A stretch of 64,000 nt of DNA from Prevotella sp. (lineage in GTDB: Bacteria; Bacteroidota; Bacteroidia; Bacteroidales; Bacteroidaceae): positions 1-64,000 of the forward strand of contig JAFZIY010000015.1 of NCBI GenBank assembly GCA_017554105.1, written 5' to 3'. This document shows, one piece after another, positions 1 to 64,000 of the stretch. Position numbers and translations under genes: made by a program. A model generated the notes under the pieces. It ran no database searches, was not told the origin of the DNA, and was given only the letters and a program-made list of their open reading frames with translations. Positions within the stretch are counted from its first letter, which is position 1. Each line of letters starts with the position of its first letter.

Positions 1-1
1 G

Positions 2-373
2 GCTCATGCTCAGCGCGACACCACAGACACTCACAGCGACCGCACGGCCTATATCGTGAAACAACTCATGGCGCTGCTCGCTACCGGCATTAGCCGCACT
101 GAACGTGATGTGAGCTATTATGCCGAGCGACTGAACGTGTCGCCTAAGTACCTCTCTGCCACCATCAAGCGTGTGACAGGCCATAGCGTCACCTCTTACA
201 TCGACCGCCACACCGTACCTATATTAAAGGACTATCTGGGTGACGAACGCCTGTCGCTCACCCAGATAGCCGAACTGATGAATTTCGCCTCGCTCTCGTA
301 CTTCAGCCGCTACTGCACCAAGCACCTTGGCCAGTCGCCCAGCGAGTATCGCCAGAGCCTGCAGCCGAAATAG
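2..373 (+). CDS. AraC-family transcriptional regulator, C-terminal part (5' end outside window)
   Basis: The reading frame is open to the left edge of the window, so only the C-terminal 123 or so residues are present. They form an AraC/XylS DNA-binding domain with two helix-turn-helix units. The first is seen in AERLNVSPKYLSATIKRVTG, and the second in SLTQIAELMNFASLSYFSRY followed by the typical ending GQSPSEYRQ. The family binds DNA as a transcription factor through this domain, and its sensor part lies upstream and cannot be judged. A GTG at 56 could be read as a start but would leave half a domain, so it is not used. Family assignment is secure; the target is unknown. Confidence 0.9.
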   Translation, partial: AHAQRDTTDTHSDRTAYIVKQLMALLATGISRTERDVSYYAERLNVSPKYLSATIKRVTGHSVTSYIDRHTVPILKDYLGDERLSLTQIAELMNFASLSYFSRYCTKHLGQSPSEYRQSLQPK

Positions 374-399
374 GGTGACAATATTATAATCAGGGATGA

Positions 400-489
400 T
401 TATGACTTGCGCTCATTATAACGTACCAGACAAGCCACACCAGCAATTGTTATTACAAATTCCAAAGCTACAATCAAAATGTAATTCAT
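400..489 (-). CDS. possible 29-residue single-pass membrane peptide
   Basis: A short minus-strand frame encodes a peptide beginning MNYILIVALEFVITIAG and ending RYNERKS: one hydrophobic helix of about 20 residues followed by a charged tail. This is the usual layout of a tiny bacterial membrane protein. A TAnnTTTG box (minus-strand TATTTTTG, 512-519) lies just upstream of the ATG, although no convincing -33 box is seen. No family is recognised. It is too short for sequence statistics, so it is a candidate only. Confidence 0.4.
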   Translation of the reverse strand: MNYILIVALEFVITIAGVACLVRYNERKS

Positions 490-608
490 ATCGATAAAGT
501 TTTTTATGCTGCAAAAATAGAACTTCTTACAAACAATCTTATTCATTAGTTATTAGTTGTAGCGAATGGTACTATCGAAATAACTAATAATAGCTTTTTC
601 ACAATTAT

Positions 609-640
609 GTTGGTTGTTTCAAATAAAATGTGTACTTTTG
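609..640 (+). promoter_or_regulatory. promoter of the riboswitch-DASS transcript
   Basis: The -7 box TACTTTTG is at 633-640. A TTGG-type -33 element near 609-613 has the usual Bacteroidetes spacing of about 20 bp. Transcription would start near 645, immediately before the riboswitch fold. Confidence 0.6.
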
Positions 641-649
641 CCGCGTGAT

Positions 650-1020
650 TCTGAAAAGAGTTACCCGTAAAGGTGTGCGTAACAGCACTTAATTGGGAAC
701 GTTTTCGTAAGCCGAACGCAATGTTCAAACTTGTTTGAGTTTTGCTTAGGCGAGAAAAGGTGCACGCTAAGTGTATCGAGTGAGAATCTCCGACTGTCCC
801 GCAGCAGTGAACTCCTTTATGGCTCTTAGACAACAAAGCCATTGAGCTTTACTCGATGGTTTTTACGCTCTACAAAATTCGAATAGATTCGGTTTTGCGT
901 TCGTAAAATTATGCCATTGTCCATTTGGGCGAGAAGGCGTCTAGGAGTGGAGGAAAGTCTGAAGACCAGCCTTTTTCGGTTAAAACGCCGCTACACCACG
1001 ATGTATGGTGCCAGCAGGAA
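650..1020 (+). promoter_or_regulatory. cobalamin (B12) riboswitch
   Basis: The 400-nt leader holds conserved pieces of a cobalamin riboswitch in order. They are GGGAA at 695-699, a B12-box-like region GAATCTCC...TGTCCCGCAGCAGTG at 783-809, GCCATTG at 838-844, a GGGCGAGAAGGCG segment at 927-939, and the 3' signature AGTCTGAAGACCAGCC ending near 971. AAAGGT (669-674) can pair with AGCCTTT (968-974) to close the core. The class normally lowers expression when adenosyl- or hydroxocobalamin binds. The downstream gene is an anion transporter rather than a B12 gene, which is unusual. A covariance-model search would settle the class. Confidence 0.8.
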
Positions 1021-1058
1021 TAAACAGATTTTTGTGGACTAATTAATAGTGGACTGTT

Positions 1059-2564
1059 ATGTTTAAGAACTTCAACGGGTACCACCTCATAGATGCGTAT
1101 CATAAGATGCGCCAAGAGCATAAGTACCATCCGGGAAGAATTTTCAAAAAGTCGGTCGAAGCCGTCATCGTGCTTATTGTAACCCTTGTGTTATGGAACC
1201 TACCCACCAATGCGTTTGGTATCGAGGGGCTGACCATAGTACAACAACGCATCATTGCCATCTTTGCGTTTGCCACCCTGATGTGGGTGATGGAAGTTGT
1301 ACCTTCGTGGGCAACCTCGGTAGCCATTATCGGGCTGATGCTTCTTTTCACGTCAGACTCGGGTATCAAATGGCTTTGCGACCCTGATGAGGTGGGAGGC
1401 CTACTGTCTTACAAAGGTGTGATGGCTTGCTTTGCCGACCCTGTGATTATGCTATTTATCGGAGGCTTCACCCTTGCCATAGCAGCCACGAAGACGGGGC
1501 TTGATGCACAGTTGGCGAAGGTGCTGCTAAAACCTTTTGGTCAAAAGAGCGACAATGTGTTGCTAGGGTTCCTGCTGATTACGGGCCTATTCTCAATGTT
1601 CGTGTCAAACACGGCTACAGCAGCCATGATGCTCACGTTCCTTACTCCTGTCTTCAAGCAGTTGCCACCAGAAGGCAAAGGACGTATCGCACTGGCCTTA
1701 TCCATCCCAGTGGCTGCCAATCTGGGAGGAATGGGAACGCCTATCGGTACTCCACCCAACACCATCGCCATAAAATATCTCAACGACCCTGAGGGGCTGA
1801 ACCTCGGAATTGGCTTCGGCCAATGGATGATGTTCATGCTGCCTTTGGTAGTTGTACTGCTGTTAATCAGTTGGCAATTGCTGAAGTGTATGTTCCCTTT
1901 CTCACAGAAGAATATCGACCTGCACATTGAGGGAGGGATGAAACGCAACACACAAACATATATTGTCATCGTCACCTTCTGTGTTACCGTGCTGTTGTGG
2001 CTCCTCGACTCCATCACGGGCATCAACTCCTACACCGTGGCCATCATTCCCTTCGTGATTTTTGCCATGACTGGCATCATCAACCGTCGCGACCTGGAGG
2101 AAATTAACTGGAGTGTAATCTGGATGGTGGCAGGAGGTTTCGCCCTTGGCTATGGACTGAATTCCTCAGGCCTGGCTGCCAATGCCGTGGAGAGCATACC
2201 CTTTGGTGAGTTCTCACCACTGCTAATTCTTGTGCTTTCGGGAATTATCTGCTACCTGCTGTCAAACTTCATCTCCAACTCAGCAACAGCAGCGTTGCTC
2301 ATGCCCATACTCACAATCGTCTGTGCCGCCATGGGCGACAAACTCAATGCCATCGGAGGTACATCCACAGTTCTGATTGGTGTGGCCATCGCCTCCAGTT
2401 CTGCTATGATATTGCCTATTTCCACACCGCCTAACGCCCTTGCATACGCTACAAACCTCGTCCAGCAAAAACAAATGGCTCGTGTCGGTATCATCGTCGG
2501 CATCGTCTCAATGTTGTTGGGCTATGCCATGTTGTATTTAATAGGCATACTGCATATTATCTGA
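1059..2564 (+). CDS. DASS/SLC13-family sodium:dicarboxylate-type transporter
   Basis: A 501-residue inner-membrane protein of the divalent anion:Na+ symporter family (VcINDY-like). The two SNT-type substrate motifs are present (SNTATA at 183-188, SNSATAA near 405-411). So are the matching helix-break motifs GTPIGTPPNT near 226-238 and STPPNALAYAT near 455. The family moves succinate, fumarate, malate or sulfate, and the exact substrate cannot be read from sequence. It is the only gene directly behind the cobalamin riboswitch. A role in C4-dicarboxylate flux, perhaps succinate export when B12-dependent propionate formation is off, is an inference. The ATG at 1059 follows the leader closely, and the first 30 or so residues are polar before the first helix. 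Confidence 0.92.
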   Translation: MFKNFNGYHLIDAYHKMRQEHKYHPGRIFKKSVEAVIVLIVTLVLWNLPTNAFGIEGLTIVQQRIIAIFAFATLMWVMEVVPSWATSVAIIGLMLLFTSDSGIKWLCDPDEVGGLLSYKGVMACFADPVIMLFIGGFTLAIAATKTGLDAQLAKVLLKPFGQKSDNVLLGFLLITGLFSMFVSNTATAAMMLTFLTPVFKQLPPEGKGRIALALSIPVAANLGGMGTPIGTPPNTIAIKYLNDPEGLNLGIGFGQWMMFMLPLVVVLLLISWQLLKCMFPFSQKNIDLHIEGGMKRNTQTYIVIVTFCVTVLLWLLDSITGINSYTVAIIPFVIFAMTGIINRRDLEEINWSVIWMVAGGFALGYGLNSSGLAANAVESIPFGEFSPLLILVLSGIICYLLSNFISNSATAALLMPILTIVCAAMGDKLNAIGGTSTVLIGVAIASSSAMILPISTPPNALAYATNLVQQKQMARVGIIVGIVSMLLGYAMLYLIGILHII

Positions 2565-2631
2565 GAAACCTCTCTCGTTTTTATCCTTGCGCCTTTAAGC
2601 GCATACGTGTATTATTATATAAGTTTTGAAT

Positions 2632-2665
2632 GGGAGGCCTGTCGTGAGATAATCCCTCCCTTTAA
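2632..2665 (+). terminator. weak hairpin after the DASS gene
   Basis: GGGAGG (2632-2637) can pair with CCTCCC (2655-2660), followed by TTTAAT. The T-run is short, so termination here is only plausible. Confidence 0.35.
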
Positions 2666-2700
2666 TAATGAAGACTAAAACACCAAATTATTAATATACA

Positions 2701-3099
2701 ATGAGAAAAGAATCCATCATCGTGATATATGGCAGCAACCAAGACACAGCTGAAGAAATAGCTGATAAGCTGGGAGCAGAGACTCTCAGCGTAGAACATC
2801 TGAGCCATAGGACTATTGAAAACAGCCGAAGCATGATACTCGGTGTAGATTTACAGCTAGACGGACAGCTGACTCCTTCCTGGCAATATGCCCATCAGCT
2901 TCTTCAACAAGAAGACCTAAACGGGAAGGCTATCGCTATGTATGTCGCACTGGGTACACGGCAGGAATATTCCGCCGCTGAGGATTTCTGCAAGATGTTA
3001 AAAGAACATGGGGCGCATGTGGTCAGCAACGTTCAATATGTCGCTACTCCGCAATGGAATACTGACTATTGGATAAGTATGGTTTCGCCAAGTGTGTAG
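2701..3099 (+). CDS. flavodoxin-like protein
   Basis: This 132-residue soluble protein starts with a flavodoxin fold signature: a hydrophobic strand (SIIVIYGSNQDTAEEIADKLG) whose GSNQDTAEEIA loop occupies the place of the flavodoxin phosphate-binding T/S-x-T-G-N-T loop. Residues 47 onward (ILGVDLQLDGQLTPSWQ) resemble the second FMN loop. The canonical TxTGNT sequence is not intact, so FMN binding is uncertain. It is slightly shorter than long-chain flavodoxins. It ends 5 nt before the LysR gene, so the two are probably co-transcribed. Possible roles are electron carrier or a degenerate member of the fold. Confidence 0.7.
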   Translation: MRKESIIVIYGSNQDTAEEIADKLGAETLSVEHLSHRTIENSRSMILGVDLQLDGQLTPSWQYAHQLLQQEDLNGKAIAMYVALGTRQEYSAAEDFCKMLKEHGAHVVSNVQYVATPQWNTDYWISMVSPSV

Positions 3100-3104
3100 A
3101 TATT

Positions 3105-4004
3105 ATGGAAATCCGACAACTGAAATATTTTCTGAAACTCGCTGAAACGCTAAACTTTTCCGAGGCGTCACGCGAACTCTTTATTACTCAAAGTACTCTC
3201 TCGCAACAGATCCTGAATTTGGAGCGTGAACTCGACCAGCAACTCTTCCTACGCAATAGTCATGAAGTGGTCCTGACTGAAGCTGGTCAGATGTTGGTAC
3301 CGATGGCTCGCGACAGCATCCACGCTGTGGAAAACTGTTTTCAGCATATGCAGGACCTGAAACAACTGCTCACAGGACAACTAAACATCGGTGTCACCTA
3401 CTCGTTCAGTAGTATCATGACAGAAACGATGATCGACTTCATGAAGAAATACCCCAAGGTGAAGTTAAACGTATGTTATTCATCGATGGCAGAACTTATT
3501 GACAAACTAATACGCCATGAACTTGACTTCGTACTTGCCTTCAAACCCACGGAGCGCAACGACCGCATAGAAAGTCATGTGCTGTTCAATAATCGTCTGG
3601 CCGCCATCGTCAACGACCGTCACACACTGGCCAACGAGAAAAGCATCACCCTCGAACAACTGGAACGCTATTGTCTGGCCATGCCTGCCAAGGGTCTACA
3701 AGCTCGCAACGCCTTCGATAATGTGACGGACCACACCGAGCACCACTATAAGATTAAGGTTGAAATCAATACCATCAGCCTGCTTTTCAAGTTAGTGAAC
3801 CAAACCAAATACGTTACCGTCCTCTCGGAATCGACCGTCATTGACGAACCTGGCCTTCGTGCCATTCCCATCGATGTGCCAGGTAATGACATGGAAGGTT
3901 GCATCCACACCCTAAAGAATGGCTACATGAAGGCTTCGGCCCGTGAGTTCATCCATCTGCTCGGCCAAAGCACAATGATACTGAAGAACTATGCACTGAG
4001 ATGA
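3105..4004 (+). CDS. LysR-family transcriptional regulator
   Basis: A 299-residue LysR protein. The N-terminal winged helix (MEIRQLKYFLKLAETLNFSE, then ASRELFITQSTLSQQILNLE) is followed by the periplasmic-binding-like effector domain from about residue 90. The start is set at the ATG at 3105 because MEIRQLKYF is the standard LysR beginning; the in-frame TTG at 3069 would add unrelated residues read from the preceding gene. It lies 5 nt behind the flavodoxin-like gene. LysR proteins usually control a neighbouring operon, so the flavodoxin-like gene or the transporter are the likely targets. Confidence 0.93.
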   Translation: MEIRQLKYFLKLAETLNFSEASRELFITQSTLSQQILNLERELDQQLFLRNSHEVVLTEAGQMLVPMARDSIHAVENCFQHMQDLKQLLTGQLNIGVTYSFSSIMTETMIDFMKKYPKVKLNVCYSSMAELIDKLIRHELDFVLAFKPTERNDRIESHVLFNNRLAAIVNDRHTLANEKSITLEQLERYCLAMPAKGLQARNAFDNVTDHTEHHYKIKVEINTISLLFKLVNQTKYVTVLSESTVIDEPGLRAIPIDVPGNDMEGCIHTLKNGYMKASAREFIHLLGQSTMILKNYALR

Positions 4005-4114
4005 CCGACAATATTGCGGTACAACGTTGTATAGCATTTTAGACGGTAAAGACAGGATTTTGCTTTGCAAAAAAAATTTTGCAGAATGAATGGAGAATTT
4101 AGAAATAAAATGAT

Positions 4115-4122
4115 TATATTTG
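4115..4122 (+). promoter_or_regulatory. -7 box ahead of the structured RNA
   Basis: TATATTTG matches TAnnTTTG exactly, in an AT-rich stretch. Initiation about 6 nt downstream would begin the transcript near 4128, at the 5' edge of the folded region. No clear -33 TTTG is seen. Confidence 0.5.
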
Positions 4123-4127
4123 CAACG

Positions 4128-4300
4128 TGTTTTCGTAAGAGACACAAGACATATTGCTCGATAGCCACACAATCACCACCGTAGGAATACGAGCAAAACA
4201 AATGTTATTGGAGCTGCACCTATAGGGCGCAGATTTCCCGTATACATTTGTGGTTTGTGGTGAACCGTGTGGCGTATGGCGAAAGTCTGCGCCTCTTTTT
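4128..4300 (+). ncRNA. structured RNA of unknown class (leader element or 6S-like rod)
   Basis: Several helices nest without conflict. P1 pairs GCCACAC (4164-4170) and TCACCAC (4173-4179) with GTGGTGA (4257-4263) and GTGTGGC (4267-4273), extended by ATA/TAT (4161-4163 with 4275-4277). P2 is a CGTA-GGAA-TACG hairpin at 4180-4191. P3 pairs ACAAATG (4198-4204) with CATTTGT (4245-4251). P4 is CTGC/GCAG around CC-TATA-GG at 4214-4232. AGAC (4147-4150) can pair with GTCT (4285-4288). A rival fold uses TTGCTCG/CGAGCAA (4154-4160 with 4190-4196) and a terminator-like GGCGCAGA/TCTGCGCC stem (4226-4233 with 4286-4293) before CTCTTTTT. It could be an attenuator for the lipoprotein gene 30 nt downstream, or a separate RNA shaped like 6S RNA. 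The pairings are seen; the function is not. Confidence 0.5.
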
Positions 4301-4330
4301 GTTATTAACAGTTTAAATGATATTTGTTTT

Positions 4331-4711
4331 ATGAAGAAACCTGTCTTGTTGTATTCATTAGTGCTCTTGTTCACTTGTGGCTGCTCAAACAATGCAAACA
4401 AGAACGAAGGGCAAAGCGGTGGCCTGCTGGAAGAGATAGAGGCTATATTTGAAAAAAGTCCCAAGGACATTCAGCCCGAAGGAACTTTTGTCCTCCAAGG
4501 GAATGGATTCTATAAATCTTTGACTTTTAAGGGAAAGAAGACTGTTGTCATTCATGATGATATTTTTGGAATGAACTTCCCATCGGAGTATGAGAAGGAT
4601 GAAGAGTTTCTGCGTGTTAAGACTGACAAATCAGATTTGCTTTTTGAAATTATCTCAGAGGACACCTTAAAGGGTGAAGGGTTTGCCAAAGGATTGTATA
4701 TAAAGAAATAG
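4331..4711 (+). CDS. small lipoprotein of unknown function
   Basis: A 126-residue protein with a lipoprotein signal: MKKPVLLYSLVLLFTCGC, lipid-attachment Cys at residue 18, then a polar SNNANKNEGQ linker. The mature part (about 108 residues) looks like a small beta-rich domain (EGTFVLQGNGFYKSLTFKGK). I recognise no family. The ATG at 4331 is preferred because it gives a complete signal peptide; the frame open from 4250 runs through the structured RNA. It ends 4 nt before the deiminase-like gene, so the two are likely one operon. This pair is visibly AT-richer than its neighbours, which suggests acquisition. Confidence 0.75.
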   Translation: MKKPVLLYSLVLLFTCGCSNNANKNEGQSGGLLEEIEAIFEKSPKDIQPEGTFVLQGNGFYKSLTFKGKKTVVIHDDIFGMNFPSEYEKDEEFLRVKTDKSDLLFEIISEDTLKGEGFAKGLYIKK

Positions 4712-4715
4712 CTAT

Positions 4716-5999
4716 ATGAGTACAGAATTTATCATCGGAACTATCATTGGAATAATAGGTATCGTTCCTGTTATTATCCAATTTGTCAGATGGATTAAGA
4801 AAAAACACAATCTTCGTTATTTAATGACAAAATTGGTTGATAATAGTTTGTCGACAAAAGCCCATAGGAAAGTTCTTAAGCAGATGAACGCTATGCTTCT
4901 GCCTATTGGCAAACACATTTCTTCTGAATATATCAACAGTTTTGTCTTAGGTAAAAGAGGTAAAGAGGCTGTCTTTACAGACTTGTGCTTGAAAAATGAC
5001 TGGGAGCCAACCAAAGAGCTATGCCTCATGTTTATGAATGGTGATTATCCATCAATAAGAAATAAATATTGGGAAATGAAACGAGAGCATGTTTCTTTAG
5101 ACGTACCGGTTACTGAAACTGTTGCAAATGGCGAAGTCGCTAACGCAAAGCCAAAGAGCAATGAAATTGTTTATTTATCCGAGTTGCTTCAAGAGCGCTT
5201 CCCAGAGTCTTTTTCTCGATTGGCTTCTGTCTTAAAAAAGCATAGTGTTGAATTTCGTATGCTAAAAGGCACGAAAGATATTTGGTGCAAGGACTACATG
5301 CCCATCCAAACTGAATCGGGCAAACTGATACAGTTCCGCTATGAGCCGTCCTACTTGAAGGGCAATAAGGAGTGGGAAGATTCACGCTCGGACGTTAAAG
5401 AGGTCTGTCGGCTGAATGGATTTGAGCCTGTCTTCTCAAACATCAACCTTGACGGTGGAAATGTTTTGCTTTGCTCTGGCAGGGCAATCGTTTCAGACAG
5501 AATCTTTACGGAGAATCCTGAGTATACAGACAAAGAGCAACTGGTCAAAGACCTTTCTGATTTGCTTGAGGCAGAAGTTATCATCATTCCGGCTGAAAAC
5601 GATGATTTGACGGGACATGCCGATGGTATGGTTCGCTTTGTAGACCGTGAAACGATATTGGGTAACAATCGTTCCGAGGAATACAAGTATTGGACGAATG
5701 GCATAGAAAAAGTTCTGAAGGATTATAACCTTAAATATATTGATGTGCCTTTCTTCTATAGTTATAAGGACTCGAAACATCCCGACCATGCTATCGGGGT
5801 TTACGTGAATTATCTTGAAATAAGCAATCTGATTGTTCTTCCTGTCTTTGAGGTTGAGGGGAATAAGGATGAAGAGGCAATCGCAGCCTTTAAGCAGATA
5901 TTCCCCGACAAGATTATTGAGACAATCAACTTTAACGATGTCGCACTTGAAGGCGGAGTGCTGAATTGTACGACGTGGGTTTATAGACAGGTGTCATGA
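4716..5999 (+). CDS. membrane-anchored agmatine/peptidyl-arginine deiminase-like protein
   Basis: A 427-residue protein with an unusual layout. One membrane helix lies at about 5-26, followed by a basic KKKH stop, then an unassigned helical region at about 30-125 and a guanidino-group-modifying enzyme domain from about 150 to the end. Domain motifs of the PAD_porph/agmatine deiminase family are present: IWCKDYMP 189-196, LDGGN 245-249, TGHADGMVRF 299-308, and the nucleophile region NCTTW with Cys418. The acidic residues, the His and the Cys are all in place, so the domain is probably catalytic and hydrolyses a guanidinium group, releasing ammonia. Soluble agmatine deiminases lack the anchor and N-terminal region. 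The substrate is unknown. It is co-transcribed with the small lipoprotein. Confidence 0.82.
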   Translation: MSTEFIIGTIIGIIGIVPVIIQFVRWIKKKHNLRYLMTKLVDNSLSTKAHRKVLKQMNAMLLPIGKHISSEYINSFVLGKRGKEAVFTDLCLKNDWEPTKELCLMFMNGDYPSIRNKYWEMKREHVSLDVPVTETVANGEVANAKPKSNEIVYLSELLQERFPESFSRLASVLKKHSVEFRMLKGTKDIWCKDYMPIQTESGKLIQFRYEPSYLKGNKEWEDSRSDVKEVCRLNGFEPVFSNINLDGGNVLLCSGRAIVSDRIFTENPEYTDKEQLVKDLSDLLEAEVIIIPAENDDLTGHADGMVRFVDRETILGNNRSEEYKYWTNGIEKVLKDYNLKYIDVPFFYSYKDSKHPDHAIGVYVNYLEISNLIVLPVFEVEGNKDEEAIAAFKQIFPDKIIETINFNDVALEGGVLNCTTWVYRQVS

Positions 6000-6108
6000 A
6001 TTTCTGTTAGCACATATGTAGGGCGGGAATCCGCGCCGACATCCTCGGCCTCGGCTTCTCGCCATTGCTTTCTTATAAAACCTTGAAACAATCCCAAGAC
6101 GACCTCAC

Positions 6109-6130
6109 TATTTTGATTTAAGTCAAAATA
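6109..6130. promoter_or_regulatory. 8-bp dyad upstream of the small ORF promoter
   Basis: TATTTTGA and TCAAAATA flank a 6-bp centre (TTTAAG). The TTGA-N6-TCAA core resembles CRP/FNR-type operators and lies about 60 bp before the -7 box at 6187. The rest of 6000-6160 shows only a GC-rich stretch near 6020-6060 and no gene. Confidence 0.35.
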
Positions 6131-6162
6131 TTATCCGTTTTCATAATTTACAAGGAATAAAT

Positions 6163-6194
6163 ATTGTATCTTTACAATTATCGCCGTACCTTTG
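6163..6194 (+). promoter_or_regulatory. promoter of the 31-residue ORF
   Basis: ATTG at 6163-6166 and TACCTTTG at 6187-6194 are 20 bp apart, a full Bacteroidetes -33/-7 match. Confidence 0.65.
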
Positions 6195-6265
6195 CACTGC
6201 ATTCGAGAGAATGCATCCCAAAAGTTTTCATAGGTTAGTAGTTTGATAGATTTAAGGTAAAGATT

Positions 6266-6361
6266 ATGTTATTAGATTTTGAAACATGCGTAACGTTGGT
6301 CATTGCCGTTATTCTTACAATGCTCTGCATTGTTACTTTGGGTAAAACCAACATACGTTAA
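6266..6361 (+). CDS. 31-residue single-pass membrane peptide
   Basis: An ATG preceded by AAGGTAAAG (a fair ribosome site for this group) opens a 31-codon frame. The peptide begins MLLDFETCV and continues with one hydrophobic helix (TLVIAVILTMLCIVTLG) and a basic end KTNIR. It has its own strong promoter (6163-6194) and is followed by a T-tract at 6401-6410 and a clear terminator at 6421-6450, so it is a complete small transcription unit. No family is recognised. Small membrane proteins of this shape often tune transporters or sensors, but nothing here shows a partner. Confidence 0.55.
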   Translation: MLLDFETCVTLVIAVILTMLCIVTLGKTNIR

Positions 6362-6420
6362 AGTTTTCAGGAGGCCGAAGTGAGAGATTCATATCGTCCT
6401 CTTTTTTTTGTCTAATAACG

Positions 6421-6450
6421 AAAGCTGCCCCACAAGGGCAGTTTTTTTTT
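6421..6450 (+). terminator. intrinsic terminator
   Basis: CTGCCC (6425-6430), loop CACAA, GGGCAG (6436-6441), then nine T. The A-rich left side would also let it work on the minus strand. Confidence 0.85.
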
Positions 6451-6524
6451 GTAAATACATGGCAATATTTATGGAATAACCTTGGTGATGATTATCTTCA
6501 TCATGGTAATTTCGGCGGTTTTAC

Positions 6525-6656
6525 TGAGTAAACCTGCCAGGATTGGTGAGTAAACCTGCCAGGATTACTTTCCGAAAGATGCCTAATCGCACCCTAAAAG
6601 ATGCTATACGACCATCCAAAACATGACGTTTTGCATACCGAAAGATGACGTTTTGC
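6525..6656. repeat. 22-bp-period palindromic array, six units (family 1)
   Basis: Six consecutive 22-bp units. Units 1 and 2 share TGAGTAAACCTGCCAGGATT (6525-6544 and 6547-6566). Units 3-6 carry an AAA(G/C)ATG core at 6575, 6597, 6619 and 6641, exactly 22 bp apart, and units 5 and 6 share ATGACGTTTTGC (6623-6634, 6645-6656). Several units are near-perfect 15-bp dyads: AAACCTGCCAGGATT centred at 6537 and 6559, AAAACATGACGTTTT centred at 6625. The centres therefore fall on one 22-bp grid. No ORF runs through it. Confidence 0.75.
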
Positions 6657-6788
6657 CACGCCATTGCATATCATTTACGAATAGAAGACTCTGCATCGAC
6701 TTTTCTATATATAATAATGTGTAAGTGCAAATTTATTGTTTCGAAATGTTAAATTATTGTTTTTCGATAAATTTTTATTGTAAAATCC

Positions 6789-6819
6789 TTGCACGTTTAA
6801 AATATTCATTATACTTTTG
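6789..6819 (+). promoter_or_regulatory. housekeeping-type promoter of the DUF3836 operon
   Basis: TTG at 6789-6791 and TACTTTTG at 6812-6819 are 20 bp apart. The transcript would begin inside the dyad at 6822-6836. Confidence 0.6.
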
Positions 6820-6821
6820 CA

Positions 6822-6836
6822 TATCGAAAAACGATA
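6822..6836. promoter_or_regulatory. operator candidate TATCGAAAAACGATA
   Basis: A 15-bp dyad (TATCG-AAAAA-CGATA) covers the predicted start site of the promoter at 6789-6819. A second half copy, TTTTTCGATA, lies at 6760-6769. The position suits a repressor. The XRE-type regulator encoded at the end of the same operon (8657-8866) is the obvious candidate, by inference. Confidence 0.5.
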
Positions 6837-6884
6837 AATAAAAATCATAATTCAATAAAAAGAGAAAAAAAGTGATGATTTGAT

Positions 6885-6912
6885 GTAGTTTTTTTGAAGT
6901 ATGAGCGTCTAA
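6885..6912 (+). promoter_or_regulatory. ECF-type promoter before DUF3836
   Basis: GTAGTT (6885-6890), 15 bp, CGTCTAA (6906-6912). The same two boxes with the same 15-bp spacing precede the ECF sigma gene at 11859-11886. Similarity continues downstream (AGAAATCAATAA in both), and CGTC is a classic ECF -10 core. Confidence 0.6.
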
Positions 6913-6968
6913 CGTTCAGAAATCAATAAAACAATTAAACAGAATAAATAACTTAAAATTTCAGAACT

Positions 6969-7454
6969 ATGGATATCATAACTTGGACAGCAGTAACAGT
7001 GATGAGCATGTACATGAACATGAGTTCACAACCGACAAATGGCAATTTCGTGTATAACGCAGAAATGCAGGACGGCAAGATTAGTGCCATTATCTCTTAT
7101 AAGAATGATATGAACTGCCTGACGGCAAACACTAAGCACCTCTACGACTATGACGAGCAGGACCGCGTGGTATCTGACCAGACACTCAGATGGAACACCC
7201 AGAAGGGAGAGTGGATTCCCGTAAAATGCATAGAGTATAGTTATGACGGAAACAACATTACCATGAGCTATATGAAATGGGACAACAAGTGCAACTACTA
7301 TCTGTCTCCTTCAGAGAAAGTGGTTTACACCACTATGGGCAACATGATTACCAGCGTTGAGGAATATAAGACGGACACCAAAGACGGTGAGATGCACCTC
7401 GCAGACCGTTACCTGCTGATGGGCGGTGTAGAGAACATGCTTGCCAAGAATTAA
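6969..7454 (+). CDS. DUF3836 family protein
   Basis: A 161-residue protein of the Bacteroidetes DUF3836 family. It shows the repeated pattern of a YDEQDRV turn near residue 58, KWNTQKGEWIPV-like strands, and a SYDGNNITMSYMKWD repeat near residue 96. The N-terminus (MDIITWTAVTVMSMYMNMSS) is hydrophobic and may act as a signal peptide or membrane anchor. Function is unknown in the family. It is the first gene of a likely operon with DUF2975, an SdpI-like protein and an XRE regulator. It has two promoters, one TAnnTTTG-type with an operator and one ECF-type, so envelope-stress control is suggested. Confidence 0.78.
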   Translation: MDIITWTAVTVMSMYMNMSSQPTNGNFVYNAEMQDGKISAIISYKNDMNCLTANTKHLYDYDEQDRVVSDQTLRWNTQKGEWIPVKCIEYSYDGNNITMSYMKWDNKCNYYLSPSEKVVYTTMGNMITSVEEYKTDTKDGEMHLADRYLLMGGVENMLAKN

Positions 7455-7471
7455 CGTAAAAGACTATAGGT

Positions 7472-7505
7472 GACCAGTCGGACAGGTCGTTCTGTCCGAC
7501 TGGTC
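7472..7505. repeat. perfect 14-bp inverted repeat
   Basis: GACCAGTCGGACAG (7472-7485), 6-nt loop, CTGTCCGACTGGTC (7492-7505). No T-run follows, so it is not a standard terminator. It lies between DUF3836 and DUF2975 and could stabilise mRNA ends or lower read-through. Confidence 0.75.
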
Positions 7506-7533
7506 CGACATTAATAATATAAAACAAAGAGAC

Positions 7534-8139
7534 ATGAGACACAAGATGAACATCCTTTGCGTGGTGATACTTATTTTCAGTATCATAATGCCAGTATTGG
7601 AAATGAGTGAGATTTTCTTCTCTCCGAAAGACGACTTCATGCTGACAGAAGTGAGGGTACGTCCCACACATATCGGAGACGACAATGCCGTCACCCTGAC
7701 AGAAAAAGACACGGGCAAGAGTATGAAGGCATGGGTTAAAGATGTTCTGGTTGAAAGGAACAAGGACATAAAGAACAAACCTTCGTCATGGTTAGCTTTC
7801 GCCTTGATACCTGTTGCCATTATAGGTATCGTGACATGGGTGATGTTCATCGTCTATCTCATAAAGTTTGCCATATCAATAAACAAAGGCGAGGTGTTCA
7901 CATGGAAAACGATAAACCTGCTGAGGAAAGCGGGATGGGCATCACTGATATCCACAATCATGCTACTTGTCATCGGTTTTATTCCACACAATATGATGGA
8001 CTTTAACGGTTATACCTTCGACTTTTCTGACGCGATAGAGAGCATCACCTCTCTTCTTCCCGGATTGCTCCTGTTGCTCATGGCACAGACCTACGGCATC
8101 GGACTGGAGCAGAAGGAAGAGTTGGAACAAGTAGTGTAA
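7534..8139 (+). CDS. DUF2975 membrane protein
   Basis: A 201-residue integral membrane protein of the DUF2975 type. It has one N-terminal helix (about 5-23), an extracytoplasmic loop of about 65 residues, then three helices near 88-115, 131-150 and 170-187. The segment INKGEVFTWKTINLLRKAGWA is the conserved cytoplasmic loop of the family. DUF2975 genes are commonly followed by a tiny YozG-like XRE regulator, as here (8657-8866), which supports the call. The pair is thought of as a membrane/regulator module of unknown signal. Confidence 0.8.
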   Translation: MRHKMNILCVVILIFSIIMPVLEMSEIFFSPKDDFMLTEVRVRPTHIGDDNAVTLTEKDTGKSMKAWVKDVLVERNKDIKNKPSSWLAFALIPVAIIGIVTWVMFIVYLIKFAISINKGEVFTWKTINLLRKAGWASLISTIMLLVIGFIPHNMMDFNGYTFDFSDAIESITSLLPGLLLLLMAQTYGIGLEQKEELEQVV

Positions 8140-8161
8140 ATCAAGAGTAAAACATAAGGCG

Positions 8162-8644
8162 ATGAAAAAACATTATATAGCACTGGCAATCACAGCACTG
8201 ACCACAGTGGTGGGTATAATAGGGATAGCAAAAGGTGGCACCCTGCCCATGCATTGGAATATAAACGGTGAGGTGGACCGCACTGGCAATAGCTGGGAAC
8301 TGCTCATACCTATGGGCATCGCCATAGCGATGTATCTGTTGTTCTGGTTCCTGGAAAAGCATCCCGAATACAGCAATACGAACCTGAGGAGAGAGGTGAA
8401 GGAGAAAGGAAAGGCGATGCTGTCAAACTATAGTGCCAACCTGAATATCATCATGTCGATAGTGATGCTCTATGTAATGCTGACCATAACGATGGTACTT
8501 CCCCTAACCCCCGTCGTTACTACACTCATGGCGGTGATACTGGTAGGTTATACATTGTTTTTTGCACACAAAGTGAGACGACTGAACCGTAATGCTGTGA
8601 AAGGAGATATGATGAAGGAAAAGGAAAATGAATCGAATATTTAA
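8162..8644 (+). CDS. SdpI/DUF1648-family membrane protein
   Basis: A 160-residue protein with four hydrophobic segments. The family motif LPMHWNINGEVDRTGN sits at about residues 28-43, right after the first helix; DUF1648 proteins share LPxHWNxxGExD. SdpI of Bacillus is an immunity and signalling protein against a toxic peptide, but many DUF1648 proteins have no known role. It lies between DUF2975 and the XRE regulator with short gaps, so it shares their operon. The order regulator plus membrane protein resembles the sdpRI immunity layout in general form only. Confidence 0.78.
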   Translation: MKKHYIALAITALTTVVGIIGIAKGGTLPMHWNINGEVDRTGNSWELLIPMGIAIAMYLLFWFLEKHPEYSNTNLRREVKEKGKAMLSNYSANLNIIMSIVMLYVMLTITMVLPLTPVVTTLMAVILVGYTLFFAHKVRRLNRNAVKGDMMKEKENESNI

Positions 8645-8656
8645 CAACACTGACAC

Positions 8657-8866
8657 ATGGGTAGAATAATAGTAAACTTAGACGTGGAGATGGCCAAGAA
8701 GAAAGTAGGCTTGGGAGAACTGGCAGAACGCATCGGTCTTACTCAGGCTAACCTCTCTATACTTAAGACAGGAAAGGCGAAAGCCATACGCTTCACCACT
8801 CTCGAGGCTATATGCAAAGAGCTGGGTTGCCAGCCTGGTGATATCCTGGAGTATCGTGACGAGTGA
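8657..8866 (+). CDS. YozG-like XRE-family transcriptional regulator
   Basis: A 69-residue protein that is almost entirely one helix-turn-helix domain: LGELAERIGLTQANLSILKTG then FTTLEAICKELGCQPGDILEY. Small XRE proteins of this length are typical partners of DUF2975. It begins 12 nt after the SdpI-like gene and probably represses its own operon; the dyad at 6822-6836 is the likely site (inference). Confidence 0.88.
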   Translation: MGRIIVNLDVEMAKKKVGLGELAERIGLTQANLSILKTGKAKAIRFTTLEAICKELGCQPGDILEYRDE

Positions 8867-8878
8867 GGTTTTCTTAAA

Positions 8879-8905
8879 CGTAAATGACCGTAAATAAGAC
8901 GTAAA
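8879..8905. repeat. CGTAAA repeats upstream of GxxExxY gene
   Basis: CGTAAA occurs at 8879, 8889 and 8900 (10-11 bp steps). The reverse motif occurs three times after the gene (9346-9383), so the gene is bracketed by inverted clusters. Confidence 0.6.
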
Positions 8906-8922
8906 TAAACATAAATAAATTT

Positions 8923-9342
8923 ATGAACGACTATAAAAATCTCGTATATAAGATTATCGGTGCTGCAATGGAAGTGCACAACGAACTGGGATACGGATTA
9001 TTAGAACCTATATATCAAGAGGCTCTATCCATGGAATTAAACATGCGTGGCATAAATAATTCAAGAGAGGTAGAGGTTGACACTTTCTATAAGGGCATGC
9101 TAATGAACAAGAAATACAAAATTGACATGCTCGTTGAAGATGTTATTGTAGAATTGAAGGCAGTAGAAAGCCTATCGTCAGAACATCGAATGCAGTTGTT
9201 CAATTACATGCGCTTGACAAAGAAGCCCGTAGGTCTATTAATAAATTTTGGGGAAGAAGTTCTCCATGGTGAACGCTACTGTTATGACGAAGAATCGAAT
9301 GTTTGTTATAGAGTAGATAAGAATATGATACCCGTAGAATAA
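8923..9342 (+). CDS. GxxExxY protein (PD-(D/E)XK-like fold)
   Basis: A 139-residue protein of the GxxExxY family. The name motif is G25-L-L-E28-P-I-Y31. A nuclease-like D68...E77-L-K79 arrangement follows (KIDMLVEDVIVELKA), the core of PD-(D/E)XK enzymes, with an SSEHRMQLFNYM helix behind it. Biochemical function is unproven; DNA or RNA processing is inferred from the fold. The family is often patchy and multi-copy in genomes. Here it stands alone between inverted CGTAAA clusters, which may mark an inserted unit. Confidence 0.85.
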   Translation: MNDYKNLVYKIIGAAMEVHNELGYGLLEPIYQEALSMELNMRGINNSREVEVDTFYKGMLMNKKYKIDMLVEDVIVELKAVESLSSEHRMQLFNYMRLTKKPVGLLINFGEEVLHGERYCYDEESNVCYRVDKNMIPVE

Positions 9343-9345
9343 GTA

Positions 9346-9383
9346 TTTACGTGTTATTTACGTTTCATTGACGGCAATTTACG
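9346..9383. repeat. TTTACG repeats downstream of GxxExxY gene
   Basis: TTTACG at 9346, 9357 and 9378, the inverse of the three CGTAAA motifs at 8879-8905. The first begins 4 nt after the stop codon. Confidence 0.6.
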
Positions 9384-9441
9384 TTTAAAAGATATATATG
9401 TAAGTAAAGTATATAGTTAACGTTTAAAAATACAAAGAACA

Positions 9442-9759
9442 ATGATTATTAGTACAACCCCTACACTGGAGGGTAACCCAGTGAAACAGTATTTGGGAGT
9501 AGTGACAGGCGAAACCATAGTAGGAGCAAACATCGTGAAGGACTTTATGGCAGGCATCCATGATATCGTGGGCGGTCGTGCCAGTTCCTACGAGAGAGTG
9601 CTTATCGAGGCAAAGGAATCATCATTGGCAGAGATGAGCCAGCGTGCAGCAGAGATGGGCGCCAACGCCATTCTGGCTGTTGACATCGACTATGAGACTG
9701 TCGGTTCCGGTGGCTCTATGCTTATGGTTGCAACAAGTGGCACGGCAGTGATTATCTGA
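9442..9759 (+). CDS. YbjQ/UPF0145 family heavy-metal-binding-domain protein
   Basis: A 105-residue soluble protein matching the whole YbjQ family: the start ISTTPTLEGNPVKQYLGVVTGE, the central DFMAGIHDIVGGRASSYE, and the end MGANAILAVDIDYETVG. The family forms a small oligomeric fold sometimes labelled a heavy-metal-binding domain; its physiological role is not settled. It is preceded by AT-rich sequence with no clear TAnnTTTG box and seems monocistronic. Confidence 0.9.
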   Translation: MIISTTPTLEGNPVKQYLGVVTGETIVGANIVKDFMAGIHDIVGGRASSYERVLIEAKESSLAEMSQRAAEMGANAILAVDIDYETVGSGGSMLMVATSGTAVII

Positions 9760-9789
9760 TGCTTGTCATTCAAAAATAATACGGAAAGG

Positions 9790-9820
9790 TTGTAAGGTTT
9801 GAGAATAAATAGTAATTTTG
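9790..9820 (+). promoter_or_regulatory. promoter of the PCMD-OMP pair
   Basis: TTG at 9790-9792 and TAATTTTG at 9813-9820, 20 bp apart. The start codon follows at 9874. Confidence 0.65.
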
Positions 9821-9873
9821 CAGAGATTTTATCTCTATTATTAATGTTATTCACAAGCAAAACGATTAAACGT

Positions 9874-11025
9874 ATGAAACACTATCCGTTGTTTGTTCTT
9901 TTGTCCGTCTTGCTGATTTCTTCGTGTATCAAAGACGAGCCATTGAACAGCGAATGCGACATCTTAAGCGCATGGGTGGAAGGCGATGCATATGCAGAGA
10001 ACTTCTACGATAACGCACATATGCGCATTGAGAACATCTCGTCTGCTGACAAAGAGATTACCTTCAGCATACGGTCGCTGATGTCGCTCCCAAAAAGTAT
10101 TCCCGTACACTTTGCACTGACACCAGGAGCAACCATACAGCCGGAAAACGGTAGCGCGCAGGACTTCACCGCAGGTCCTGTAACCTACACCGTGACTTCT
10201 GAAGATGGTACGTGGAAGCGTCAATACACCGTGTCATTCAAAGAGGCCACGATGCCCACCTTCAAGTTCGGTTTCGAGCATTTTAAAACTATCGAAGGCA
10301 CCAACAATAATTCATATCATGAGTTCTTCGAGGTGGATCAGATGGGAGCGGAACACAACATATGGGCATCTGGCAATCCAGGAGCAATAATTATAAAAAT
10401 GAATACGGCTCCCGAAGACCAGCCCACCTTTTCCACACCCAACGGATACGAAGGACGCGGAGTATGCCTGAACACACAGTCGGCAGGAACTCTGGGCGAA
10501 CTCTTCGGCAAGCCCATTGCTGCCGGCAACCTCTTTATGGGACGGTTCATTCTCGAGAATGTGCTTACCGACGCCCTGAAGACTACCGAGTTCGGTCGTC
10601 CTATAGACCGGGTGCCTGTCAGAGTGACGGGATATTACAAGTATCATCCTGGCGAGACATTCACCGACAAGAACATGAATGTGGTGCCCGGACGTACCGA
10701 CGAGGCAAGCATCTATGCAGTGTTCTACCGTAACAAGGACAACAACGGCAAAGATGTCTATCTCTATGGCGACGATGTGCTGACCAGTCCGTACATCGTA
10801 AAGAAAGCAGTAGTCGCTTCTCTGCCTCCTACCGATGAATGGACTCGCTTCGAGATGTTCTTCGAAGGTGGTGAAGCCGATCAAGAACTGGTGCTTGCAC
10901 ATGGCTACAACATGACGATAGTGTTCTCATCGAGCAAAGACGGAGCCTCCTTTGAGGGTGCTGTTGGAAGCGTGCTCTATGTTGATGAAGTGGAAGTGTC
11001 ATTCGAGGATATCGATGAAAACTAA
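9874..11025 (+). CDS. PCMD domain-containing surface lipoprotein
   Basis: A 383-residue exported protein. The signal MKHYPLFVLLSVLLISSC has lipobox Cys at residue 18. A short Ig-like region at about 20-120 (ITFSIRSLMSLPKSIPVHF, then the sheet VTYTVTSEDGTWKRQYTVSF) precedes a PCMD (putative carbohydrate metabolism) jelly-roll domain to the end, with the usual GYYKYHPGE and SVLYVDEVE motifs. PCMD proteins are Bacteroidetes surface proteins thought to bind or process glycans. The ATG at 9874 is chosen because the in-frame codon at 9799 precedes the promoter box. It is followed by an OMP barrel gene 15 nt on, a common pairing. Confidence 0.85.
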   Translation: MKHYPLFVLLSVLLISSCIKDEPLNSECDILSAWVEGDAYAENFYDNAHMRIENISSADKEITFSIRSLMSLPKSIPVHFALTPGATIQPENGSAQDFTAGPVTYTVTSEDGTWKRQYTVSFKEATMPTFKFGFEHFKTIEGTNNNSYHEFFEVDQMGAEHNIWASGNPGAIIIKMNTAPEDQPTFSTPNGYEGRGVCLNTQSAGTLGELFGKPIAAGNLFMGRFILENVLTDALKTTEFGRPIDRVPVRVTGYYKYHPGETFTDKNMNVVPGRTDEASIYAVFYRNKDNNGKDVYLYGDDVLTSPYIVKKAVVASLPPTDEWTRFEMFFEGGEADQELVLAHGYNMTIVFSSSKDGASFEGAVGSVLYVDEVEVSFEDIDEN

Positions 11026-11040
11026 AAAAGGAGGAACCAC

Positions 11041-11799
11041 ATGATGAAAAAGTGCATATTTATATTTGCGTTATCTGTTGCCATTTTCACTGCCAACAGT
11101 GCTTTTGCCGACGATAATCAGAAAAAGTTAGAACTGAAAGCACGCATCGGCTATAACATCGGAGCAACAACACCCATAGGCATACCTGCCACCATAAGAA
11201 GCATCGAGGCATTCAGACTGACACCTTCGTTCATGGCTGGTGCCGATGTCATGATGCCGCTTTGCTCGAAATGGGGCATTGCGACAGGTCTGCGTTTCGA
11301 GAACAAAGCGATGAATGCCGATGCCAAGACCAAAGGCTACCGCACGGAACTTGTAAAAGGCGACAGCAAGGTGGAGGGACTCTTCACCGGACTCGTTAAG
11401 CAGAAAGTGACCGAATGGATGTTCACGGTGCCTGTCAAGGCTACCTATCAGGTGAGTCCAAAGGTAACCCTCAGTGCCGGTCCCTACATCTCGTTGCTGA
11501 TATCCAAGGACTTCAGCGGTATCGCTTCTGACGGATACCTCCGTCAAGGCGACCCCACAGGACCCAAGATAATCATTGGCAACAAGGAAGGTGAATGGGC
11601 AACATACGACTTCAGCGATGAAATGCGTAATTTCCAAGTGGGCATTGCCGCAGGGGTTGACTGGCAACTGTACCAGAACTTCGGACTTTCGGCCGATGTT
11701 AACTGGGGACTTTCAGGTATCTTCAAAAGCGACTTCAAGACTGTGGAGCAATCGCTCTACCCAGTTTACGGAACCATCGGCGTGTTCTACAAATTCTGA
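11041..11799 (+). CDS. outer membrane beta-barrel protein
   Basis: A 252-residue protein with a signal peptide (MMKKCIFIFALSVAIFTANSAFA) and alternating hydrophobic strands ending in the aromatic C-terminal signature GTIGVFYKF, as in the PorT/OMP_b-brl families. Strand pairs are visible at ELKARIGYNIGA, WGIATGLRFEN, WMFTVPVKATYQVSPKVTLSAGPYISL and FQVGIAAGVDWQLYQNFGLSADVNWGLSG. It probably sits in the outer membrane with the PCMD lipoprotein as partner. Specific function unknown. Confidence 0.82.
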   Translation: MMKKCIFIFALSVAIFTANSAFADDNQKKLELKARIGYNIGATTPIGIPATIRSIEAFRLTPSFMAGADVMMPLCSKWGIATGLRFENKAMNADAKTKGYRTELVKGDSKVEGLFTGLVKQKVTEWMFTVPVKATYQVSPKVTLSAGPYISLLISKDFSGIASDGYLRQGDPTGPKIIIGNKEGEWATYDFSDEMRNFQVGIAAGVDWQLYQNFGLSADVNWGLSGIFKSDFKTVEQSLYPVYGTIGVFYKF

Positions 11800-11858
11800 C
11801 AAGTCGCAAGCACTTCAGCATATACCGCAAAAAATAATTGAAAAAAATCATATTTCGT

Positions 11859-11886
11859 GTAGTTTTTCAGAATCTTGTGCGTCTAA
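11859..11886 (+). promoter_or_regulatory. ECF-type promoter before the sigma gene
   Basis: GTAGTT (11859-11864), 15 bp, CGTCTAA (11880-11886). It matches the promoter at 6885-6912 in both boxes and in spacing, which suggests autoregulation by the ECF factor that follows. Confidence 0.65.
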
Positions 11887-11916
11887 CGTGTAGAAATCAA
11901 TAATTAAACAACAGAA

Positions 11917-12387
11917 ATGGAACAAAAAGAGAATGATTTCTCCCGGATAATTCGAGAGCAGAAGAGCACCATCTACACCGTGTGCTACATGTTCTCGAAA
12001 GACAAACAAGAGGTGGACGACCTATTCCAAGAGGTGCTCGTGAGACTGTGGCAAGGCTTCGACTCGTTCGAAGGAAAGAGCGACCTGCGCACATGGGTGT
12101 ATAAGGTAAGCCTCAACACCTGCATCTCCATCGACAGGAAGAAGAAACGCCGCAAGACACAGCCTCTCATCGAGAGCATCGACCTCTTCGACAAGAACGA
12201 TGCTGATAACCGTCAGACCGACCTGCTGCACCAGCGCATACAGAAACTCCAGGCTTTCGACCGCGCCATCGTGCTGCTCTGGCTCGAGAACATGAGTTAC
12301 GACGAGATAGCACAGATAGTGGGAATCTCGGTGAAGAACGTCTCGGTGAGACTCTTCCGCATCAAAGAACAACTGAAAAACGGATAG
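11917..12387 (+). CDS. ECF-type RNA polymerase sigma-70 factor
   Basis: A 156-residue sigma factor with region 2 (about 8-75: DLFQEVLVRLWQGFDSFEG, then DLRTWVYKVSLNTC) and region 4 (about 100-150: LWLENMSYDEIAQIVGISVK, then NVSVRLFRIKEQL). Regions 1 and 3 are absent, as in ECF factors. It directs RNA polymerase to special promoters, and its own upstream sequence holds such a site. The next gene, 39 nt on, encodes a membrane protein that may hold it inactive. Confidence 0.93.
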   Translation: MEQKENDFSRIIREQKSTIYTVCYMFSKDKQEVDDLFQEVLVRLWQGFDSFEGKSDLRTWVYKVSLNTCISIDRKKKRRKTQPLIESIDLFDKNDADNRQTDLLHQRIQKLQAFDRAIVLLWLENMSYDEIAQIVGISVKNVSVRLFRIKEQLKNG

Positions 12388-12426
12388 TAATAAAACAAAG
12401 TATAAACATAAAAAACTACACGAGAT

Positions 12427-13020
12427 ATGGAAAATTACAATGATTTCAACGAACTCGAGGAGATGCGCCAGCAAATCAAGGCGCTGAAGGAAAAAGTAGA
12501 GCGTAATGGCGTGCTCAACGAAAGACTGGTGAGAAAGTCTGTGCAAGATAAGATGAAGAGCATTCACATCACAATATATAAGTTGTTTGCAATGGTTCTT
12601 ATCGCTATTCCACTATGGGTGTTTATAAAATATCAGCACAACCTCTCCTGGTATTACACTATCTTCACCATATTGATGATGCTGGTATCGGTTTTCTTCG
12701 ACTGGTATATCAACCGCATCGACGTGAGCAAAATGGGTGATGACATGAAAAAGACCGCCAACGAGTTGCTGAAGATGAAGAAGCAACGCGCACTGCAAGA
12801 GAAGATAGCCTTGTTACTTGTGGTGCCCCTGTGGTTAGTATGGACGGTATTCGAGTTCCGCTCCAGTATCACCGACCCTGTAATGGCAAACGGATTGCTT
12901 ATCGGAATGATAATTGGTGTCATCATAGGCATGATTGTCGGTCTTAGCATATACTTCAAGATGCAGCGTAAGAACACCGAGATGCTTGAAGAGATAGAAT
13001 CTATCACCGAGGAAGAATAA
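12427..13020 (+). CDS. membrane protein behind ECF sigma, possible anti-sigma factor
   Basis: A 197-residue protein. A charged, coiled-coil-prone N-terminus (about 1-48, FNELEEMRQQIKALKEKVER) is followed by two hydrophobic hairpins: helices near 50-66 and 74-92, then 123-140 and 150-172. It ends in an acidic tail. No known anti-sigma domain (zinc-finger or FecR type) is seen. Position directly after the sigma gene, shared transcription and a cytosolic N-terminal coiled coil make it the best anti-sigma candidate, but this is inference. A terminator at 13036-13068 ends the operon. Confidence 0.6.
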   Translation: MENYNDFNELEEMRQQIKALKEKVERNGVLNERLVRKSVQDKMKSIHITIYKLFAMVLIAIPLWVFIKYQHNLSWYYTIFTILMMLVSVFFDWYINRIDVSKMGDDMKKTANELLKMKKQRALQEKIALLLVVPLWLVWTVFEFRSSITDPVMANGLLIGMIIGVIIGMIVGLSIYFKMQRKNTEMLEEIESITEEE

Positions 13021-13035
13021 AATATACTTTTACTT

Positions 13036-13068
13036 GTAGGGGCAGTTGGTGATGCTGTCCCTACTTTT
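13036..13068 (+). terminator. intrinsic terminator
   Basis: GTAGGGGCAG (13036-13045) pairs with CTGTCCCTAC (13055-13064), ten pairs including one G-U, followed by TTTT. Confidence 0.75.
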
Positions 13069-13081
13069 CACGGAATTTAAA

Positions 13082-13131
13082 AGTTGACAAGTAATCAGTT
13101 GACAAGTTGACGAGATGCTTGAAAACGATAT
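13082..13131. repeat. dispersed AGTTGACAAG repeat, copy 1
   Basis: AGTTGACAAGTAA, then AGTTGACAAGTTGACGAG and TGCTTGAAAA. The same order and nearly the same bases recur at 46487-46536, over about 50 bp. Internal short tandem units (GTTGACAA) suggest slippage. It lies in the leader of the TraB-like gene. Confidence 0.65.
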
Positions 13132-13150
13132 TCAAAACAATAAATAGAAA

Positions 13151-14059
13151 ATGATGAAGAAAACAATTCTTACCCTCGCGCTGGTTCTCACAGCGGCACT
13201 CAGCGCAAACGCACAGTTGCTCTACAAGATTTCGGGCAACGGAATCAACCGCGACAGTTACATCATAGGCACCTATCATCTGGCGCAGGTGAGTTTTGTC
13301 GATAGCATTCCTGGCATCAAGACTGCCATCGATGAAACAGAACAGGTGTATGGTGAACTCGAAATGAGCGATATGGCAAGTTCCGAGAACACAATGAAGA
13401 TGCAACAGGCAATGATGCTCGAGGATGGAAAGACTCTTTCCTCGCTGCTCACAGAGGAGCAGCAAGGTAAGTTGAACACCATACTAAATAACATTCTTGG
13501 AGCCGACCTTACTAATCCGATGGTGAAACAACAGCTTGACAAGTTGACACCGCAGGCAATGGGGACACAGTTGACGCTCCTTAATTACCTGAAAAGGGAA
13601 CCGTCATTCAACCCCACGAAGTCCTTCGATGGCTATTTCCAGGATGTAGCAAAGGAGAAAGGCAAGGAAGTGAAAGGTTTCGAGACCATTGACTTCCAAA
13701 TCGATGCCCTTTTCCACGGAATAACATTGGAGCGTCAGGTGGAACAGCTGATATGCTTTTGCGACAACTTCGACTATCAGGATTCTATGACCGAACGCCT
13801 CATAAAGGCATTCTATGCACAAGACATGAAGGGCATTGAGGAAATCACTGACGAGAAACTGAACAACTCGTGTGACAATACCGACGAGGAGAACGAGCGC
13901 CTCATATACGGACGCAACGACAACTGGCTGGCACAGATGCCTGCTATAATGAAGGAGAAACCTACACTCTTCGTTGTCGGTGCCGCCCATCTGGTGGGTG
14001 ACCGCGGTGTTCTCAACGGCCTTCGCAAGGCAGGCTTCACCGTCACCGGTGCGAAATGA
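13151..14059 (+). CDS. TraB/GumN family protein, exported
   Basis: A 302-residue protein with signal peptide MMKKTILTLALVLTAALSANAQ. It has the TraB/GumN hallmarks: a GTYH motif at 40-43 near the N-terminus, an ETI/E-rich middle, and a C-terminal VVGAAHLVGDRGV motif with the second conserved His. The fold is related to Tiki-like metal-dependent proteases, with the GxxH and GxxH-type residues as ligands, so a periplasmic hydrolase role is possible but unproven. Single-gene unit; an AT-rich hairpin follows. Confidence 0.85.
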   Translation: MMKKTILTLALVLTAALSANAQLLYKISGNGINRDSYIIGTYHLAQVSFVDSIPGIKTAIDETEQVYGELEMSDMASSENTMKMQQAMMLEDGKTLSSLLTEEQQGKLNTILNNILGADLTNPMVKQQLDKLTPQAMGTQLTLLNYLKREPSFNPTKSFDGYFQDVAKEKGKEVKGFETIDFQIDALFHGITLERQVEQLICFCDNFDYQDSMTERLIKAFYAQDMKGIEEITDEKLNNSCDNTDEENERLIYGRNDNWLAQMPAIMKEKPTLFVVGAAHLVGDRGVLNGLRKAGFTVTGAK

Positions 14060-14064
14060 TACTC

Positions 14065-14098
14065 ATAATAACAATCTATAAAAAAAGTATGTTATTAT
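14065..14098. terminator. AT-rich hairpin after the TraB-like gene
   Basis: ATAATAACA (14065-14073) pairs with TGTTATTAT (14090-14098), loop 16 nt. The stem is weak and the T-run short. Confidence 0.4.
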
Positions 14099-14121
14099 TT
14101 AGGTTGTAAAGAATTATTTGC

Positions 14122-14129
14122 TAATTTTG
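14122..14129 (+). promoter_or_regulatory. -7 box of the M16 protease gene
   Basis: TAATTTTG, about 57 bp before the start at 14186. The -33 box is not clear. Confidence 0.5.
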
Positions 14130-14185
14130 CACACCGCAATCTAACTATATCTGTAATCAATATAATGTTAACTAATATACAAAAC

Positions 14186-17011
14186 ATGAAACTTAAAAGA
14201 ATCTTTATTGCTGTAGCCCTCATGATAATGAGCGCCACAGCACTGATGGCACAAGAGTTGCCCCCTATTCCAAAGGACGAGAACGTTCGCGTAGGAAAAC
14301 TGGACAACGGCCTCACCTATTACATTCGTAACAACAACTGGCCGGAGAACAAGGCTAACTTCTACATCGCACAGCGAGTGGGCTCTATTCAGGAGAACGA
14401 TGACCAGCGCGGTCTGGCTCACTTCCTTGAGCACATGGCTTTCAACGGTTCAGAGCACTTCCCCGACTCTACACTTCTTGAATATACCCGTTCACTCGGA
14501 GTGGAGTTCGGAAGTGACCTCAACGCTTACACCTCAATAGACCAGACAGTCTATCGCGTCTGCAACGTACCGACAAAGCGCGCTGCCGCCATCGACTCAT
14601 GTATCCTCATCCTGAAGGACTGGTCAAACGGCCTCACCCTCGATACCAAGGAGATTGACAAGGAGCGTGGTGTGATACATCAGGAGTGGCAGCTCAACGA
14701 AGGTCCTGGACAGCGTATGTATCAGAAGATTCTGCCTGCGCTCTATCCTGGATGTAAGTATGGCGAGCGCCTGCCTATCGGTCTGATGGAAATCGTTGAC
14801 AACTTCGAGCCCGACGTGCTCCGCGCTTACTACCGCAAGTGGTATCGCCCGGACAACCAGGCAATCATCGTTGTGGGTGATGTTGACGTTGACCATGTAG
14901 AAGCAGTTATCAAGGACCTCTGGAAAGGTGTCGTAGTTCCTGCTGATGCAGCTCCGGTTGTTGACGAGGAAGTGCCCGATAACCCCGAGGCAATATACGT
15001 CTTCGAGAAAGACAAGGAGCAGAAATACTCTATTGTCAGCGTTATGATGAAGCACGACATTGTGACTAAAGAGGAAAAGGAAAGCCTTGCATATCTCCTT
15101 GACCAGTATGTTAAGGAGGTTATCTCTATGATGCTCAATCTTCGCTTCGAGGATTTGGCAAAGAAAGCCGACTGTCCATTCGTCGGAGCTTCTTCTAATG
15201 ACGGTCAGTATATCCTCTCAAAGACAAAAGACAACTTCGAAGTAGATGCTATTGCCAAGGAAGGCAAAGACCTTGAGGCTCTCGCTGCCATCTACCGCGA
15301 GGCACAGCGTGTACGCCAGTTCGGATTCACACCAGCTGAGTATGACCGCTGCAAGAGCGAGTACCTGAGCCAGTTGGAGAAAGAGTACAACAACCGCGAC
15401 AAGGTGGAAAACTCAACTTACGGTAACATCTATCGTGACAACTATCTTGACAATGATCCTTATCCTTCAATAGAGACGAAATACCAGATTATGTCGCAAC
15501 TCCTGAAGTCGCCGATGCTTGGTGTTGATATGGTAAATGAGTATGCAAAAGAACTCATCAGCGAGAAAGACTCTAACCTCGTGGTAGTAATCATGGCTCA
15601 GGAGAAGGAAGGCAAGACCTATCCCGACGTGGCAGGTATGGCACAGGCCATCAACCAGGTACGCGGCGAGACTCTCGAGGCTTATGTTGACAACACCAAG
15701 AACGAACCGCTCATCGCTCCCGAGAACATGCCGAAGCCAGGCAAGATTGTGAAGGAGACAGAGAACGCAAAACTTGGTTACAAGGAACTCGAACTGAGCA
15801 ACGGTGCCAAGGTGGTACTGAAGAAAACTGACTTCAAGGCCGACGAGATTGTGTTCCAGGCAATGGGTAAAGGCGGCAAGGGACTCTATGGTGAGAAGGA
15901 CTTCATCAACCTTAAGTACTTCGGTGGAGTGATTGCTTCCAGCGGACTGGGCAACTTCTCGAACAGCGAACTCCAGAAAGCACTCTATGGTAAGCAGGTG
16001 GCAGTAAGCCTCGATTTGGGCAACTATTACAACTACCTGTCAGGAAACACCGTTCCGAAGGACATCGAGACGATGATGCAACTCATCTACCTCAACTTCA
16101 CCAACATCGCGAAGGACGAGGAGTCGTTCAACTCAACTAAGGAACAGCTCGCCCTGCTGCTCGCCAACAAGAACCTGCAGCCTGAGTCGGTATTCAGCGA
16201 CTCTCTGACATTAACAATCTACGGTCATAACCCACGCTTTGCACCTACTTGCAAGGAAGACCTCGACCAAGTAAACTACGACCGTATCATGCAGATTTGG
16301 AAAGAGCGCTTCAGCAACGCACGCGGATTCGAGTTCTACTTCGTGGGCAACTTCGACGAGGCAACCATCCGTCCACTCATCGAGCAGTACATAGCATCGC
16401 TGCCATCACAGAAGAAGGCAGGCGAATGGAAAGACGTTGAGACCTTCGCAAAAGGCAAGGTGAACAACTCTTTCACACGTAAGATGGAATCGCCAAAGGC
16501 TCTCGCATTCAAACTGTGGCACATGCCAGCGAAATACAATCTTGAGAACTCCGTGCTCGCCGATGCAGCAGGACAGGTGCTTATGATGGTTTACCTGAAG
16601 GATATCCGCGAAGATGCCAGCGCAGCATACACCGTATCTGCAGCAAGCAGTCTGCGCCGACTCGGCGACAAGGGACAAATCGCAATGCAGGCATACTGTC
16701 CAATGGATCCCGAAAAGGCTGAGACAGCTATTAACCTGCTCGCAAAGGGCATGGCAGACAACACCATCAAGGTGGATGACGACAAAGTGGCAAAGGTAAA
16801 GGAGAATATGTTGAAGAACGCTGACACCAATGCCAAGAACAACAGCCACTGGATGGATATCATCGACGAGTATATCTGGACAGGCGTTGACCTTGAGACC
16901 AACTACAAGAAGGTTGTTAACGAACTCACACCAGAGAAGATTGCAGCCTTCCTGAAACAACTTGTTGATTCTGGCAACCAGATTGACGTCATCATGACTC
17001 CAGAGAAGTAA
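14186..17011 (+). CDS. M16-family zinc metalloprotease, exported
   Basis: A 941-residue pitrilysin/insulinase-family protein with a signal peptide (MKLKRIFIAVALMIMSATALMAQ). The inverted zinc motif HFLEH (79-83) and the downstream Glu region (ERGVIHQEW) lie in the first M16 domain. The second half, from about 510, holds the inactive-type M16 domain pair, so this is the full four-domain length. It degrades peptides in the periplasm or at the envelope. The ATG at 14186 gives a proper signal peptide; the one at 14165 adds seven odd residues. A strong terminator follows at 17038. Confidence 0.92.
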   Translation: MKLKRIFIAVALMIMSATALMAQELPPIPKDENVRVGKLDNGLTYYIRNNNWPENKANFYIAQRVGSIQENDDQRGLAHFLEHMAFNGSEHFPDSTLLEYTRSLGVEFGSDLNAYTSIDQTVYRVCNVPTKRAAAIDSCILILKDWSNGLTLDTKEIDKERGVIHQEWQLNEGPGQRMYQKILPALYPGCKYGERLPIGLMEIVDNFEPDVLRAYYRKWYRPDNQAIIVVGDVDVDHVEAVIKDLWKGVVVPADAAPVVDEEVPDNPEAIYVFEKDKEQKYSIVSVMMKHDIVTKEEKESLAYLLDQYVKEVISMMLNLRFEDLAKKADCPFVGASSNDGQYILSKTKDNFEVDAIAKEGKDLEALAAIYREAQRVRQFGFTPAEYDRCKSEYLSQLEKEYNNRDKVENSTYGNIYRDNYLDNDPYPSIETKYQIMSQLLKSPMLGVDMVNEYAKELISEKDSNLVVVIMAQEKEGKTYPDVAGMAQAINQVRGETLEAYVDNTKNEPLIAPENMPKPGKIVKETENAKLGYKELELSNGAKVVLKKTDFKADEIVFQAMGKGGKGLYGEKDFINLKYFGGVIASSGLGNFSNSELQKALYGKQVAVSLDLGNYYNYLSGNTVPKDIETMMQLIYLNFTNIAKDEESFNSTKEQLALLLANKNLQPESVFSDSLTLTIYGHNPRFAPTCKEDLDQVNYDRIMQIWKERFSNARGFEFYFVGNFDEATIRPLIEQYIASLPSQKKAGEWKDVETFAKGKVNNSFTRKMESPKALAFKLWHMPAKYNLENSVLADAAGQVLMMVYLKDIREDASAAYTVSAASSLRRLGDKGQIAMQAYCPMDPEKAETAINLLAKGMADNTIKVDDDKVAKVKENMLKNADTNAKNNSHWMDIIDEYIWTGVDLETNYKKVVNELTPEKIAAFLKQLVDSGNQIDVIMTPEK

Positions 17012-17037
17012 AAACTACATATAAGACATAAAAGAAA

Positions 17038-17077
17038 CGCTCCTACAAAGAATCGAATCTTTGCAGGAGCGTTTTTT
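17038..17077 (+). terminator. strong intrinsic terminator
   Basis: CGCTCCT-A-CAAAGA (17038-17051), 6-nt loop, TCTTTG-C-AGGAGCG (17058-17071), then TTTTTT. It separates the M16 gene from the convergent OMP gene. Confidence 0.92.
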
Positions 17078-17109
17078 CGCGCTTTTGCACTCCCTTAGGG
17101 GAATATATA

Positions 17110-17706
17110 TTAGAACTTGCAGCGTACGCCGGCAAGGATTATACCCTGTTCACCGACACCCAACTCAACAAATCCACGCAAGGTAGGACTTCCTGCCTCA
17201 ATACCGATGAGAGAGGCTTGCCAGTTAAAGTGTACATTGTTATCATCGTAGTTGCTATATAAAGGATCCACTTTTTCAAATTTCTCATTACGGAAGGTAG
17301 CACCAACAGCAAGTTTAGAATACATACCGAAGTTATTTTTGCGCAACCAGTCAAACTTCACTGCAGGCATCACCGTAATATAACTGTTCTTGCTAACTCC
17401 CACTTTATCTTTTGAAGAAAAGACATCCTGCTTGTTCTGACCGTATGTGAAAACACCACCAACACCGAGCCATGGCTTCACATGGTAGAAATACTCTACA
17501 CCAATCGGACCTAAGAACTTTTCGTTATCGAACCGGGAACCTACTATAGCACTACCCATCTCCTCATACACATCGATAATCTGTGAGTTAGAGTAAATTC
17601 CATAACTGATGGCTACCTCATGCTTTGTATCATCATAACCATTCTGTGCATTAACACTCATTGTAGCCATCATGGCGGCTACTACCATTAAAAGAATCTT
17701 TTTCAT
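17110..17706 (-). CDS. outer membrane beta-barrel protein
   Basis: A 198-residue protein with signal peptide MKKILLMVVAAMMATMSVNAQ and a small barrel: strands HEVAISYGIYS, GPIGVEYFYHVKPWLGVGGVFTYGQ, SYITVMPAVKFDW, GMYSKLAVGATFR, and the C-terminal EQGIILAGVRCKF ending in Phe. The start is set at 17706, because the longer frame from 17745 would add 13 residues that cover the promoter. Likely an 8-strand porin-like protein of unknown role. Confidence 0.8.
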   Translation of the reverse strand: MKKILLMVVAAMMATMSVNAQNGYDDTKHEVAISYGIYSNSQIIDVYEEMGSAIVGSRFDNEKFLGPIGVEYFYHVKPWLGVGGVFTYGQNKQDVFSSKDKVGVSKNSYITVMPAVKFDWLRKNNFGMYSKLAVGATFRNEKFEKVDPLYSNYDDNNVHFNWQASLIGIEAGSPTLRGFVELGVGEQGIILAGVRCKF

Positions 17707-17742
17707 TGTCTTATAAAAATTAAGTTGTCGTTTATCTGGGTG

Positions 17743-17773
17743 CAAAATTATTATGCGTTTTCATTCCCAACAA
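17743..17773 (-). promoter_or_regulatory. promoter of the OMP gene
   Basis: On the minus strand, TTG (17773-17771), 20 bp, TAATTTTG (17750-17743). The region 17774-17999 between this and the metK promoter is AT-rich and shows no gene. Confidence 0.65.
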
Positions 17774-17999
17774 GAAAAAAACATTTATTTTATGCATATT
17801 ATTACGACAAATGGTACTATTATGCGACAAAACGGGGAAAAGGTCAAAGAAAATGTCGCAAAAAACGGGAAAAAGAACAAATAAAAACACATGTTTACTG
17901 CCATGACCAAGTGATAATGAATGAATTATACAAAATATAATATTAATAAGGTTAGTAGTTTTCAACCATGGCTCTGACGAAAGAAAAAAGTGTTTTTCT

Positions 18000-18030
18000 T
18001 TTGCATTGCTTTTGTTTTTCCGTACCTTTG
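18000..18030 (+). promoter_or_regulatory. metK promoter
   Basis: TTTG (18000-18003), 19 bp, TACCTTTG (18023-18030). The leader is only about 36 nt, too short for a SAM riboswitch, and none is seen. Confidence 0.7.
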
Positions 18031-18072
18031 CACCCGATTTATAATGTTTCACTTTTTAATCAAGCAAAGCAA

Positions 18073-19383
18073 ATGGCATACTTTTTTTCATCCGAATCAG
18101 TTTCGGAAGGACATCCCGACAAAGTAGCTGATCAGATTTCTGACGCGCTGCTCGACCAGTTTCTGGCCTACGACGAAAAAGCCCGCTGCGCTATCGAGTC
18201 TTTTGTTACCACAGGACAAGTGGTGATAATGGGTGAGGTGAGCAGTGATGTTTACATCGACTTGGAAACTATTGCGCGCAAAACGATTAACAAGATTGGC
18301 TACACCAAGAGTGAGTACAAATTCGACGGTGACTCATGTGGCGTATTATCATCAATACATGAGCAGAGCGGCGACATCAACCGCGGCGTCGATAAGAAAC
18401 AGAACGACGACAGCAAGACCGACGACGACCAAGGCGCCGGCGACCAAGGCATGATGTTCGGATATGCTGTCAACGAGACAGAGAACTACATGCCTGTCTC
18501 GCTCGAGTTGGCACACCGTCTGGTTTACGAACTCGCACAGATAAGGAAGGAGGGCAAGGAAATGACATACCTGCGCCCCGATGCTAAGAGTCAGGTGACT
18601 GTGGAATACAGCGACGACGGTATTCCGCAACGCATACACACCATCGTGGTATCCACTCAGCACGACGAGTTCATCAGTCCTGCTGACAACAGCGAGGAGG
18701 CACAGAAAGAGGCCGACGAGCAGATGTTGGAGCAGATTAAACACGACGTGAAAGAGATTCTCATTCCACGAGTGAAGTCGCACATACAAAGCGAAAAGGT
18801 GCTTGCACTCTTCAATGATAATATAAAATATCACGTCAACCCTACGGGCAAGTTCGTCATTGGAGGACCTCACGGAGACACAGGACTGACGGGCCGTAAG
18901 ATAATTGTTGACACCTACGGCGGCAAGGGAGCGCATGGTGGAGGTGCCTTCTCGGGCAAGGACTCCAGCAAGGTGGATCGCTCTGCCGCATACGCTGCAC
19001 GCTATATCGCAAAGAACATGGTTGCCGCCGGCGTTTCCGACGAGATGCTGGTGCAGATAAGCTATGCCATCGGTTTGGCAGAACCTTTAAATATCTTTGT
19101 GAACACCTATGGCAAGTCACATGTTAACATGACCGACGGTGAGATAGCAGACAAGATAAAGAGCATGTTCACTCTTACGCCAAAGGCAATAGAGCGCACG
19201 CTGAAACTGCGCCAGCCGATGTATCTTGAGACTGCTGCATACGGTCACATGGGACGACAGAACGAGATTGTCAAGAAGACATTCACCTCTCGCTATCACG
19301 AAGAGAAGACCATCGACGTGGAACTTTTCACATGGGAGAAACTCGACCAGGTGGAGCGCATTCGTCGCGAGTTCCTGATTTAG
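18073..19383 (+). CDS. metK: S-adenosylmethionine synthetase
   Basis: A 436-residue cytosolic enzyme making SAM from methionine and ATP. Hallmarks: [19 protein letters not shown] at the start (ATP site), [11 protein letters not shown], the loop [12 protein letters not shown], the [21 protein letters not shown] signature (phosphate loop) and [18 protein letters not shown]. Length is slightly above the usual 390-400, as in other Bacteroidetes. The start at 18073 ([13 protein letters not shown]) follows the promoter; the frame open from 17968 lies upstream of the transcription start. DUF4271 follows 10 nt on. Confidence 0.97.
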
Positions 19384-19393
19384 TACATAAGAA

Positions 19394-20434
19394 GTGAAAG
19401 TATTTCAGGCAGACACTACCCATCAGGTACAGCAATCGGCTCTTCCTGCGACTACTACTGAGTCGCAGGAGGAGTACTATGTCAGTATCGGTGCCAACGG
19501 ACTGACACCGAAACAGACATTGCAACTGCTGCCAAAGGATGCCACTCCGGCACAGCAGGACTCCGCGATACAGGCTAACTTCAAGCCGGTACGCGAGCAC
19601 CTGAGCGACCGTCCCGACACCCTGCGCCTGCCCTTCGACTCTGTGAGTGCTGTAGCAAAGGACCGCCCTTTCTATGAGGAGTCGTTCTTCGAGACCGACT
19701 CGATGTACCATCCCGAACTCTCGGGAGGACGCTTCGGTGTCGCCGGCGACCCCGTGCCCTACAGCATGCGCAACGACAACGTCATCACCGGACTGCTCCT
19801 TGCCTGCTTCATCCTCGGAATCATTGCCTTCTCAAGTTCTCGCGACTTCATTCTCCGACAGGCCAAGAGTTTCTTCAGGGTTAAGCATGGAAATACCACG
19901 TCAGAGAGTGAGACGACATCTGAATTCCGATTCCAGTTGTTTCTCGTCTTCATGACGTGTCTGCTGCTATCGTTGCTCGCCTTTTTCTATACCGAAGAGG
20001 TTATCAACGAACCGCTGATACTGAAGTCGCACTATCTCCTGGTGGCTATCTTCCTTGCACTGAGCATCGCCTATTTCGTGGTCAAGGCACTGATATACAC
20101 CTTCGTCAATAATGTGTTCTTCGACCCACAGAGCAACAGCACATGGCTAAGGTCGCAACTCTTCGTCACCAGTGTCGAGGGAGTGCTGCTCTTCCCAATC
20201 GTTATATTGCTGATTTATTTCAACTTATCAATGAATACAGTGCTCATTTGCACTGCAATTGTGGTATTTTTAATCAAAATTCTTTCATTTTATAAGTGTC
20301 ATGTAACTTTTTTTCGACAGAATGACTTTATTCTGCAAAATTTTTTGTACTTTTGCACGCTCGAAATCATGCCCCTCTTTATGTTGTTGGGCAGCGTGCT
20401 GATGATTGTAAACAATTTGAAAATAAATTATTAG
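19394..20434 (+). CDS. DUF4271 membrane protein
   Basis: A 346-residue Bacteroidetes-specific protein. A polar N-terminal third (about 1-125, with PETLSGGRFGVAGDP-type motifs before the membrane) is followed by a membrane domain of about seven helices (NVITGLLLACFILGIIAFSS onward). The start is a GTG at 19394; no in-frame ATG occurs before residue 100 and an in-frame stop lies at 19388. Function unknown. It lies between metK and hemD in an order common in Bacteroidales. The last 150 nt are AT-rich and hold the hemD promoter. Confidence 0.8.
   Translation: MKVFQADTTHQVQQSALPATTTESQEEYYVSIGANGLTPKQTLQLLPKDATPAQQDSAIQANFKPVREHLSDRPDTLRLPFDSVSAVAKDRPFYEESFFETDSMYHPELSGGRFGVAGDPVPYSMRNDNVITGLLLACFILGIIAFSSSRDFILRQAKSFFRVKHGNTTSESETTSEFRFQLFLVFMTCLLLSLLAFFYTEEVINEPLILKSHYLLVAIFLALSIAYFVVKALIYTFVNNVFFDPQSNSTWLRSQLFVTSVEGVLLFPIVILLIYFNLSMNTVLICTAIVVFLIKILSFYKCHVTFFRQNDFILQNFLYFCTLEIMPLFMLLGSVLMIVNNLKINY
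20348..20355 (+). promoter_or_regulatory. internal promoter for hemD-rnpA-yidD
   Basis: TACTTTTG inside the 3' end of the DUF4271 gene, followed by CAC and 84 bp of leader before hemD. The local drop to AT-rich codons supports a promoter embedded in coding sequence. Confidence 0.55.
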
Positions 20435-20438
20435 AGAG

Positions 20439-21185
20439 ATGGTAAAGAAAATATTGGTATCCCAGCCTAAACCGTCAAGCGAGAAGTCACCTTATTATGA
20501 CATCGCCAACGACTTCGGTGTGGACCTTGTGTTCCGTCCTTTTATTAAGGTAGAGGGATTGTCCTCGAAAGAGTTCAGACAACAGAAAGTGAGTCTGCTC
20601 AACTATACCGCAGTGGTTTTCACATCACGTCACGCCATCGACAACTATTTCAAGTTGGCGAAAGAGATGCGCATTGAGATTCCAGAAGACATGAAATACT
20701 TCTGCGTTACCGAAACCATCTCGCACTACATCCAGAAATACGTACAGTACAGAAAGCGCAAGGTGTTCTACGGCAGTACAGGAAAGATTGCCGACTTGCT
20801 GCCTGTTATGGTGAAGCACAAGACCGAGAAGTATCTCATTCCGATGAGCGACGTCCACGATAACAGTGCAAAAGAACTGTTCGACTCCAAGAAACTTACT
20901 CATCAGGAGTGCGTGATGTACCGTACCGTCAGCAACGACTTCACCGAAGAAGAGTCGGCAGCATTCGACTATGACATGGCTATATTCTTCAGTCCTTCGG
21001 GAATTACAGCATTCAAGAAGAACTTCGGCGACAAATACAACGATATCGCAGTGGCTACATTCGGACCGGCAACGGCTAAGGCAGCCCATGATGCCGGACT
21101 GAAAGTGGTTATTGAGGCGCCTACAAAAGACTATCCCTCAATGACCGGAGCCCTGAGGCACTTCTTGCTTGAGCAGGAAGGATAA
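20439..21185 (+). CDS. hemD: uroporphyrinogen-III synthase-like protein
   Basis: A 248-residue HemD-fold protein with two alpha/beta domains. Visible landmarks are the N-terminal strand KKILVSQPKP, VVFTSRHAIDNYF near 63-75 and the C-terminal AIFFSPSGITAFKKNF and VATFGPATAKAAHDAGL. The enzyme closes hydroxymethylbilane to uroporphyrinogen III for haem and cobamides. Many Bacteroidales lack early haem synthesis, so the actual role may be specialised. It begins 4 nt after DUF4271. Confidence 0.88.
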   Translation: MVKKILVSQPKPSSEKSPYYDIANDFGVDLVFRPFIKVEGLSSKEFRQQKVSLLNYTAVVFTSRHAIDNYFKLAKEMRIEIPEDMKYFCVTETISHYIQKYVQYRKRKVFYGSTGKIADLLPVMVKHKTEKYLIPMSDVHDNSAKELFDSKKLTHQECVMYRTVSNDFTEEESAAFDYDMAIFFSPSGITAFKKNFGDKYNDIAVATFGPATAKAAHDAGLKVVIEAPTKDYPSMTGALRHFLLEQEG

Positions 21186-21222
21186 CCTTGCAGAATGAAA
21201 ACGGCACACGCAAACTTCACTG

Positions 21223-21663
21223 ATGACAGTAACAGACGCTCCGACACTGAAAAAGAGAGAGCGGATCAGCAGTAAGAAAACTATCGACCGCCTCTTTGGC
21301 GGAGGGCACAGCAAATCGATGTCCGCCTTCCCGCTCAGGGTAGTATATGCCATGCAGGAGAGGTCAAGCAAAGAGGCTGAAGTAGCAATGATGGTCGGCG
21401 TGCCGAAGCGGTTGTTCAAGAGTGCAGTGAAACGCAACCGCGTGAAACGACAGGTGCGAGAGGGGTACAGGCTGAACAAGCATGTATTGGAAACCGTGGA
21501 GAAGGAACATCTCTCGCCAAACAAACAATTGCTAATAGCATTCATCTGGACAGACGACAAACTGCACCCCTCGGCCGAAGTCCACAAGAAGGTGCGCAGC
21601 CTGATGGAGCATATTGCTGAGAGAATCGTTAAGAGGAAAACAAAAACAAACGAGCAGCCTTGA
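21223..21663 (+). CDS. rnpA: ribonuclease P protein component
   Basis: A 146-residue basic protein that binds RNase P RNA and helps remove 5' leaders from pre-tRNAs. The signature [18 protein letters not shown] (RNR motif) is intact near 84-101, and [16 protein letters not shown] near the start is typical. It is longer than average at the C-terminus. Its stop codon overlaps the yidD start (TTGA). Confidence 0.95.
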
Positions 21664-21899
21664 AGATTCTACGTACCATATCACGCGCCTTGGCATGGCT
21701 GCTGACAAGACCCATCGTTTTCTATCAGCGCTTCATCTCGCCTTACACCCCGCCATCGTGCCGCTTCGTTCCCACATGTTCGGAATACGCACGGCAGGCA
21801 ATAATCAAGCATGGACCAATAAAAGGACTTGCTCTTGCCATCTGGCGCGTTTTAAGGTGCAACCCTTGGGGTGGCAGCGGATACGACCCCGTTCCATAA
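21660..21899 (+). CDS. yidD: membrane protein insertion efficiency factor YidD
   Basis: A 79-residue protein with the full YidD pattern: [20 protein letters not shown] with SEYARQAI, and [14 protein letters not shown] at the end; the three conserved Cys are present. It assists YidC-dependent membrane protein insertion. The start is a TTG that overlaps the rnpA stop by 4 nt, so translation is coupled. Confidence 0.95.
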
Positions 21900-21909
21900 A
21901 AGAAAAGAA

Positions 21910-21950
21910 CTAGAATATCTAGAGAGTCTAGAATATCTAGAAAAACCTAG
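21910..21950. repeat. short palindromic tandem repeat
   Basis: CTAGAATATCTAG occurs at 21910-21922 and 21928-21940 (18-bp step), with a partial CTAGAAAG at 21947. Each unit is a perfect dyad. It lies in the leader of tyrS. Confidence 0.6.
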
Positions 21951-21975
21951 AAAGAATAAATAAAAATATCACTAT

Positions 21976-23280
21976 ATGATAAAGAATTTTGTTGAAGAAC
22001 TAAGATGGCGCGGTATGCTGGCACAGATAATGCCAGGCACCGAGGAATTTCTCAACGAGCATCTCGTTTCGGCATACCTGGGAACAGACCCTACCGCCGA
22101 CTCACTCCACATCGGACACCTCTGCGGTGTGATGATGTTGCGTCACTTGCAGCGTTGCGGACACAAGCCAATAGCACTCGTCGGAGGAGCCACTGGTATG
22201 ATTGGCGACCCGTCAGGTAAGAGTCTTGAGCGTAACCTGCTCGACGAGACAACACTGCGTCACAACCAGGAATGCATCAAGAAACAACTTTCTAAGTTCC
22301 TTGATTTCGAAAGCGACGCACCTAACCGTGCAGAACTCGTGAACAACTACGACTGGATGAAGGACTTCACCTTCCTCGACTTTGCACGCGAGGTGGGTAA
22401 GCACATCACCGTGAACTATATGATGGCAAAGGAGAGCGTGCAGCAGAGACTCAACGGAACAGCACGCGACGGACTGTCATTCACCGAGTTCACATACCAG
22501 TTGCTACAGGGTTACGACTTCCTCAAACTCTATCAGGACAAGGGAGTGCGCCTGCAACTGGGAGGAAACGACCAGTGGGGAAATATGACCACCGGTACAG
22601 AACTCATCCGCCGTACACTCGGCAACGACGTGGAACCGGCATTCGCACTGACATGTCCGCTCATAACAAAGTCTGACGGAAAGAAGTTCGGAAAGACAGA
22701 GAGCGGAAACATCTGGCTCGACCCAAAGCGCACCACACCATATAAGTTCTACCAGTTCTGGCTCAACACCAGCGACGATGACGCAGAGCGCTATATCAAG
22801 ATTTTCACTTCACTCGACCGTGAGACCATCGAGGCTCTTGTCGAGGAGCACAAGCAAGACCCAGGTCGCCGCATCCTGCAGAAGCGACTCGCCGAGGAAG
22901 TGACTGTTATGGTACACTCACAGGCAGACCTTGATGCTGCCATTGAGGCTTCGAGCATCCTCTTCGGTAAGTCAACGAAGGAAGGACTGCAGAAACTCGA
23001 CGAGCAGACATTCCTCGATGTCTTCGACGGAGTGCCACACTTCGACATCAATGCCGACCAACTCGGACAGCCGGCAGTGGAACTGTTCACCCAGGCAGCA
23101 CCGATATTCCCGTCAAAGGGTGAGATGCGCAAGATGGTTCAGGGCGGTGGAGTAAGCCTCAACAAAGAGAAACTGCAGGCATTCGACCGCATCGTGACAT
23201 CCGAGGACCTCATCGACGGCAAATATCTGCTCGTACAGAAAGGCAAGAAGAACTACTTCCTGCTTACAGTCAAGGGTTAA
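21976..23280 (+). CDS. tyrS: tyrosyl-tRNA synthetase
   Basis: A 434-residue class I synthetase charging tRNA-Tyr. It has the HIGH motif as HIGHLCG near residue 38, the tyrosine site [15 protein letters not shown] and [17 protein letters not shown] as KFGKT, and a C-terminal S4-type RNA-binding domain ([15 protein letters not shown] onward). Complete length. A strong bidirectional terminator follows. Confidence 0.97.
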
Positions 23281-23300
23281 GCGTTAAGCGTTAATATAGA

Positions 23301-23353
23301 GCGTTGGGCGATATCAGTCTTGAAAAAGACAAATATCGCCCAACGCCATTTTT
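23301..23353. terminator. bidirectional terminator between tyrS and DUF4294
   Basis: GCGTTGGGCGATAT (23301-23314) and ATATCGCCCAACGC (23333-23346) form a 14-bp perfect stem with an 18-nt loop, followed by ATTTTTATAT. Short GCGTTAA repeats precede it. It serves the convergent genes. Confidence 0.88.
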
Positions 23354-23363
23354 ATATATTCTC

Positions 23364-24017
23364 TTAGAGTTGTCCCGATTCCACCATCAGCACGACACGC
23401 TCTGTCAGCCTGTCCTTGCCCTCCGGCTCATACTTCTTTGTCAGCGAGGCACCGAAGGTCCAGGCAAAAGCCTGATAGAAGCCAGCCTTCACAGGACCGA
23501 GAAAAGCCTGCACCAACTGATAAGACGACGAGTTACACTCCCTGTGCACCAGTTTGATGAGCAGTTTTCCCTGTGAGAAGGTAAGTTTTTTCATCCTCGG
23601 AGTGTACTGACGCTTTATCGCCTCCTCCACCTTCTTCATGTGCTCATCCTTCGATTTCTTGTCGGGCAGCGTCTGCAAATACTCGTACGTCTCAATGATA
23701 ATGCCGTTAACCTCCTTTGCTATCGGCAACACCTTCTTGACGTTCTTCACCAACTGATTATACTGCTGTTGCTGTTTCTTGTCCTTGAAGGCGATAGGAG
23801 GATAGACATAGACGCGGTTCAACTGCACACACTGTATCGAGTCACCATTATTGTCAAGCACACGGGTGACCCTCACACGAGGCTCCATAGTGGGGTTTTC
23901 CATATCCACCTCCATGTCCTCGGGCTTCACATCACCCTTCTTGTCTGTCTGTGCGGCAGCGTTATGGGCGAGGCACATCATAAGTGCAATCAATGCAATG
24001 CGCGTCAATGCTTTCAT
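23364..24017 (-). CDS. DUF4294 exported protein
   Basis: A 217-residue protein with signal peptide MKALTRIALIALMMCLAHNAAAQ. The rest is a Bacteroidetes DUF4294 domain: the strand CVQLNRVYVYPPIAFKDKK, a long helical part with YNQLVKNVKKVLPIAKEVN, and TFSQGKLLIKLVHRECNSSS. Function unknown; it may act in the periplasm. The start at 24017 lies 9 nt behind the -7 box at 24026-24033, so the mRNA is nearly leaderless; the frame from 24038 would begin upstream of the transcript. Confidence 0.8.
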   Translation of the reverse strand: MKALTRIALIALMMCLAHNAAAQTDKKGDVKPEDMEVDMENPTMEPRVRVTRVLDNNGDSIQCVQLNRVYVYPPIAFKDKKQQQQYNQLVKNVKKVLPIAKEVNGIIIETYEYLQTLPDKKSKDEHMKKVEEAIKRQYTPRMKKLTFSQGKLLIKLVHRECNSSSYQLVQAFLGPVKAGFYQAFAWTFGASLTKKYEPEGKDRLTERVVLMVESGQL

Positions 24018-24025
24018 ATCAGCGG

Positions 24026-24033
24026 CAAAAATA
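24026..24033 (-). promoter_or_regulatory. -7 box of DUF4294, almost leaderless
   Basis: Minus-strand TATTTTTG ends 9 nt before the ATG at 24017. The same 9-nt spacing is seen at 53244 and 53320. Confidence 0.5.
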
Positions 24034-24114
24034 CACAATAAATCCTATAACACTGCCCTCTTTGAGAATATTTAACTATTTGTGATTTTTCTGTATTTTG
24101 TTTTATTTAGGAAG

Positions 24115-25179
24115 CTACTTCCCTTCATTCACCAACTCCCATTCTTTCTTCGTGAAGTCAGATGCGTCTTGCTTCCACGATGGGTCAGGCATGTACCACC
24201 ATATCTTGTTGAAATAATCTTGCAATTCCTTGTCCTTGAAAACATATCCACGGTTGGCATAGGGCAGGTTGCGGAGAATACGCCTATCCTCCTTGGTGTA
24301 TTCCATAGAATAGCGGGGAATATACCTGTCACTTCTGTCGTAGAACGTTCCCAGTTTGTTATCTTCATTAAAGAAAGAATAGGTGTCGCTGGACAGGATG
24401 TCGATATCGTCCGATGGGTCAAAATTCATCTTATGCCACTCCACAGTACCGTTTCTCAACGCTATCTCTATATGATCTTCATAGTCCTTGTAAGCAACTT
24501 CACGCACCTTACCCTTGCCAGAAACAACACGGAAAGGCTCTCCCTTGAACAGTTTTGCTTCAATCATGAATTGTTTGAAGGATGGGGTACTGATGCGAAG
24601 TGTGAAGTCGTCTATCTGATGGTTGGCCCAGCGCTTGGCAGGAGTCAACCAGTAAGGAACGCTAAACGTGCGCCCGATACCATACGACATGCGATAGCGG
24701 TATGTATGATGAATCACGTTCTTACCCGCCTTAAAACGAGCCTTGAACACGTATGAATAGAAGAAATGTACATCCTCCAGTTCCGAAGGGTCAATGGGGA
24801 AAGTAACTTCCTTTTTGGTGTCATCCCTGATGATGGTGTTAGTATAGGACAAACGCTCACCATTCAGTGTCACCATGAAGTCGAAGATATGGGGATGCGT
24901 CCTAGAAGGGTTAATCTCCGAACCGTCGGGGTAGGGGCGATTTGCCTCAAAACCCATATCCACAACTTTTTCCGGACCGTGGTTGAAAAACTCGTATTGA
25001 ACATCTACGCGAGCGAAACCGTCATCGTTTATGTCAATTGACAGCACCTCTTTTGCGCATGATATGTCAGTGTCATTGATAGGCACCAGTTGGTTGCCGC
25101 TCACATAATACTCGCCATCGTTAGCACTGGCTGTCAGACAAATAGCCAACAGCAGAATAGTAATTTTTAAAGTTTTCAT
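24115..25179 (-). CDS. YARHG domain-containing secreted protein
   Basis: A 354-residue protein with signal peptide MKTLKITILLLAICLTASA. A beta-rich N-terminal region (about 20-270, with SIDINDDGFARVDVQYEFFN and VTLNGERLSYTNTI) precedes a C-terminal YARHG domain (about 280-345) seen as RRILRNLPYANRGYVFKDKE and LQDYFNKIWWYMPDPSW. YARHG domains are extracellular and of unknown role. A -7 box (minus-strand TATTTTTG, 25232-25239) precedes it. Confidence 0.82.
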   Translation of the reverse strand: MKTLKITILLLAICLTASANDGEYYVSGNQLVPINDTDISCAKEVLSIDINDDGFARVDVQYEFFNHGPEKVVDMGFEANRPYPDGSEINPSRTHPHIFDFMVTLNGERLSYTNTIIRDDTKKEVTFPIDPSELEDVHFFYSYVFKARFKAGKNVIHHTYRYRMSYGIGRTFSVPYWLTPAKRWANHQIDDFTLRISTPSFKQFMIEAKLFKGEPFRVVSGKGKVREVAYKDYEDHIEIALRNGTVEWHKMNFDPSDDIDILSSDTYSFFNEDNKLGTFYDRSDRYIPRYSMEYTKEDRRILRNLPYANRGYVFKDKELQDYFNKIWWYMPDPSWKQDASDFTKKEWELVNEGK

Positions 25180-25316
25180 AATGGTATTGTTTTGTTGTTG
25201 TATGTTGTTCTAATAATCGAAATTGCTTTTGCAAAAATAAATATTTCCTCTCTTTCTACAAAACAAATAAGAAGAAATTTACATCTGAAGTTCGTGATTA
25301 ATTCAGAATATTGTAT

Positions 25317-25324
25317 TATCTTTG
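25317..25324 (+). promoter_or_regulatory. -7 box of the SH3 protein-helicase unit
   Basis: TATCTTTG, followed by CAAC and a 43-nt leader. It is divergent from the -7 box at 25232-25239. Confidence 0.55.
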
Positions 25325-25366
25325 CAACACAAAACATCCTTCAATAAGGACAAAAACTAAAACTCT

Positions 25367-25978
25367 ATGAAAAGTAAAGTATTTATTTTGACGTTTCTCA
25401 TGTCTATCTTATGTCTTAACGGATGGGGCATGGAGCAGCAGTTAGGCAAGAAACTTGTCTATTCGATTTCTACCGATGGCTTCGTGAATGTCAGGAAGTC
25501 GCCAAACATCAGTTCAAAGATTGTCGGTGTGCTTGCAACCAACCGCAAGGGAGCAGTGCTCATGAGCAGCAAAGGCACATGGTGGAAGGTGCGCATCGAC
25601 AACGTGGTGGGCTATGTCAACAGCAAGTACGTGAAACTAAGCAGCACTCCTGTCAAGATAAGCGGACTGCCTACCGTTTATTACGTTGTCGTCTCCACCT
25701 GCAACTCAATGTCAGAGGTGAAGAATTTCTTTTACAATTGTTCCGATTTATTAGACGGCTCTCCTGTTTATAAAGACACCGAAGGCGGGAAGGAAGTGTA
25801 TAAGATATGCACCAGTTGCCACGCCACACTGAGCGGAGCAAAGGAAGCATGCAACTTCACGAACAAACTGTTTGGCGACGGTTTCGCAAAGATATGGAGC
25901 ACACAAGGACTTGCAGAATGTGCCTATCTGCCCATGACTCCTGCAGGAGAAATGGCTATCCCACTCACTCCGCAATAA
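25367..25978 (+). CDS. exported bacterial SH3-domain protein
   Basis: A 203-residue protein with signal peptide MKSKVFILTFLMSILCLNGWG. A bacterial SH3 domain at about 30-92 (DGFVNVRKSPNISSKIVGVL and WWKVRIDNVVGYVNSKYVKL) precedes a C-terminal part with conserved Cys (ICTSCHATLSGAKEACNF). SH3b domains often bind cell-wall peptides. The C-terminal part resembles SPOR-like alpha/beta repeats (YYVVVSTCNSMSEVKNFFY) by pattern only. The helicase gene starts 16 nt later. Confidence 0.78.
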   Translation: MKSKVFILTFLMSILCLNGWGMEQQLGKKLVYSISTDGFVNVRKSPNISSKIVGVLATNRKGAVLMSSKGTWWKVRIDNVVGYVNSKYVKLSSTPVKISGLPTVYYVVVSTCNSMSEVKNFFYNCSDLLDGSPVYKDTEGGKEVYKICTSCHATLSGAKEACNFTNKLFGDGFAKIWSTQGLAECAYLPMTPAGEMAIPLTPQ

Positions 25979-25994
25979 TTGGAGAGCATAACAG

Positions 25995-28097
25995 ATGGAA
26001 GAGAACCGTGAGTTGCAACTGGCATGGGACTTCGTTGAGAACACTGGGGTGAGCATTTTCCTCACTGGCAAGGCAGGAACGGGCAAGACCACTTTCCTGT
26101 GCGACGTGAGACAACGCTCACCAAAGCGTATGGTGGTGGTGGCACCTACTGGTGTCGCCGCTATCAATGCTGGCGGACAGACCATCCATTCTTTCTTCCA
26201 ACTTCCATTATCGCCCTTCGTTCCCGAGGCACGCGTCAAGGAACGCTTCGACTTCTCGAAAGAGAAGAAAAAGATATTGCGCACCCTCGACTTGCTTGTC
26301 ATAGACGAGATATCGATGGTAAGGAGCGACCTGCTCGATGCCATCGATAATGTTATGCGTCGTTTCCGTGACCCACGGCGACCTTTCGGCGGTGCACAAC
26401 TGCTGATGATAGGCGACCTTCAGCAACTCACTCCCGTGGTTACTCCTTCCGACGAGGCACTGCTGAGGAAATACTACGACACACCCTATTTCTTCGGTTC
26501 CAAGGCATTGCAGCAGACGCAGTACGTGACGCTCGAACTGCAGCACGTCTATCGCCAGCAGGATGATGCCTTCCTCGACATCCTGAACCATATACGTGAG
26601 GACAAGGTGACAGCCAACGACATCGCCTCTCTGAACCAACACTGCAACCCTGACTTCCATCCGAAACCCGAGGAAGGGTATATCCGACTTACCACACACA
26701 ACCATCTCGCCGACACCTACAACGAGACGGAACTGATGAGCATCCGTTCCAAGGCCTACACATTTAACGCAAGGATAGACGGTACGTTCCCGGAATATGC
26801 CTATCCCACCGACGTTGACCTCACGCTGAAGGTGGGAGCGCAGGTGATGTTCGTGAAAAACGACCCTGATGGAAGGTACTATAACGGGCGCATAGGGCGC
26901 ATCACGAGTCTCGACGAGCAACATGTGAGTGTGGTATGTGTCGGCGACGACCGCACCATCGACGTGGAACCGGCAGAGTGGGAGAATGCGAAATACGAAC
27001 TGAACGAGAAGACCAAGGAGATAGAAACCACCGTGCAGGGAACGTTCAGGCAACTGCCTCTGCGCCTGGCATGGGCGATAACGATACACAAAAGCCAGGG
27101 ACTGACTTTCGAACATGCCATCATCGACGCGGCATTCTCATTTGCCGCAGGACAGGTGTACGTGGCACTGAGCCGCTGCAAGACGCTCAACGGACTGGTA
27201 CTTGCAAGGCCCGTGAAGAAGGAGAACATAATGAGCGACCGCAGGGTGGGCAGTTACATCGCGATGCAAGAGCAGGCGGCACAGCACAGCATCAGTCTGC
27301 TACCGGCACTGAAGGAGCAGTATCACCGTGAACAACTGCGCCAACTGTTCGACTTCAGCGACCTTATGCGCAGCGAGGAGCACCTGACGCGGATTCTCGA
27401 AGAGCATTTCTCCAGGACATATCCACGTTTGGTGGCGGCCCACAAACAGGCTCGCAGCGATATATATAATAAGGTGGAGACGGTGGCACGCAAATGGACG
27501 GCGATGTTCATGGCCCTCAACGGCGAGCAACTGCACGACACTCAGTTCACGGAACGCGTCACAAACAGCGCCACCTACTTCCTCGACACGGTGACCGACA
27601 TTCTCGGCGACCTGCTCGGAGCCACCGTTGCCGAGAGCGACAGCAGCATGGTGAAGAAGCGTTTCAACGACGCCGTTGCCGACATCACCATGATTTATGA
27701 CATCAAGGTGGCTCTGCTGAAGGAGATTGCGATGCACGGTTTCGATGCCGCCACGTTCATGCGACTGAAGCAGCGCGTCACTCTAACCGTGACAGACAAC
27801 ATGGAGAAAAAGCCGGAAAAGCGCAAACGGCGCAGCAAGAAAGGCGAAGAGAAGGTGGAAGTGAACATCAGCGACATCGAGAACCAGAAACTTTTCGACA
27901 TGCTACGCAACTGGAGACTGGCGAAGAGCATAAAAAAGAAAATGCCGCCATACACCATCCTGCAGCAGAAAGCACTCATCGGCATCGCCAACAGCAGCCC
28001 CAAAACAATGAAAGACCTCCTCGCCATTCCTTTCGTCGGCAAGAAAATTGCCGAGACATACGGCGAAGAGATCCTTCAAATTGTCTCTAAATCCTAA
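25995..28097 (+). CDS. PIF1-like helicase with C-terminal HRDC-type domain
   Basis: A 700-residue SF1B-type helicase. Walker A is FLTGKAGTGKTTFL near residue 20, motif II LLVIDEISMV, motif III IGDLQQLTPV, and motif VI AITIHKSQGLTFEHAI followed by VYVALSRCKTL. A long helical region follows. The end (about 630-700: LRNWRLAKSIKKKMPPYTIL and LIGIANSSPKTMKDLLAIPF) is an HRDC-like DNA-binding domain. It probably unwinds DNA in repair or replication-fork maintenance. This Bacteroidetes form combines PIF1 motor and HRDC domains. Confidence 0.9.
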   Translation: MEENRELQLAWDFVENTGVSIFLTGKAGTGKTTFLCDVRQRSPKRMVVVAPTGVAAINAGGQTIHSFFQLPLSPFVPEARVKERFDFSKEKKKILRTLDLLVIDEISMVRSDLLDAIDNVMRRFRDPRRPFGGAQLLMIGDLQQLTPVVTPSDEALLRKYYDTPYFFGSKALQQTQYVTLELQHVYRQQDDAFLDILNHIREDKVTANDIASLNQHCNPDFHPKPEEGYIRLTTHNHLADTYNETELMSIRSKAYTFNARIDGTFPEYAYPTDVDLTLKVGAQVMFVKNDPDGRYYNGRIGRITSLDEQHVSVVCVGDDRTIDVEPAEWENAKYELNEKTKEIETTVQGTFRQLPLRLAWAITIHKSQGLTFEHAIIDAAFSFAAGQVYVALSRCKTLNGLVLARPVKKENIMSDRRVGSYIAMQEQAAQHSISLLPALKEQYHREQLRQLFDFSDLMRSEEHLTRILEEHFSRTYPRLVAAHKQARSDIYNKVETVARKWTAMFMALNGEQLHDTQFTERVTNSATYFLDTVTDILGDLLGATVAESDSSMVKKRFNDAVADITMIYDIKVALLKEIAMHGFDAATFMRLKQRVTLTVTDNMEKKPEKRKRRSKKGEEKVEVNISDIENQKLFDMLRNWRLAKSIKKKMPPYTILQQKALIGIANSSPKTMKDLLAIPFVGKKIAETYGEEILQIVSKS

Positions 28098-28129
28098 CAG
28101 CTCTACTAACTAAAGACCTTGTTCTATTA

Positions 28130-28825
28130 TCAGAAGTTGACACCGAAGGTGAGCATCACGGCACTGTTGTGTGCATCATCGAAGGCGTCGTTTCCTATGT
28201 TAGACAGTCCGAGGTCGTAGGTAAGGTCGGCATAGAAGAGGTCGAAACCAACACCGACGCCCATACGGAGTCCTGCATCGAAACGCTTGAAAGCACCGTC
28301 CATGTCATCATCGAACGAGCTATATGCCTCGCGGTTGTCGAAATCCTTGATTTTACCAGCCACACCACCGGCAAAATATCCACCGAAGAACGGTTGGATA
28401 GAGAGATTGCGGTCGATGTTATAGGCATACTTCAGCACAAAGGGCACCTCGATATAACCCAGGTTATAAGTGAAATCATAACCTAACCTCTTGTTCTTTC
28501 CACCCTTCTCAACATAATAAATACCCGACTCAAGGAACAGAGGGGCACGGTCGGTAAGAGCGATGCCTGCTGCAACACCCACGTTAAGACCAGTCTTGAC
28601 ACTTCCTCCGTCGAGGAATGGGTTGTCGGAGTTTACCGTTGTGAATGCCGGACCTACTCGGAATCCGAAATAGGTGTCACGATTCATATAACTGCCACGA
28701 GCGCCATGCCCATAGTCCAGGCGTCCCGTGTTGCGGTTGTAGTACTTGCTTCGAGTGTAGGTCTGTCCAAATGACGGCATCAGAACGAATGTCGCCAGCA
28801 CGATTGTAGTGATAATCTTTTTCAT
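28130..28825 (-). CDS. outer membrane beta-barrel protein
   Basis: A 231-residue protein with signal peptide MKKIITTIVLATFVLMPSFGQ and a PorT-type barrel. Strands include YFGFRVGPAFTTV, GLNVGVAAGIAL, PLFLESGIYYVEKGG, LGYIEVPFVLKYAY, FDAGLRMGVGVGFDLFYADL, and the C-terminal SAVMLTFGVNF ending in Phe. It is monocistronic with its own promoter. Specific role unknown. Confidence 0.83.
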   Translation of the reverse strand: MKKIITTIVLATFVLMPSFGQTYTRSKYYNRNTGRLDYGHGARGSYMNRDTYFGFRVGPAFTTVNSDNPFLDGGSVKTGLNVGVAAGIALTDRAPLFLESGIYYVEKGGKNKRLGYDFTYNLGYIEVPFVLKYAYNIDRNLSIQPFFGGYFAGGVAGKIKDFDNREAYSSFDDDMDGAFKRFDAGLRMGVGVGFDLFYADLTYDLGLSNIGNDAFDDAHNSAVMLTFGVNF

Positions 28826-28858
28826 ATCTAAACGCTTTTAAGTTATAAAACCTCACTG

Positions 28859-28888
28859 CAAAAGTAGCAATTCTTATTTAAACCGCAA
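28859..28888 (-). promoter_or_regulatory. promoter of the OMP gene at 28130
   Basis: Minus strand: TTG (28888-28886), 19 bp, TACTTTTG (28866-28859). Confidence 0.65.
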
Positions 28889-28947
28889 TGAGGATATTCC
28901 TATTAGTTATGGGAAAAACCCTATTTTTATCACTCTACAACCGCCGA

Positions 28948-29367
28948 CTAAAGAATTTTATAATTCCTCAAAATGGCTTTTGTTGACTGTTGACTTTGAT
29001 GACTCGGAAAGCGGCAAAGGCGAGCGGAAGCGCTGTAGATGTACCTCGTCACGTTGCCGTTGGTGAACTGTATCCTTATCGGGTTGTTCATCATGTCGTA
29101 GTCTATCCTCGCTATCCGACGACCCGCATCGCTCTCGAGTGAGCCTGCACCGTTGTAGGTCAGGGGATATTCCTGTCCCGTCACACCGTCGAAGTCCGTT
29201 GCGCCCGAGTATGCCATCCTTGAGGCGTTGTCGCGCACGCTTGTCAGCTGGTTCCCCTCGTATGTCATACAGAGGTTGTCCACCAAGCCGAAGCCGCCGT
29301 GCATGCAGTCCGTCAGTCCGCCGCGCCACAGCCGTGTGATGTTTCCGTTTTTTTTCATATATTTCAA
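28948..29367 (-). pseudogene. Rhs/YD-repeat protein fragment
   Basis: A 139-codon frame whose middle clearly matches an Rhs core: NLCMTYEGNQLTSVRDNAS, QEYPLTYNGAGSLESDAGRR and IARIDYDMMNNPIRIQFTNG, then NVTRYIYSASA. The start (MKYMKKNGNITRLWRGGL) lacks an export signal. After YIYSASA the reading leaves the family pattern (RLCRFPSHQSQ), so both ends are broken. Complete Rhs proteins exceed 1000 residues. This is a remnant of a polymorphic toxin or wall-associated protein locus. Confidence 0.75.
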
Positions 29368-29471
29368 TCATAATAGCAATCATAATCATAACATATCAGT
29401 TCCTATCCTCTCTGATGCGAGATGCTGTGACTTCGATATATATTAGTTTGGAAATAATACTGTTACTTAAA

Positions 29472-29942
29472 TTATTCTATAGAATACCTTTGCTGTATTA
29501 CAAAATATGCGTCACGATCATAAACCAATCTCTTGGGTATTGATGATTGAATCACTCTTTCTATATCTGTTTCCTTTGCAATAAAGATACGTCTTGGTAT
29601 AAACTCACTTAGCATAGGAAAATAATAAGAAAAAGTATCACCAGGCTTAATCTTTATTAAAAGATATTCTGGATTTTCATGACTTAAAGAACTCTCATAT
29701 TCTTCAATATCAACAATTAAGTTATACAGACTAAAATCTCCGTACCTTCTGAAAAAATGGTATTTAATTTCATTCTCATCAGATAGGTTTTCTTTTTCTC
29801 TAATCCATGAATAGTAAATATCTTGCGAGTGATTGCTAATTTTATAGCGACTAAAAGTCAAAACACCATCATAGTCTATTTTTATCTGTGCATTTATCGT
29901 ACTTGCTAATAGTAAAAATATAAAGATGAAATAGGTCCTCAT
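29472..29942 (-). CDS. secreted protein of unknown function next to the Rhs remnant
   Basis: A 156-residue protein with signal peptide MRTYFIFIFLLLASTINAQ and a mature domain of about 137 residues (KIDYDGVLTFSRYKISNH at its start, FIPRRIFIAKETDIERVIQS near the end). It is strongly AT-rich compared with the flanks. No family is recognised. Placement directly upstream of an Rhs fragment on the same strand is the layout of orphan immunity cassettes in polymorphic toxin loci, but a simple unknown periplasmic protein is equally possible. Confidence 0.55.
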   Translation of the reverse strand: MRTYFIFIFLLLASTINAQIKIDYDGVLTFSRYKISNHSQDIYYSWIREKENLSDENEIKYHFFRRYGDFSLYNLIVDIEEYESSLSHENPEYLLIKIKPGDTFSYYFPMLSEFIPRRIFIAKETDIERVIQSSIPKRLVYDRDAYFVIQQRYSIE

Positions 29943-29984
29943 AAATTCGAATTTTTAAAATTGTTGTTTTTACATCTTCGTGAA

Positions 29985-30040
29985 CCCCGCTCGGGCGGAT
30001 TTGTAATCCGACCGCATTGAGTATTAGCATTTGCAATGCG
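29985..30040. repeat. REP-like double hairpin
   Basis: CGGATT-TGT-AATCCG (29996-30010) inside a GC-rich frame is followed by GCATTG...CAATGC (30014-30039). Two adjacent hairpins resemble REP/BIME elements. The gap 29943-30776 holds no convincing gene; it contains this element, the 22-bp array, a GC-rich inverted repeat and a promoter. Confidence 0.5.
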
Positions 30041-30274
30041 ACAAGATATATTCATATTCATTGTTTCTCATATTGTTACTGGAACAATAAAATACCGTCT
30101 TGCCAGAACATTGTCCAGATGGTCTTTGTTAATTTTTTCCATAGGCTTTGCAGTTTGCCGCAAAGATAACAAATTATTTGATAAGTGCCTTATAATTAAC
30201 ACTTTTTTTACCCCACTTTTGGTCTCTTAGAACGTCACTTGTAACTACTTGATTATCAAGAAGCCACAAAACGG

Positions 30275-30362
30275 CTAACAATGTTATTAACTTTGTTGAA
30301 CAAAGTTATTAAGATTGTTGAACAAAGTTAATAACATAGTCGAACAATCTTAATAACATTGT
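30275..30362. repeat. 22-bp-period palindromic array, four units (family 2)
   Basis: Four adjoining 22-bp units start at 30275, 30297, 30319 and 30341. Each has the form AACAA-W-S-TTAWTAA-S-W-TTGTT with small changes; the first is a near-perfect 21-bp dyad centred on GTTATTAAC. The right flank is CCGCCATTTGATACCT. The related array at 58238-58303 has three units and nearly the same right flank. Confidence 0.85.
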
Positions 30363-30522
30363 TCCGCCATTTGATACCTTTTACTTTTCATTTTGCCATA
30401 AGTGACGAAGACACTTGTGTCTTTTCATTGGCAAAATCACATGAGGTTACGACTCGAAAGGTGGTTTCTTACAATATTTGGGGGTATAATATTTGACCCT
30501 GCAATGAGTGGATAGTTTTTGA

Positions 30523-30658
30523 CCCCACCCCTTTCCCCTCCCCTACAGGGGCGGGGAGACGTTAAGAATGTTTTCAACTACAAGTGTATGGAATTCTCTA
30601 TCACCTATCACCCGTCCTGATGTTTCCCCGCCCCTGTAGGGGAGGGGAAGGGGTGGGG
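30523..30658. repeat. long GC-rich inverted repeat
   Basis: Arms of about 37 bp, 30523-30560 and 30622-30658, are near-perfect reverse complements (CCCCACCCCTTTCCCCTCCC ... GGGAGGGGAAGGGGTGGGG). They enclose about 61 bp of ordinary sequence. Each arm contains the CCTACAGGGGCGGGGA hairpin seen in other GC-rich repeats of the window. It resembles a small non-autonomous mobile element, but no target duplication is evident. Confidence 0.7.
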
Positions 30659-30716
30659 ACACGTTATATTGACACAAGAAATACCTGATATGACAACACA
30701 TTAGAAGGTAAAATAT

Positions 30717-30747
30717 TTTGAAAAGTGGGGAATATGACTTATCTTTG
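30717..30747 (+). promoter_or_regulatory. promoter of the SDR gene
   Basis: TTTG (30717-30720), 19 bp, TATCTTTG (30740-30747); the start codon is at 30777. Confidence 0.7.
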
Positions 30748-30776
30748 CAATATATTTTTAATCAAACTATTTAACT

Positions 30777-31805
30777 ATGAGAATCTTATTTATTGGAGGC
30801 ACGGGAACGATAAGCAGTGCTATCACCCGACTTTTGGCACAGCAGGGTCATGAACTTTATCTGTTGAACCGCGGTAACCGCAACGCTGAACTGCCGAAGA
30901 ACGTGAAGACGATAGTGGCAGACATCGACGACGAGAGGAAGGTGGCAGGTCTGTTAGACGGCATGGAGTTTGATGCGGTGTGCGACTTCATCGGGTTCCT
31001 ACCCTCACAGGTGAAGCGTGACATACGTCTTTTCCGTGGAAAGACACACCAGTATATCTATATCAGTTCGGCATCGGCATACAACAAGCCGGCACGCAGT
31101 CATGTAATCACCGAGGGAACGACACTCGCCAACCCCCACTGGGAGTACTCGCGCAACAAGATTGCATGTGAGGAACTGCTATGGAAGGAGTATCGCGAGA
31201 ACGATTTCCCCGTGACAATAGTACGACCGAGCCACACCTATTGCGAGCGCAGTGTGCCTCTGGGACTGCACGGCATGAAAGGCAGTTATCAGGTGTTGCG
31301 CCGAATGATGGAAGGAAAACCCGTGTTGATTCACGGCGACGGCTCATCGCTGTGGACAATGACGTGGAACGAGGACTTCGCAGTGGGCTTCGCTGGTCTT
31401 ATCGGCAATCCTCAGGCCATCGGCGAGGCGTTCCAGATAACGAGCGACGAGCAGCTCTCATGGACTCAGATATATGGTGCTGTGGCACGCGCACTGGGTG
31501 TGGAACTGAAGCCTTACTATGTCTCGTCGTCGTTCCTCGCTGCCGTGGGACCGAAGGAGTATGACCTCGAGGGCAACCTTCTTGGCGACAAGGCACTCAC
31601 GGTGGTGTTCGACAACTCAAAACTGAAGCGTGTCGTTCCTGAGTTCCGCCCGCATGTGGGATTCGACGAGGGCGTAAGGCGCGCCGTGGATTATGTTCTT
31701 AGTCATAAGGAATGCCAGATTGAAGACCCTGAGTTCGACCAATGGTGCGACAAAGTCATTGAGACACTGGAGGAAGCAAAGAAGAAACTTACTGCCTCTC
31801 ATTGA
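30777..31805 (+). CDS. NAD-dependent epimerase/dehydratase (extended SDR)
   Basis: A 342-residue Rossmann enzyme. The N-terminus MRILFIGGTGTISSAITRLL has the GGTGxIS variant of the nucleotide-binding loop. An ISSASAYNKP segment and a WEYSRNKIACEE stretch, where YxxxK is YSRNK, mark the catalytic Tyr-Lys pair. The closing part (WTQIYGAVARALGVELKPYY) is typical of atypical SDRs similar to plant CSP41/isoflavone-reductase-like proteins. Substrate unknown, probably a nucleotide sugar or an RNA-binding role. Monocistronic. Confidence 0.87.
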   Translation: MRILFIGGTGTISSAITRLLAQQGHELYLLNRGNRNAELPKNVKTIVADIDDERKVAGLLDGMEFDAVCDFIGFLPSQVKRDIRLFRGKTHQYIYISSASAYNKPARSHVITEGTTLANPHWEYSRNKIACEELLWKEYRENDFPVTIVRPSHTYCERSVPLGLHGMKGSYQVLRRMMEGKPVLIHGDGSSLWTMTWNEDFAVGFAGLIGNPQAIGEAFQITSDEQLSWTQIYGAVARALGVELKPYYVSSSFLAAVGPKEYDLEGNLLGDKALTVVFDNSKLKRVVPEFRPHVGFDEGVRRAVDYVLSHKECQIEDPEFDQWCDKVIETLEEAKKKLTASH

Positions 31806-31902
31806 TGTGTTTTTTTGCGATTCCTAAGCAAAAAACTTGCAGATAAGAGTTTTTTTTGCGAAATTTGCACATTATACCTAAAATCATTAAAAACTGAGAC
31901 TT

Positions 31903-33234
31903 ATGACTGACGACATCAACAATCCTATTGGAACACCTCCCATCCCTGGCTCAAATCCGCCTGTTCCACCTGTTCCCGAACCACCAGTACCCGAAATTCC
32001 TGCAGTGCCTGAAGCACCAGTAGTACCGGAAACTCCTGCTGTTCCGGAGGCACCGGCAGTGCCAGAACCACCTGTTGCACCAGAACCAGTGATTCCTGAA
32101 GCACCTGTTGCGCCGGAGCCGGTAATTCCAGAAACTCCAGTAGTGCCGGAACCAGTGATTCCTGAGGCACCTGCTGCACCGGAGCCTGTGATTCCGGAAA
32201 CTCCAGTAGAGCCGGAGCCTGTTGTTCCTGAGGCACCAGTTACACCTGAGCCGGTTGTTCCGGAAACTCCAGTTGTGCCGGAGCCTGTTGTTCCCGAGGC
32301 ACCTGCTGCACCAGAGCCGGTTGTGCCGGAAACTCCAGTTGTGCCGGAACCCATTGTTCCTGAGGCACCTGCTGCACCAGAACCGGTAATCCCGGAAACT
32401 CCAGTTGTGCCAGAACCTATTGTTCCTGAAGCACCTGTTGCACCAGAGCCAGTGATTCCCGAGACACCCGCTACACCAGAGCCGGTAATTCCGGAAACAC
32501 CGGTAGTGCCGGAACCCGTTATTCCAGAGGCACCTGCTGCGCCAGAACCACCTATACAACCAGAAGCAACGATTGTTGCACCTGCCGCTCCTGAGCCACA
32601 GGCAGTGCCAAAACCGGAACCGCCGCAGCCAGCAAAGCCTGCTGCATCAGCAGCACCAAAGGATGCTCCGCGTCCTGCACAGCCTTATGTTAAGCCAAAG
32701 AAGAAGAGTCCTATTGGTCTTATCATTGGACTGCTGCTTGTTCTCCTGCTCCTGCTCGGGGGTATCGGAGCTGCCGTTTACTATTTCTTCTTGAGGGACA
32801 AAGGTACCATCGAACAAGTAGATAACAATAATGATGGTATCGACAACCCTGACAAGACAGACAGGGGTACTACAGACAGCAACTTCGGTGTAAATAAAAA
32901 CGACAACGAAGGCAATAACGAAACCGACAACAACGGTGAGGTAGATAACAACAATACTAATAACATCGATGACGACGGTCTGGAAAGACAGCCAACCAGT
33001 GGAGACGACCCCGAGGTGGATACCAGACAGCAGTATTCTCAAGACGATGTTCCTTCTTTGCCAAAGCAGACAACAACAACGACAAAGCCTGCAACAACAA
33101 AGAAGAAGGCAAGCAACTATAACACCACAAGGCAAAAGACCTATCCTCAGCAGAACAACTCGAACAACAACTCATACGAGACACAGAAGACAAGTTCGAG
33201 CAAGCGAGGATGGCATCTTGAACCAGTAAACTAA
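31903..33234 (+). CDS. Pro-Glu-rich repeat single-pass membrane protein
   Basis: A 443-residue low-complexity protein in three parts. Residues 1-230 carry about ten copies of a 12-residue [11 protein letters not shown] / [11 protein letters not shown] type unit, alternating into 24-residue pairs. Residues 231-272 are a Pro/Lys spacer ending KPKKKSP. One membrane helix spans about 274-297 ([20 protein letters not shown]). Residues 298-443 are Asn/Asp/Thr-rich and disordered. With KPKKK before the helix, the repeat side is probably cytoplasmic and the tail external. No catalytic domain. It may be a spacer or scaffold, and the DNA repeats make length variation likely. Confidence 0.75.
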
Positions 33235-33235
33235 G

Positions 33236-33889
33236 TTATAGGTAATCGATGAGCATGTCCCACACGGCGATGATGTGGCAGATAGAGCCCACCAGGACAA
33301 AGAAATGGAACACCGTGTGCATGTATTTACGCTTGTTGAGACTATAGAAAACCGCTCCTGTGATATAGGCAACGCCTTCCGCGATGATCCATATCACAGA
33401 AGCGGCACTTACACAATGCAATAGCGGACCGAAAGCAACAAGCACCGAGAGACCCATAAGAACGAAACATGCGGTCTCGATATGACTATGGTCGCTCAGT
33501 TTGCAGAACGATACTATAGTACCGGCTATTGCTGCAATCCAAATAAACAGAAATAACGACCATCCCCAGTAACCTTCCTGACGCAGTGCGAGAAGCGTAA
33601 TAGGCGAATAACTGCCCGCAATGTGCCAGTAGATGGCGGCATGGTCCCACTTGCGCAGCCTCTCTTTCCACTTCGACCATGCGCTGACACTATGATAGAC
33701 AGTGCTTGCGACATACGACATCAGCATGCCCACAAGGTAAAGGATGATGCCCGCCGTGGCCCATCCGTTACCCTTCACGAAGCACATATACAAAAAAATG
33801 AAGCCAATGACGACACCTATAATGATGCCGCCAGCATGGCTCCACGTATTCCAAAGTTCTTCTTTGTGGTTGAAACGAATCTTTCTCAT
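33236..33889 (-). CDS. hemolysin III / PAQR family membrane protein
   Basis: A 217-residue seven-helix protein of the HlyIII/adiponectin-receptor superfamily. It starts EELWNTWSHAGGIIIGVVIG. Conserved zinc-site residues are seen in ASTVYHS, in KWDHAAIYWHIAGSYSPI and in the final helix HTVFHFFVLVGSICH. Eukaryotic relatives hydrolyse ceramides; bacterial roles are unclear. Its ATG overlaps the stop of the preceding gene by 4 nt. Confidence 0.9.
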   Translation of the reverse strand: MRKIRFNHKEELWNTWSHAGGIIIGVVIGFIFLYMCFVKGNGWATAGIILYLVGMLMSYVASTVYHSVSAWSKWKERLRKWDHAAIYWHIAGSYSPITLLALRQEGYWGWSLFLFIWIAAIAGTIVSFCKLSDHSHIETACFVLMGLSVLVAFGPLLHCVSAASVIWIIAEGVAYITGAVFYSLNKRKYMHTVFHFFVLVGSICHIIAVWDMLIDYL

Positions 33890-34737
33890 TCTGACGTTGT
33901 TGCCGCTGGGGCAGGAGCGGGTGCCGGGGCGGGAGCAGGAGCAGGTGCTGCTGCAGGTGCCTCAGTAGCCGCAGGTGCTGGAGCAGCACCCTCGGAAGAG
34001 GCTGACGATGATGAGCCCTCAGACCCCTCGGAACCTCCTGACGACTCTCCTTCGGTCGCTGTCTCCGCTGTCTTCGCCACGGCAGGCTTGTAAGTCTTTA
34101 TCGCTGCCTGCTGTTGCTCACGCGAGAGTTGCTTTCCCGACTTGTCGAAACCAAGCAAGGCACGCTGTGCTCCCGTGTTCTTGTCAATCACGGCAACGAA
34201 GAAAAGGTCGCCCTCACGACTCACGTTACCCAGTGCAAGGGTCTCGATGGTAAGGTTGGAGGTGTTCATACGATAGAGTCCTTGCCGTACCTTGTCGGAA
34301 GAACCCGTAGGAGTGACCGCGGCGGTGAGCATGATATACTCCTTGTCGGGTGACAGCACAGCCTCCCGGATTCCGGCGTTGAGGTCTTCATCGTTATAGT
34401 ATATCGCAGCATCCTCGGTGAGACTGCTGAATGTCACCTCGTCAAGTCTCTTCGTCTTGCCGTCGAACTTATAGAGATGTCCTCCGTTAAGATAGAACAG
34501 ACAATGGCGACGCTCGTCGGGGAACTTGACAACAAAGCCCGTGCCCTTTGGCAATCGCTGTTCAAGACTGTCGAGGGCCTCACTCACTGCCAGCGACTTT
34601 CCGTTGCCACCGATGCCAGATGAGCACTTGACAAGGGAAACGATGAGTATTATAACGAGGACGCAGAAAGCCGCAAGACCGGCTATTGCCCACGTACGTT
34701 TTTTCCCTTCGAGGTTAAGAAGATTTTTTATGTCCAT
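33886..34737 (-). CDS. membrane-anchored protein with Ala-Pro-rich tail
   Basis: A 283-residue protein. The cytoplasmic start MDIKNLLNLEGKKRTW precedes a membrane helix at about 17-37 (AGLAAFCVLVIILIVSLV), then an extracytoplasmic domain at about 50-215 with beta-propeller-like strands (CLFYLNGGHLYKFDGKTKRL, EYIMLTAAVTPTG). A Ser/Gly stretch and an Ala-Pro tail (APAPAPAPAP) close it. No family recognised. It follows rnr by 35 nt and overlaps hlyIII (ATGA), so all three are probably one transcript. Confidence 0.65.
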   Translation of the reverse strand: MDIKNLLNLEGKKRTWAIAGLAAFCVLVIILIVSLVKCSSGIGGNGKSLAVSEALDSLEQRLPKGTGFVVKFPDERRHCLFYLNGGHLYKFDGKTKRLDEVTFSSLTEDAAIYYNDEDLNAGIREAVLSPDKEYIMLTAAVTPTGSSDKVRQGLYRMNTSNLTIETLALGNVSREGDLFFVAVIDKNTGAQRALLGFDKSGKQLSREQQQAAIKTYKPAVAKTAETATEGESSGGSEGSEGSSSSASSEGAAPAPAATEAPAAAPAPAPAPAPAPAPAATTSE

Positions 34738-34772
34738 TTATCATTAATGTTATTGATGTTTCATTAGAGCCA

Positions 34773-37016
34773 TTAACTGTCGGCGATAGTGAAATCGAGT
34801 TGTCGTTTCTCGATGTTCGCACGTGCAACCACGATGCGTATGGGGTCGCCAAGTTGATATTTATGATGACGACGACGGCCCACGAGGATGTAGTTCTTCT
34901 CGTCGAAGTCGTAGTAATCGTCGTCAAGGTCGTGCATCGATACCATTCCCTCACAGTGGTTCTCGTCGATTTCGGCATAGATACCATAACTCGTGATGCC
35001 GCTGATGTGTGCGTCATACTCATTACCAATCTTGTCTTCCATGAACTCCACCATCTTATACTTGATGGAATCGCGCTCTGCCTGCTGTGCCAAAGCCTCC
35101 ATATCGCTCGAGTGCTCGCACAGTTCCTCATAGTGTTCCCTGTTTCCCGAGCGCCCACCTTCCTGATAACGTGTGAGCAGGCGGTGAACCATAGTGTCGG
35201 GGAAGCGGCGAATGGGCGAGGTGAAATGGGTATAGTAGTCGAATGCCAGGCCATAGTGCCCGATGTTATGCACACTGTATTTCGCCTTCATCATAGCCCT
35301 GAGCGCAACCATCTCTATGACATTCTGCTCGCGCTTGCCGTTCACATCGTCCATGAGTTGATTCAGCGAGCGAGATATCTGTCCCTTCGTTCCACTAGTC
35401 TTTATCTTATATCCGAAGCGGGTGATGAACTGTGAGAGGTTCTCCAGTTTCTGCGGGTCTGGCTGGTCGTGAACACGATAGGGCAGCGTCTTTGCTTTCT
35501 TGCCCTTAGGCACCTTCCCAATGCTCTCCGCCACGGTGCGGTTGGCGAGCAGCATGAACTCCTCAATGAGTTTATTCGCGTCTTTCGACTTCTTATAGAA
35601 TGCCCTTGTGGGCTTGCCTTTCTCATCAACATCGAAGTGAAGTTCCTCGCGGTCGAACTTCACCGCTCCGTTCTTGAAGCGCTTCTCGCGCAGTTTCTTT
35701 GCCAGGGCGTCGAGCACCAGCAGTCCACATGCCAGTTGTGGAGACACGTTGACATCGCCACAGTTGACGGGATGGTTGGTCTTCGCCTTCTCCAGGTCCT
35801 TCACATGGATAGGTGCCGGCTCGCCCGTACCATCCTTCACTCCATTCTTTTCCAGAATGTCCTGCACCTCCTCGTAGGCAAAGCGGTGGTCGCTCTTTAT
35901 CACGGTGTGAACCAGTCGCCAAGACTTCACGTTCGCCTCGGAGTCGAGATTGAACACCACGCTGTAGCACAGTTTCTCCTCGTCGGGCCTGAGTGAGCAG
36001 ATGAAGTTACACAACCGCTCGGGAAGCATCGGTATGGTGCGGTCAACGAGATACACGCTTGTCGCACGCTTCTGTGCCTCCTTGTCGATTATCGACCCCT
36101 CCTTGACATAGTGTGACACGTCGGCAATGTGCACTCCGACCTCCCATAACTGGGGTTGTATCTGCCTTATGCTGAGCGCATCGTCGAAGTCCTTGGCATC
36201 ATACGGGTCTATGGTACATGTCATGACATCGCGGAAATCCTCACGACGGGCAATCTCATCAGGCGTGATGGTAGCATCGATTTTCTCTGCCGCTGCCTCC
36301 ACCACCTTAGGATACTTATATGGAAGACCATACTGTGCGAGTATGGCATGCATCTCAGTGTTGTTCTCCCCCACTTTTCCGAGCACGTCAACCACCTCTC
36401 CCACGATGTTCTTGTTGTCAGAAGAGGGCCAGTGGGTGATACGCACCACTGCCTTGTCGCCGTTCTTTCCTCCCTTGAGTTTCTTCTTCGGGATGAAGAT
36501 GTCGTGCACGAAGATATTCGAGTCGCTTATAAGGAAGGCGAAGTCGCGCTCCACCTTGAGTCGTCCCACGAACTCGTCATGGGCACGTCTCACTATCTCT
36601 ATGACCATTGCCTCCTTGATGTGTTTCTCTCTTCGGGCCATCATGGTCACCTTCACACGGTCTCCGTTGAGTGCGAAGAGAGAGTTGCGCTCTGCTACAA
36701 ACACTGGTTTGTCAGAGCCGTCGGCAATGAATGAGTTCTTTCCGTTGGCTTTTCTGATGAACGTTCCCTCTACGGTCTGTCCCTGAGTGTTCAGCCTATA
36801 GGAATTCTCCGACACCTTGCTGAGGTAATCGTCCCATGCCATTTCCTCCAAGATGTCGATGGCAAGCATCTTCTCGGGATGCGAAATAAGGTGCAACTGC
36901 TTGAAAAGCTGTTTCAGACTGAAAGTCCCGTTGGGATTAGCATTGAAGAATGTGGAAATCATCTCCACCAATCTTTTCTTCGTAAGGCGCTTGCCTTTGT
37001 TCTTTCCCTTTGCCAT
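34773..37016 (-). CDS. rnr: ribonuclease R
   Basis: A 747-residue 3'-5' exoribonuclease that degrades structured RNA. Order: a winged-helix RNA-binding N-terminus, cold-shock domains (GTFIRKANGKNSFIADGSDK...), the RNB catalytic domain with TIDPYDAKDFDDALS (metal-binding Asp cluster) and HYGLAFDYYTHFTSPIRRFPD, and an S1 domain (YDAHISGITSYGIYAEIDEN) near the end. The start at 37016 (MAKGKNKGKRLTKKR) is chosen over the frame open to 37073. A TATCTTCG (minus strand, 37050-37043) is the nearest -7 match. Confidence 0.95.
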   Translation of the reverse strand: MAKGKNKGKRLTKKRLVEMISTFFNANPNGTFSLKQLFKQLHLISHPEKMLAIDILEEMAWDDYLSKVSENSYRLNTQGQTVEGTFIRKANGKNSFIADGSDKPVFVAERNSLFALNGDRVKVTMMARREKHIKEAMVIEIVRRAHDEFVGRLKVERDFAFLISDSNIFVHDIFIPKKKLKGGKNGDKAVVRITHWPSSDNKNIVGEVVDVLGKVGENNTEMHAILAQYGLPYKYPKVVEAAAEKIDATITPDEIARREDFRDVMTCTIDPYDAKDFDDALSIRQIQPQLWEVGVHIADVSHYVKEGSIIDKEAQKRATSVYLVDRTIPMLPERLCNFICSLRPDEEKLCYSVVFNLDSEANVKSWRLVHTVIKSDHRFAYEEVQDILEKNGVKDGTGEPAPIHVKDLEKAKTNHPVNCGDVNVSPQLACGLLVLDALAKKLREKRFKNGAVKFDREELHFDVDEKGKPTRAFYKKSKDANKLIEEFMLLANRTVAESIGKVPKGKKAKTLPYRVHDQPDPQKLENLSQFITRFGYKIKTSGTKGQISRSLNQLMDDVNGKREQNVIEMVALRAMMKAKYSVHNIGHYGLAFDYYTHFTSPIRRFPDTMVHRLLTRYQEGGRSGNREHYEELCEHSSDMEALAQQAERDSIKYKMVEFMEDKIGNEYDAHISGITSYGIYAEIDENHCEGMVSMHDLDDDYYDFDEKNYILVGRRRHHKYQLGDPIRIVVARANIEKRQLDFTIADS

Positions 37017-37143
37017 AAGCCAATAGAGTTGATAATCAAGTGCGAAGATAATATTTTTTTCTGAATATATCATAAAAAACCTTTAATATTTCACTTTTTT
37101 TTGAATGAACGGGCTTTTTCATGCTTTGCGGTGCTTTAATTTT

Positions 37144-37266
37144 GTTCACTTAATTGTTTTTTTTCTGAGTAACTTTGAGGTCATAACCTCGAAATTAGGC
37201 TGCATCTCGGTAATAAAAAAGATAAATCTTTTTGTATTTCGCTCGATTTGCACTAATTTTGCAACC
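37144..37266 (+). promoter_or_regulatory. promoter module with upstream hairpin, copy C
   Basis: In order: TTCACTTAATTG (37145-37156), a hairpin TAACTTTGAGGT-CATA-ACCTCGAAATTA (37170-37197), GGCTGCATCTC, an AT-rich run with TTTTGTATT, and TTTGCACTAATTTTGCA with -7 box TAATTTTG at 37254-37261. The same parts occur on the minus strand at 45803-45920 and 52159-52272. The ATG is 6 nt after the -7 box, so the mRNA is nearly leaderless. Confidence 0.65.
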
Positions 37267-38259
37267 ATGAAAATTCTTATCACAGGCGCCACAGGATTCA
37301 TCGGTAGTTTCATTGTCGAGGAGGCATTGAACCGTGGCATGGAGGTGTGGGCTGCCGTAAGAGGCACCAGTTCGAGGCAATACCTCACTGACGAGCGCAT
37401 CAATTTCATCGAACTGAACCTCGATAGCGAGGAACAACTGCGCTCGGCTCTCGCACCGCATAAGTTCGATTATGTGGTGCATGCTGCCGGTGTGACGAAG
37501 TGTATCAACAGGAACGACTTCTTCCGCGTGAACACCGAGGGAACGAAGCATCTCGTCAACGCACTTCTGTCGCTCGACATGCCGATGAAGAAATTCGTAT
37601 ATCTCAGTAGCCTCAGCGTCTTCGGACCGGCACATGAGACGATGCCTTACCGCGAGATTACCGACAAGGACACTCCAGTTCCGAACACCGCATACGGACA
37701 GAGCAAACTGGCAGCGGAGAACTTCCTGGAGCAACAGGATGCGCTGCCATACGTAATACTGCGACCCACGGGTGTCTATGGACCGCGTGAGCGCGACTAT
37801 TTCATGATGGCAAAGAGCATAAAGAGCCATGTTGACTTTGCTGTGGGCTACCAACCGCAAATCATCACCTTCGTTTATGTCACCGACGTGGTACAGGCAG
37901 TGTTCCTGGCACTGGAGCGAGGACCTGTCGGCGGGCATTACTTCCTTACCGACGGGCGCAGTTACTCGTCGCAGATGTTCAGTAATCTGTTGAAGAAATA
38001 CCTCAATGTACGTGGACTGTTGCGCATCAAGGCACCGCTGGCAGTGCTGCGCGGAGTGACCTTCCTCGGCGAGCGTTACAGTCATATCACACATAAAATC
38101 ACCGCACTCAACGACGACAAGTATAACATCATGCGTCAGCGCAACTGGCTTTGCGACATCACTCCCGCACGCGAGGAACTGGGATACCAGCCCACCGTGG
38201 AACTGGAGGAGGGTGTCCGCCGCTCTGTTGAATGGTACAAGGAGAATCACTGGATTTGA
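37267..38259 (+). CDS. NAD-dependent epimerase/dehydratase (extended SDR)
   Basis: A 330-residue SDR: the nucleotide loop GATGFIGSF at 7-15, YLSSLSVFGPAHE, the catalytic pair YGQSK (Tyr-xxx-Lys), and LRPTGVYGPRERDY downstream. It resembles dihydroflavonol reductase/3-beta-HSD-like sugar epimerases. The start at 37267 (MKILITGATGFIG) is fixed by the promoter 6 nt upstream; the earlier in-frame ATG at 37105 lies before the transcript start. A PAP2 gene follows 60 nt on, perhaps a shared lipid or glycan pathway. Confidence 0.9.
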   Translation: MKILITGATGFIGSFIVEEALNRGMEVWAAVRGTSSRQYLTDERINFIELNLDSEEQLRSALAPHKFDYVVHAAGVTKCINRNDFFRVNTEGTKHLVNALLSLDMPMKKFVYLSSLSVFGPAHETMPYREITDKDTPVPNTAYGQSKLAAENFLEQQDALPYVILRPTGVYGPRERDYFMMAKSIKSHVDFAVGYQPQIITFVYVTDVVQAVFLALERGPVGGHYFLTDGRSYSSQMFSNLLKKYLNVRGLLRIKAPLAVLRGVTFLGERYSHITHKITALNDDKYNIMRQRNWLCDITPAREELGYQPTVELEEGVRRSVEWYKENHWI

Positions 38260-38319
38260 TATTACGTTGAGGAGAAAAGGAAAGAGAACGGGAAACACCG
38301 TTCTCAAAGATAAAAGACA

Positions 38320-39273
38320 ATGGATTTAAAGAAATACATTACTACGGAGAAGAAACCACGGAAAGGACTGTTGGCAGCGGAATGGGTGGTCATGGCCTAT
38401 CTGTTGCTCACCACCGTGATCATTCTTTTCTGCTACACCGATGTCGTTAATCCCAAGGCAATGCTATGGGGACGCGCCCGTGTGGTGGCAATGACTGCGG
38501 CACTGTGGTTCGTCTATCGCCTATGGCCCTGTCGCCTGACACTCTTACTGCGTGTGTTAGTTCAGTTGGCACTGCTCTCCTGGTGGTATCCCGACACCTA
38601 CGAGATAAACCGGATGTTTCCAAACCTCGACCATGTGTTTGCCGCTTGGGAACAGAACCTGTTCGGATTCCAGCCTGCACTGCTGTTCTCACAGGCGGTG
38701 CCGAGCCATATCTTCAGCGAACTGATGGACCTCGGCTATGCCTCGTACTACCCGATGATAGCACTGGTGCTGCTTGTTTATTTCTTCACATGTTACAAGG
38801 AGTTCCCCCGCGCTGCATACATAGTGTTAGGCGCGTTCTTCCTCTACTACGTCATTTTCATCTTCGTACCCGTGGTGGGACCCACATTCTATTACAATGC
38901 CGTGGGAGTGGACCAGATAGCGAAAGGCGTTTTCCCCGACCTCGGACTCTATTTCAATAACCACCAAGAGTGTCTTCCTTCTCCAGGCGATGTCAACGGA
39001 GTGTTCTACCATCTGGTGGAGAGTGCCAAGGAAGCAGGCGAACGACCCACTGCGGCATTCCCGAGCAGTCATGTGGGATGCAGCACAGTGCTTATGCTGC
39101 TGGCATGGCACATCAAGAAACGCTGGCTCTTATGGGTGTTGCTGCCTCTTTTCGTTCTTCTGTGCTTTGCCACGGTCTATATCCAGGCACACTATGCCAT
39201 CGATGCCATTGCAGGACTCATCACCGGCGTGCTTATCTATTTCCTTCTTTTCTTTACCTCAAAAAAGTTATGA
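38320..39273 (+). CDS. PAP2-family membrane phosphatase/phosphotransferase
   Basis: A 317-residue protein with about six helices. The PAP2 motifs are present: FPSSHVG (C2) near residue 247 and YIQAHYAIDAIAG (C3) near 288; the first motif (KxxxxxxRP) is not obvious. The PSSHVG form and membrane layout resemble Aur1-type inositol-phosphorylceramide synthases and lipid phosphatases. Bacteroidetes make sphingolipids, so a lipid headgroup reaction is plausible but not shown. The stop overlaps the nuclease gene start (ATGA). Confidence 0.85.
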   Translation: MDLKKYITTEKKPRKGLLAAEWVVMAYLLLTTVIILFCYTDVVNPKAMLWGRARVVAMTAALWFVYRLWPCRLTLLLRVLVQLALLSWWYPDTYEINRMFPNLDHVFAAWEQNLFGFQPALLFSQAVPSHIFSELMDLGYASYYPMIALVLLVYFFTCYKEFPRAAYIVLGAFFLYYVIFIFVPVVGPTFYYNAVGVDQIAKGVFPDLGLYFNNHQECLPSPGDVNGVFYHLVESAKEAGERPTAAFPSSHVGCSTVLMLLAWHIKKRWLLWVLLPLFVLLCFATVYIQAHYAIDAIAGLITGVLIYFLLFFTSKKL

Positions 39274-40127
39274 GAAAGAGTTTTATCACTTTTATAGCAC
39301 TGATAATTGTTGCATCGGTCGCCACAAGTTGTCGTGGCAGACTGGAAATACGGAGGTCTGGAAACGAACAACCTTCCGTAGTACAGAATAATACCAACAA
39401 AGATAATACAAGGAAGAAGGTAAGTAACACGAGGCGGTCAGACCGCTTCGACCTTCCATCACCGATGCTTAACCGCGCCGAGCAGATACTGGAGCGTAAG
39501 GCATATACCGTATCTTATAATGCAGAGATGCGCATTCCCAACTGGGTGGCATGGGAACTGACCGGAGACCATACGTATGGAAAGGCGAAAAGACCAAACC
39601 GTGCTTTCCATGAGGACTATGACGTGAAGGCACCGCGCGCCACATACGGCGATTACCGTGATGGTGGATGGAGCAAGGGACACATGTGTCCTGCAGGCGA
39701 CAACAAATGGGATCCCGACGCGATGTACGAGACATTCCTGCTCACGAACATCTGTCCACAGGACTATACCCTTAACAGCGGTTACTGGAATGGTATCGAA
39801 ATGAAGTGCCGCCAGTGGGCAGAGCGATATGGAAGTATCTACATCGTGTGCGGTCCGATACTTGAAGGCGACCACCACGAGACCATCGGCAGCAACCATA
39901 TAGTGGTTCCTGAGGCATTCTTCAAGGTCGTGGTATGTCTGGAAGGAGAGCCCAAGGGCATCGGCTTCATCTGTCCTAACACCGACGAGAACCTTAACAA
40001 CGAGAAATGCGTTAAGTCAATAAGCGAAGTGGAGAGCATCACTGGCATTAAGTTCTTCCCCCATCTTGACAGCAAGACAGCGGAAAAGGTTAAGAATAAG
40101 GCTGACTGGAATGCGTGGAGAAGGTAA
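39270..40127 (+). CDS. secreted DNA/RNA non-specific endonuclease (NucA family)
   Basis: A 285-residue exported nuclease. The lipoprotein signal MRKSFITFIALIIVASVATSC carries the Cys. A polar linker leads to the beta-beta-alpha-metal nuclease domain with SKGHMCPAGDNKWDP, where His is the general base of the DRGH motif (here SKGH) and Asn is the metal ligand; ECxx-type TFLLTNICPQDYTLNSGYWN follows. It degrades DNA and RNA outside the cytosol, for nutrients or defence. The start overlaps the PAP2 stop, so translation is coupled. Confidence 0.92.
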   Translation: MRKSFITFIALIIVASVATSCRGRLEIRRSGNEQPSVVQNNTNKDNTRKKVSNTRRSDRFDLPSPMLNRAEQILERKAYTVSYNAEMRIPNWVAWELTGDHTYGKAKRPNRAFHEDYDVKAPRATYGDYRDGGWSKGHMCPAGDNKWDPDAMYETFLLTNICPQDYTLNSGYWNGIEMKCRQWAERYGSIYIVCGPILEGDHHETIGSNHIVVPEAFFKVVVCLEGEPKGIGFICPNTDENLNNEKCVKSISEVESITGIKFFPHLDSKTAEKVKNKADWNAWRR

Positions 40128-40137
40128 TTTTTTACCA

Positions 40138-41103
40138 TCAACCCTCAACAGGAATCACATGACCGTTCTTCTCTATGAAACGGCGGTCGAACTCTTCACG
40201 GGTGCGTTTCCAGCGGTCGTGTGTCCACAGATAAATGACTGGATTCCTGCGGATGTTCTCTTCCAGAAGTTCAAAGTAACGGCGTGTCAGTTCGCCATGC
40301 TCCATCTTTGAAGGTTCACGTGTCATCAGTTTATAGGTAAAAACATACTGTCCGCGCTTCGGACGCTCCACATTAATATAGAAGACAGCATTGTTCATCT
40401 TGCTTATTATGCGCTCGGCACCAGTGAAGACAGGTGTCTCCTGATTGAGGAAGTCGAGCCACAGGTGTATGTTCTCCCACTTCGGAGCCTGGTCCGCGAT
40501 ATATCCAAACAGTGTCATGCGCCCCTCACGGTTATAGTTCACAAGGTATCTCAGGATGTCCTTCTTAGGAACGCATATACCACGCATCGCCTGACGGATG
40601 TCAAGGAACAGACGGTCGAATATCTTGTTCCTCAGCGGATGATAGATTAGTCCACACACCGCAGGCAGCGATGTCGCCTTGCTACCGCCGTCAACGGCAC
40701 GGAAACCCCAGTTCTTAAGTCCTATGTCGCTCGCCGAGAGATACTCCCAGTTGCCATAATGTCCCAGTATTCCGGCACAGTGCTGTCCTTCTGCAAAGCA
40801 TTGTTCCACAACCTCCATCCCCTCGAAACGCACATGTTTCATGAATGTCTCATCGCTGACGCTGAGCAATTTGAGCGTCTCCACGAAATAGTCGCACAAC
40901 CAACGGTAGAACTTCCGCTCTATGTCCTTGCGCTCTTCCTCACCCTTCTCAGGGAATGCCTTGCTCAGGTTTTTCCTAACCACACGCTTCCTATACCCCA
41001 CCACATAATATATAATGAGGTAGAAGAAATCGGCTATCGCGTAAAGGACGCGATAGGGAAACAATGATATGGTATAGAATATCGCTTTGACGACCTGATA
41101 CAT
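40138..41103 (-). CDS. lysophospholipid / lipid A-type acyltransferase (LpxL family)
   Basis: A 321-residue HtrB/LpxL-family protein. An N-terminal membrane helix is followed by FPEKGEEERKDIERKFYRWL, the catalytic HYGNWEYLS (HX4E-type) near residue 114, and ADQAPKWENIHLWLDFLNQE with VFTGAERI, all typical. It transfers a fatty acid to lipid A or a related aminolipid on the inner membrane. It is the last gene of the minus-strand run from the Ig-like lipoprotein and DUF3108. Confidence 0.92.
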   Translation of the reverse strand: MYQVVKAIFYTISLFPYRVLYAIADFFYLIIYYVVGYRKRVVRKNLSKAFPEKGEEERKDIERKFYRWLCDYFVETLKLLSVSDETFMKHVRFEGMEVVEQCFAEGQHCAGILGHYGNWEYLSASDIGLKNWGFRAVDGGSKATSLPAVCGLIYHPLRNKIFDRLFLDIRQAMRGICVPKKDILRYLVNYNREGRMTLFGYIADQAPKWENIHLWLDFLNQETPVFTGAERIISKMNNAVFYINVERPKRGQYVFTYKLMTREPSKMEHGELTRRYFELLEENIRRNPVIYLWTHDRWKRTREEFDRRFIEKNGHVIPVEG

Positions 41104-41144
41104 ATTATTGGGTGATGGGTGTTAGGAGGTGGATACTCTTTATG

Positions 41145-41951
41145 TTATTGTTCAATGCAGGTAATGGGATTCCTCACTCCATGCATACTGGTAAGATAGG
41201 CCTTTGCCGAGCCAAAGCGCAGGAACATATCGAGACGCACTGGCACGTGATTCTTGTCATCGGTGACATAGAATCGCACCACTTCCTTGTATTTTCCCTT
41301 CTCCAGTTCCATGTAAGAGAGTTCCAGACAACGGTATTTCTTACCGTTGTCGGCCTTCACGGTAGATTTCCCACGATATCGCAGTATCGCTGTCTCGACG
41401 CTGTTTCCGTCTGCCAAAGGAAGTTTTACCTCGTGTCCTTTTGTCCAGTTCGTCGCGTCAAAGTTACGTGCACGCAGGAAGATGCTGAGCATGTCATAGA
41501 CACAGTCCTTCCTCGTGGCGTTCTTCCATCCGTGGGTTCCGTCCTTGTGCTGCCTGTGCTGGCGCAGTTTTGTCTGACCTCCGCCATACGTGTACCACAC
41601 CTCATCCACGGTGTAGCGCTTTCCCTCGTTGGCTCCCTTACGGTAATAGAGCGGAACCATGTCAAGGTTACAATAACTGAGCAACGTATCACGCAGCACA
41701 AACATCTTGTCAACCTTATCGTTACCCCTTGTTATCAACGAGCCACGATAGGCTTCCTTGCCCTTGAAATAGGACTTATATACTGACATCGAGGCCGAGC
41801 CTGCCTTCACCCATACGAACTTCCAGTTGTAGTAGAGGTTATAAGAGAGTGACTCGCCCGACTGGAAAGCCGTAATCTTCTGCTCACACTGGGCAGAAGC
41901 ACCAATGGCATATGCCATCGCTATTATTATCGAGAAAATTAATCTTTTCAT
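41145..41951 (-). CDS. DUF3108 periplasmic protein
   Basis: A 268-residue protein with signal peptide MKRLIFSIIIAMAYAIGASAQ. The domain starts AFQSGESLSYNLYYNWKFVWVKAGSA, the hallmark of DUF3108, and continues as a curved beta-sheet with VWYTYGGGQTKLRQHRQHKD and a VRFYVTDDKNHVPVRLDMFL end. The fold is lipocalin-like; roles in lipid or polysaccharide handling are suspected. The start is placed at 41951 where the signal begins. Neighbours (LpxL-type enzyme, Ig lipoprotein) suggest envelope work. Confidence 0.85.
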   Translation of the reverse strand: MKRLIFSIIIAMAYAIGASAQCEQKITAFQSGESLSYNLYYNWKFVWVKAGSASMSVYKSYFKGKEAYRGSLITRGNDKVDKMFVLRDTLLSYCNLDMVPLYYRKGANEGKRYTVDEVWYTYGGGQTKLRQHRQHKDGTHGWKNATRKDCVYDMLSIFLRARNFDATNWTKGHEVKLPLADGNSVETAILRYRGKSTVKADNGKKYRCLELSYMELEKGKYKEVVRFYVTDDKNHVPVRLDMFLRFGSAKAYLTSMHGVRNPITCIEQ

Positions 41952-42035
41952 ACTTCTGTTCTTTTTGGAGTTTTGAAACATTATGTCTTAGAGTACCGAG
42001 AGATGCCTCTTTCCGTTGCACTCTCTCATTGTCAG

Positions 42036-44024
42036 TTATAGGTTAGGGATGTATTCTATTCCCATCTTACGGGCCCTGTCAACATTCCTGTTCTTTATCT
42101 TCTTGTCCTTGTCTGGTTTCTGCTTCACTATCTCGTATGGCTTCTGGTGAGTAAGCGGTCTGGCCTGCGGCGACCATGACAGCGGAAGGTCCCAGCGCGC
42201 CTTGCACTCCACCCTCTCATGATAGTAATACACTTCTTCTGCATGCCGTCCCTCATCATAATTGCCGGTATCCCATACGCCGTTGTTGTTGTCATCAACG
42301 AACAAACGCATGTAATAGATGCCGGGATCTACGTAGAAGAACTCTGCCGTGCCGTTGCTGGTGGACACCTCCTTCACAGGGGTGTCGCGACCATCGAGCA
42401 GTTGCACCACAACATTCTTGCCCTCCATTCCACTGATATTGACAATCACTGTGCTGAACGCATCGTCCGACTTAACCTTGAATCCCTGCTTGAACTTGGG
42501 AGCAGCATGGCCGTAGATGTCCACGAAGGCGGCGGAATCAATCTCCAGGCTGTATTCCACATTTGGTCTCCACTCGCCCATAATTTCATAGACGCGCTCA
42601 CGACCCACCCGTTTATGCAGCACGAACGTCGAGCGATACCATAGGGAGTCTATCTTCGAGTATAAGTGTATGGCGCTGCTGTCGACACGGGCGAGCGGCA
42701 CGTCGAACTCTATCGACGGATTCTGGTCGGGCGACATCTCCGACTTGACACTATATTTCGGCTTCAGCATCTCCACAGGCATCACCGTCTGGAACGGGTC
42801 GCCACGCTTCTCTGCCCTTTCCTGCCGCTTCTTCCACTCGTCATATTTCTTCTGCTCGCGCTTCATGCGTTTCTCGTATGTGTCGCGCGACAGCAATTCC
42901 AGGGTGTCGGTCTGCTGTTGCAGCACTCCCAACGTGTCCGTTGCCATATACGTCAGGGCAATATTCAGGGTGTCCATGTTGATAAGTGCCGAGTCGCGCA
43001 GCCAGTAGGTGAGGGTGTCCAGATGCTCACTCTTCTCCACGACAAAGGCGTCGCGCTCATCAAAATTCAGTCCTTTCAACCCTGGCAGTTCCTCCGAGCC
43101 ATAACTGAAGAATAGCGTGAAGCGATTGGCTTCCTTCCTCTCCGACTTCACCAGATAACGGTCTGTCTGCACTTCGGTGAATGCCAGCAGCATGATGTCG
43201 TCGGGCATGAAGTGTGTATAGTTGACTCTGTCGATGTCCTTGATACGCAACGAGTCGAGCCACAGCGTGTCTTGTCTTACATCGGGCTTCGACCATGGTG
43301 TCACTACCTCCTTGTTGAATGCCAGTTGCTCGCTCTTCTGTGTGAGTCTGAAGTCGCCGTCGGCATCCATCAGCGCATAGATACGGTAGTCGCCGGGGGC
43401 TATTCCGCGTATCACGAAACGTCCGCGACTGTCGGTGCGACTCACCCTGAGCATCGATTCCTTACGGAATGCCGAGTCGGCCAGGTTGGAGTAGAGTCCC
43501 ACGAGGATTCCCTTTATCGGCTCTAAGTTCTCGGCGTCGAGCACATGTCCCGACACCTCAAGTGTGTCTATGGTGTCACCCGTGGAGAAACTGTATGTGA
43601 AGTTTCCCATCGGGTTGCCCTCGTTATTGTCCGAGATGGCATCACTGAAGTCGATGGTATAGGTGGTGTTGGGCTTGAGAGAGTCTTTCAGTTCCACCTT
43701 TATCTGCTTTCCTGCCGTCTTTATCTCAGGCATCTCCATCTGCGGCGGCGACACCACCACCTTCTCCATCGCATTGTCAATCTTGACATATTCATCAAAG
43801 AAGATGCTTATCTTTGATGTGTTCACGTTAGTGGAGTTGTCGGCAGGCATTGCTCCTATCACCTTCGGCGGTGTCTCGTCATACCATCCGCCGTCGGGAC
43901 TGCCCATTCTGGCACAGGAAAAGAGCACGAACAACATGAGGCAAAGCGGCAAAAGCCACCTTGTCTTGCTTGCTGTTCTTGCTTTGTTCTGTTCCTTCAT
44001 CATACTTGTTTGACTTCTTTTCAT
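42036..44024 (-). CDS. Ig-like domain (Big_5) lipoprotein
   Basis: A 662-residue exported protein. Its signal ends LPLCLMLFVLFSC with a lipobox Cys, then RMGSPDGGWYDETPPKVIGAMPADNSTNVN, which opens an SbsA-type Ig-like domain. A carboxypeptidase-regulatory-like repeat follows (DSRGRFVIRGIAPGDYRIYALMDADGD), then a long linker with KKYDEWKKRQERAEKRGDPF, and a second beta-rich half ending GVWDTGNYDEGRHAEEVYYY. It probably sits on the cell surface. The start could also be 44003 or 44000. A 22-bp repeat array lies 27 nt upstream. Confidence 0.82.
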   Translation of the reverse strand: MKRSQTSMMKEQNKARTASKTRWLLPLCLMLFVLFSCARMGSPDGGWYDETPPKVIGAMPADNSTNVNTSKISIFFDEYVKIDNAMEKVVVSPPQMEMPEIKTAGKQIKVELKDSLKPNTTYTIDFSDAISDNNEGNPMGNFTYSFSTGDTIDTLEVSGHVLDAENLEPIKGILVGLYSNLADSAFRKESMLRVSRTDSRGRFVIRGIAPGDYRIYALMDADGDFRLTQKSEQLAFNKEVVTPWSKPDVRQDTLWLDSLRIKDIDRVNYTHFMPDDIMLLAFTEVQTDRYLVKSERKEANRFTLFFSYGSEELPGLKGLNFDERDAFVVEKSEHLDTLTYWLRDSALINMDTLNIALTYMATDTLGVLQQQTDTLELLSRDTYEKRMKREQKKYDEWKKRQERAEKRGDPFQTVMPVEMLKPKYSVKSEMSPDQNPSIEFDVPLARVDSSAIHLYSKIDSLWYRSTFVLHKRVGRERVYEIMGEWRPNVEYSLEIDSAAFVDIYGHAAPKFKQGFKVKSDDAFSTVIVNISGMEGKNVVVQLLDGRDTPVKEVSTSNGTAEFFYVDPGIYYMRLFVDDNNNGVWDTGNYDEGRHAEEVYYYHERVECKARWDLPLSWSPQARPLTHQKPYEIVKQKPDKDKKIKNRNVDRARKMGIEYIPNL

Positions 44025-44050
44025 AAAGAAGGTTTATTCTCCTGTATCTC

Positions 44051-44182
44051 TACCAGTGGCTGGTAATGGTCTTACCAATGGCTGGTAAGGATGTTACCAG
44101 TATCTGGTAAGGCGGTCACCAATGGCTGGTAAGGTGATTACAAGCGGCTGGTAACACGATTACCAAAAAAGGGTACACGCTT
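44051..44182. repeat. 22-bp-period palindromic array, six units (family 3)
   Basis: Units start at 44051, 44073, 44095, 44117, 44139 and 44161, all exactly 22 bp apart. The core is TACCAGTGGCTGGTA, a 15-bp near-perfect dyad, followed by a variable 7-bp linker (ATGGTCT, AGGATGT, AGGCGGT and so on). The last unit (TACCAAAAAAGGGTA) is degenerate. It lies between the GH3-type gene and the Ig lipoprotein, close to the latter's start. Confidence 0.88.
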
Positions 44183-44202
44183 TGGTAAATTGCAAACCGC
44201 TC

Positions 44203-45762
44203 TTATCGCTTGTCATTCAGCGATATAAGTTGTTCTATGTGCTCACGGCTGTTGCTCAGTCGTGGCACCTTGTTCTGACCTCCGAGTTTGCCTCTCGACT
44301 TCATCCATTCCTCAAAGAGTCCCTGACGGGCATCGATTATCTCGAGATGCTGCAGTGTTATGTCCTTATATCGCTTTGCCTCATAGTCGCTGTTTATCTC
44401 CTGCAGTTTCTCATCGAGCAAGTCACCGAAACGCTCCAGTGAGTCGGGACGGCGCGAGAACTCTATCAGCCACTGGTGACGGCACTTAGCATTGCCGTCC
44501 ATGAACACCGGTGCGGCGGTATATTCCAGCACCTCGGCACCCGTCTCGCGGCATGCGTAGGCAAGTCCCTGCTCGGCATTGTCAACAATCAGTTCCTCGC
44601 CGAAGGCATTGATGAAGTGCTTCGTGCGTCCCGTGATGACAAACTTATATGGCTTGACGCTCGTGAAACGCACGGTGTCGCCGATGACATAGCGCCACAG
44701 ACCGCACGTTGTGCTGATAAGCATGGCGTAGTTGACACCCACCTCCACTCCTTCGAGCGGCACGATGCATGCCTGTTTCTCCGGTTCTATCTGCTGACTC
44801 GCCATTCCTGCGGTGGCAATGGCATCAGGGAACTTGTCCATAGGAATGAACTCATAGAACACCCCGTAGTCAAGCATCAGCAGCAACGACGGGTCGGTGG
44901 GGTCGTTCTGCAGTCCGAAGAACCCCTCGCTGGCATTATATGTCTCCATATAGTGCATGTCGGGAGAGGTTATCAACTGCTCATACTGCTTGCGGTAGGG
45001 CGTGAATGCCACACCACCGTGGAAGAACACCTCAAGGTTTGGCCACACCTCGTTGAGGTATTTCTTACCTGAGAGTTCCATGACACGCATCAGCACTGAG
45101 AGCATCCACGATGGAACGCCACTCAGATTGGTCACGTTCTTGTCAAGTGTCTCATGCGCAATGCGATTGCGTTTCAGTTCAAAGTCACTCAGCAAAGCCG
45201 TCTGTTTCTTAGGCACTCTTACCAGATTTGCCAGCGGACTGATGTTCTCGATGAGTATCGCACTGAGGTCTCCCACTAGCGAACCGGGCAGGTTATAGTT
45301 GGGCGAGTGGCTACCGCCGAGGATAAGGGCACGCCCGTCGAATATCTTACTCTTCGGATTGTTCTTCAGATACATCGCAACGGCATCTTTGCCGCCCTGA
45401 TAGTGCATCGCCTGTAGTCCCTCACTGCTCACGGGAATGAACTTCGATTTGTCGTTGGTCGTTCCCGATGACTTGGCATACCACTTCACCTGTCCTGGCC
45501 ATAGCACACTCTGCTCGCCGTGGCGCATGCGGTCGATGTCGCCCTTCAACTCCTCGTAGGTGTTCAATGGCACCATTTGCGAGAAGTCGTTATATTTCTT
45601 TATAGCATTGAAAGAGTGCTTCTGTCCGTATTCCGTGTTCTTGCCACACTCGATGAGGTGGTTTAGTGCCGACTGTTGCAACTGCAACGGCGCACTGTTA
45701 TGCAGCAACAGTTTCTTCTGTCGCGGCACAAACACATTCCTAATAATACCTGTTAGACTCAT
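44203..45762 (-). CDS. GH3 auxin-responsive-promoter family acyl-adenylating enzyme
   Basis: A 519-residue member of the GH3 family (plant hormone-amino acid synthetase-like, ANL superfamily). Landmarks: YAKSSGTTNDKSKFIPVS (ATP loop) near 92-109, GGVAFTPYRKQYEQL, MHYMETYNASEGFFGLQND, and WRYVIGDTVRFTSVKPYKFV with GRTKHFINAFGEEL. It would activate a carboxylic acid with ATP and join it to an amine; bacterial substrates are unknown. The start at 45762 (MSLTGIIRNV) sits 35 nt after the promoter in module A. Confidence 0.92.
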   Translation of the reverse strand: MSLTGIIRNVFVPRQKKLLLHNSAPLQLQQSALNHLIECGKNTEYGQKHSFNAIKKYNDFSQMVPLNTYEELKGDIDRMRHGEQSVLWPGQVKWYAKSSGTTNDKSKFIPVSSEGLQAMHYQGGKDAVAMYLKNNPKSKIFDGRALILGGSHSPNYNLPGSLVGDLSAILIENISPLANLVRVPKKQTALLSDFELKRNRIAHETLDKNVTNLSGVPSWMLSVLMRVMELSGKKYLNEVWPNLEVFFHGGVAFTPYRKQYEQLITSPDMHYMETYNASEGFFGLQNDPTDPSLLLMLDYGVFYEFIPMDKFPDAIATAGMASQQIEPEKQACIVPLEGVEVGVNYAMLISTTCGLWRYVIGDTVRFTSVKPYKFVITGRTKHFINAFGEELIVDNAEQGLAYACRETGAEVLEYTAAPVFMDGNAKCRHQWLIEFSRRPDSLERFGDLLDEKLQEINSDYEAKRYKDITLQHLEIIDARQGLFEEWMKSRGKLGGQNKVPRLSNSREHIEQLISLNDKR

Positions 45763-45802
45763 TCTGAATAATTCTAAACTCAGGTTCGATTTCTTTCCGC
45801 CT

Positions 45803-45920
45803 GCAAAGTTAGTGCAAACCGAAGACAATACAAAATAAAAGCAATTTTATTTTTATTGTTGAGGTGCAGCCTAACTTCATGGAGCAAAGCGACATAAAGT
45901 TACGATTAAGTGAGTGAAAA
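45803..45920 (-). promoter_or_regulatory. promoter module with upstream hairpin, copy A
   Basis: Read on the minus strand: TCACTTAATCG, a hairpin TAACTTTATG...CATGAAGTTA, GGCTGCACCTC, an AT-rich run with TTTTGTATTG, then TTTGCACTAACTTTGCA with -7 box TAACTTTG (45811-45804). It is nearly identical over about 115 bp to copy B (52159-52272). It drives the GH3-type gene, and the hairpin may also end trmH transcription. Confidence 0.7.
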
Positions 45921-45928
45921 AAAACCAA

Positions 45929-46474
45929 TCACACCGAAATCATCCTTCGGGCAAATTCCCAAATGACAATACCTGCAGTGACCGACACATTGAGTGAGTG
46001 CTTGGTACCGTACTGAGGTATCTCTACGCATCCGTCGCAGTGGTCGATAACCTCCTGATGCACACCCTTCACCTCGTTACCGAATATGATAGCGGAGTGC
46101 TGAGTAGGATTGAAGATGGGGAGAGTGTCGATATCATTGAGCATTGTGGAACCCTCACATTGCTCGATGGCATATACAAGAAACTGTTTCTGGTGAAGGT
46201 AATCAAGGGCATCAAGTGCTGTCGGGAAATATTTCCATGCCACGCTGTCCTCGCCTCCGAGTGCCGTCTTGTGAATCTCGGGGTGTGGCGGTGTGGCGGT
46301 GATGCCGCATAGCAGCACTTCCTCAACACGGAAAGCATCACTTGTGCGGAACACCGAACCGATGTTATACATTGAGCGCACATCATCAAGGACCACCGTG
46401 AGCGGCAGTTTCTCTGACTCACGGAAGTCTTCCACAGACAGGCGGTGCATCTCGATAGTACGAAGTTTGCGCAT
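45929..46474 (-). CDS. TrmH/SpoU-family RNA ribose methyltransferase
   Basis: A 181-residue SPOUT methyltransferase. All three motifs are present: VLDDVRSMYNIGSVFRTSDAF, AIIFGNEVKGVHQEVIDHCD and VEIPQYGTKHSLNVSVTAGI, forming the knotted SAM site. It uses SAM to methylate a ribose 2'-OH in tRNA or rRNA. The start is set at 46474 (MRKLRTIEM); the longer frame to 46546 is read from the AGTTGACAAG repeat. Confidence 0.92.
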   Translation of the reverse strand: MRKLRTIEMHRLSVEDFRESEKLPLTVVLDDVRSMYNIGSVFRTSDAFRVEEVLLCGITATPPHPEIHKTALGGEDSVAWKYFPTALDALDYLHQKQFLVYAIEQCEGSTMLNDIDTLPIFNPTQHSAIIFGNEVKGVHQEVIDHCDGCVEIPQYGTKHSLNVSVTAGIVIWEFARRMISV

Positions 46475-46486
46475 GGGTTTGTTTTT

Positions 46487-46582
46487 AGTTGACAAGTAAA
46501 CAAGTTGACAAGTTGACGAGTTGCTTGAAAATGCTATCTGATGCAATTAACTTGTCAACTCGTCAACTTGTTTACTTTTAAC
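46487..46582. repeat. dispersed AGTTGACAAG repeat, copy 2, as an inverted pair
   Basis: The left arm 46487-46536 matches copy 1 (13082-13131). The right part 46546-46582 (TTAACTTGTCAACTCGTCAA then CTTGTTTACTTTTAAC) is its reverse complement, so the two can form a large stem between trmH and sufE. The right arm overlaps the sufE 3' end and encodes its last residues. Confidence 0.7.
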
Positions 46583-46993
46583 ACTATACGCCAAAGCGTA
46601 TGCTTTGATTTGCTTTACCATTGCCAACAGACCATTGGAACGTGTGGGCGAGAGATGCTCACGCAGTCCTATACGGTCGATGAAATAGAGGTCGGCATCG
46701 AGTATCTCCTGCGGAGTATGACCGCTGAGCACACGGATGAGGAGAGCCACTATACCCTTCACTATCAGGGCATCACTCTCGGCAGTGAACCATAGCGCTC
46801 CTTCCTTGTAGTCGGCCTGCAGCCACACACGACTCTGACAACCATCGATGAGGTTGCTCTCCGTCTTGTATTTGTCGTCAAGCGGTTCCTGCTCGTTGCC
46901 GAGGTCTATCAGTAACTGGTATTTGTCCATCCAGTCGTCGAAGTCAGAGAACTCCTCTATTACTTCGTCTTGAAGTGTATCTATTGATTTCAT
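46547..46993 (-). CDS. sufE: SufE family sulfur-acceptor protein
   Basis: A 148-residue protein that takes persulfide sulfur from a cysteine desulfurase for Fe-S cluster assembly. The acceptor Cys52 lies in NLIDGCQSRVWLQAD, and the helix VALLIRVLSGHTPQEILDAD and the motif LREHLSPTRSNGLLAMVKQI are conserved. The last residues (SKQVDELTS) are encoded by the AGTTGACAAG repeat rather than by family sequence. Confidence 0.93.
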   Translation of the reverse strand: MKSIDTLQDEVIEEFSDFDDWMDKYQLLIDLGNEQEPLDDKYKTESNLIDGCQSRVWLQADYKEGALWFTAESDALIVKGIVALLIRVLSGHTPQEILDADLYFIDRIGLREHLSPTRSNGLLAMVKQIKAYALAYSVKSKQVDELTS

Positions 46994-47009
46994 AATCTTT
47001 TTTAGGATT

Positions 47010-47041
47010 CCTCCCCTGCGGGGGGAGGTTAGGAGGGGGCC
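47010..47041. repeat. GC-rich palindromic repeat between U32 gene and sufE
   Basis: CCTCCCCTGCGGGGGGAGG (47010-47028) followed by TTAGGAGGGGGCC. Related copies lie at 48276-48310 and 48361-48398. It touches the U32 gene's stop codon and may end transcription. Confidence 0.75.
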
Positions 47042-48333
47042 TATCCCTTTATTATCTTAAACAATTTATCACTTGGTCTCACTTTCTCCGGTACGGCGAT
47101 GCTGACGCGGGTACCCTGACGTGCTACGCTGACAGGACCGTTGTCACCATGTATCTCTTCGGGGGTGACGTAGATGACACCTGTCGTCGGACCGGTGATG
47201 AGCATCTTGTCACCAGGCTCAAACTCGCAAGCCTCAACAGTGAACTCAGCCACTCCGAGTTTTGAGAAATACTTCACACCCTTACCGACATATTGTTTGC
47301 GCTCGGTGGCACTGCTACCATACTCGCTGTTCCACTCACCGAGACGCTGTCCGAGATAATAACCATCCCAGAAACCACGGTTGAAGACAGTGGCAAGTTG
47401 CCTGTCCCACTCGTCTTTCTTCTCCACAGTGAACGTTCCGTCTAGCACCGCACGGATGGCTTCCTTATAGCATTTCACCACAGTATAGACATATTCCGCA
47501 CTGCGGGCACGACCCTCTATCTTGAAGACACGCACACCGGCAGCCATCATCTTGTCGATGAAACGGATGGTCTTCAGGTCCTTCGGACTCATGATGTATT
47601 TGTTGTCCACCTCCAGTTCGGTGCCAGTCTCACGGTCAGTGACGATATACGAGCGACGGCACAACTGCATGCAGGCACCGCGGTTGGCTGAGCGTAGCGT
47701 GTTGTCGAGCGAGAGATAGCACTTGCCGCTTATCGCCATGCACAACGCTCCGTGGCAGAACATCTCTATACGCACAAGTTCTCCGCTTGGACCGCAGATG
47801 TTCTGCTCCACTATCTGACGGTAGATGTCCGCCACCTGAGACATGTTGAGTTCGCGGGCGAGCACCACCACATCGGCAAACTGTGCATAGAAGCGCAATG
47901 CCTCGATGTTCGAGATGTTGAGTTGTGTGGACAGATGCACCTCCTGCCCTATCTTACGGCAGTAGGTCATCACTGCGATGTCACTGGCAATGACCGCCGA
48001 GATGCCTGCCTCGTGTGCTGCATCCACTATCTCGTGCATGGTATCGATGTCCTCGCCATAGATGATAGTGTTCACCGTGAGATAGGTCTTTATGCCATGC
48101 TCGTCACATTCACGGGCAATGTCAAGCAGGTCGTCAATAGTGAAATGATTGGCACTGTGCGACCGCATGTTCAGTTTCCCGATGCCGAAATACACCGAGT
48201 CGGCTCCCGCCTGTATCGCGGCAGCAAGACTCTCACGGCTTCCGACAGGTGCCATTATCTCAAACGAGGAGACGTCCAGCCCCCCTTCCGTCCCCCCTGA
48301 GGGGGAAACCACATTCTTTATATCTGTATCCAT
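47041..48333 (-). CDS. U32 family peptidase-like tRNA hydroxylation protein
   Basis: A 430-residue U32 protein of the TrhP/YegQ type. The barrel start EIMAPVGSRESLAAAIQAGA, the signature ELVRIEMFCHGALCMAISGK and the cysteine cluster CYLS...RGACMQLCRRSY (candidate Fe-S ligands) are present, with a C-terminal beta domain (EFEPGDKMLITGPTTGVIYV). TrhP helps form 5-hydroxyuridine in tRNA with prephenate. Residues 9-21 (VSPSGGTEGGLDV) are encoded by a GC-rich repeat. The only later Met (27) lies inside the first strand, so the repeat-coded part is probably translated. Confidence 0.88.
   Translation of the reverse strand: MDTDIKNVVSPSGGTEGGLDVSSFEIMAPVGSRESLAAAIQAGADSVYFGIGKLNMRSHSANHFTIDDLLDIARECDEHGIKTYLTVNTIIYGEDIDTMHEIVDAAHEAGISAVIASDIAVMTYCRKIGQEVHLSTQLNISNIEALRFYAQFADVVVLARELNMSQVADIYRQIVEQNICGPSGELVRIEMFCHGALCMAISGKCYLSLDNTLRSANRGACMQLCRRSYIVTDRETGTELEVDNKYIMSPKDLKTIRFIDKMMAAGVRVFKIEGRARSAEYVYTVVKCYKEAIRAVLDGTFTVEKKDEWDRQLATVFNRGFWDGYYLGQRLGEWNSEYGSSATERKQYVGKGVKYFSKLGVAEFTVEACEFEPGDKMLITGPTTGVIYVTPEEIHGDNGPVSVARQGTRVSIAVPEKVRPSDKLFKIIKG
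48276..48310. repeat. GC-rich repeat inside the U32 gene 5' end
   Basis: Minus-strand GGTTTCCCCCTCAGGGGGGA then CGGAAGGGGGGCTGG, alignable with the repeats at 47010 and 48361. It is in frame and stays open. Confidence 0.7.
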
Positions 48334-48359
48334 TCTGTTCTGAGTATGTTATTTTCTTA

Positions 48360-49298
48360 CTACCCCTCCCCTACGGGGGAGGTCGGGAGGGGGCCTCTCT
48401 TGTTTCTCGGATGATGCATCAATATCTCCTCGCGCAGTGTCTTGGTGCTCACGTGGGTGTATATCTCTGTTGTACCGATGTTCTCATGTCCCAGCATCGC
48501 CTGTATTGCCCTGAGGTCAGCCCCTCCCTCAAGCAGTGCAGTAGCAAAGGAGTGTCGCAGCGTGTGTGGTGATATTGTCTTCTCTATTCCCGCGTCCTTG
48601 GCATAATTCTTTATGAATATCAGCACCATTGTGCGAGTGAGATGAGCACCGCGCCGGTTCAGAAACACATAATCCTCCTCACCAGGTTTTATCTCCATGT
48701 GGCAACGGTAGTCGAACCATAGCTTCAGTTCCTTTATCGCACGGTCGGAGATTGGTACCAGCCGTTCCTTACTTCCCTTGCCGAATACACGTATGAAATG
48801 TTCATCGAGATAAAGGTTTGACAATGGGAGATTAACCAACTCGCTCACCCGCAGACCACAGGAGAAGAGCATCTCTATGATGGCCCGGTTGCGGTGTCCT
48901 TCCCATTTGGATAGGTCGATGGCAGCCTCAAGCATGTCAACCTCCTCTGTCGAGAGCACTTCGGGCAGGTGTTTGCCTATCTGTGGACTCTCAAGGAGTT
49001 CCGAAGGGTCATCCTCAAGACGTCTGTCGAGCACCATGAAATGATAGAAAGAACGCACACCACTGAGAATTCTGCATTGCGACTTTGCCCCAATGCCTAT
49101 GTCGTGGAGTGAGGCGGCAAACGACTGCAGGTCCTCGAGTTTCGCATCCAGCGGACTGATGCCCTCTCCCTCGAGGAAGTCGAACATCTTCTTGACATCA
49201 CGCTGATATGCCTCCAGCGTGTTCGGGGAATATCCCCGTTGCAGCCGCAGGTACCTGTTGTATGCCTTCATCAGGCTCGCATTGCTGTTGTCGCCCAT
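48360..49298 (-). CDS. xerD: tyrosine recombinase XerD-like
   Basis: A 312-residue site-specific recombinase with an N-terminal SAM-like core-binding domain (YLRLQRGYSPNTLEAYQRD) and a catalytic domain carrying Arg150 (CGLRVSEL), Lys174 (GKGSKERLVP), His245 and Arg248 (HTLRH), His271 and the nucleophile Tyr280 (TTEIYTHV). It resolves chromosome dimers at dif with a partner recombinase. The final 12 residues (RGPLPTSPVGEG) come from a GC-rich repeat; the family normally ends at about the HHPRNK position. Confidence 0.93.
   Translation of the reverse strand: MGDNSNASLMKAYNRYLRLQRGYSPNTLEAYQRDVKKMFDFLEGEGISPLDAKLEDLQSFAASLHDIGIGAKSQCRILSGVRSFYHFMVLDRRLEDDPSELLESPQIGKHLPEVLSTEEVDMLEAAIDLSKWEGHRNRAIIEMLFSCGLRVSELVNLPLSNLYLDEHFIRVFGKGSKERLVPISDRAIKELKLWFDYRCHMEIKPGEEDYVFLNRRGAHLTRTMVLIFIKNYAKDAGIEKTISPHTLRHSFATALLEGGADLRAIQAMLGHENIGTTEIYTHVSTKTLREEILMHHPRNKRGPLPTSPVGEG
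48361..48398. repeat. GC-rich repeat forming the xerD 3' end
   Basis: TACCCCTCCCCTACGGGGGA then GGTCGGGAGGGGGCCTCT, the best-preserved copy of the GC-rich palindrome. It supplies the xerD stop codon. Confidence 0.75.
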
Positions 49299-49308
49299 AA
49301 AATCCTAC

Positions 49309-50652
49309 TTAGGGAACGAGTTCTCCGAGCAGTGTGGCACTGGAAGAACCGGTGATGCGCACGCGCACCGTCTCCCCGATGTGGTGGTTTCCCTTGTCGA
49401 ACACCACCATCTTGTTCTGTTCGTTGCGTCCGCATAGTTGCTCACGGGAACGCTTGGAGAAATTCTCCACAAGCACATCGAACTCCTTTCCCACATCCTT
49501 ACGGTTCTGCTCGGCAGAGATTTGCGTCTGTAGGTTGATGAGTTCGGAGAGTCTTTGCAGTTTCACCTCCTCTGGAACATTGTCCGGCAAGTGCTTTGAA
49601 GCGTATGTGCCTGGACGTTCGGAGTATTTGAACATGAACGCAGAGTCGTAACCCACCTCACGCATCAGCGACAAAGACAGCTGATGGTCTTCCTCCGTCT
49701 CGTCGTGATAACCCACGAAGATGTCAGTTGACAGTCCGCAGTCGGGTATGATACGACGTATTGCGTCAACACGGTCGAGATACCACTCGCGGGTATATTT
49801 GCGGTTCATCAGTTTCAGTATGCGGTCGCTTCCACTCTGCACCGGCAGGTGAATGTGCTTGCAAACATTAGGCATCTCGGCTATCACGCGTAGAGTCTCA
49901 TCACTCATGTCCTTTGGATGGGATGTGGTAAAGCGTACCCTCATCTCCGGTGCCTCTTCGGCAACACGACGAAGCAGCATTGGGAAGGCTTCCTTTGTAC
50001 CGTCATTGGCACTCCATGAGTTAACGTTTTGTCCAAGAAGTGTCACTTCCTTGTAACCACGGTCACGCAAGTCGCGCACCTCACGCAATATACTCTCGAT
50101 GTCACGGCTGCGCTCCCTGCCACGGGTATATGGCACGATGCAGTAATGACAGAAGTTATTGCATCCGCGCATGATGCTCACAAAGCCACCTATCTTTGCC
50201 CCAAAGATACGCTTGGGCACTATGTCGCGATAGGTCTCTGTGGTGGAGAGTTCTATGTTTATAGCCTTATGTCCCATCTCTGCCTGTGCAATGAGGTCGG
50301 GCAGGGCGAGATAAGAGTCTGGTCCTGCCACGAGGTCAGCATGATGATTCTGCAATAGGTCATCCTTGACACGCTCCGCCATACAACCGAGAACACCGAT
50401 AATCAGGTGTTGGGTGTTTGATGTCGGGTGTTGGCTTAGCCTTTTCGAGCGCAATGCATTCAGTTCCTCAAGCCTGTGGTAAATCTTCTGCTCCGCATTA
50501 TCGCGCACAGAACAGGTATTGAGGAACACCGCATCAGCCTCATCGATGCTGTCGCACACATCATAGCCCGCCATCTTCATGACCGAAGCCACGACCTCAG
50601 AGTCGGCAACGTTCATCTGACAACCGTATGTCTCTATAAACAGTTTCTTCAT
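49309..50652 (-). CDS. miaB: tRNA-2-methylthio-N6-dimethylallyladenosine synthase
   Basis: A 447-residue radical SAM methylthiotransferase. The N-terminal UPF0004 domain has its three Fe-S Cys (YGCQMN, NTCSVR, GCMAER), the radical SAM motif is [18 protein letters not shown], and a TRAM domain closes the protein. It adds a methylthio group to i6A37 of tRNA. The start at 50652 makes an ATGA overlap with cysS; the earlier ATG at 50667 is less likely. About ten residues ([10 protein letters not shown], near 73-82) interrupt the family pattern and come from a TGGGTGTT-type repeat. Confidence 0.95.
50405..50436. repeat. TGTTGGGTG-type repeat inside miaB
   Basis: AGGTGTTGGGTGTTTGATGT then CGGGTGTTGGC, short tandem units of about 8 bp. 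Similar sequence lies at 41107-41133 and 63104-63138. Confidence 0.55.
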
Positions 50653-52139
50653 TTGTTCAATTTCCATGTGGCACCGTCCTTGGTGTCCTTTACCTCGAAA
50701 CCAGCGGCAGCCAGTTCGTCACGAATCCTGTCTGACGTAGCCCAGTCCTTGTCTGCCTTAGCCTTGGCACGCAGTGACAGCACCATGTCAACAACTTTTC
50801 CGTATGCCTCTTCGCGTGCTTCATTGTTCGCTCCGGCACTGTTCTTGAGACCGAGAATGTCGAAAGCGAAGAGATGCATCACCTCCTTCAGTTCTTTCAG
50901 ACAGTCCTCACTTATCGTTGACTTATGGTCGAGCAGGGTATTTATGGTATGGCAAGCCTCGAAGAGATGGCTTATCACAATCTGTGTCTGCATGTCGTCG
51001 TTCATGGCATCGTAACACTTCTGACGCAGTTCTTTGACAGTCTTCTCCGTCTGTGGGTCGCTCTGCTTTGATACCTGCACACGCTCGAGGTCGCTGATGC
51101 CCTGCATCAGTCGCTCCAGTCCCTTCTCACTTGCCTTCAAAGCCTCGTTGGAGAAGTCCACAGTGCCACGATAGTGTGCGCCGAGGATGAAGAAACGTAT
51201 CGTCATCGGACCGTATGCCTGCTCCAGTGACGGGTGGTTGCCAGTGAAGAACTGCTCCAATGTTATGAAGTTACCGAGCGACTTACCCATCTTCTGACCG
51301 TTGATGGTTATCATGTTGTTGTGCATCCAGTACTTCACCATGTCCTCACCCTGCGATGCGGTAGCCTGTGCTATCTCACACTCATGGTGCGGGAACACGA
51401 GGTCCATGCCTCCACCGTGAATGTCGAAGTGGTCGCCAAGATACTTACGTCCCATTGCCGTACACTCGCAATGCCATCCTGGGAAACCGTCACTCCATGG
51501 AGAAGGCCAGCGCATGATATGTTCGGGCTGTGCCTTTTTCCACAATGCGAAATCCACCTGGTTGCGCTTCTCGCCCACACCGTCGAGTTCGCGGGAGTTG
51601 TTTATTACGTCGTCAAGGTTTCGTCCGCTCAACTTACCGTAATGATATTTCTTGTTGTACTTCTCGATGTCAAAGTAAACAGAGCCGTTGCTAACGTATG
51701 CAAAGCCGTTGTCGAGAATCTGCTGCACCAGTTGCTGCTGCTCGATGATGTGTCCTGTGGCATGAGGCTCTATCGAAGGGGGCAGCACATTGAGCGCTTC
51801 CATTGCCTGATGATAGCGGTTGGTGTAGTGCTGTGCTATCTCCATTGGCTCCAGTTGCTCCAGCCTTGCCTTCTTCTCAATCTTGTCATCGCCCTCGTCA
51901 GCGTCGTGCTCAAGGTGACCCACGTCAGTGATGTTCCTCACATAACGCACCTTATAGCCCAGATGCTTAAGGTATCTGAACAGGATATCGAATGTTATCG
52001 CAGGACGGGCATGTCCCAGATGGGGATCACCATAAACCGTCGGTCCGCACACATACATGCCCACATTGGGTGCATGAATAGGCTCAAAACGTTCCTTCTG
52101 CCTATGCAGAGTATTGTAAATCAAAAAAGTCTGTTCCAT
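50649..52139 (-). CDS. cysS: cysteinyl-tRNA synthetase
   Basis: A 496-residue class I synthetase. HIGH is HLGH within [22 protein letters not shown] is KMGKS, and the zinc site includes [14 protein letters not shown] and HHECEIAQ. It charges tRNA-Cys. The start at 52139 ([11 protein letters not shown]) lies just after the promoter of module B; the longer frame to 52238 is only repeat sequence. The stop overlaps miaB (ATGA). Confidence 0.97.
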
Positions 52140-52158
52140 AATTGCAATTATTTCAGGG

Positions 52159-52272
52159 TGCAAAGTTAGTGCAAATCGAAGACAATACAAAATAAATTTA
52201 TTTTTATTGTTGAGATGCAGCCTAACTTCATGGAGCAAAGCGACATAAAGTTACGATTAAGTGAGCGAAAAA
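52159..52272 (-). promoter_or_regulatory. promoter module with upstream hairpin, copy B
   Basis: Same parts and nearly the same bases as copy A, with -7 box TAACTTTG on the minus strand (52168-52161). A few bases in the AT-rich run are lost. It drives cysS, and its hairpin lies behind the acyltransferase gene. Confidence 0.7.
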
Positions 52273-52302
52273 CAAAATAATATTCTTGTTGACAAGGTCA
52301 AA

Positions 52303-53235
52303 TCATACCACAACCTTATCCTTACCAAAGAACAAAGGTGAGATACGTAGGATGTCTGACAGATATCCAATTGCAAGGCTACCGAGTGTTGCGAGCGTAA
52401 CAGTAACTATGCAGAAAACAATGCCTGAAGGATCGAAACCGACAAAGAAAGGTTGGTAGAGTTTAGAGAGTGCCGTGAATATCGGCGAGAACAGCAACAA
52501 TAGAAGGGTGTTGCGACCTATCAGGAGTAACGGTCGGCGCAACCCTTTGCCCAAGAAACGATAGAGTGAAAGCAGAAAGCAAATCATGAAATAGACTATC
52601 GCCATGCCACCAATAGTGGCACGGTCGAGTTGCGACGGCATAAAGGCAATGATAACAACGGGAAGAATCGCCCACCATGCAGGATAGAAAGCACGGAGGA
52701 AGGGCACACCATACTGCCGTAGCACCGCTCCAGCCATGAAATAGAGTGCATTGGGAATACTCACCAACCCGCAAAAGCCTATCACCAAACAACCTACCAC
52801 GGACGCCAGCAGTCTTGCCCACTTGGGTATGCGCGGAAGCCTCATCGCAAGGAAATATACTAGCGAGCACAATACCCAAGTATGCAAATACCAATAAGGA
52901 CCAAGCGGATGAAGGAAGAGTTTCTCCAACAATAGCGGAAGCGTCAGGTTGTCTATGTGCTCACGTATGGGCAATAACGATGCCATAACCACATATCCCG
53001 CCTCCATCACAAGATAGGGAATGAATATCCACATCATGGCTCTCAGGAATGCCTTTGCTCCCTTCGACGTGTTGCACAGATATCCCGAGACAAGCAGGAA
53101 GGCAGGCATGTGGAACGTATATACAAACTGTTTGGCAACACCGTATGTGTCACCGATATACACGATGTGGAAGGTTATCATCAACAGAATCAACACACAC
53201 CGCAGGAAGTCTATCTCCTCTACTCGCTGTCTCAT
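52303..53235 (-). CDS. acyltransferase 3 family membrane protein
   Basis: A 310-residue membrane protein with about ten helices, opening MRQRVEEIDFLRCVLILLMITFHIV, the usual start of family 3 acyltransferases (Arg and His of the first helix present). It probably O-acetylates a surface glycan. The start at 53235 is favoured since the -7 box at 53244-53251 is only 9 nt upstream; ATGs at 53256 and 53274 would lie inside or before the promoter. Confidence 0.85.
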   Translation of the reverse strand: MRQRVEEIDFLRCVLILLMITFHIVYIGDTYGVAKQFVYTFHMPAFLLVSGYLCNTSKGAKAFLRAMMWIFIPYLVMEAGYVVMASLLPIREHIDNLTLPLLLEKLFLHPLGPYWYLHTWVLCSLVYFLAMRLPRIPKWARLLASVVGCLVIGFCGLVSIPNALYFMAGAVLRQYGVPFLRAFYPAWWAILPVVIIAFMPSQLDRATIGGMAIVYFMICFLLSLYRFLGKGLRRPLLLIGRNTLLLLLFSPIFTALSKLYQPFFVGFDPSGIVFCIVTVTLATLGSLAIGYLSDILRISPLFFGKDKVVV

Positions 53236-53243
53236 TCCGCTGA

Positions 53244-53275
53244 CAAAAGTAGTCATTATATCCGAGACTGCCAAA
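53244..53275 (-). promoter_or_regulatory. promoter of the acyltransferase, nearly leaderless
   Basis: Minus strand: TTTG (53275-53272), 20 bp, TACTTTTG (53251-53244), then 9 nt to the ATG at 53235. Confidence 0.7.
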
Positions 53276-53289
53276 AAAAGGCAGTCTTC

Positions 53290-53320
53290 TTTGTTCTTTA
53301 CTTAATTTGATGTACCTTTG
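53290..53320 (+). promoter_or_regulatory. promoter of the BASS transporter, nearly leaderless
   Basis: TTTG (53290-53293), 19 bp, TACCTTTG (53313-53320), then 9 nt to the ATG at 53329. It is divergent from the acyltransferase promoter. Confidence 0.72.
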
Positions 53321-53328
53321 CACCCGAT

Positions 53329-54261
53329 ATGAAAAAGATATGTGATTTCATAGCCCGCTGGATGGGCCTTATCGTGCTGCTCACAGCAGTGTTTGCCTAT
53401 TTCGTGCCGGCACCGCTGGCAGCCATCGACACATGGGTGATAAACCCTCTCCTGGGACTTATAATGTTCGGCATGGGACTGACTCTCTCTGCCAAGGACT
53501 TCCATGTGGTGTTCAGTCGACCAAAAGACGTGCTGATGGGTTGCCTCGCACAGTTCACCATAATGCCATTGATGGCATGGCTACTGACAAAACTGTTCGC
53601 ACTGCCTGAGGAACTGGCCCTTGGTGTCATACTGGTGGGATGCTGCCCTGGCGGTACCTCGTCGAATGTTATCACTTATCTTGCGAAGGGCGACCTTGCG
53701 CTGAGCGTCGGCATGACGGCATGCTCCACGTTACTGGCACCGTTGATGACACCCTTCCTGGTATGGTTTCTTGCCGGCACAATGGTGAATGTCAACACTG
53801 TGGGGATGCTGCTAAGTATCGTATATGTAGTCATCGCACCCATCATTGGCGGCCTGTTGTTCCAGCGTTTCCTGCCCGAACTGACGAAGAAGGCAGTGGC
53901 TTACCTGCCCGCTTTCTCCACACTGATGATAACCCTGGTTGCAGGCATCGTGGTGAGCCATAACGCTGACAGACTCACTGCCGGAGGAGCAATCATCATC
54001 CTCGTAGTGATGCTGCACAACCTCAGCGGCTATGCCCTTGGCTACGGCATAGGATGGCTATTGGGACTTGCATCAAAGAAACGCACAGCAATAAGCATCG
54101 AGGTGGGAATGCAGAACTCAGGACTTGCTACCTCGCTTGCCGTTCTCCACTTCGCAGCCTTCCCTCTCGCCACTATCCCCGGCGCCATATTCAGCGTGTG
54201 GCACAACATCAGCGGTGCGCTCATCGCCAAACTTTACGGGAAGTTTAACGCAGAGCGTTGA
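53329..54261 (+). CDS. bile acid:sodium symporter (BASS) family transporter
   Basis: A 310-residue protein with about ten helices. Family signatures are GLIMFGMGLTLSAKDF near 45-60, GVILVGCCPGGTSSNVITYLAKGD near 109-132 (crossover region) and IEVGMQNSGLATSLAVLHF near 255. It moves an organic anion with Na+; relatives carry bile acids, pantoate or pyruvate, so the substrate is open. Its mRNA is almost leaderless. Confidence 0.93.
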   Translation: MKKICDFIARWMGLIVLLTAVFAYFVPAPLAAIDTWVINPLLGLIMFGMGLTLSAKDFHVVFSRPKDVLMGCLAQFTIMPLMAWLLTKLFALPEELALGVILVGCCPGGTSSNVITYLAKGDLALSVGMTACSTLLAPLMTPFLVWFLAGTMVNVNTVGMLLSIVYVVIAPIIGGLLFQRFLPELTKKAVAYLPAFSTLMITLVAGIVVSHNADRLTAGGAIIILVVMLHNLSGYALGYGIGWLLGLASKKRTAISIEVGMQNSGLATSLAVLHFAAFPLATIPGAIFSVWHNISGALIAKLYGKFNAER

Positions 54262-54280
54262 GTGTCCGCTCCCTTTTTTA
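54253..54280 (+). terminator. possible terminator at the BASS 3' end
   Basis: GAGCG (54253-54257) can pair with CGCTC (54267-54271), then CCTTTTTTT. A short stem, partly inside the coding end. Confidence 0.45.
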
Positions 54281-54324
54281 TTGTGGTATTAGTCCAAAAC
54301 TTGCAAACTTTTTTACCGAAAAGG

Positions 54325-54355
54325 ATTGTTTGTAAGTGAAAAAGTAGTATCTTTG
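54325..54355 (+). promoter_or_regulatory. promoter of GH127
   Basis: ATTG (54325-54328), 19 bp, TATCTTTG (54348-54355), about 48 nt before the ATG at 54404. Confidence 0.6.
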
Positions 54356-54403
54356 CAACGTTGATTGTAAATGATACACTTTTCCTCTTACTCTACTAAA
54401 CAT

Positions 54404-56455
54404 ATGAAAAGACTATTTTCGGCAATTCTTATGGTCGTAACGGCAGCAACTACCGTTATGGCTCAGGGACAAAAAGGTAGCGGTTATCCCATTGGACAGG
54501 TACCTTTCACATCAGTAAAACTCGAACAAGGCACGTTCTGGGGACAGCGTCTGCTGGCTGCCCGTGACGTAACGGTTCCTCTGGCTTTCAGCAAATGCGA
54601 GAGTGAAGGCAGATACAAGAACTTCATTCAGTGCCAGAACCCAAGTCCCGACTATCCACCTTCGGGTTTCTCGTTCGATGACACCGACGTTTATAAGACC
54701 ATCGAGGGTGCGAGTTACCTGCTTCAGACATTCCCTGACAAGAAACTGAAATTGTATATCGATTCTGTCCTTAACTTCGTGGGCAAGGCACAAGAACCCG
54801 ACGGATATCTCTATACCCCACGTACCATGAATCCATGGCATCCGCACAACTGGGCGGGAGACAAACGATGGGTCAGCGAGGAGGTGCTCAGTCATGAGTT
54901 GTATAACCTCGGTCATATGGTGGACGCAGCATGCGCACACTATCAGGCTACCGGCTCACGACTGTTCCTTGACATTGCCAAGCGATATGCCGACTGCGTG
55001 GTGCGCGAGGTAGGACCGCGAGAAGGTCAGGCATGCGTCGTTCCCGGTCATCAGATTGCAGAGATGGCACTGGCACGTCTCTATGTGCTTACCGGCGAGA
55101 AGAAATACCTAGATGAGGCGAAGTTCTTGCTCGACTATCGTGGAAAGACAACCATAAAGAACATCTACTCGCAAAGTCACAAGCCTGTGGTGGAGCAGAC
55201 CGAGGCATGGGGACACGCCGTGAGGGCAGGTTATATGTATGCCGGCATGGCTGACGTGGCGGCACTGACTGGCGACTCGGCATACCTGCGCGCCATCGAT
55301 GCCATAACGGAGAATATCATCAGTAAGAAGTATTATATCACTGGCGGTGTCGGCGCACGTCACGATGGCGAGGCATTCGGTGCCGACTATGAGTTGCCCA
55401 ATCTCACAGCGTATAACGAGACATGTGCCGCCATCTCCATGGTTTATCTCTTCCAGCGTATGTTCCTGCTGCATGGCGACTCCAAGTACATCGACTGTCT
55501 GGAACGCACATTATACAATGGTGTCATCAGCGGAATGTCAATGGACGGCGGAAGATTCTTCTACCCTAACCCTCTCTCGAGCGACGGAAAGTATAAATTC
55601 AATGCCGACGGTAACACCACACGACAGCCCTGGTTCGGCTGCGCCTGCTGTCCAAGCAACCTGTGCCGTTTCATTCCGTCAGTTCCGGGATACATCTATG
55701 CAGTGAAGGACAATAAGGTTTACGTGAATCTCTTTGCCTCAAACACTGCCAACATACAGGTGGGAGGCAAAGAGGTGCAGATAGAACAACAGACCAACTA
55801 CCCATGGAATGGTGACATAAACATCAAGGTACTCAAGAACAAAGCCGGTGCCTTCGACATGGCTATCCGCGTGCCGGGATGGCTCAACAACCCCGTGCCG
55901 TCCGACCTTTACCGCTTCTCCGACAACGACGGCGATAACGACGTTGCTAACGGCTATTTCATAACAGTAAACGATCAGAAAGTGCAGGGAAAACTGGAGA
56001 AAGGATACTTCGTGGTTAACAGACAATGGAAGAAAGGTGACATCGTCAACATCCACTTCGACATGCCCGCACGCACCGTAGTGGCAAACAACAAGGTGAC
56101 TGACGACCGCGGATGTGTTGCCATAGAGCGCGGACCGCTGGTATATTGCGCCGAATGGGCAGACAACAAAGGAATCGACGTTCACCACCTGCTGATGCCA
56201 CAAAACCCATTGTTCTACATCGAGGAGGGCAAGACAATAGAGAACACTGAGTGCCAGATAGCCAACTCCCAGGCAAAACGCTTCAGCGTCACAGCACTGA
56301 AGACAAATGCCACCGAGGTTTCGCTCAACAGTGATGGCACCATCACCCAGCGACCTACTACCGTCACCCTTATTCCATACTATGCGTGGAACCATCGCGG
56401 CACAGGCAAAATGGATGTGTGGTTCGCCAACTCACTGCGCGGACTTGATGACTGA
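54404..56455 (+). CDS. glycoside hydrolase family 127 (beta-L-arabinofuranosidase-like)
   Basis: A 683-residue secreted enzyme with signal peptide MKRLFSAILMVVTAATTVMA. The helical barrel (alpha6/alpha6) carries YLYTPRTMNPWHPHNW, HELYNLGHMVDAACAHYQAT and NETCAAISMVYLFQRMF, and the catalytic Cys region WFGCACCPSNLCRF, with zinc-ligand Cys residues, is intact; a beta-sandwich follows. GH127 removes beta-L-arabinofuranose from plant glycans and glycoproteins. The start at 54404 gives a proper signal. Confidence 0.93.
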   Translation: MKRLFSAILMVVTAATTVMAQGQKGSGYPIGQVPFTSVKLEQGTFWGQRLLAARDVTVPLAFSKCESEGRYKNFIQCQNPSPDYPPSGFSFDDTDVYKTIEGASYLLQTFPDKKLKLYIDSVLNFVGKAQEPDGYLYTPRTMNPWHPHNWAGDKRWVSEEVLSHELYNLGHMVDAACAHYQATGSRLFLDIAKRYADCVVREVGPREGQACVVPGHQIAEMALARLYVLTGEKKYLDEAKFLLDYRGKTTIKNIYSQSHKPVVEQTEAWGHAVRAGYMYAGMADVAALTGDSAYLRAIDAITENIISKKYYITGGVGARHDGEAFGADYELPNLTAYNETCAAISMVYLFQRMFLLHGDSKYIDCLERTLYNGVISGMSMDGGRFFYPNPLSSDGKYKFNADGNTTRQPWFGCACCPSNLCRFIPSVPGYIYAVKDNKVYVNLFASNTANIQVGGKEVQIEQQTNYPWNGDINIKVLKNKAGAFDMAIRVPGWLNNPVPSDLYRFSDNDGDNDVANGYFITVNDQKVQGKLEKGYFVVNRQWKKGDIVNIHFDMPARTVVANNKVTDDRGCVAIERGPLVYCAEWADNKGIDVHHLLMPQNPLFYIEEGKTIENTECQIANSQAKRFSVTALKTNATEVSLNSDGTITQRPTTVTLIPYYAWNHRGTGKMDVWFANSLRGLDD

Positions 56456-56475
56456 TTCCAATAAAATACATAACA

Positions 56476-56540
56476 GAAAGAAATTAGAATAATATATTAT
56501 CAGTTTTGATTTTATCATTTTTATTATTCTAATTTCTTTC
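56476..56540. repeat. 19-bp perfect AT-rich inverted repeat
   Basis: GAAAGAAATTAGAATAATA (56476-56494) and its exact complement (56522-56540), 27-nt loop. It lies between GH127 and the CoA-transferase promoter and may act as a terminator or an mRNA end. Confidence 0.75.
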
Positions 56541-56546
56541 TTGTTA

Positions 56547-56578
56547 TTTGGTTTTTCGTTTGATTTGCAGTAACTTTG
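56547..56578 (+). promoter_or_regulatory. promoter of the CoA-transferase
   Basis: TTTG (56547-56550), 20 bp, TAACTTTG (56571-56578); the start codon is at 56606. Confidence 0.75.
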
Positions 56579-56605
56579 CACCCAAATAAATAACTTAAAC
56601 TTATT

Positions 56606-58114
56606 ATGGCATATACACGTATCACAGCAGCCGAGGCTGCTGCCCTGATTAAAAATGACGAGAACATCGGACTTAGCGGATTCACTCCAGCAGGAACCGC
56701 AAAGGCAGTAACAAGAGAATTGGCAAAGAAAGCCGAGGCAGAGCATGCCGCAGGCAGACCGTTCAAGGTGGGTATCTTCACTGGTGCTTCTACAGGACAG
56801 AGCACCGACGGAGTGATGTCTAACGCACAGGCGATAAAATACCGTGCTCCATACACCACCAACCCAGACTATCGCAAGCACGTAAACGCAGGAGAGATTG
56901 CATACAACGACATCCATCTCTCGCAGATGGCACAGGAACTGCGCTATGGTTTCATGGGACAGGTTGACTGGGCAATCATCGAGGTGTGCGACATCGAGGA
57001 GGTTGGCGACAAGATTCGCTGCTATCTTACTGCCGCAGGAGGTATCTCTCCGACAGTGGTTCGCCTCGCCAAAAAGGGTGTGATACTTGAGTTGAACAGT
57101 TTCCACAGCCCCAACGCCAAGTATATTCATGACGTTTACGAGCCTCTGGATCCGCCTTACCGCAAGGCAATTCCTATCGAGCACGTAGGCGACCGCATTG
57201 GAAAGCCATACATAGAGTTCGAGGCCAGCCGTCTTACTGGTGTCGTTGAGTGCAACCTTCCCGATGAGGCTCGTGCATTCAAGGACAACGACCCAATAAC
57301 AGACAAGATTGGATTCAACGTGGCTGAGTTCCTCGTTGAGGACATGCACCGCGGCATCATACCAAGCACCTTCCTGCCTTTGCAGAGCGGTGTGGGCTCA
57401 ACAGCCAACGCTATCCTCGGCGCATTGGGACAGGACAAGCATGTTCCCGACTTCAACGTTTATACCGAGGTGATTCAGGACTCAGTGGTTGAGATGCTTC
57501 TCAACGGTCGTGTGAAGGACGCTTCGGCATGCTCTCTCACCGTAAGCAACGAGTGTCTGATGCAGATCTACGACAACATGGACTACTGCAAGCAGCACCT
57601 CACACTGCGACAGAGCGAGATTTCCAACTCACCTGAAATTATCCGCCGACTCGGTGTCATCGCTATCAACACCGCTATTGAGGTTGACATCTTCGGAAAC
57701 GCTAACTCGACACACATCAGCGGTATAAAGATGATGAACGGTATCGGTGGTTCGGGCGACTTCGAGCGCAACGCTTACATCAGCATCTTCACCTGTCCGT
57801 CAACGGCAAAGGGTGGCCTCATCTCTTCTATCGTGCCTTTCTGCTCACACCTCGACCACACCGAGCACGACGTGAACATCGTTGCCACAGAGCAGGGTGT
57901 TGCCGACCTGCGCGGAAAGAGTCCTATAGAGCGCGCACATGCTATCATTGAGAACTGCGCACATCCCGACTACAAGCAACTGCTTTGGGACTACCTGAAG
58001 ATTGCAAAGATGGGACAGACACGTCACAACCTGCCTGCTGCATTCGCAATGCACGACACACTGGCACGCAAGGGCGACATGCGACTCACCGACTATGCAG
58101 AGTATGTGAAGTAA
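56606..58114 (+). CDS. succinyl-CoA:acetate CoA-transferase family protein
   Basis: A 502-residue class I CoA-transferase of the acetyl-CoA hydrolase/AarC-Cat1 type. The opening IGLSGFTPAGTAKAV, GVGSTANAILGAL (oxyanion loop) and Glu288 in VYTEVIQDS, the likely thioester-forming residue, are present, as is NIVATEQGVADLRGKSPIER. It exchanges CoA between succinyl- or propionyl-CoA and acetate or succinate in fermentation. A strong promoter and terminator mark a single, probably well-expressed gene. Confidence 0.93.
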   Translation: MAYTRITAAEAAALIKNDENIGLSGFTPAGTAKAVTRELAKKAEAEHAAGRPFKVGIFTGASTGQSTDGVMSNAQAIKYRAPYTTNPDYRKHVNAGEIAYNDIHLSQMAQELRYGFMGQVDWAIIEVCDIEEVGDKIRCYLTAAGGISPTVVRLAKKGVILELNSFHSPNAKYIHDVYEPLDPPYRKAIPIEHVGDRIGKPYIEFEASRLTGVVECNLPDEARAFKDNDPITDKIGFNVAEFLVEDMHRGIIPSTFLPLQSGVGSTANAILGALGQDKHVPDFNVYTEVIQDSVVEMLLNGRVKDASACSLTVSNECLMQIYDNMDYCKQHLTLRQSEISNSPEIIRRLGVIAINTAIEVDIFGNANSTHISGIKMMNGIGGSGDFERNAYISIFTCPSTAKGGLISSIVPFCSHLDHTEHDVNIVATEQGVADLRGKSPIERAHAIIENCAHPDYKQLLWDYLKIAKMGQTRHNLPAAFAMHDTLARKGDMRLTDYAEYVK

Positions 58115-58135
58115 CTCACACATTGTTTATATATA

Positions 58136-58171
58136 AAAGGACACGAGAAACCACTCCCCGTGTCCTTTTTT
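58136..58171 (+). terminator. intrinsic terminator
   Basis: AAAGGACACG (58136-58145) pairs with CGTGTCCTTT (58159-58168), followed by a run of T. Confidence 0.88.
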
Positions 58172-58237
58172 CGTGCCCAAAAACACCCTCAAAAAAACGT
58201 TTCGTAATTTCTTGACTTTCAATAAGGTACAAACCTC

Positions 58238-58303
58238 CTAACAATGTTATTAACTTTGTTGAACAAAGTTATTAAGATTGTTGAACAAAGTTAATAACTT
58301 TGT
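58238..58303. repeat. 22-bp-period palindromic array, three units (family 2)
   Basis: Units at 58238, 58260 and 58282. The first two are identical to the first two of the array at 30275. It lacks one unit relative to that array, but the right flank CGCCGTTTGATATCT matches. It lies between the CoA-transferase terminator and the convergent GH3 gene. Confidence 0.85.
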
Positions 58304-58361
58304 CTCGCCGTTTGATATCTATTGGAATGCAAGAGACGGCAAGTGGGAACCGGAGGGGTGG

Positions 58362-60641
58362 TTAAAGGGTTATCACTTTGCTTATTCTCATGCCTTCTGC
58401 CGATGCCGATGCGGCAGCAAAAACGGTGTAGCGGCCTGGCGCAACAACCCATTTGTGAAGGTCGGAGTTCCACGATGCAAGGTCGCTTCGGCTGAACCTC
58501 ATCGTCAGAACCTGCTTTTCGCCAGGCTTCAGGGTCTTCGTCTTGGCGAACGCCCGCAGTTCCTTGACAGGCTTCTTCAGCCCATCCTCGGGGGCACTGA
58601 CATAGACCTGCACCGTCTCCTTGCCGCTCTGCTTGCCCGTATTCTTGACAGTAAGGCTCACGATGACGCTCTCTCCGTCAATGCTCACCTTCATATTGCC
58701 ATACGTGAACGTGGTATAACTCAAGCCATATCCGAAGGGATAGAGCGGTTTTATGGCTCTGGCATCGAAGTGACGGTAGCCCACATAGACGTCCTCTTGA
58801 TAGTCCACAGTGGCAGGGTCGCCTCCCGTCTGCGGGAAGTTGTTTGCCGACGGATATTCATCATATCGCCTTGCTATTGTGAAAGGCAGTTTCCCAGAGG
58901 GACACACCTTGCCAGTGAGCACGTCGGCGATGGAGTTTCCCGCCTCCTGTCCTGGCAACCATGTGTGCAGGATGGCGTCTGGCATGCTGTGCCAGGAGGT
59001 CATATCCACCATGTTTCCCATGTTCAGTAGCACCACCACCTGTTTTCCGACGGCATGAAAAGCGTCGCATAAACGTTCGAGGTTAGTCTCTTCCGTGTCG
59101 CTCAGATAGTAGTCGCCCTTCGTGAGTTGGCGGTCGCCACCCTCACCCGCCATGCGCCCTATGGTGAGAATGCAAATGTCATTGTCGCGTGCCAGTCTTT
59201 CGGCCTGCGACTTGCCTATTTCTATTTCCTCAACCACGGGTATCGTCCAGAATATCTCCTCTGTCTTGGCTTTCTCGGCCTTGATGTATTCGAGATAGGT
59301 CTGCGCCTGCTGCTCATCTACAACAAACCCCGCAGCGCGCAGTCCGTCGTAGGTAGAGACCTTATACTTGCGGTTCACATATCCGCTTCCGCTGCCTCCT
59401 ACGAGTATGTCGTATGAATCGACACCGAGCAGAGCCACCCTCGACTGTCTTAGAGGTAGCGCCCCGTTGTTCTCAAGCAGCACCATTCCCTCGGTGGCCG
59501 CCTTGCGCGTGATGTCAGCATGAGCCTTTAGGTCGGGCTTGTCACTATATTGATAGCGGTTGAACGTTGGCGACTGCACCAGCACGCGCAGGATGTTCTC
59601 TACGCACCAGTCGAGCTGGCTTTCAGCCAAAGTGCCGTTTTCCACACCCTCTATTATCTCGTTCATCTGCCGCTGGGTGCCAGGCATCAGCATGTCGTTG
59701 CCCGCCGCAATCTGTCGGGCACCGTTCTCCTCTGCCCACCAGTCGGTCATCACGAAGCCCTTGAATCCCCATTCGCCCCGAAGAACATCGGTCAGGAGCC
59801 AATGATTCTCGGAAGAGAGAATGCCGTTAATCTTATTATATGATGACATCACCGTCCAGGGCTGTCCTTCCCTTACTGCGATTTCGAAGCCCCGCAGGTA
59901 AATCTCCCTCAAGGCACGCTCGCTCACCCTAGCGTTCACGCCGTTGCGGAAGGTCTCCTGGTTGTTGGCAGCAAAGTGTTTCAGCGATGTGCCCACACCA
60001 TTCGACTGGATTCCACGGATATATGCAGCCGCCATCTTGCCTGCAAGAACCGGATCCTCGCTGAAGTACTCGAAGTTGCGTCCGCAGAGCGGATTACGGT
60101 GGATGTTGATGGCTGGTGCGAGCAGGATGTCGGCGCCATACTCCTTAACCTCGTTGCCCATAGCCCGTGTGACACACTCCACAAGACTGGTGTCCCACGA
60201 TGCTGCCAGCAGTCCTCCCGTGGGAAAAGCCGTGCAATAGTATTCCTTGCTGTCGTTGTCACGCTTTGGGTCGATGCGAAGTCCCGCAGGACCATCGGCA
60301 AGCACCATTGTGGTGATTCCCAGTCGCTCGATGGGCACCGCATCGCCAGCCGCTCCCTTGACACGCCCCTCAGAGAAAGCAGTCACTATCTGGTTGCCGC
60401 CATTATCCTTTTTCTTCTGCGAAGCCTCCATGTTCAGAGGGTCCTTCACCTCTCTCACCGGCATACCCGGCGCTGATGGTGGCGCATAGATGTCACCTCT
60501 ATGCATGCCCACGACAAACTCAGCCTTCTCTTGAAGCGTCATCGCTCTTATAACTTCCTTTATGTTTACCTTCGACAACTGCGTCTGTGCTGTCGCAGAC
60601 ACGCCGATTGCCATTGCTGACAATAATATCTTTCCTTTCAT
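58362..60641 (-). CDS. beta-glucosidase-type glycoside hydrolase family 3
   Basis: A 759-residue secreted enzyme with signal peptide MKGKILLSAMAIGVSATAQ. The GH3 TIM-barrel ends in the nucleophile Asp300 (GFVMTDWWAE), KHFAANNQE lies at 221-229, the alpha/beta sandwich has RMAGEGGDR with the probable acid/base Glu, and a fibronectin-like C-terminal domain (VSLTVKNTGKQSGKETVQVY) closes it. It releases glucose or xylose from beta-linked oligosaccharides. It is the last gene of the glycan operon, 6 nt behind the nucleoside-hydrolase-like gene. Confidence 0.93.
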   Translation of the reverse strand: MKGKILLSAMAIGVSATAQTQLSKVNIKEVIRAMTLQEKAEFVVGMHRGDIYAPPSAPGMPVREVKDPLNMEASQKKKDNGGNQIVTAFSEGRVKGAAGDAVPIERLGITTMVLADGPAGLRIDPKRDNDSKEYYCTAFPTGGLLAASWDTSLVECVTRAMGNEVKEYGADILLAPAINIHRNPLCGRNFEYFSEDPVLAGKMAAAYIRGIQSNGVGTSLKHFAANNQETFRNGVNARVSERALREIYLRGFEIAVREGQPWTVMSSYNKINGILSSENHWLLTDVLRGEWGFKGFVMTDWWAEENGARQIAAGNDMLMPGTQRQMNEIIEGVENGTLAESQLDWCVENILRVLVQSPTFNRYQYSDKPDLKAHADITRKAATEGMVLLENNGALPLRQSRVALLGVDSYDILVGGSGSGYVNRKYKVSTYDGLRAAGFVVDEQQAQTYLEYIKAEKAKTEEIFWTIPVVEEIEIGKSQAERLARDNDICILTIGRMAGEGGDRQLTKGDYYLSDTEETNLERLCDAFHAVGKQVVVLLNMGNMVDMTSWHSMPDAILHTWLPGQEAGNSIADVLTGKVCPSGKLPFTIARRYDEYPSANNFPQTGGDPATVDYQEDVYVGYRHFDARAIKPLYPFGYGLSYTTFTYGNMKVSIDGESVIVSLTVKNTGKQSGKETVQVYVSAPEDGLKKPVKELRAFAKTKTLKPGEKQVLTMRFSRSDLASWNSDLHKWVVAPGRYTVFAAASASAEGMRISKVITL

Positions 60642-60647
60642 ATCGTT

Positions 60648-61634
60648 TTATTTTCCTATTATTTTTGAAACAAAGTCTTCCAGCATCAGCCGGGTGTCAA
60701 TCTTCGTGAAGATACGGATAGGTCGTCCTTCTGGGTTTTCAACATAGGAACCCGTATCGTTCAGAAACGGTGTCTTGCGTATAACATATTCGCACGATGA
60801 CGGATCGGCCTCCCATGGCGACTGCAACGCAGTGACCAATACCAATGGTGAGTCGCCAAGAATATATGTCTCGCCTAGTCCGCCATGCATCCGTTCGAAC
60901 GGAATGGCGAGACGGTTCATAAGATAAGCACCTGTCTTCCCTGCGCTGCCGATGCGCCGCCAAAGTTCGGTATATCCGTAAAGTGCCTGCCGATAAGTGT
61001 CACGCGGTATCTGCCATAGGTTCAACGTGGAGTGATTGAACACCACTTGCGAGGCGACAGGGTCAATGCCTTGGTTATACTCACGCTGCTTCTGCAACTG
61101 GTTTCTGCAAAGGTCGGCATATTCCATGCCTCCTATCCACACCACCGCCGATATCCTCTCGGCTATTCGGGGATCCATAATATATGCACTGGCAATGTTC
61201 GTTAGCCCTGCACCGCACAACACATAGAGCGGGCGCGGGTCGTCACGCATGGCTTCGGCAATGATTACACGGGCACCTTCAGACGGCAACGGAGTGTTCA
61301 CGTCGGCAAATTTCCCCTCGGCTCCAGCATAGACTGGCACGCTGTCGCAGCGCATAACGCGCAGCAAGTCTCTTGCAGACTGACAGGCGAAAGCCGCCGA
61401 ACCTAGATTCCCGAAGAAGTCTTCATAATGATGACTGCCCACTATAGCCCTGATCTCTGCCGACGGCGAAAGAACCTGATGAACCAACTGGAACAGTCCG
61501 TCTGGGTCGCCCCCGAAGTCATTGTCCACGATAACCCGCATGCGAGATGTGCGCATTTCGTTTTGCGCCTGCATGTCAGAAACGGTCAGTAAGGCTATTG
61601 TCGCCATTAACAGCAATATGATTCTTCTCATCAT
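60648..61634 (-). CDS. exported nucleoside-hydrolase-like protein
   Basis: A 328-residue protein with signal peptide MMRRIILLLMATIALLTVSDMQAQ. RVIVDNDFGGDPDGLFQLVH carries the Asp cluster of inosine-uridine nucleoside hydrolases (DNDxGxDPD), with GAGLTNIASAYIMDP and WIGGMEY fitting the fold. A true hydrolase would cleave N-ribosides. In a glycan operon it may act on another furanoside or sugar; this is inference. Its ATG overlaps the GH43 stop (TAATG). Confidence 0.82.
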   Translation of the reverse strand: MMRRIILLLMATIALLTVSDMQAQNEMRTSRMRVIVDNDFGGDPDGLFQLVHQVLSPSAEIRAIVGSHHYEDFFGNLGSAAFACQSARDLLRVMRCDSVPVYAGAEGKFADVNTPLPSEGARVIIAEAMRDDPRPLYVLCGAGLTNIASAYIMDPRIAERISAVVWIGGMEYADLCRNQLQKQREYNQGIDPVASQVVFNHSTLNLWQIPRDTYRQALYGYTELWRRIGSAGKTGAYLMNRLAIPFERMHGGLGETYILGDSPLVLVTALQSPWEADPSSCEYVIRKTPFLNDTGSYVENPEGRPIRIFTKIDTRLMLEDFVSKIIGK

Positions 61635-63157
61635 TATTTTGTTATATTATATTCGAAGTTGTCGAACTGTACCTTGCCGTCGTTACCATAACAATAAAGT
61701 CCTATGCGGAAGCCTTTCCAATTGCCTTCGTGCATCTCAAAGGGCAATCCAATGGGCAGATAGTCCTTGCCGTCAAGACTATAATAGAATTGATGCTGGT
61801 TGTTCAGCACATTAAGCGAGATACGAATATAAACCATGGAAGGTTTCTTATCGATGACTATCTCACGTTTACCGTTATCTTCGAGGTAGATTCCATCCGA
61901 ACAAACGCCAATGCCACGATACTCACGCCCTATGCAGAGCAGACCGGCATAGGTGCCTTCCTTGATATCGCCACAATACATTAGTGTACTGGCTTCACCT
62001 TGGTAGCCCATCGTTTTCTGTGTAAGCATGTTACGGGCGTTCTTCAAATCGGGAGAAGGCAATGCTTTGAGGGTTAACCAACCTTGTCGTTCTGTAAGGC
62101 TCCAATGCTCGTTGTCAGGATTATGGCACCACTGCCATTGCAAACCGAGTTGAGTGTTGCTGAAATCATCTGATGTTTGGGGCAACATTGACTTATTCTC
62201 CGTGTGAACATCAGGTTTCTTCCAGACGCTTACAGGTTCTCCTATACCATTGCCGTCAATGTCAACACCCATCAGTGGCCAGTCGTCCTTCCATCGAGCG
62301 GGCTGCAGATGTACAACACGGCCTAATGCTGGTGTTGACTGGAAATGATAGAACCACCACTCACCTTCTGGTGTGTCTACAAGCGCTCCCTGATGCGGGC
62401 CGTTCACTTGAGTAGACCCTTGTTCTAATACGATGCGCCTCTCGTAAGGACCATATATGTTCCTTGACCGAAGCACCGTCTGCCAACCGTAACCGACACC
62501 ACCCTCGGGAATAATCAGATAATAATAACCGTTCCTTTTCAACCATTTCGTTCCCTCTGCCACAGGCCCTTGGTATACCGTAACTCCGTCGTCGAGCAGA
62601 GTCTTGCCATCAGCCGACATCTTGTGGACGATGATTGGTCCAGCGCCATGCTGGCTCCGCCCAAGGTATGCCTGTCCGTCATCATCGAACAGAGGACAAG
62701 GGTCTTCCCATTTCGGGACGGCTTTCACGCAGTGCAACGGTTCCCATGGTCCATGTGCATCAGTAGCCGATGACATAAACAGCCCTTCCTCGGGGGTGCA
62801 GAAATACACATAGAACCTTCCATTATGCCAACGGATGCTGGGTGCCCATGAACCACCACCATAGTGCTTGTTCTCATCCCACCCCGGCAAGTCAAATCGA
62901 CTGTATATCTGGCTCACTATCTGCCAGTTTACCATATCATCAGATTCCAGCACCTGCATACCGATGAAATGGAAGTCGCTTGCCACCATATAGTATTTAC
63001 TGCCCACCCGAATTACATCTGGGTCTGAGTAGTCTGCATTCAGTACAGGGTTCTTATATGTGCCGTTGTTTTGGTCGCCCCATTCAAGCAGAGTCTGTCC
63101 TTTGACACTCAACACCCAACACCAAACGGCCAACAGCCAAATAATAGTCTTTCTCAT
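61634..63157 (-). CDS. glycoside hydrolase family 43 protein
   Basis: A 507-residue secreted five-bladed propeller enzyme. KNPVLNADYSDPDVIRVGSK holds the general-base Asp. WEDPCPLFDDDGQAYLGRSQ and the downstream STQVNGPHQGAL match the GH43 xylosidase/arabinofuranosidase pattern, and a C-terminal beta-sandwich (about 335-507, GYQGEASTLMYCGDIKEGTY) is present. It cleaves arabinose or xylose side chains. The signal peptide MRKTIIWLLAVWCWVLSVKG is encoded partly by a TGTTGGGTG-type repeat. Confidence 0.92.
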   Translation of the reverse strand: MRKTIIWLLAVWCWVLSVKGQTLLEWGDQNNGTYKNPVLNADYSDPDVIRVGSKYYMVASDFHFIGMQVLESDDMVNWQIVSQIYSRFDLPGWDENKHYGGGSWAPSIRWHNGRFYVYFCTPEEGLFMSSATDAHGPWEPLHCVKAVPKWEDPCPLFDDDGQAYLGRSQHGAGPIIVHKMSADGKTLLDDGVTVYQGPVAEGTKWLKRNGYYYLIIPEGGVGYGWQTVLRSRNIYGPYERRIVLEQGSTQVNGPHQGALVDTPEGEWWFYHFQSTPALGRVVHLQPARWKDDWPLMGVDIDGNGIGEPVSVWKKPDVHTENKSMLPQTSDDFSNTQLGLQWQWCHNPDNEHWSLTERQGWLTLKALPSPDLKNARNMLTQKTMGYQGEASTLMYCGDIKEGTYAGLLCIGREYRGIGVCSDGIYLEDNGKREIVIDKKPSMVYIRISLNVLNNQHQFYYSLDGKDYLPIGLPFEMHEGNWKGFRIGLYCYGNDGKVQFDNFEYNITK

Positions 63158-64000
63158 TTTTGGAAAACATCAGAATACTTGTGAATGAAATAGACTGGCG
63201 TGCAACTCCAAGCATGACAGGCGGAGTTTACGGGGAAGAAAGTGTAGGGGGAGATGAAATCATCCTTCGGGTCATAGGCTTCCCAGAAGGTATCGGCCCC
63301 CTTCTGAACCATACTTCCCCAATAGTCTATAAGGTACTGGCGTGCCTCCTGATTCATGTCGCAGAGCAACATGGCATCAATCAGATAATGGGTGGCGTAT
63401 GGAGTTCCTGGCATCAGCACACCGTCGGTCTGCAATGCCGTGCGGATGGCATGTGCACCTTCCTTCTTCGACAGCACACCTGCCTTGATGAGCCATGTCT
63501 GTGAGAGGATGCTCACCTGCCTGTCAACACCGCTCTCCATTACACCGCGCTTCTGGTTGTACATGTATTTGCGAGCCGCTTGGCTCATTTTCTTTATTAT
63601 TGCAGGATAGTCAGCCACCTCCTTCTCACGTCCTATCATCTTTGCCAGTTCGTATGTCTGCTGGAGAGCGAAGATTGTGGCTCCTTGCATCGGAGTGTTC
63701 ACATCAAGCCCGTCGCGCCAGTCAAAGAACAGCCATACACCTGGGCGACGGCTCTGGTCGAATAGTCCCTCGTCGTTCACGTAGGTCAGCGCATCTTCTG
63801 TCTGACGTTTGGCCACTTTCCAAAGGTCGTTGGCCGTCTCCATGTCATTGGTGTCCTTAAGATACTCCAAGAGGGTTGAATTCCAGAGCAGACAATAGGT
63901 CAGGCAATAGGAACCATACTGCGGATGAGGCTCTGGCTCCTCGAAACAATTGGAGATGAGTATTCCGTCCTCAGCAGCGAGTCCCGCAAAGAGATATAGA
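63154..64000 (-). CDS. alpha-L-rhamnosidase-like (GH78) protein, C-terminal part
   Basis: The frame is open to the right edge, so the N-terminus is outside. About 280 residues form part of an alpha6/alpha6 barrel (WLFFDWRDGLDVNTPMQGAT, YELAKMIGREKEVADYPAII) with the end GADTFWEAYDPKDDFISPYT and SACHAWSCTPVYFIHKY, typical of rhamnosidase C-terminal catalytic domains. It overlaps the GH43 start by 4 nt. Together with GH43, GH3 and GH127 it points to pectic or arabinan-type substrates. A related six-hairpin glycosidase family is the alternative. Confidence 0.8.
   Translation of the reverse strand, partial: LYLFAGLAAEDGILISNCFEEPEPHPQYGSYCLTYCLLWNSTLLEYLKDTNDMETANDLWKVAKRQTEDALTYVNDEGLFDQSRRPGVWLFFDWRDGLDVNTPMQGATIFALQQTYELAKMIGREKEVADYPAIIKKMSQAARKYMYNQKRGVMESGVDRQVSILSQTWLIKAGVLSKKEGAHAIRTALQTDGVLMPGTPYATHYLIDAMLLCDMNQEARQYLIDYWGSMVQKGADTFWEAYDPKDDFISPYTFFPVNSACHAWSCTPVYFIHKYSDVFQK

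Follow-up and report, generated by a model that had tools for sequence, protein, structure and literature searches.

Tandem arrays with a constant period of 22 bp are dispersed through the intergenic DNA of a Prevotella genome, in families whose unit sequences differ, and most of them lie close behind the 3' ends of genes. The 22-bp period rule extends through Prevotellaceae and is rare in the other Bacteroidales families sampled. These arrays are read here, with a little under even confidence, as dispersed gene-end elements phased for a putative cooperative protein that would bind double-stranded DNA and whose recognition core changes.

Arrays of the window and their dispersed families

The window, meaning the whole 64-kb stretch of DNA analysed, belongs to a genome of 3.12 Mb in 32 contigs, labelled G000, and its sister species is labelled G028. 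Exactly four period-22 rows were returned by TRF in the window, at 6525, 30277, 44051 and 58240, and all of them lie between genes called by our own simple gene caller, as the original prediction had described. At 6525..6657 (no strand assigned), six units occupy one 22-bp grid. The dyad centres proposed for them, 6537 to 6647, score 31 of 48 pairs, compared with 29 for the best six-unit grid in 50 shuffled windows, which bears out the proposal, although the units at 6581 and 6603 are weak, with 3 of 8 dyad pairs each. Four-unit dyad grids in the real window reach 26 at period 22 and at most 22 at all other periods from 16 to 30. The units of this array belong to family 3, with the form AAW-N4-S-N4-WTT plus a 7-nt linker, and the CCTG core is present in two of the six, exactly at 6530-6544 and 6552-6566. 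The gap detector used in the wider counts recovers three of the four window arrays and misses the 6525 array because its units are too dissimilar.

The arrays at 30277..30363, with four 22-bp units, and at 58240..58303, a copy with three units (neither assigned a strand), form one family that is near-identical across about 60 bp, so the window contains three unit families rather than four. The earlier statement that the arrays differ in sequence therefore holds for three families and fails for this pair, and one of the families shares its scaffold with G028. In family 1, half-sites of the form AACAA(AG/TG/TC)TTA flip orientation every 11 bp, and an imperfect palindrome adjoins the array in most copies, as at 30238..30276 (no strand assigned, limits set by eye). 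The family-2 array at 44051..44159, on the minus strand, consists of five 22-bp units of the form TTACCAG...CTGGTAA, 17 nt plus a 5-nt linker. It is followed at 44160..44188, on the same strand, by the longer end palindrome of the element, 29 nt with a free-sequence loop; 14 nt then separate this palindrome from the stop codon that ends the gene at 44203-45828.

An Rfam search of the whole window at the gathering threshold returned a cobalamin riboswitch alone (RF00174, 741-988, 35.2 bits), with no match at the arrays, and a known RNA family was rejected on this result. CRISPR, which had already been excluded in the original prediction, was rejected as well, since one unit directly follows the next across linkers of 1-7 nt, with no distinct spacers and no Rfam match. 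Within coding DNA, a tandem repeat of 33/66 bp occupies 32065-32550 of the window, inside the ORF 31903-33234.

Whole-genome DNA searches of G000 with families 1, 2 and 3 gave 67, 20 and 27 matches, respectively. By our own count from the match lists, in which some matches are weak, these correspond to 34, 19 and 18 distinct places, query included, or about 71 together. The core pattern adds at least three family-3 places (C15:286687, C25:110440 and C32:37853), and further array families are found at C29:61556 and C15:145807. Arrays hold about 3-6 units, and family-1 copies vary from 3 to 5. Family-2 elements have an ordered set of units in common, and many carry the longer end palindrome of 28-29 nt. 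In a set of 199 congeneric genomes besides G000, family 2 matched 7 (best E 9.5e-10), while family 1 is also present in G028, with 82 matches on both strands. For one 662-aa protein of G000, the closest named relatives among the matches listed were Prevotella sp. UBA4330 (79% identity) and P. koreensis (73%).

Period, phase and base pairing

In the stretches of G000 and G028, which were taken from contigs already known to carry arrays, period 22 is prominent. Palindromic four-unit grids in 464 kb of G000 occur nine times at period 22, five times at 33, and once at 44, with every other period in the range 16-44 unrepresented, and one shuffled copy contained none. Among G000 gaps of at least 150 bp, 16 of 129 carry a period-22 array (13 of 112 outside the window and 3 of 17 inside), and within the range 16-30 no second period appears in any of them; in coding pieces of the same genome, arrays of period 20-24 were found in 0 of 674. 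For G028 the period-22 count is 42 of 242, and its gaps show other periods as well (16 in 14 gaps, 24 in 9, 21 in 6, 28 in 4 and five more in 1-2 each). Across Prevotellaceae, in a gap set made up of 80 loci fetched via one protein, 15 of 119 gaps of at least 120 bp carry a period-22 array, and periods 16 and 21 occur once each. Twenty stretches from other families of Bacteroidales, 396 kb in all, yielded two period-22 matches by autocorrelation and none by dyads. The autocorrelation set of 20 congeners includes G028, which is the source of three of its six period-22 matches.

A lack of 22-bp excess in related genomes had been named as the refutation test of the original prediction; the excess is present both in G028 and in Prevotellaceae, and G000 and the family alike combine a fixed period with free sequence. 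Other periods were encountered as well: the congener G016 (L111-L120) shows a 41-bp period in both autocorrelation and palindromic-grid counts, alongside 22-bp arrays, and congeners at L265, L267 and L272 carry 7-bp tandem repeats of the TCAACTG type, which appear as period 21.

Phase is closely kept within the arrays. In the sampled stretches, the step between successive perfect cores is 22 bp for all 36 ATAG cases in G028 and for 15 of 16 CCTG cases in G000, the remaining one being 44; at least one 21-bp step, from C5:11964 to 11985 in G028, occurs among the matches listed. Indels are also few, at 10 per 266 substitutions in arrays and 63 per 506 in other intergenic DNA (p = 2e-4), in a comparison of few pairs and two alignment modes whose comparison set itself includes array-bearing gaps, and in which family 3 contributes the 4 pairs left after seven rows pairing one locus with itself were dropped. 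Palindromic form is more variable: in a set of 78 strong period-22 arrays that counts three G028 arrays twice, 39 are clear palindromes, 28 are weak, 9 are not palindromic and 2 have a shorter period. The half-site geometry is therefore not universal, since only half of the strong arrays are clearly palindromic.

The results of several tests speak against base pairing, and stem pairing is not kept. The opposite W positions of AAW...WTT units are complementary in 43 of 106 cases, about chance level, with similar outcomes by core (CCTG 14/34, TTCG 5/11, ATAG 24/61). Independent halves would match in 38% of family-1 units in G000 and in 45% in G028, but the observed counts of matched halves are 5 of 73 and 26 of 112, respectively. 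Family-2 stems, oriented for the mismatch counts by their end palindrome, show no clear wobble excess (55 G-T against 41 A-C mismatch cells, p = 0.18), and once one recurrent position (position 7) is removed the counts become 16 G-T and 35 A-C. A reader of double-stranded DNA would fit these results, because the phase is exact without a base-pairing constraint. Additionally, a step of two turns is compatible with a protein that touches the helix from one side, and bacterial DNA in vivo shows 11-bp periodicity.

Switched cores, persistent slots and gene ends

In one family, the outer AAW/WTT and many linkers are common to the two sister species and the core differs. Family-3 units of G000 follow AAW-CCTG-S-CAGG-WTT (also with TTCG), with 7-nt linkers, and a family of G028 follows AAW-ATAG-S-CTAT-WTT. 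Over whole genomes, the CCTG core occurs 39 times in G000 and 0 times in G028, the ATAG core 0 times in G000 and 174 times in G028, and a reversed control pattern 0 times in either. Eight linker heptamers are common to both genomes, covering 24 of 64 linkers in G000 and 18 of 45 in G028. When the scaffold was fitted by column permutation to 82 arrays, 28 fitted at p <= 0.01 and 42 at p <= 0.05, the scaffold having been drawn up after most of the tested arrays had been viewed and the test set including the arrays that suggested it. Fits at p <= 0.01 include P. histicola (L138), P. falsenii (L146), L143 and L193, all seen before the scaffold was written, and the arrays that fail to fit it include L147, L163, L169, L188 and L189.

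The place of an array can outlast its units. The gap at 6525 holds a family-3 array in G000 and a family-1 array in G028, between flanks that are nearly identical on both sides; this swap was left out of the slot count because it was found starting from G028 array loci. Among 26 gaps with both neighbours orthologous, G028 carries an array in 6 of 6 gaps with a G000 array and in 2 of 20 without, the six loci having been chosen for their arrays on the G000 side and not on the G028 side. Three of the six persistent slots hold the same family and three hold another unit. Grouped by gap size, the contrast is 6/6 against 2/7 at 100 bp or more (p = 0.02) and 5/5 against 2/5 at 150 bp or more (p = 0.17), and the chance of six of six at the base rate of 42/242 is 3e-5. 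Comparisons with one conserved side gave 8/14 against 4/9 downstream (p = 0.68) and 4/7 against 2/18 upstream (p = 0.03). A different word at one spot in sister species suggests a protein that reads the spacing.

A similar pattern was observed at family level, where, in 80 Prevotellaceae loci, arrays occupy 12 of 50 gaps before the gene upstream of the query orthologue and 3 of 66 other gaps (p = 0.004), in a comparison with unmatched gap lengths and with a few close relatives among the 50. The gene in question was taken as a GH3-domain gene by position and length, and the units in the gap upstream of it differ between species. Two further observations concern particular loci. The flanks of the 6525 array, at 6107-6454 and 6696-7135 of the window (L306), are near-identical between G000 and G028 with non-coding DNA included, a hint of conserved regulatory sequence. 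In the orthologous gap L308/L006, both species carry a family-1 array, but its two inner units point one way in one species and the opposite way in the other, as if inverted between flanking half-sites.

With respect to genes, arrays favour the 3' side. By our own tally, on which a sign test was run, the upstream stop is closer than the next start for 25 of the 27 arrays in tandem gaps. Of 52 loci, 46 have a gene whose 3' end faces the array, at a median stop-to-array distance of about 63 nt, and among the 43 arrays no more than 400 nt from a stop, 37 have no recognisable terminator in between; the 52 loci used for stop distances and terminators differ slightly from the family-based orientation list. 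That list covers 22 of the 34 family-1 places, with distances running from the match rather than the element edge, after duplicates and the contig-end locus L056 were dropped, and six of its loci are classed as edge, having no called neighbour on one side. Convergent gaps are over-represented in the family-based loci (18/52 against 17/167), an enrichment absent from the gap-based counts of three sets, where arrays occupy 2/11, 7/36 and 1/13 convergent gaps, 4/34, 8/58 and 1/27 divergent gaps, and 10/84, 27/148 and 13/76 tandem gaps. No common family emerged among the neighbouring genes: among the 25 Pfam families listed of 153, which are mostly metabolic and varied, none occurs in more than 2 of 95 neighbours, and a common neighbouring gene function was rejected as an account of the arrays.

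Known systems and competing explanations

The original prediction had known of no named system that follows this rule, a view that was not supported. The same rule is treated as an enigma for many bacteria in the passages available from Subirana & Messeguer (PMC8161180), and a 23-nt relative is BrickBuilt (PMC4596501). The former describe constant-size satellites of 20-21 and 52 nt in Bacillus and of 20-23 nt in many groups, species-specific and variable in sequence, with signals shared within a species and with a function left open, for which a polymerising protein or a small RNA is proposed. According to the same passages, the 52-nt satellites combine constant and variable regions, often have signals together with their reverse, and are partially conserved between strains, while the search rule demanded at least four repeats per array (PMC8161180). 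Passages of another report describe the 52-nt satellites as transcribed in Bacillus coagulans (PMC8625621).

Like the 20-23-nt satellites, the arrays described here are non-coding and tandemly repeated, keep one unit size and fall into several sequence families that share a period within one genome. Species-specific sequence is another likeness, yet family 1 is common to G000 and G028, and some of the present arrays fall below the four-repeat rule. They differ in combining a 22-bp period with palindromic half-sites on an 11-bp grid and mostly 3-6 units; a scaffold common to two species with a switched core, and persistent slots with swapped units, are absent from the satellite passages (PMC8161180). 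The kind of element is thus already known, and the 11-bp half-site grid with its few indels, the loss of stem pairing, the bias towards gene 3' ends, the core switch and the slot swaps are added here. No description of the 22-bp rule in Prevotella was found in the open-licence PubMed Central literature.

BrickBuilt, a MITE of Porphyromonas gingivalis with a 23-nt tandem unit and 19 copies in one strain, is alike in its Bacteroidales host, its intergenic position and a tandem unit without spacers (PMC4596501). Its flanking segments have inverted-repeat ends most like ISPg1/ISPg9; among the present arrays, most family-1 copies have an end palindrome beside them. BrickBuilt is one family of 23 nt, its passages contain no period rule across families, and the string "palindrom" is absent from the main text (PMC4596501), whereas the present unit is 22 bp and so falls outside a 23-nt definition. 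Another relative by description is PINSR, the 188-bp repeat of Prevotella intermedia/nigrescens with 177 and 184 copies in two strains, which is likewise lineage-specific, intergenic and highly copied in Prevotella; compared by description only, it has no terminal inverted repeats and no 22-bp structure in the passages seen (PMC4755523).

The order of units shared between family-2 loci and the palindromes at the ends of family 1 indicate that whole elements were copied. They might accordingly be dispersed repeats of a selfish or neutral kind, similar to REP/BIME or MITEs, copied whole by a transposase or by recombination and surviving near 3' ends as nothing is harmed there, with the 22-bp period arising from the way the copying or slippage machinery works; we regard this account as possible but not probable. 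REP/BIME elements with RAYT are many-copy, species-specific palindromes at gene 3' ends, although we know of no REP units on a fixed 22-bp grid. Copying of this kind would cover the dispersal and the tolerance of 3' ends, and it agrees with the species-specific distribution of family 2 and with the G028 array L299, which has no counterpart behind the orthologous G000 gene, the other side of that gap not being conserved. It does not by itself explain why the same 22 bp recurs in unrelated families and species, why divergent copies have few indels, or why one orthologous gap again holds arrays with other units. Moreover, REP/BIME-RAYT itself was rejected: both Y1 (RAYT-like) transposase genes of G000 (L078, C29:322848; L079, C15:248480) are flanked within 1.5 kb by other inverted repeats and not by 22-bp arrays, as judged by eye. 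A purely mutational origin, in which slippage or repair duplicates two-turn segments with turnover too fast for indels to gather, would suit the tandem structure and the variable unit number of family 1, but is very improbable given the many substitutions between units of one array, the unit order kept between loci and the fact that, of the periods 16-30, G000 gaps show 22 alone.

The arrays could instead act at the RNA level, as transcribed strings of hairpins that stop transcription or protect mRNA ends. Most arrays may indeed be transcribed and act as RNA, because 37 of 43 have no terminator between them and the gene; their short distance from the stop, their place beside the upstream gene in tandem gaps and the transcription of 52-nt satellites in B. 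coagulans, as described in passages of PMC8625621, agree with such a role. Hairpins, however, do not need an exact linker length and phase, the stems vary without compensation and lack a clear wobble excess, family 1 avoids matched halves, some 22-bp arrays are weakly palindromic or not at all, and family-2 elements are oriented to the upstream gene only by about 12 to 5 (hand tally). Taken together, an RNA-level function seems improbable.

For the favoured reading, that of elements phased for a DNA-binding protein, we infer a protein, its lattice and a boundary function from the period, phase and placement of the arrays. The 22-bp phase would most likely be set by a putative cooperative double-strand DNA-binding protein or a small protein family, whose subunits would line up along one side of the DNA, one for each turn and each facing opposite to the last. 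Recognition would rest with the core of the unit, which changes between species; the scaffold around it and the phase would persist, as would the genomic slot in the few testable cases. The likely consequence would be that a roadblock or boundary separates adjacent transcription units. A bolder form, which we consider doubtful, is a dialect system in which Prevotellaceae maintain lattice sites at fixed slots behind genes while every core in a genome changes in concert, as from CCTG to ATAG, within an unaltered 22-bp scaffold, tracking a fast-evolving putative protein.

The function of constant-size satellites is open in print, and sister genomes with the same scaffold, several of the same slots and different cores offer a direct test of it. 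If a lattice protein is found, it would mean that gene boundaries or the nucleoid are organised at a new level in bacteria common in the gut and mouth.
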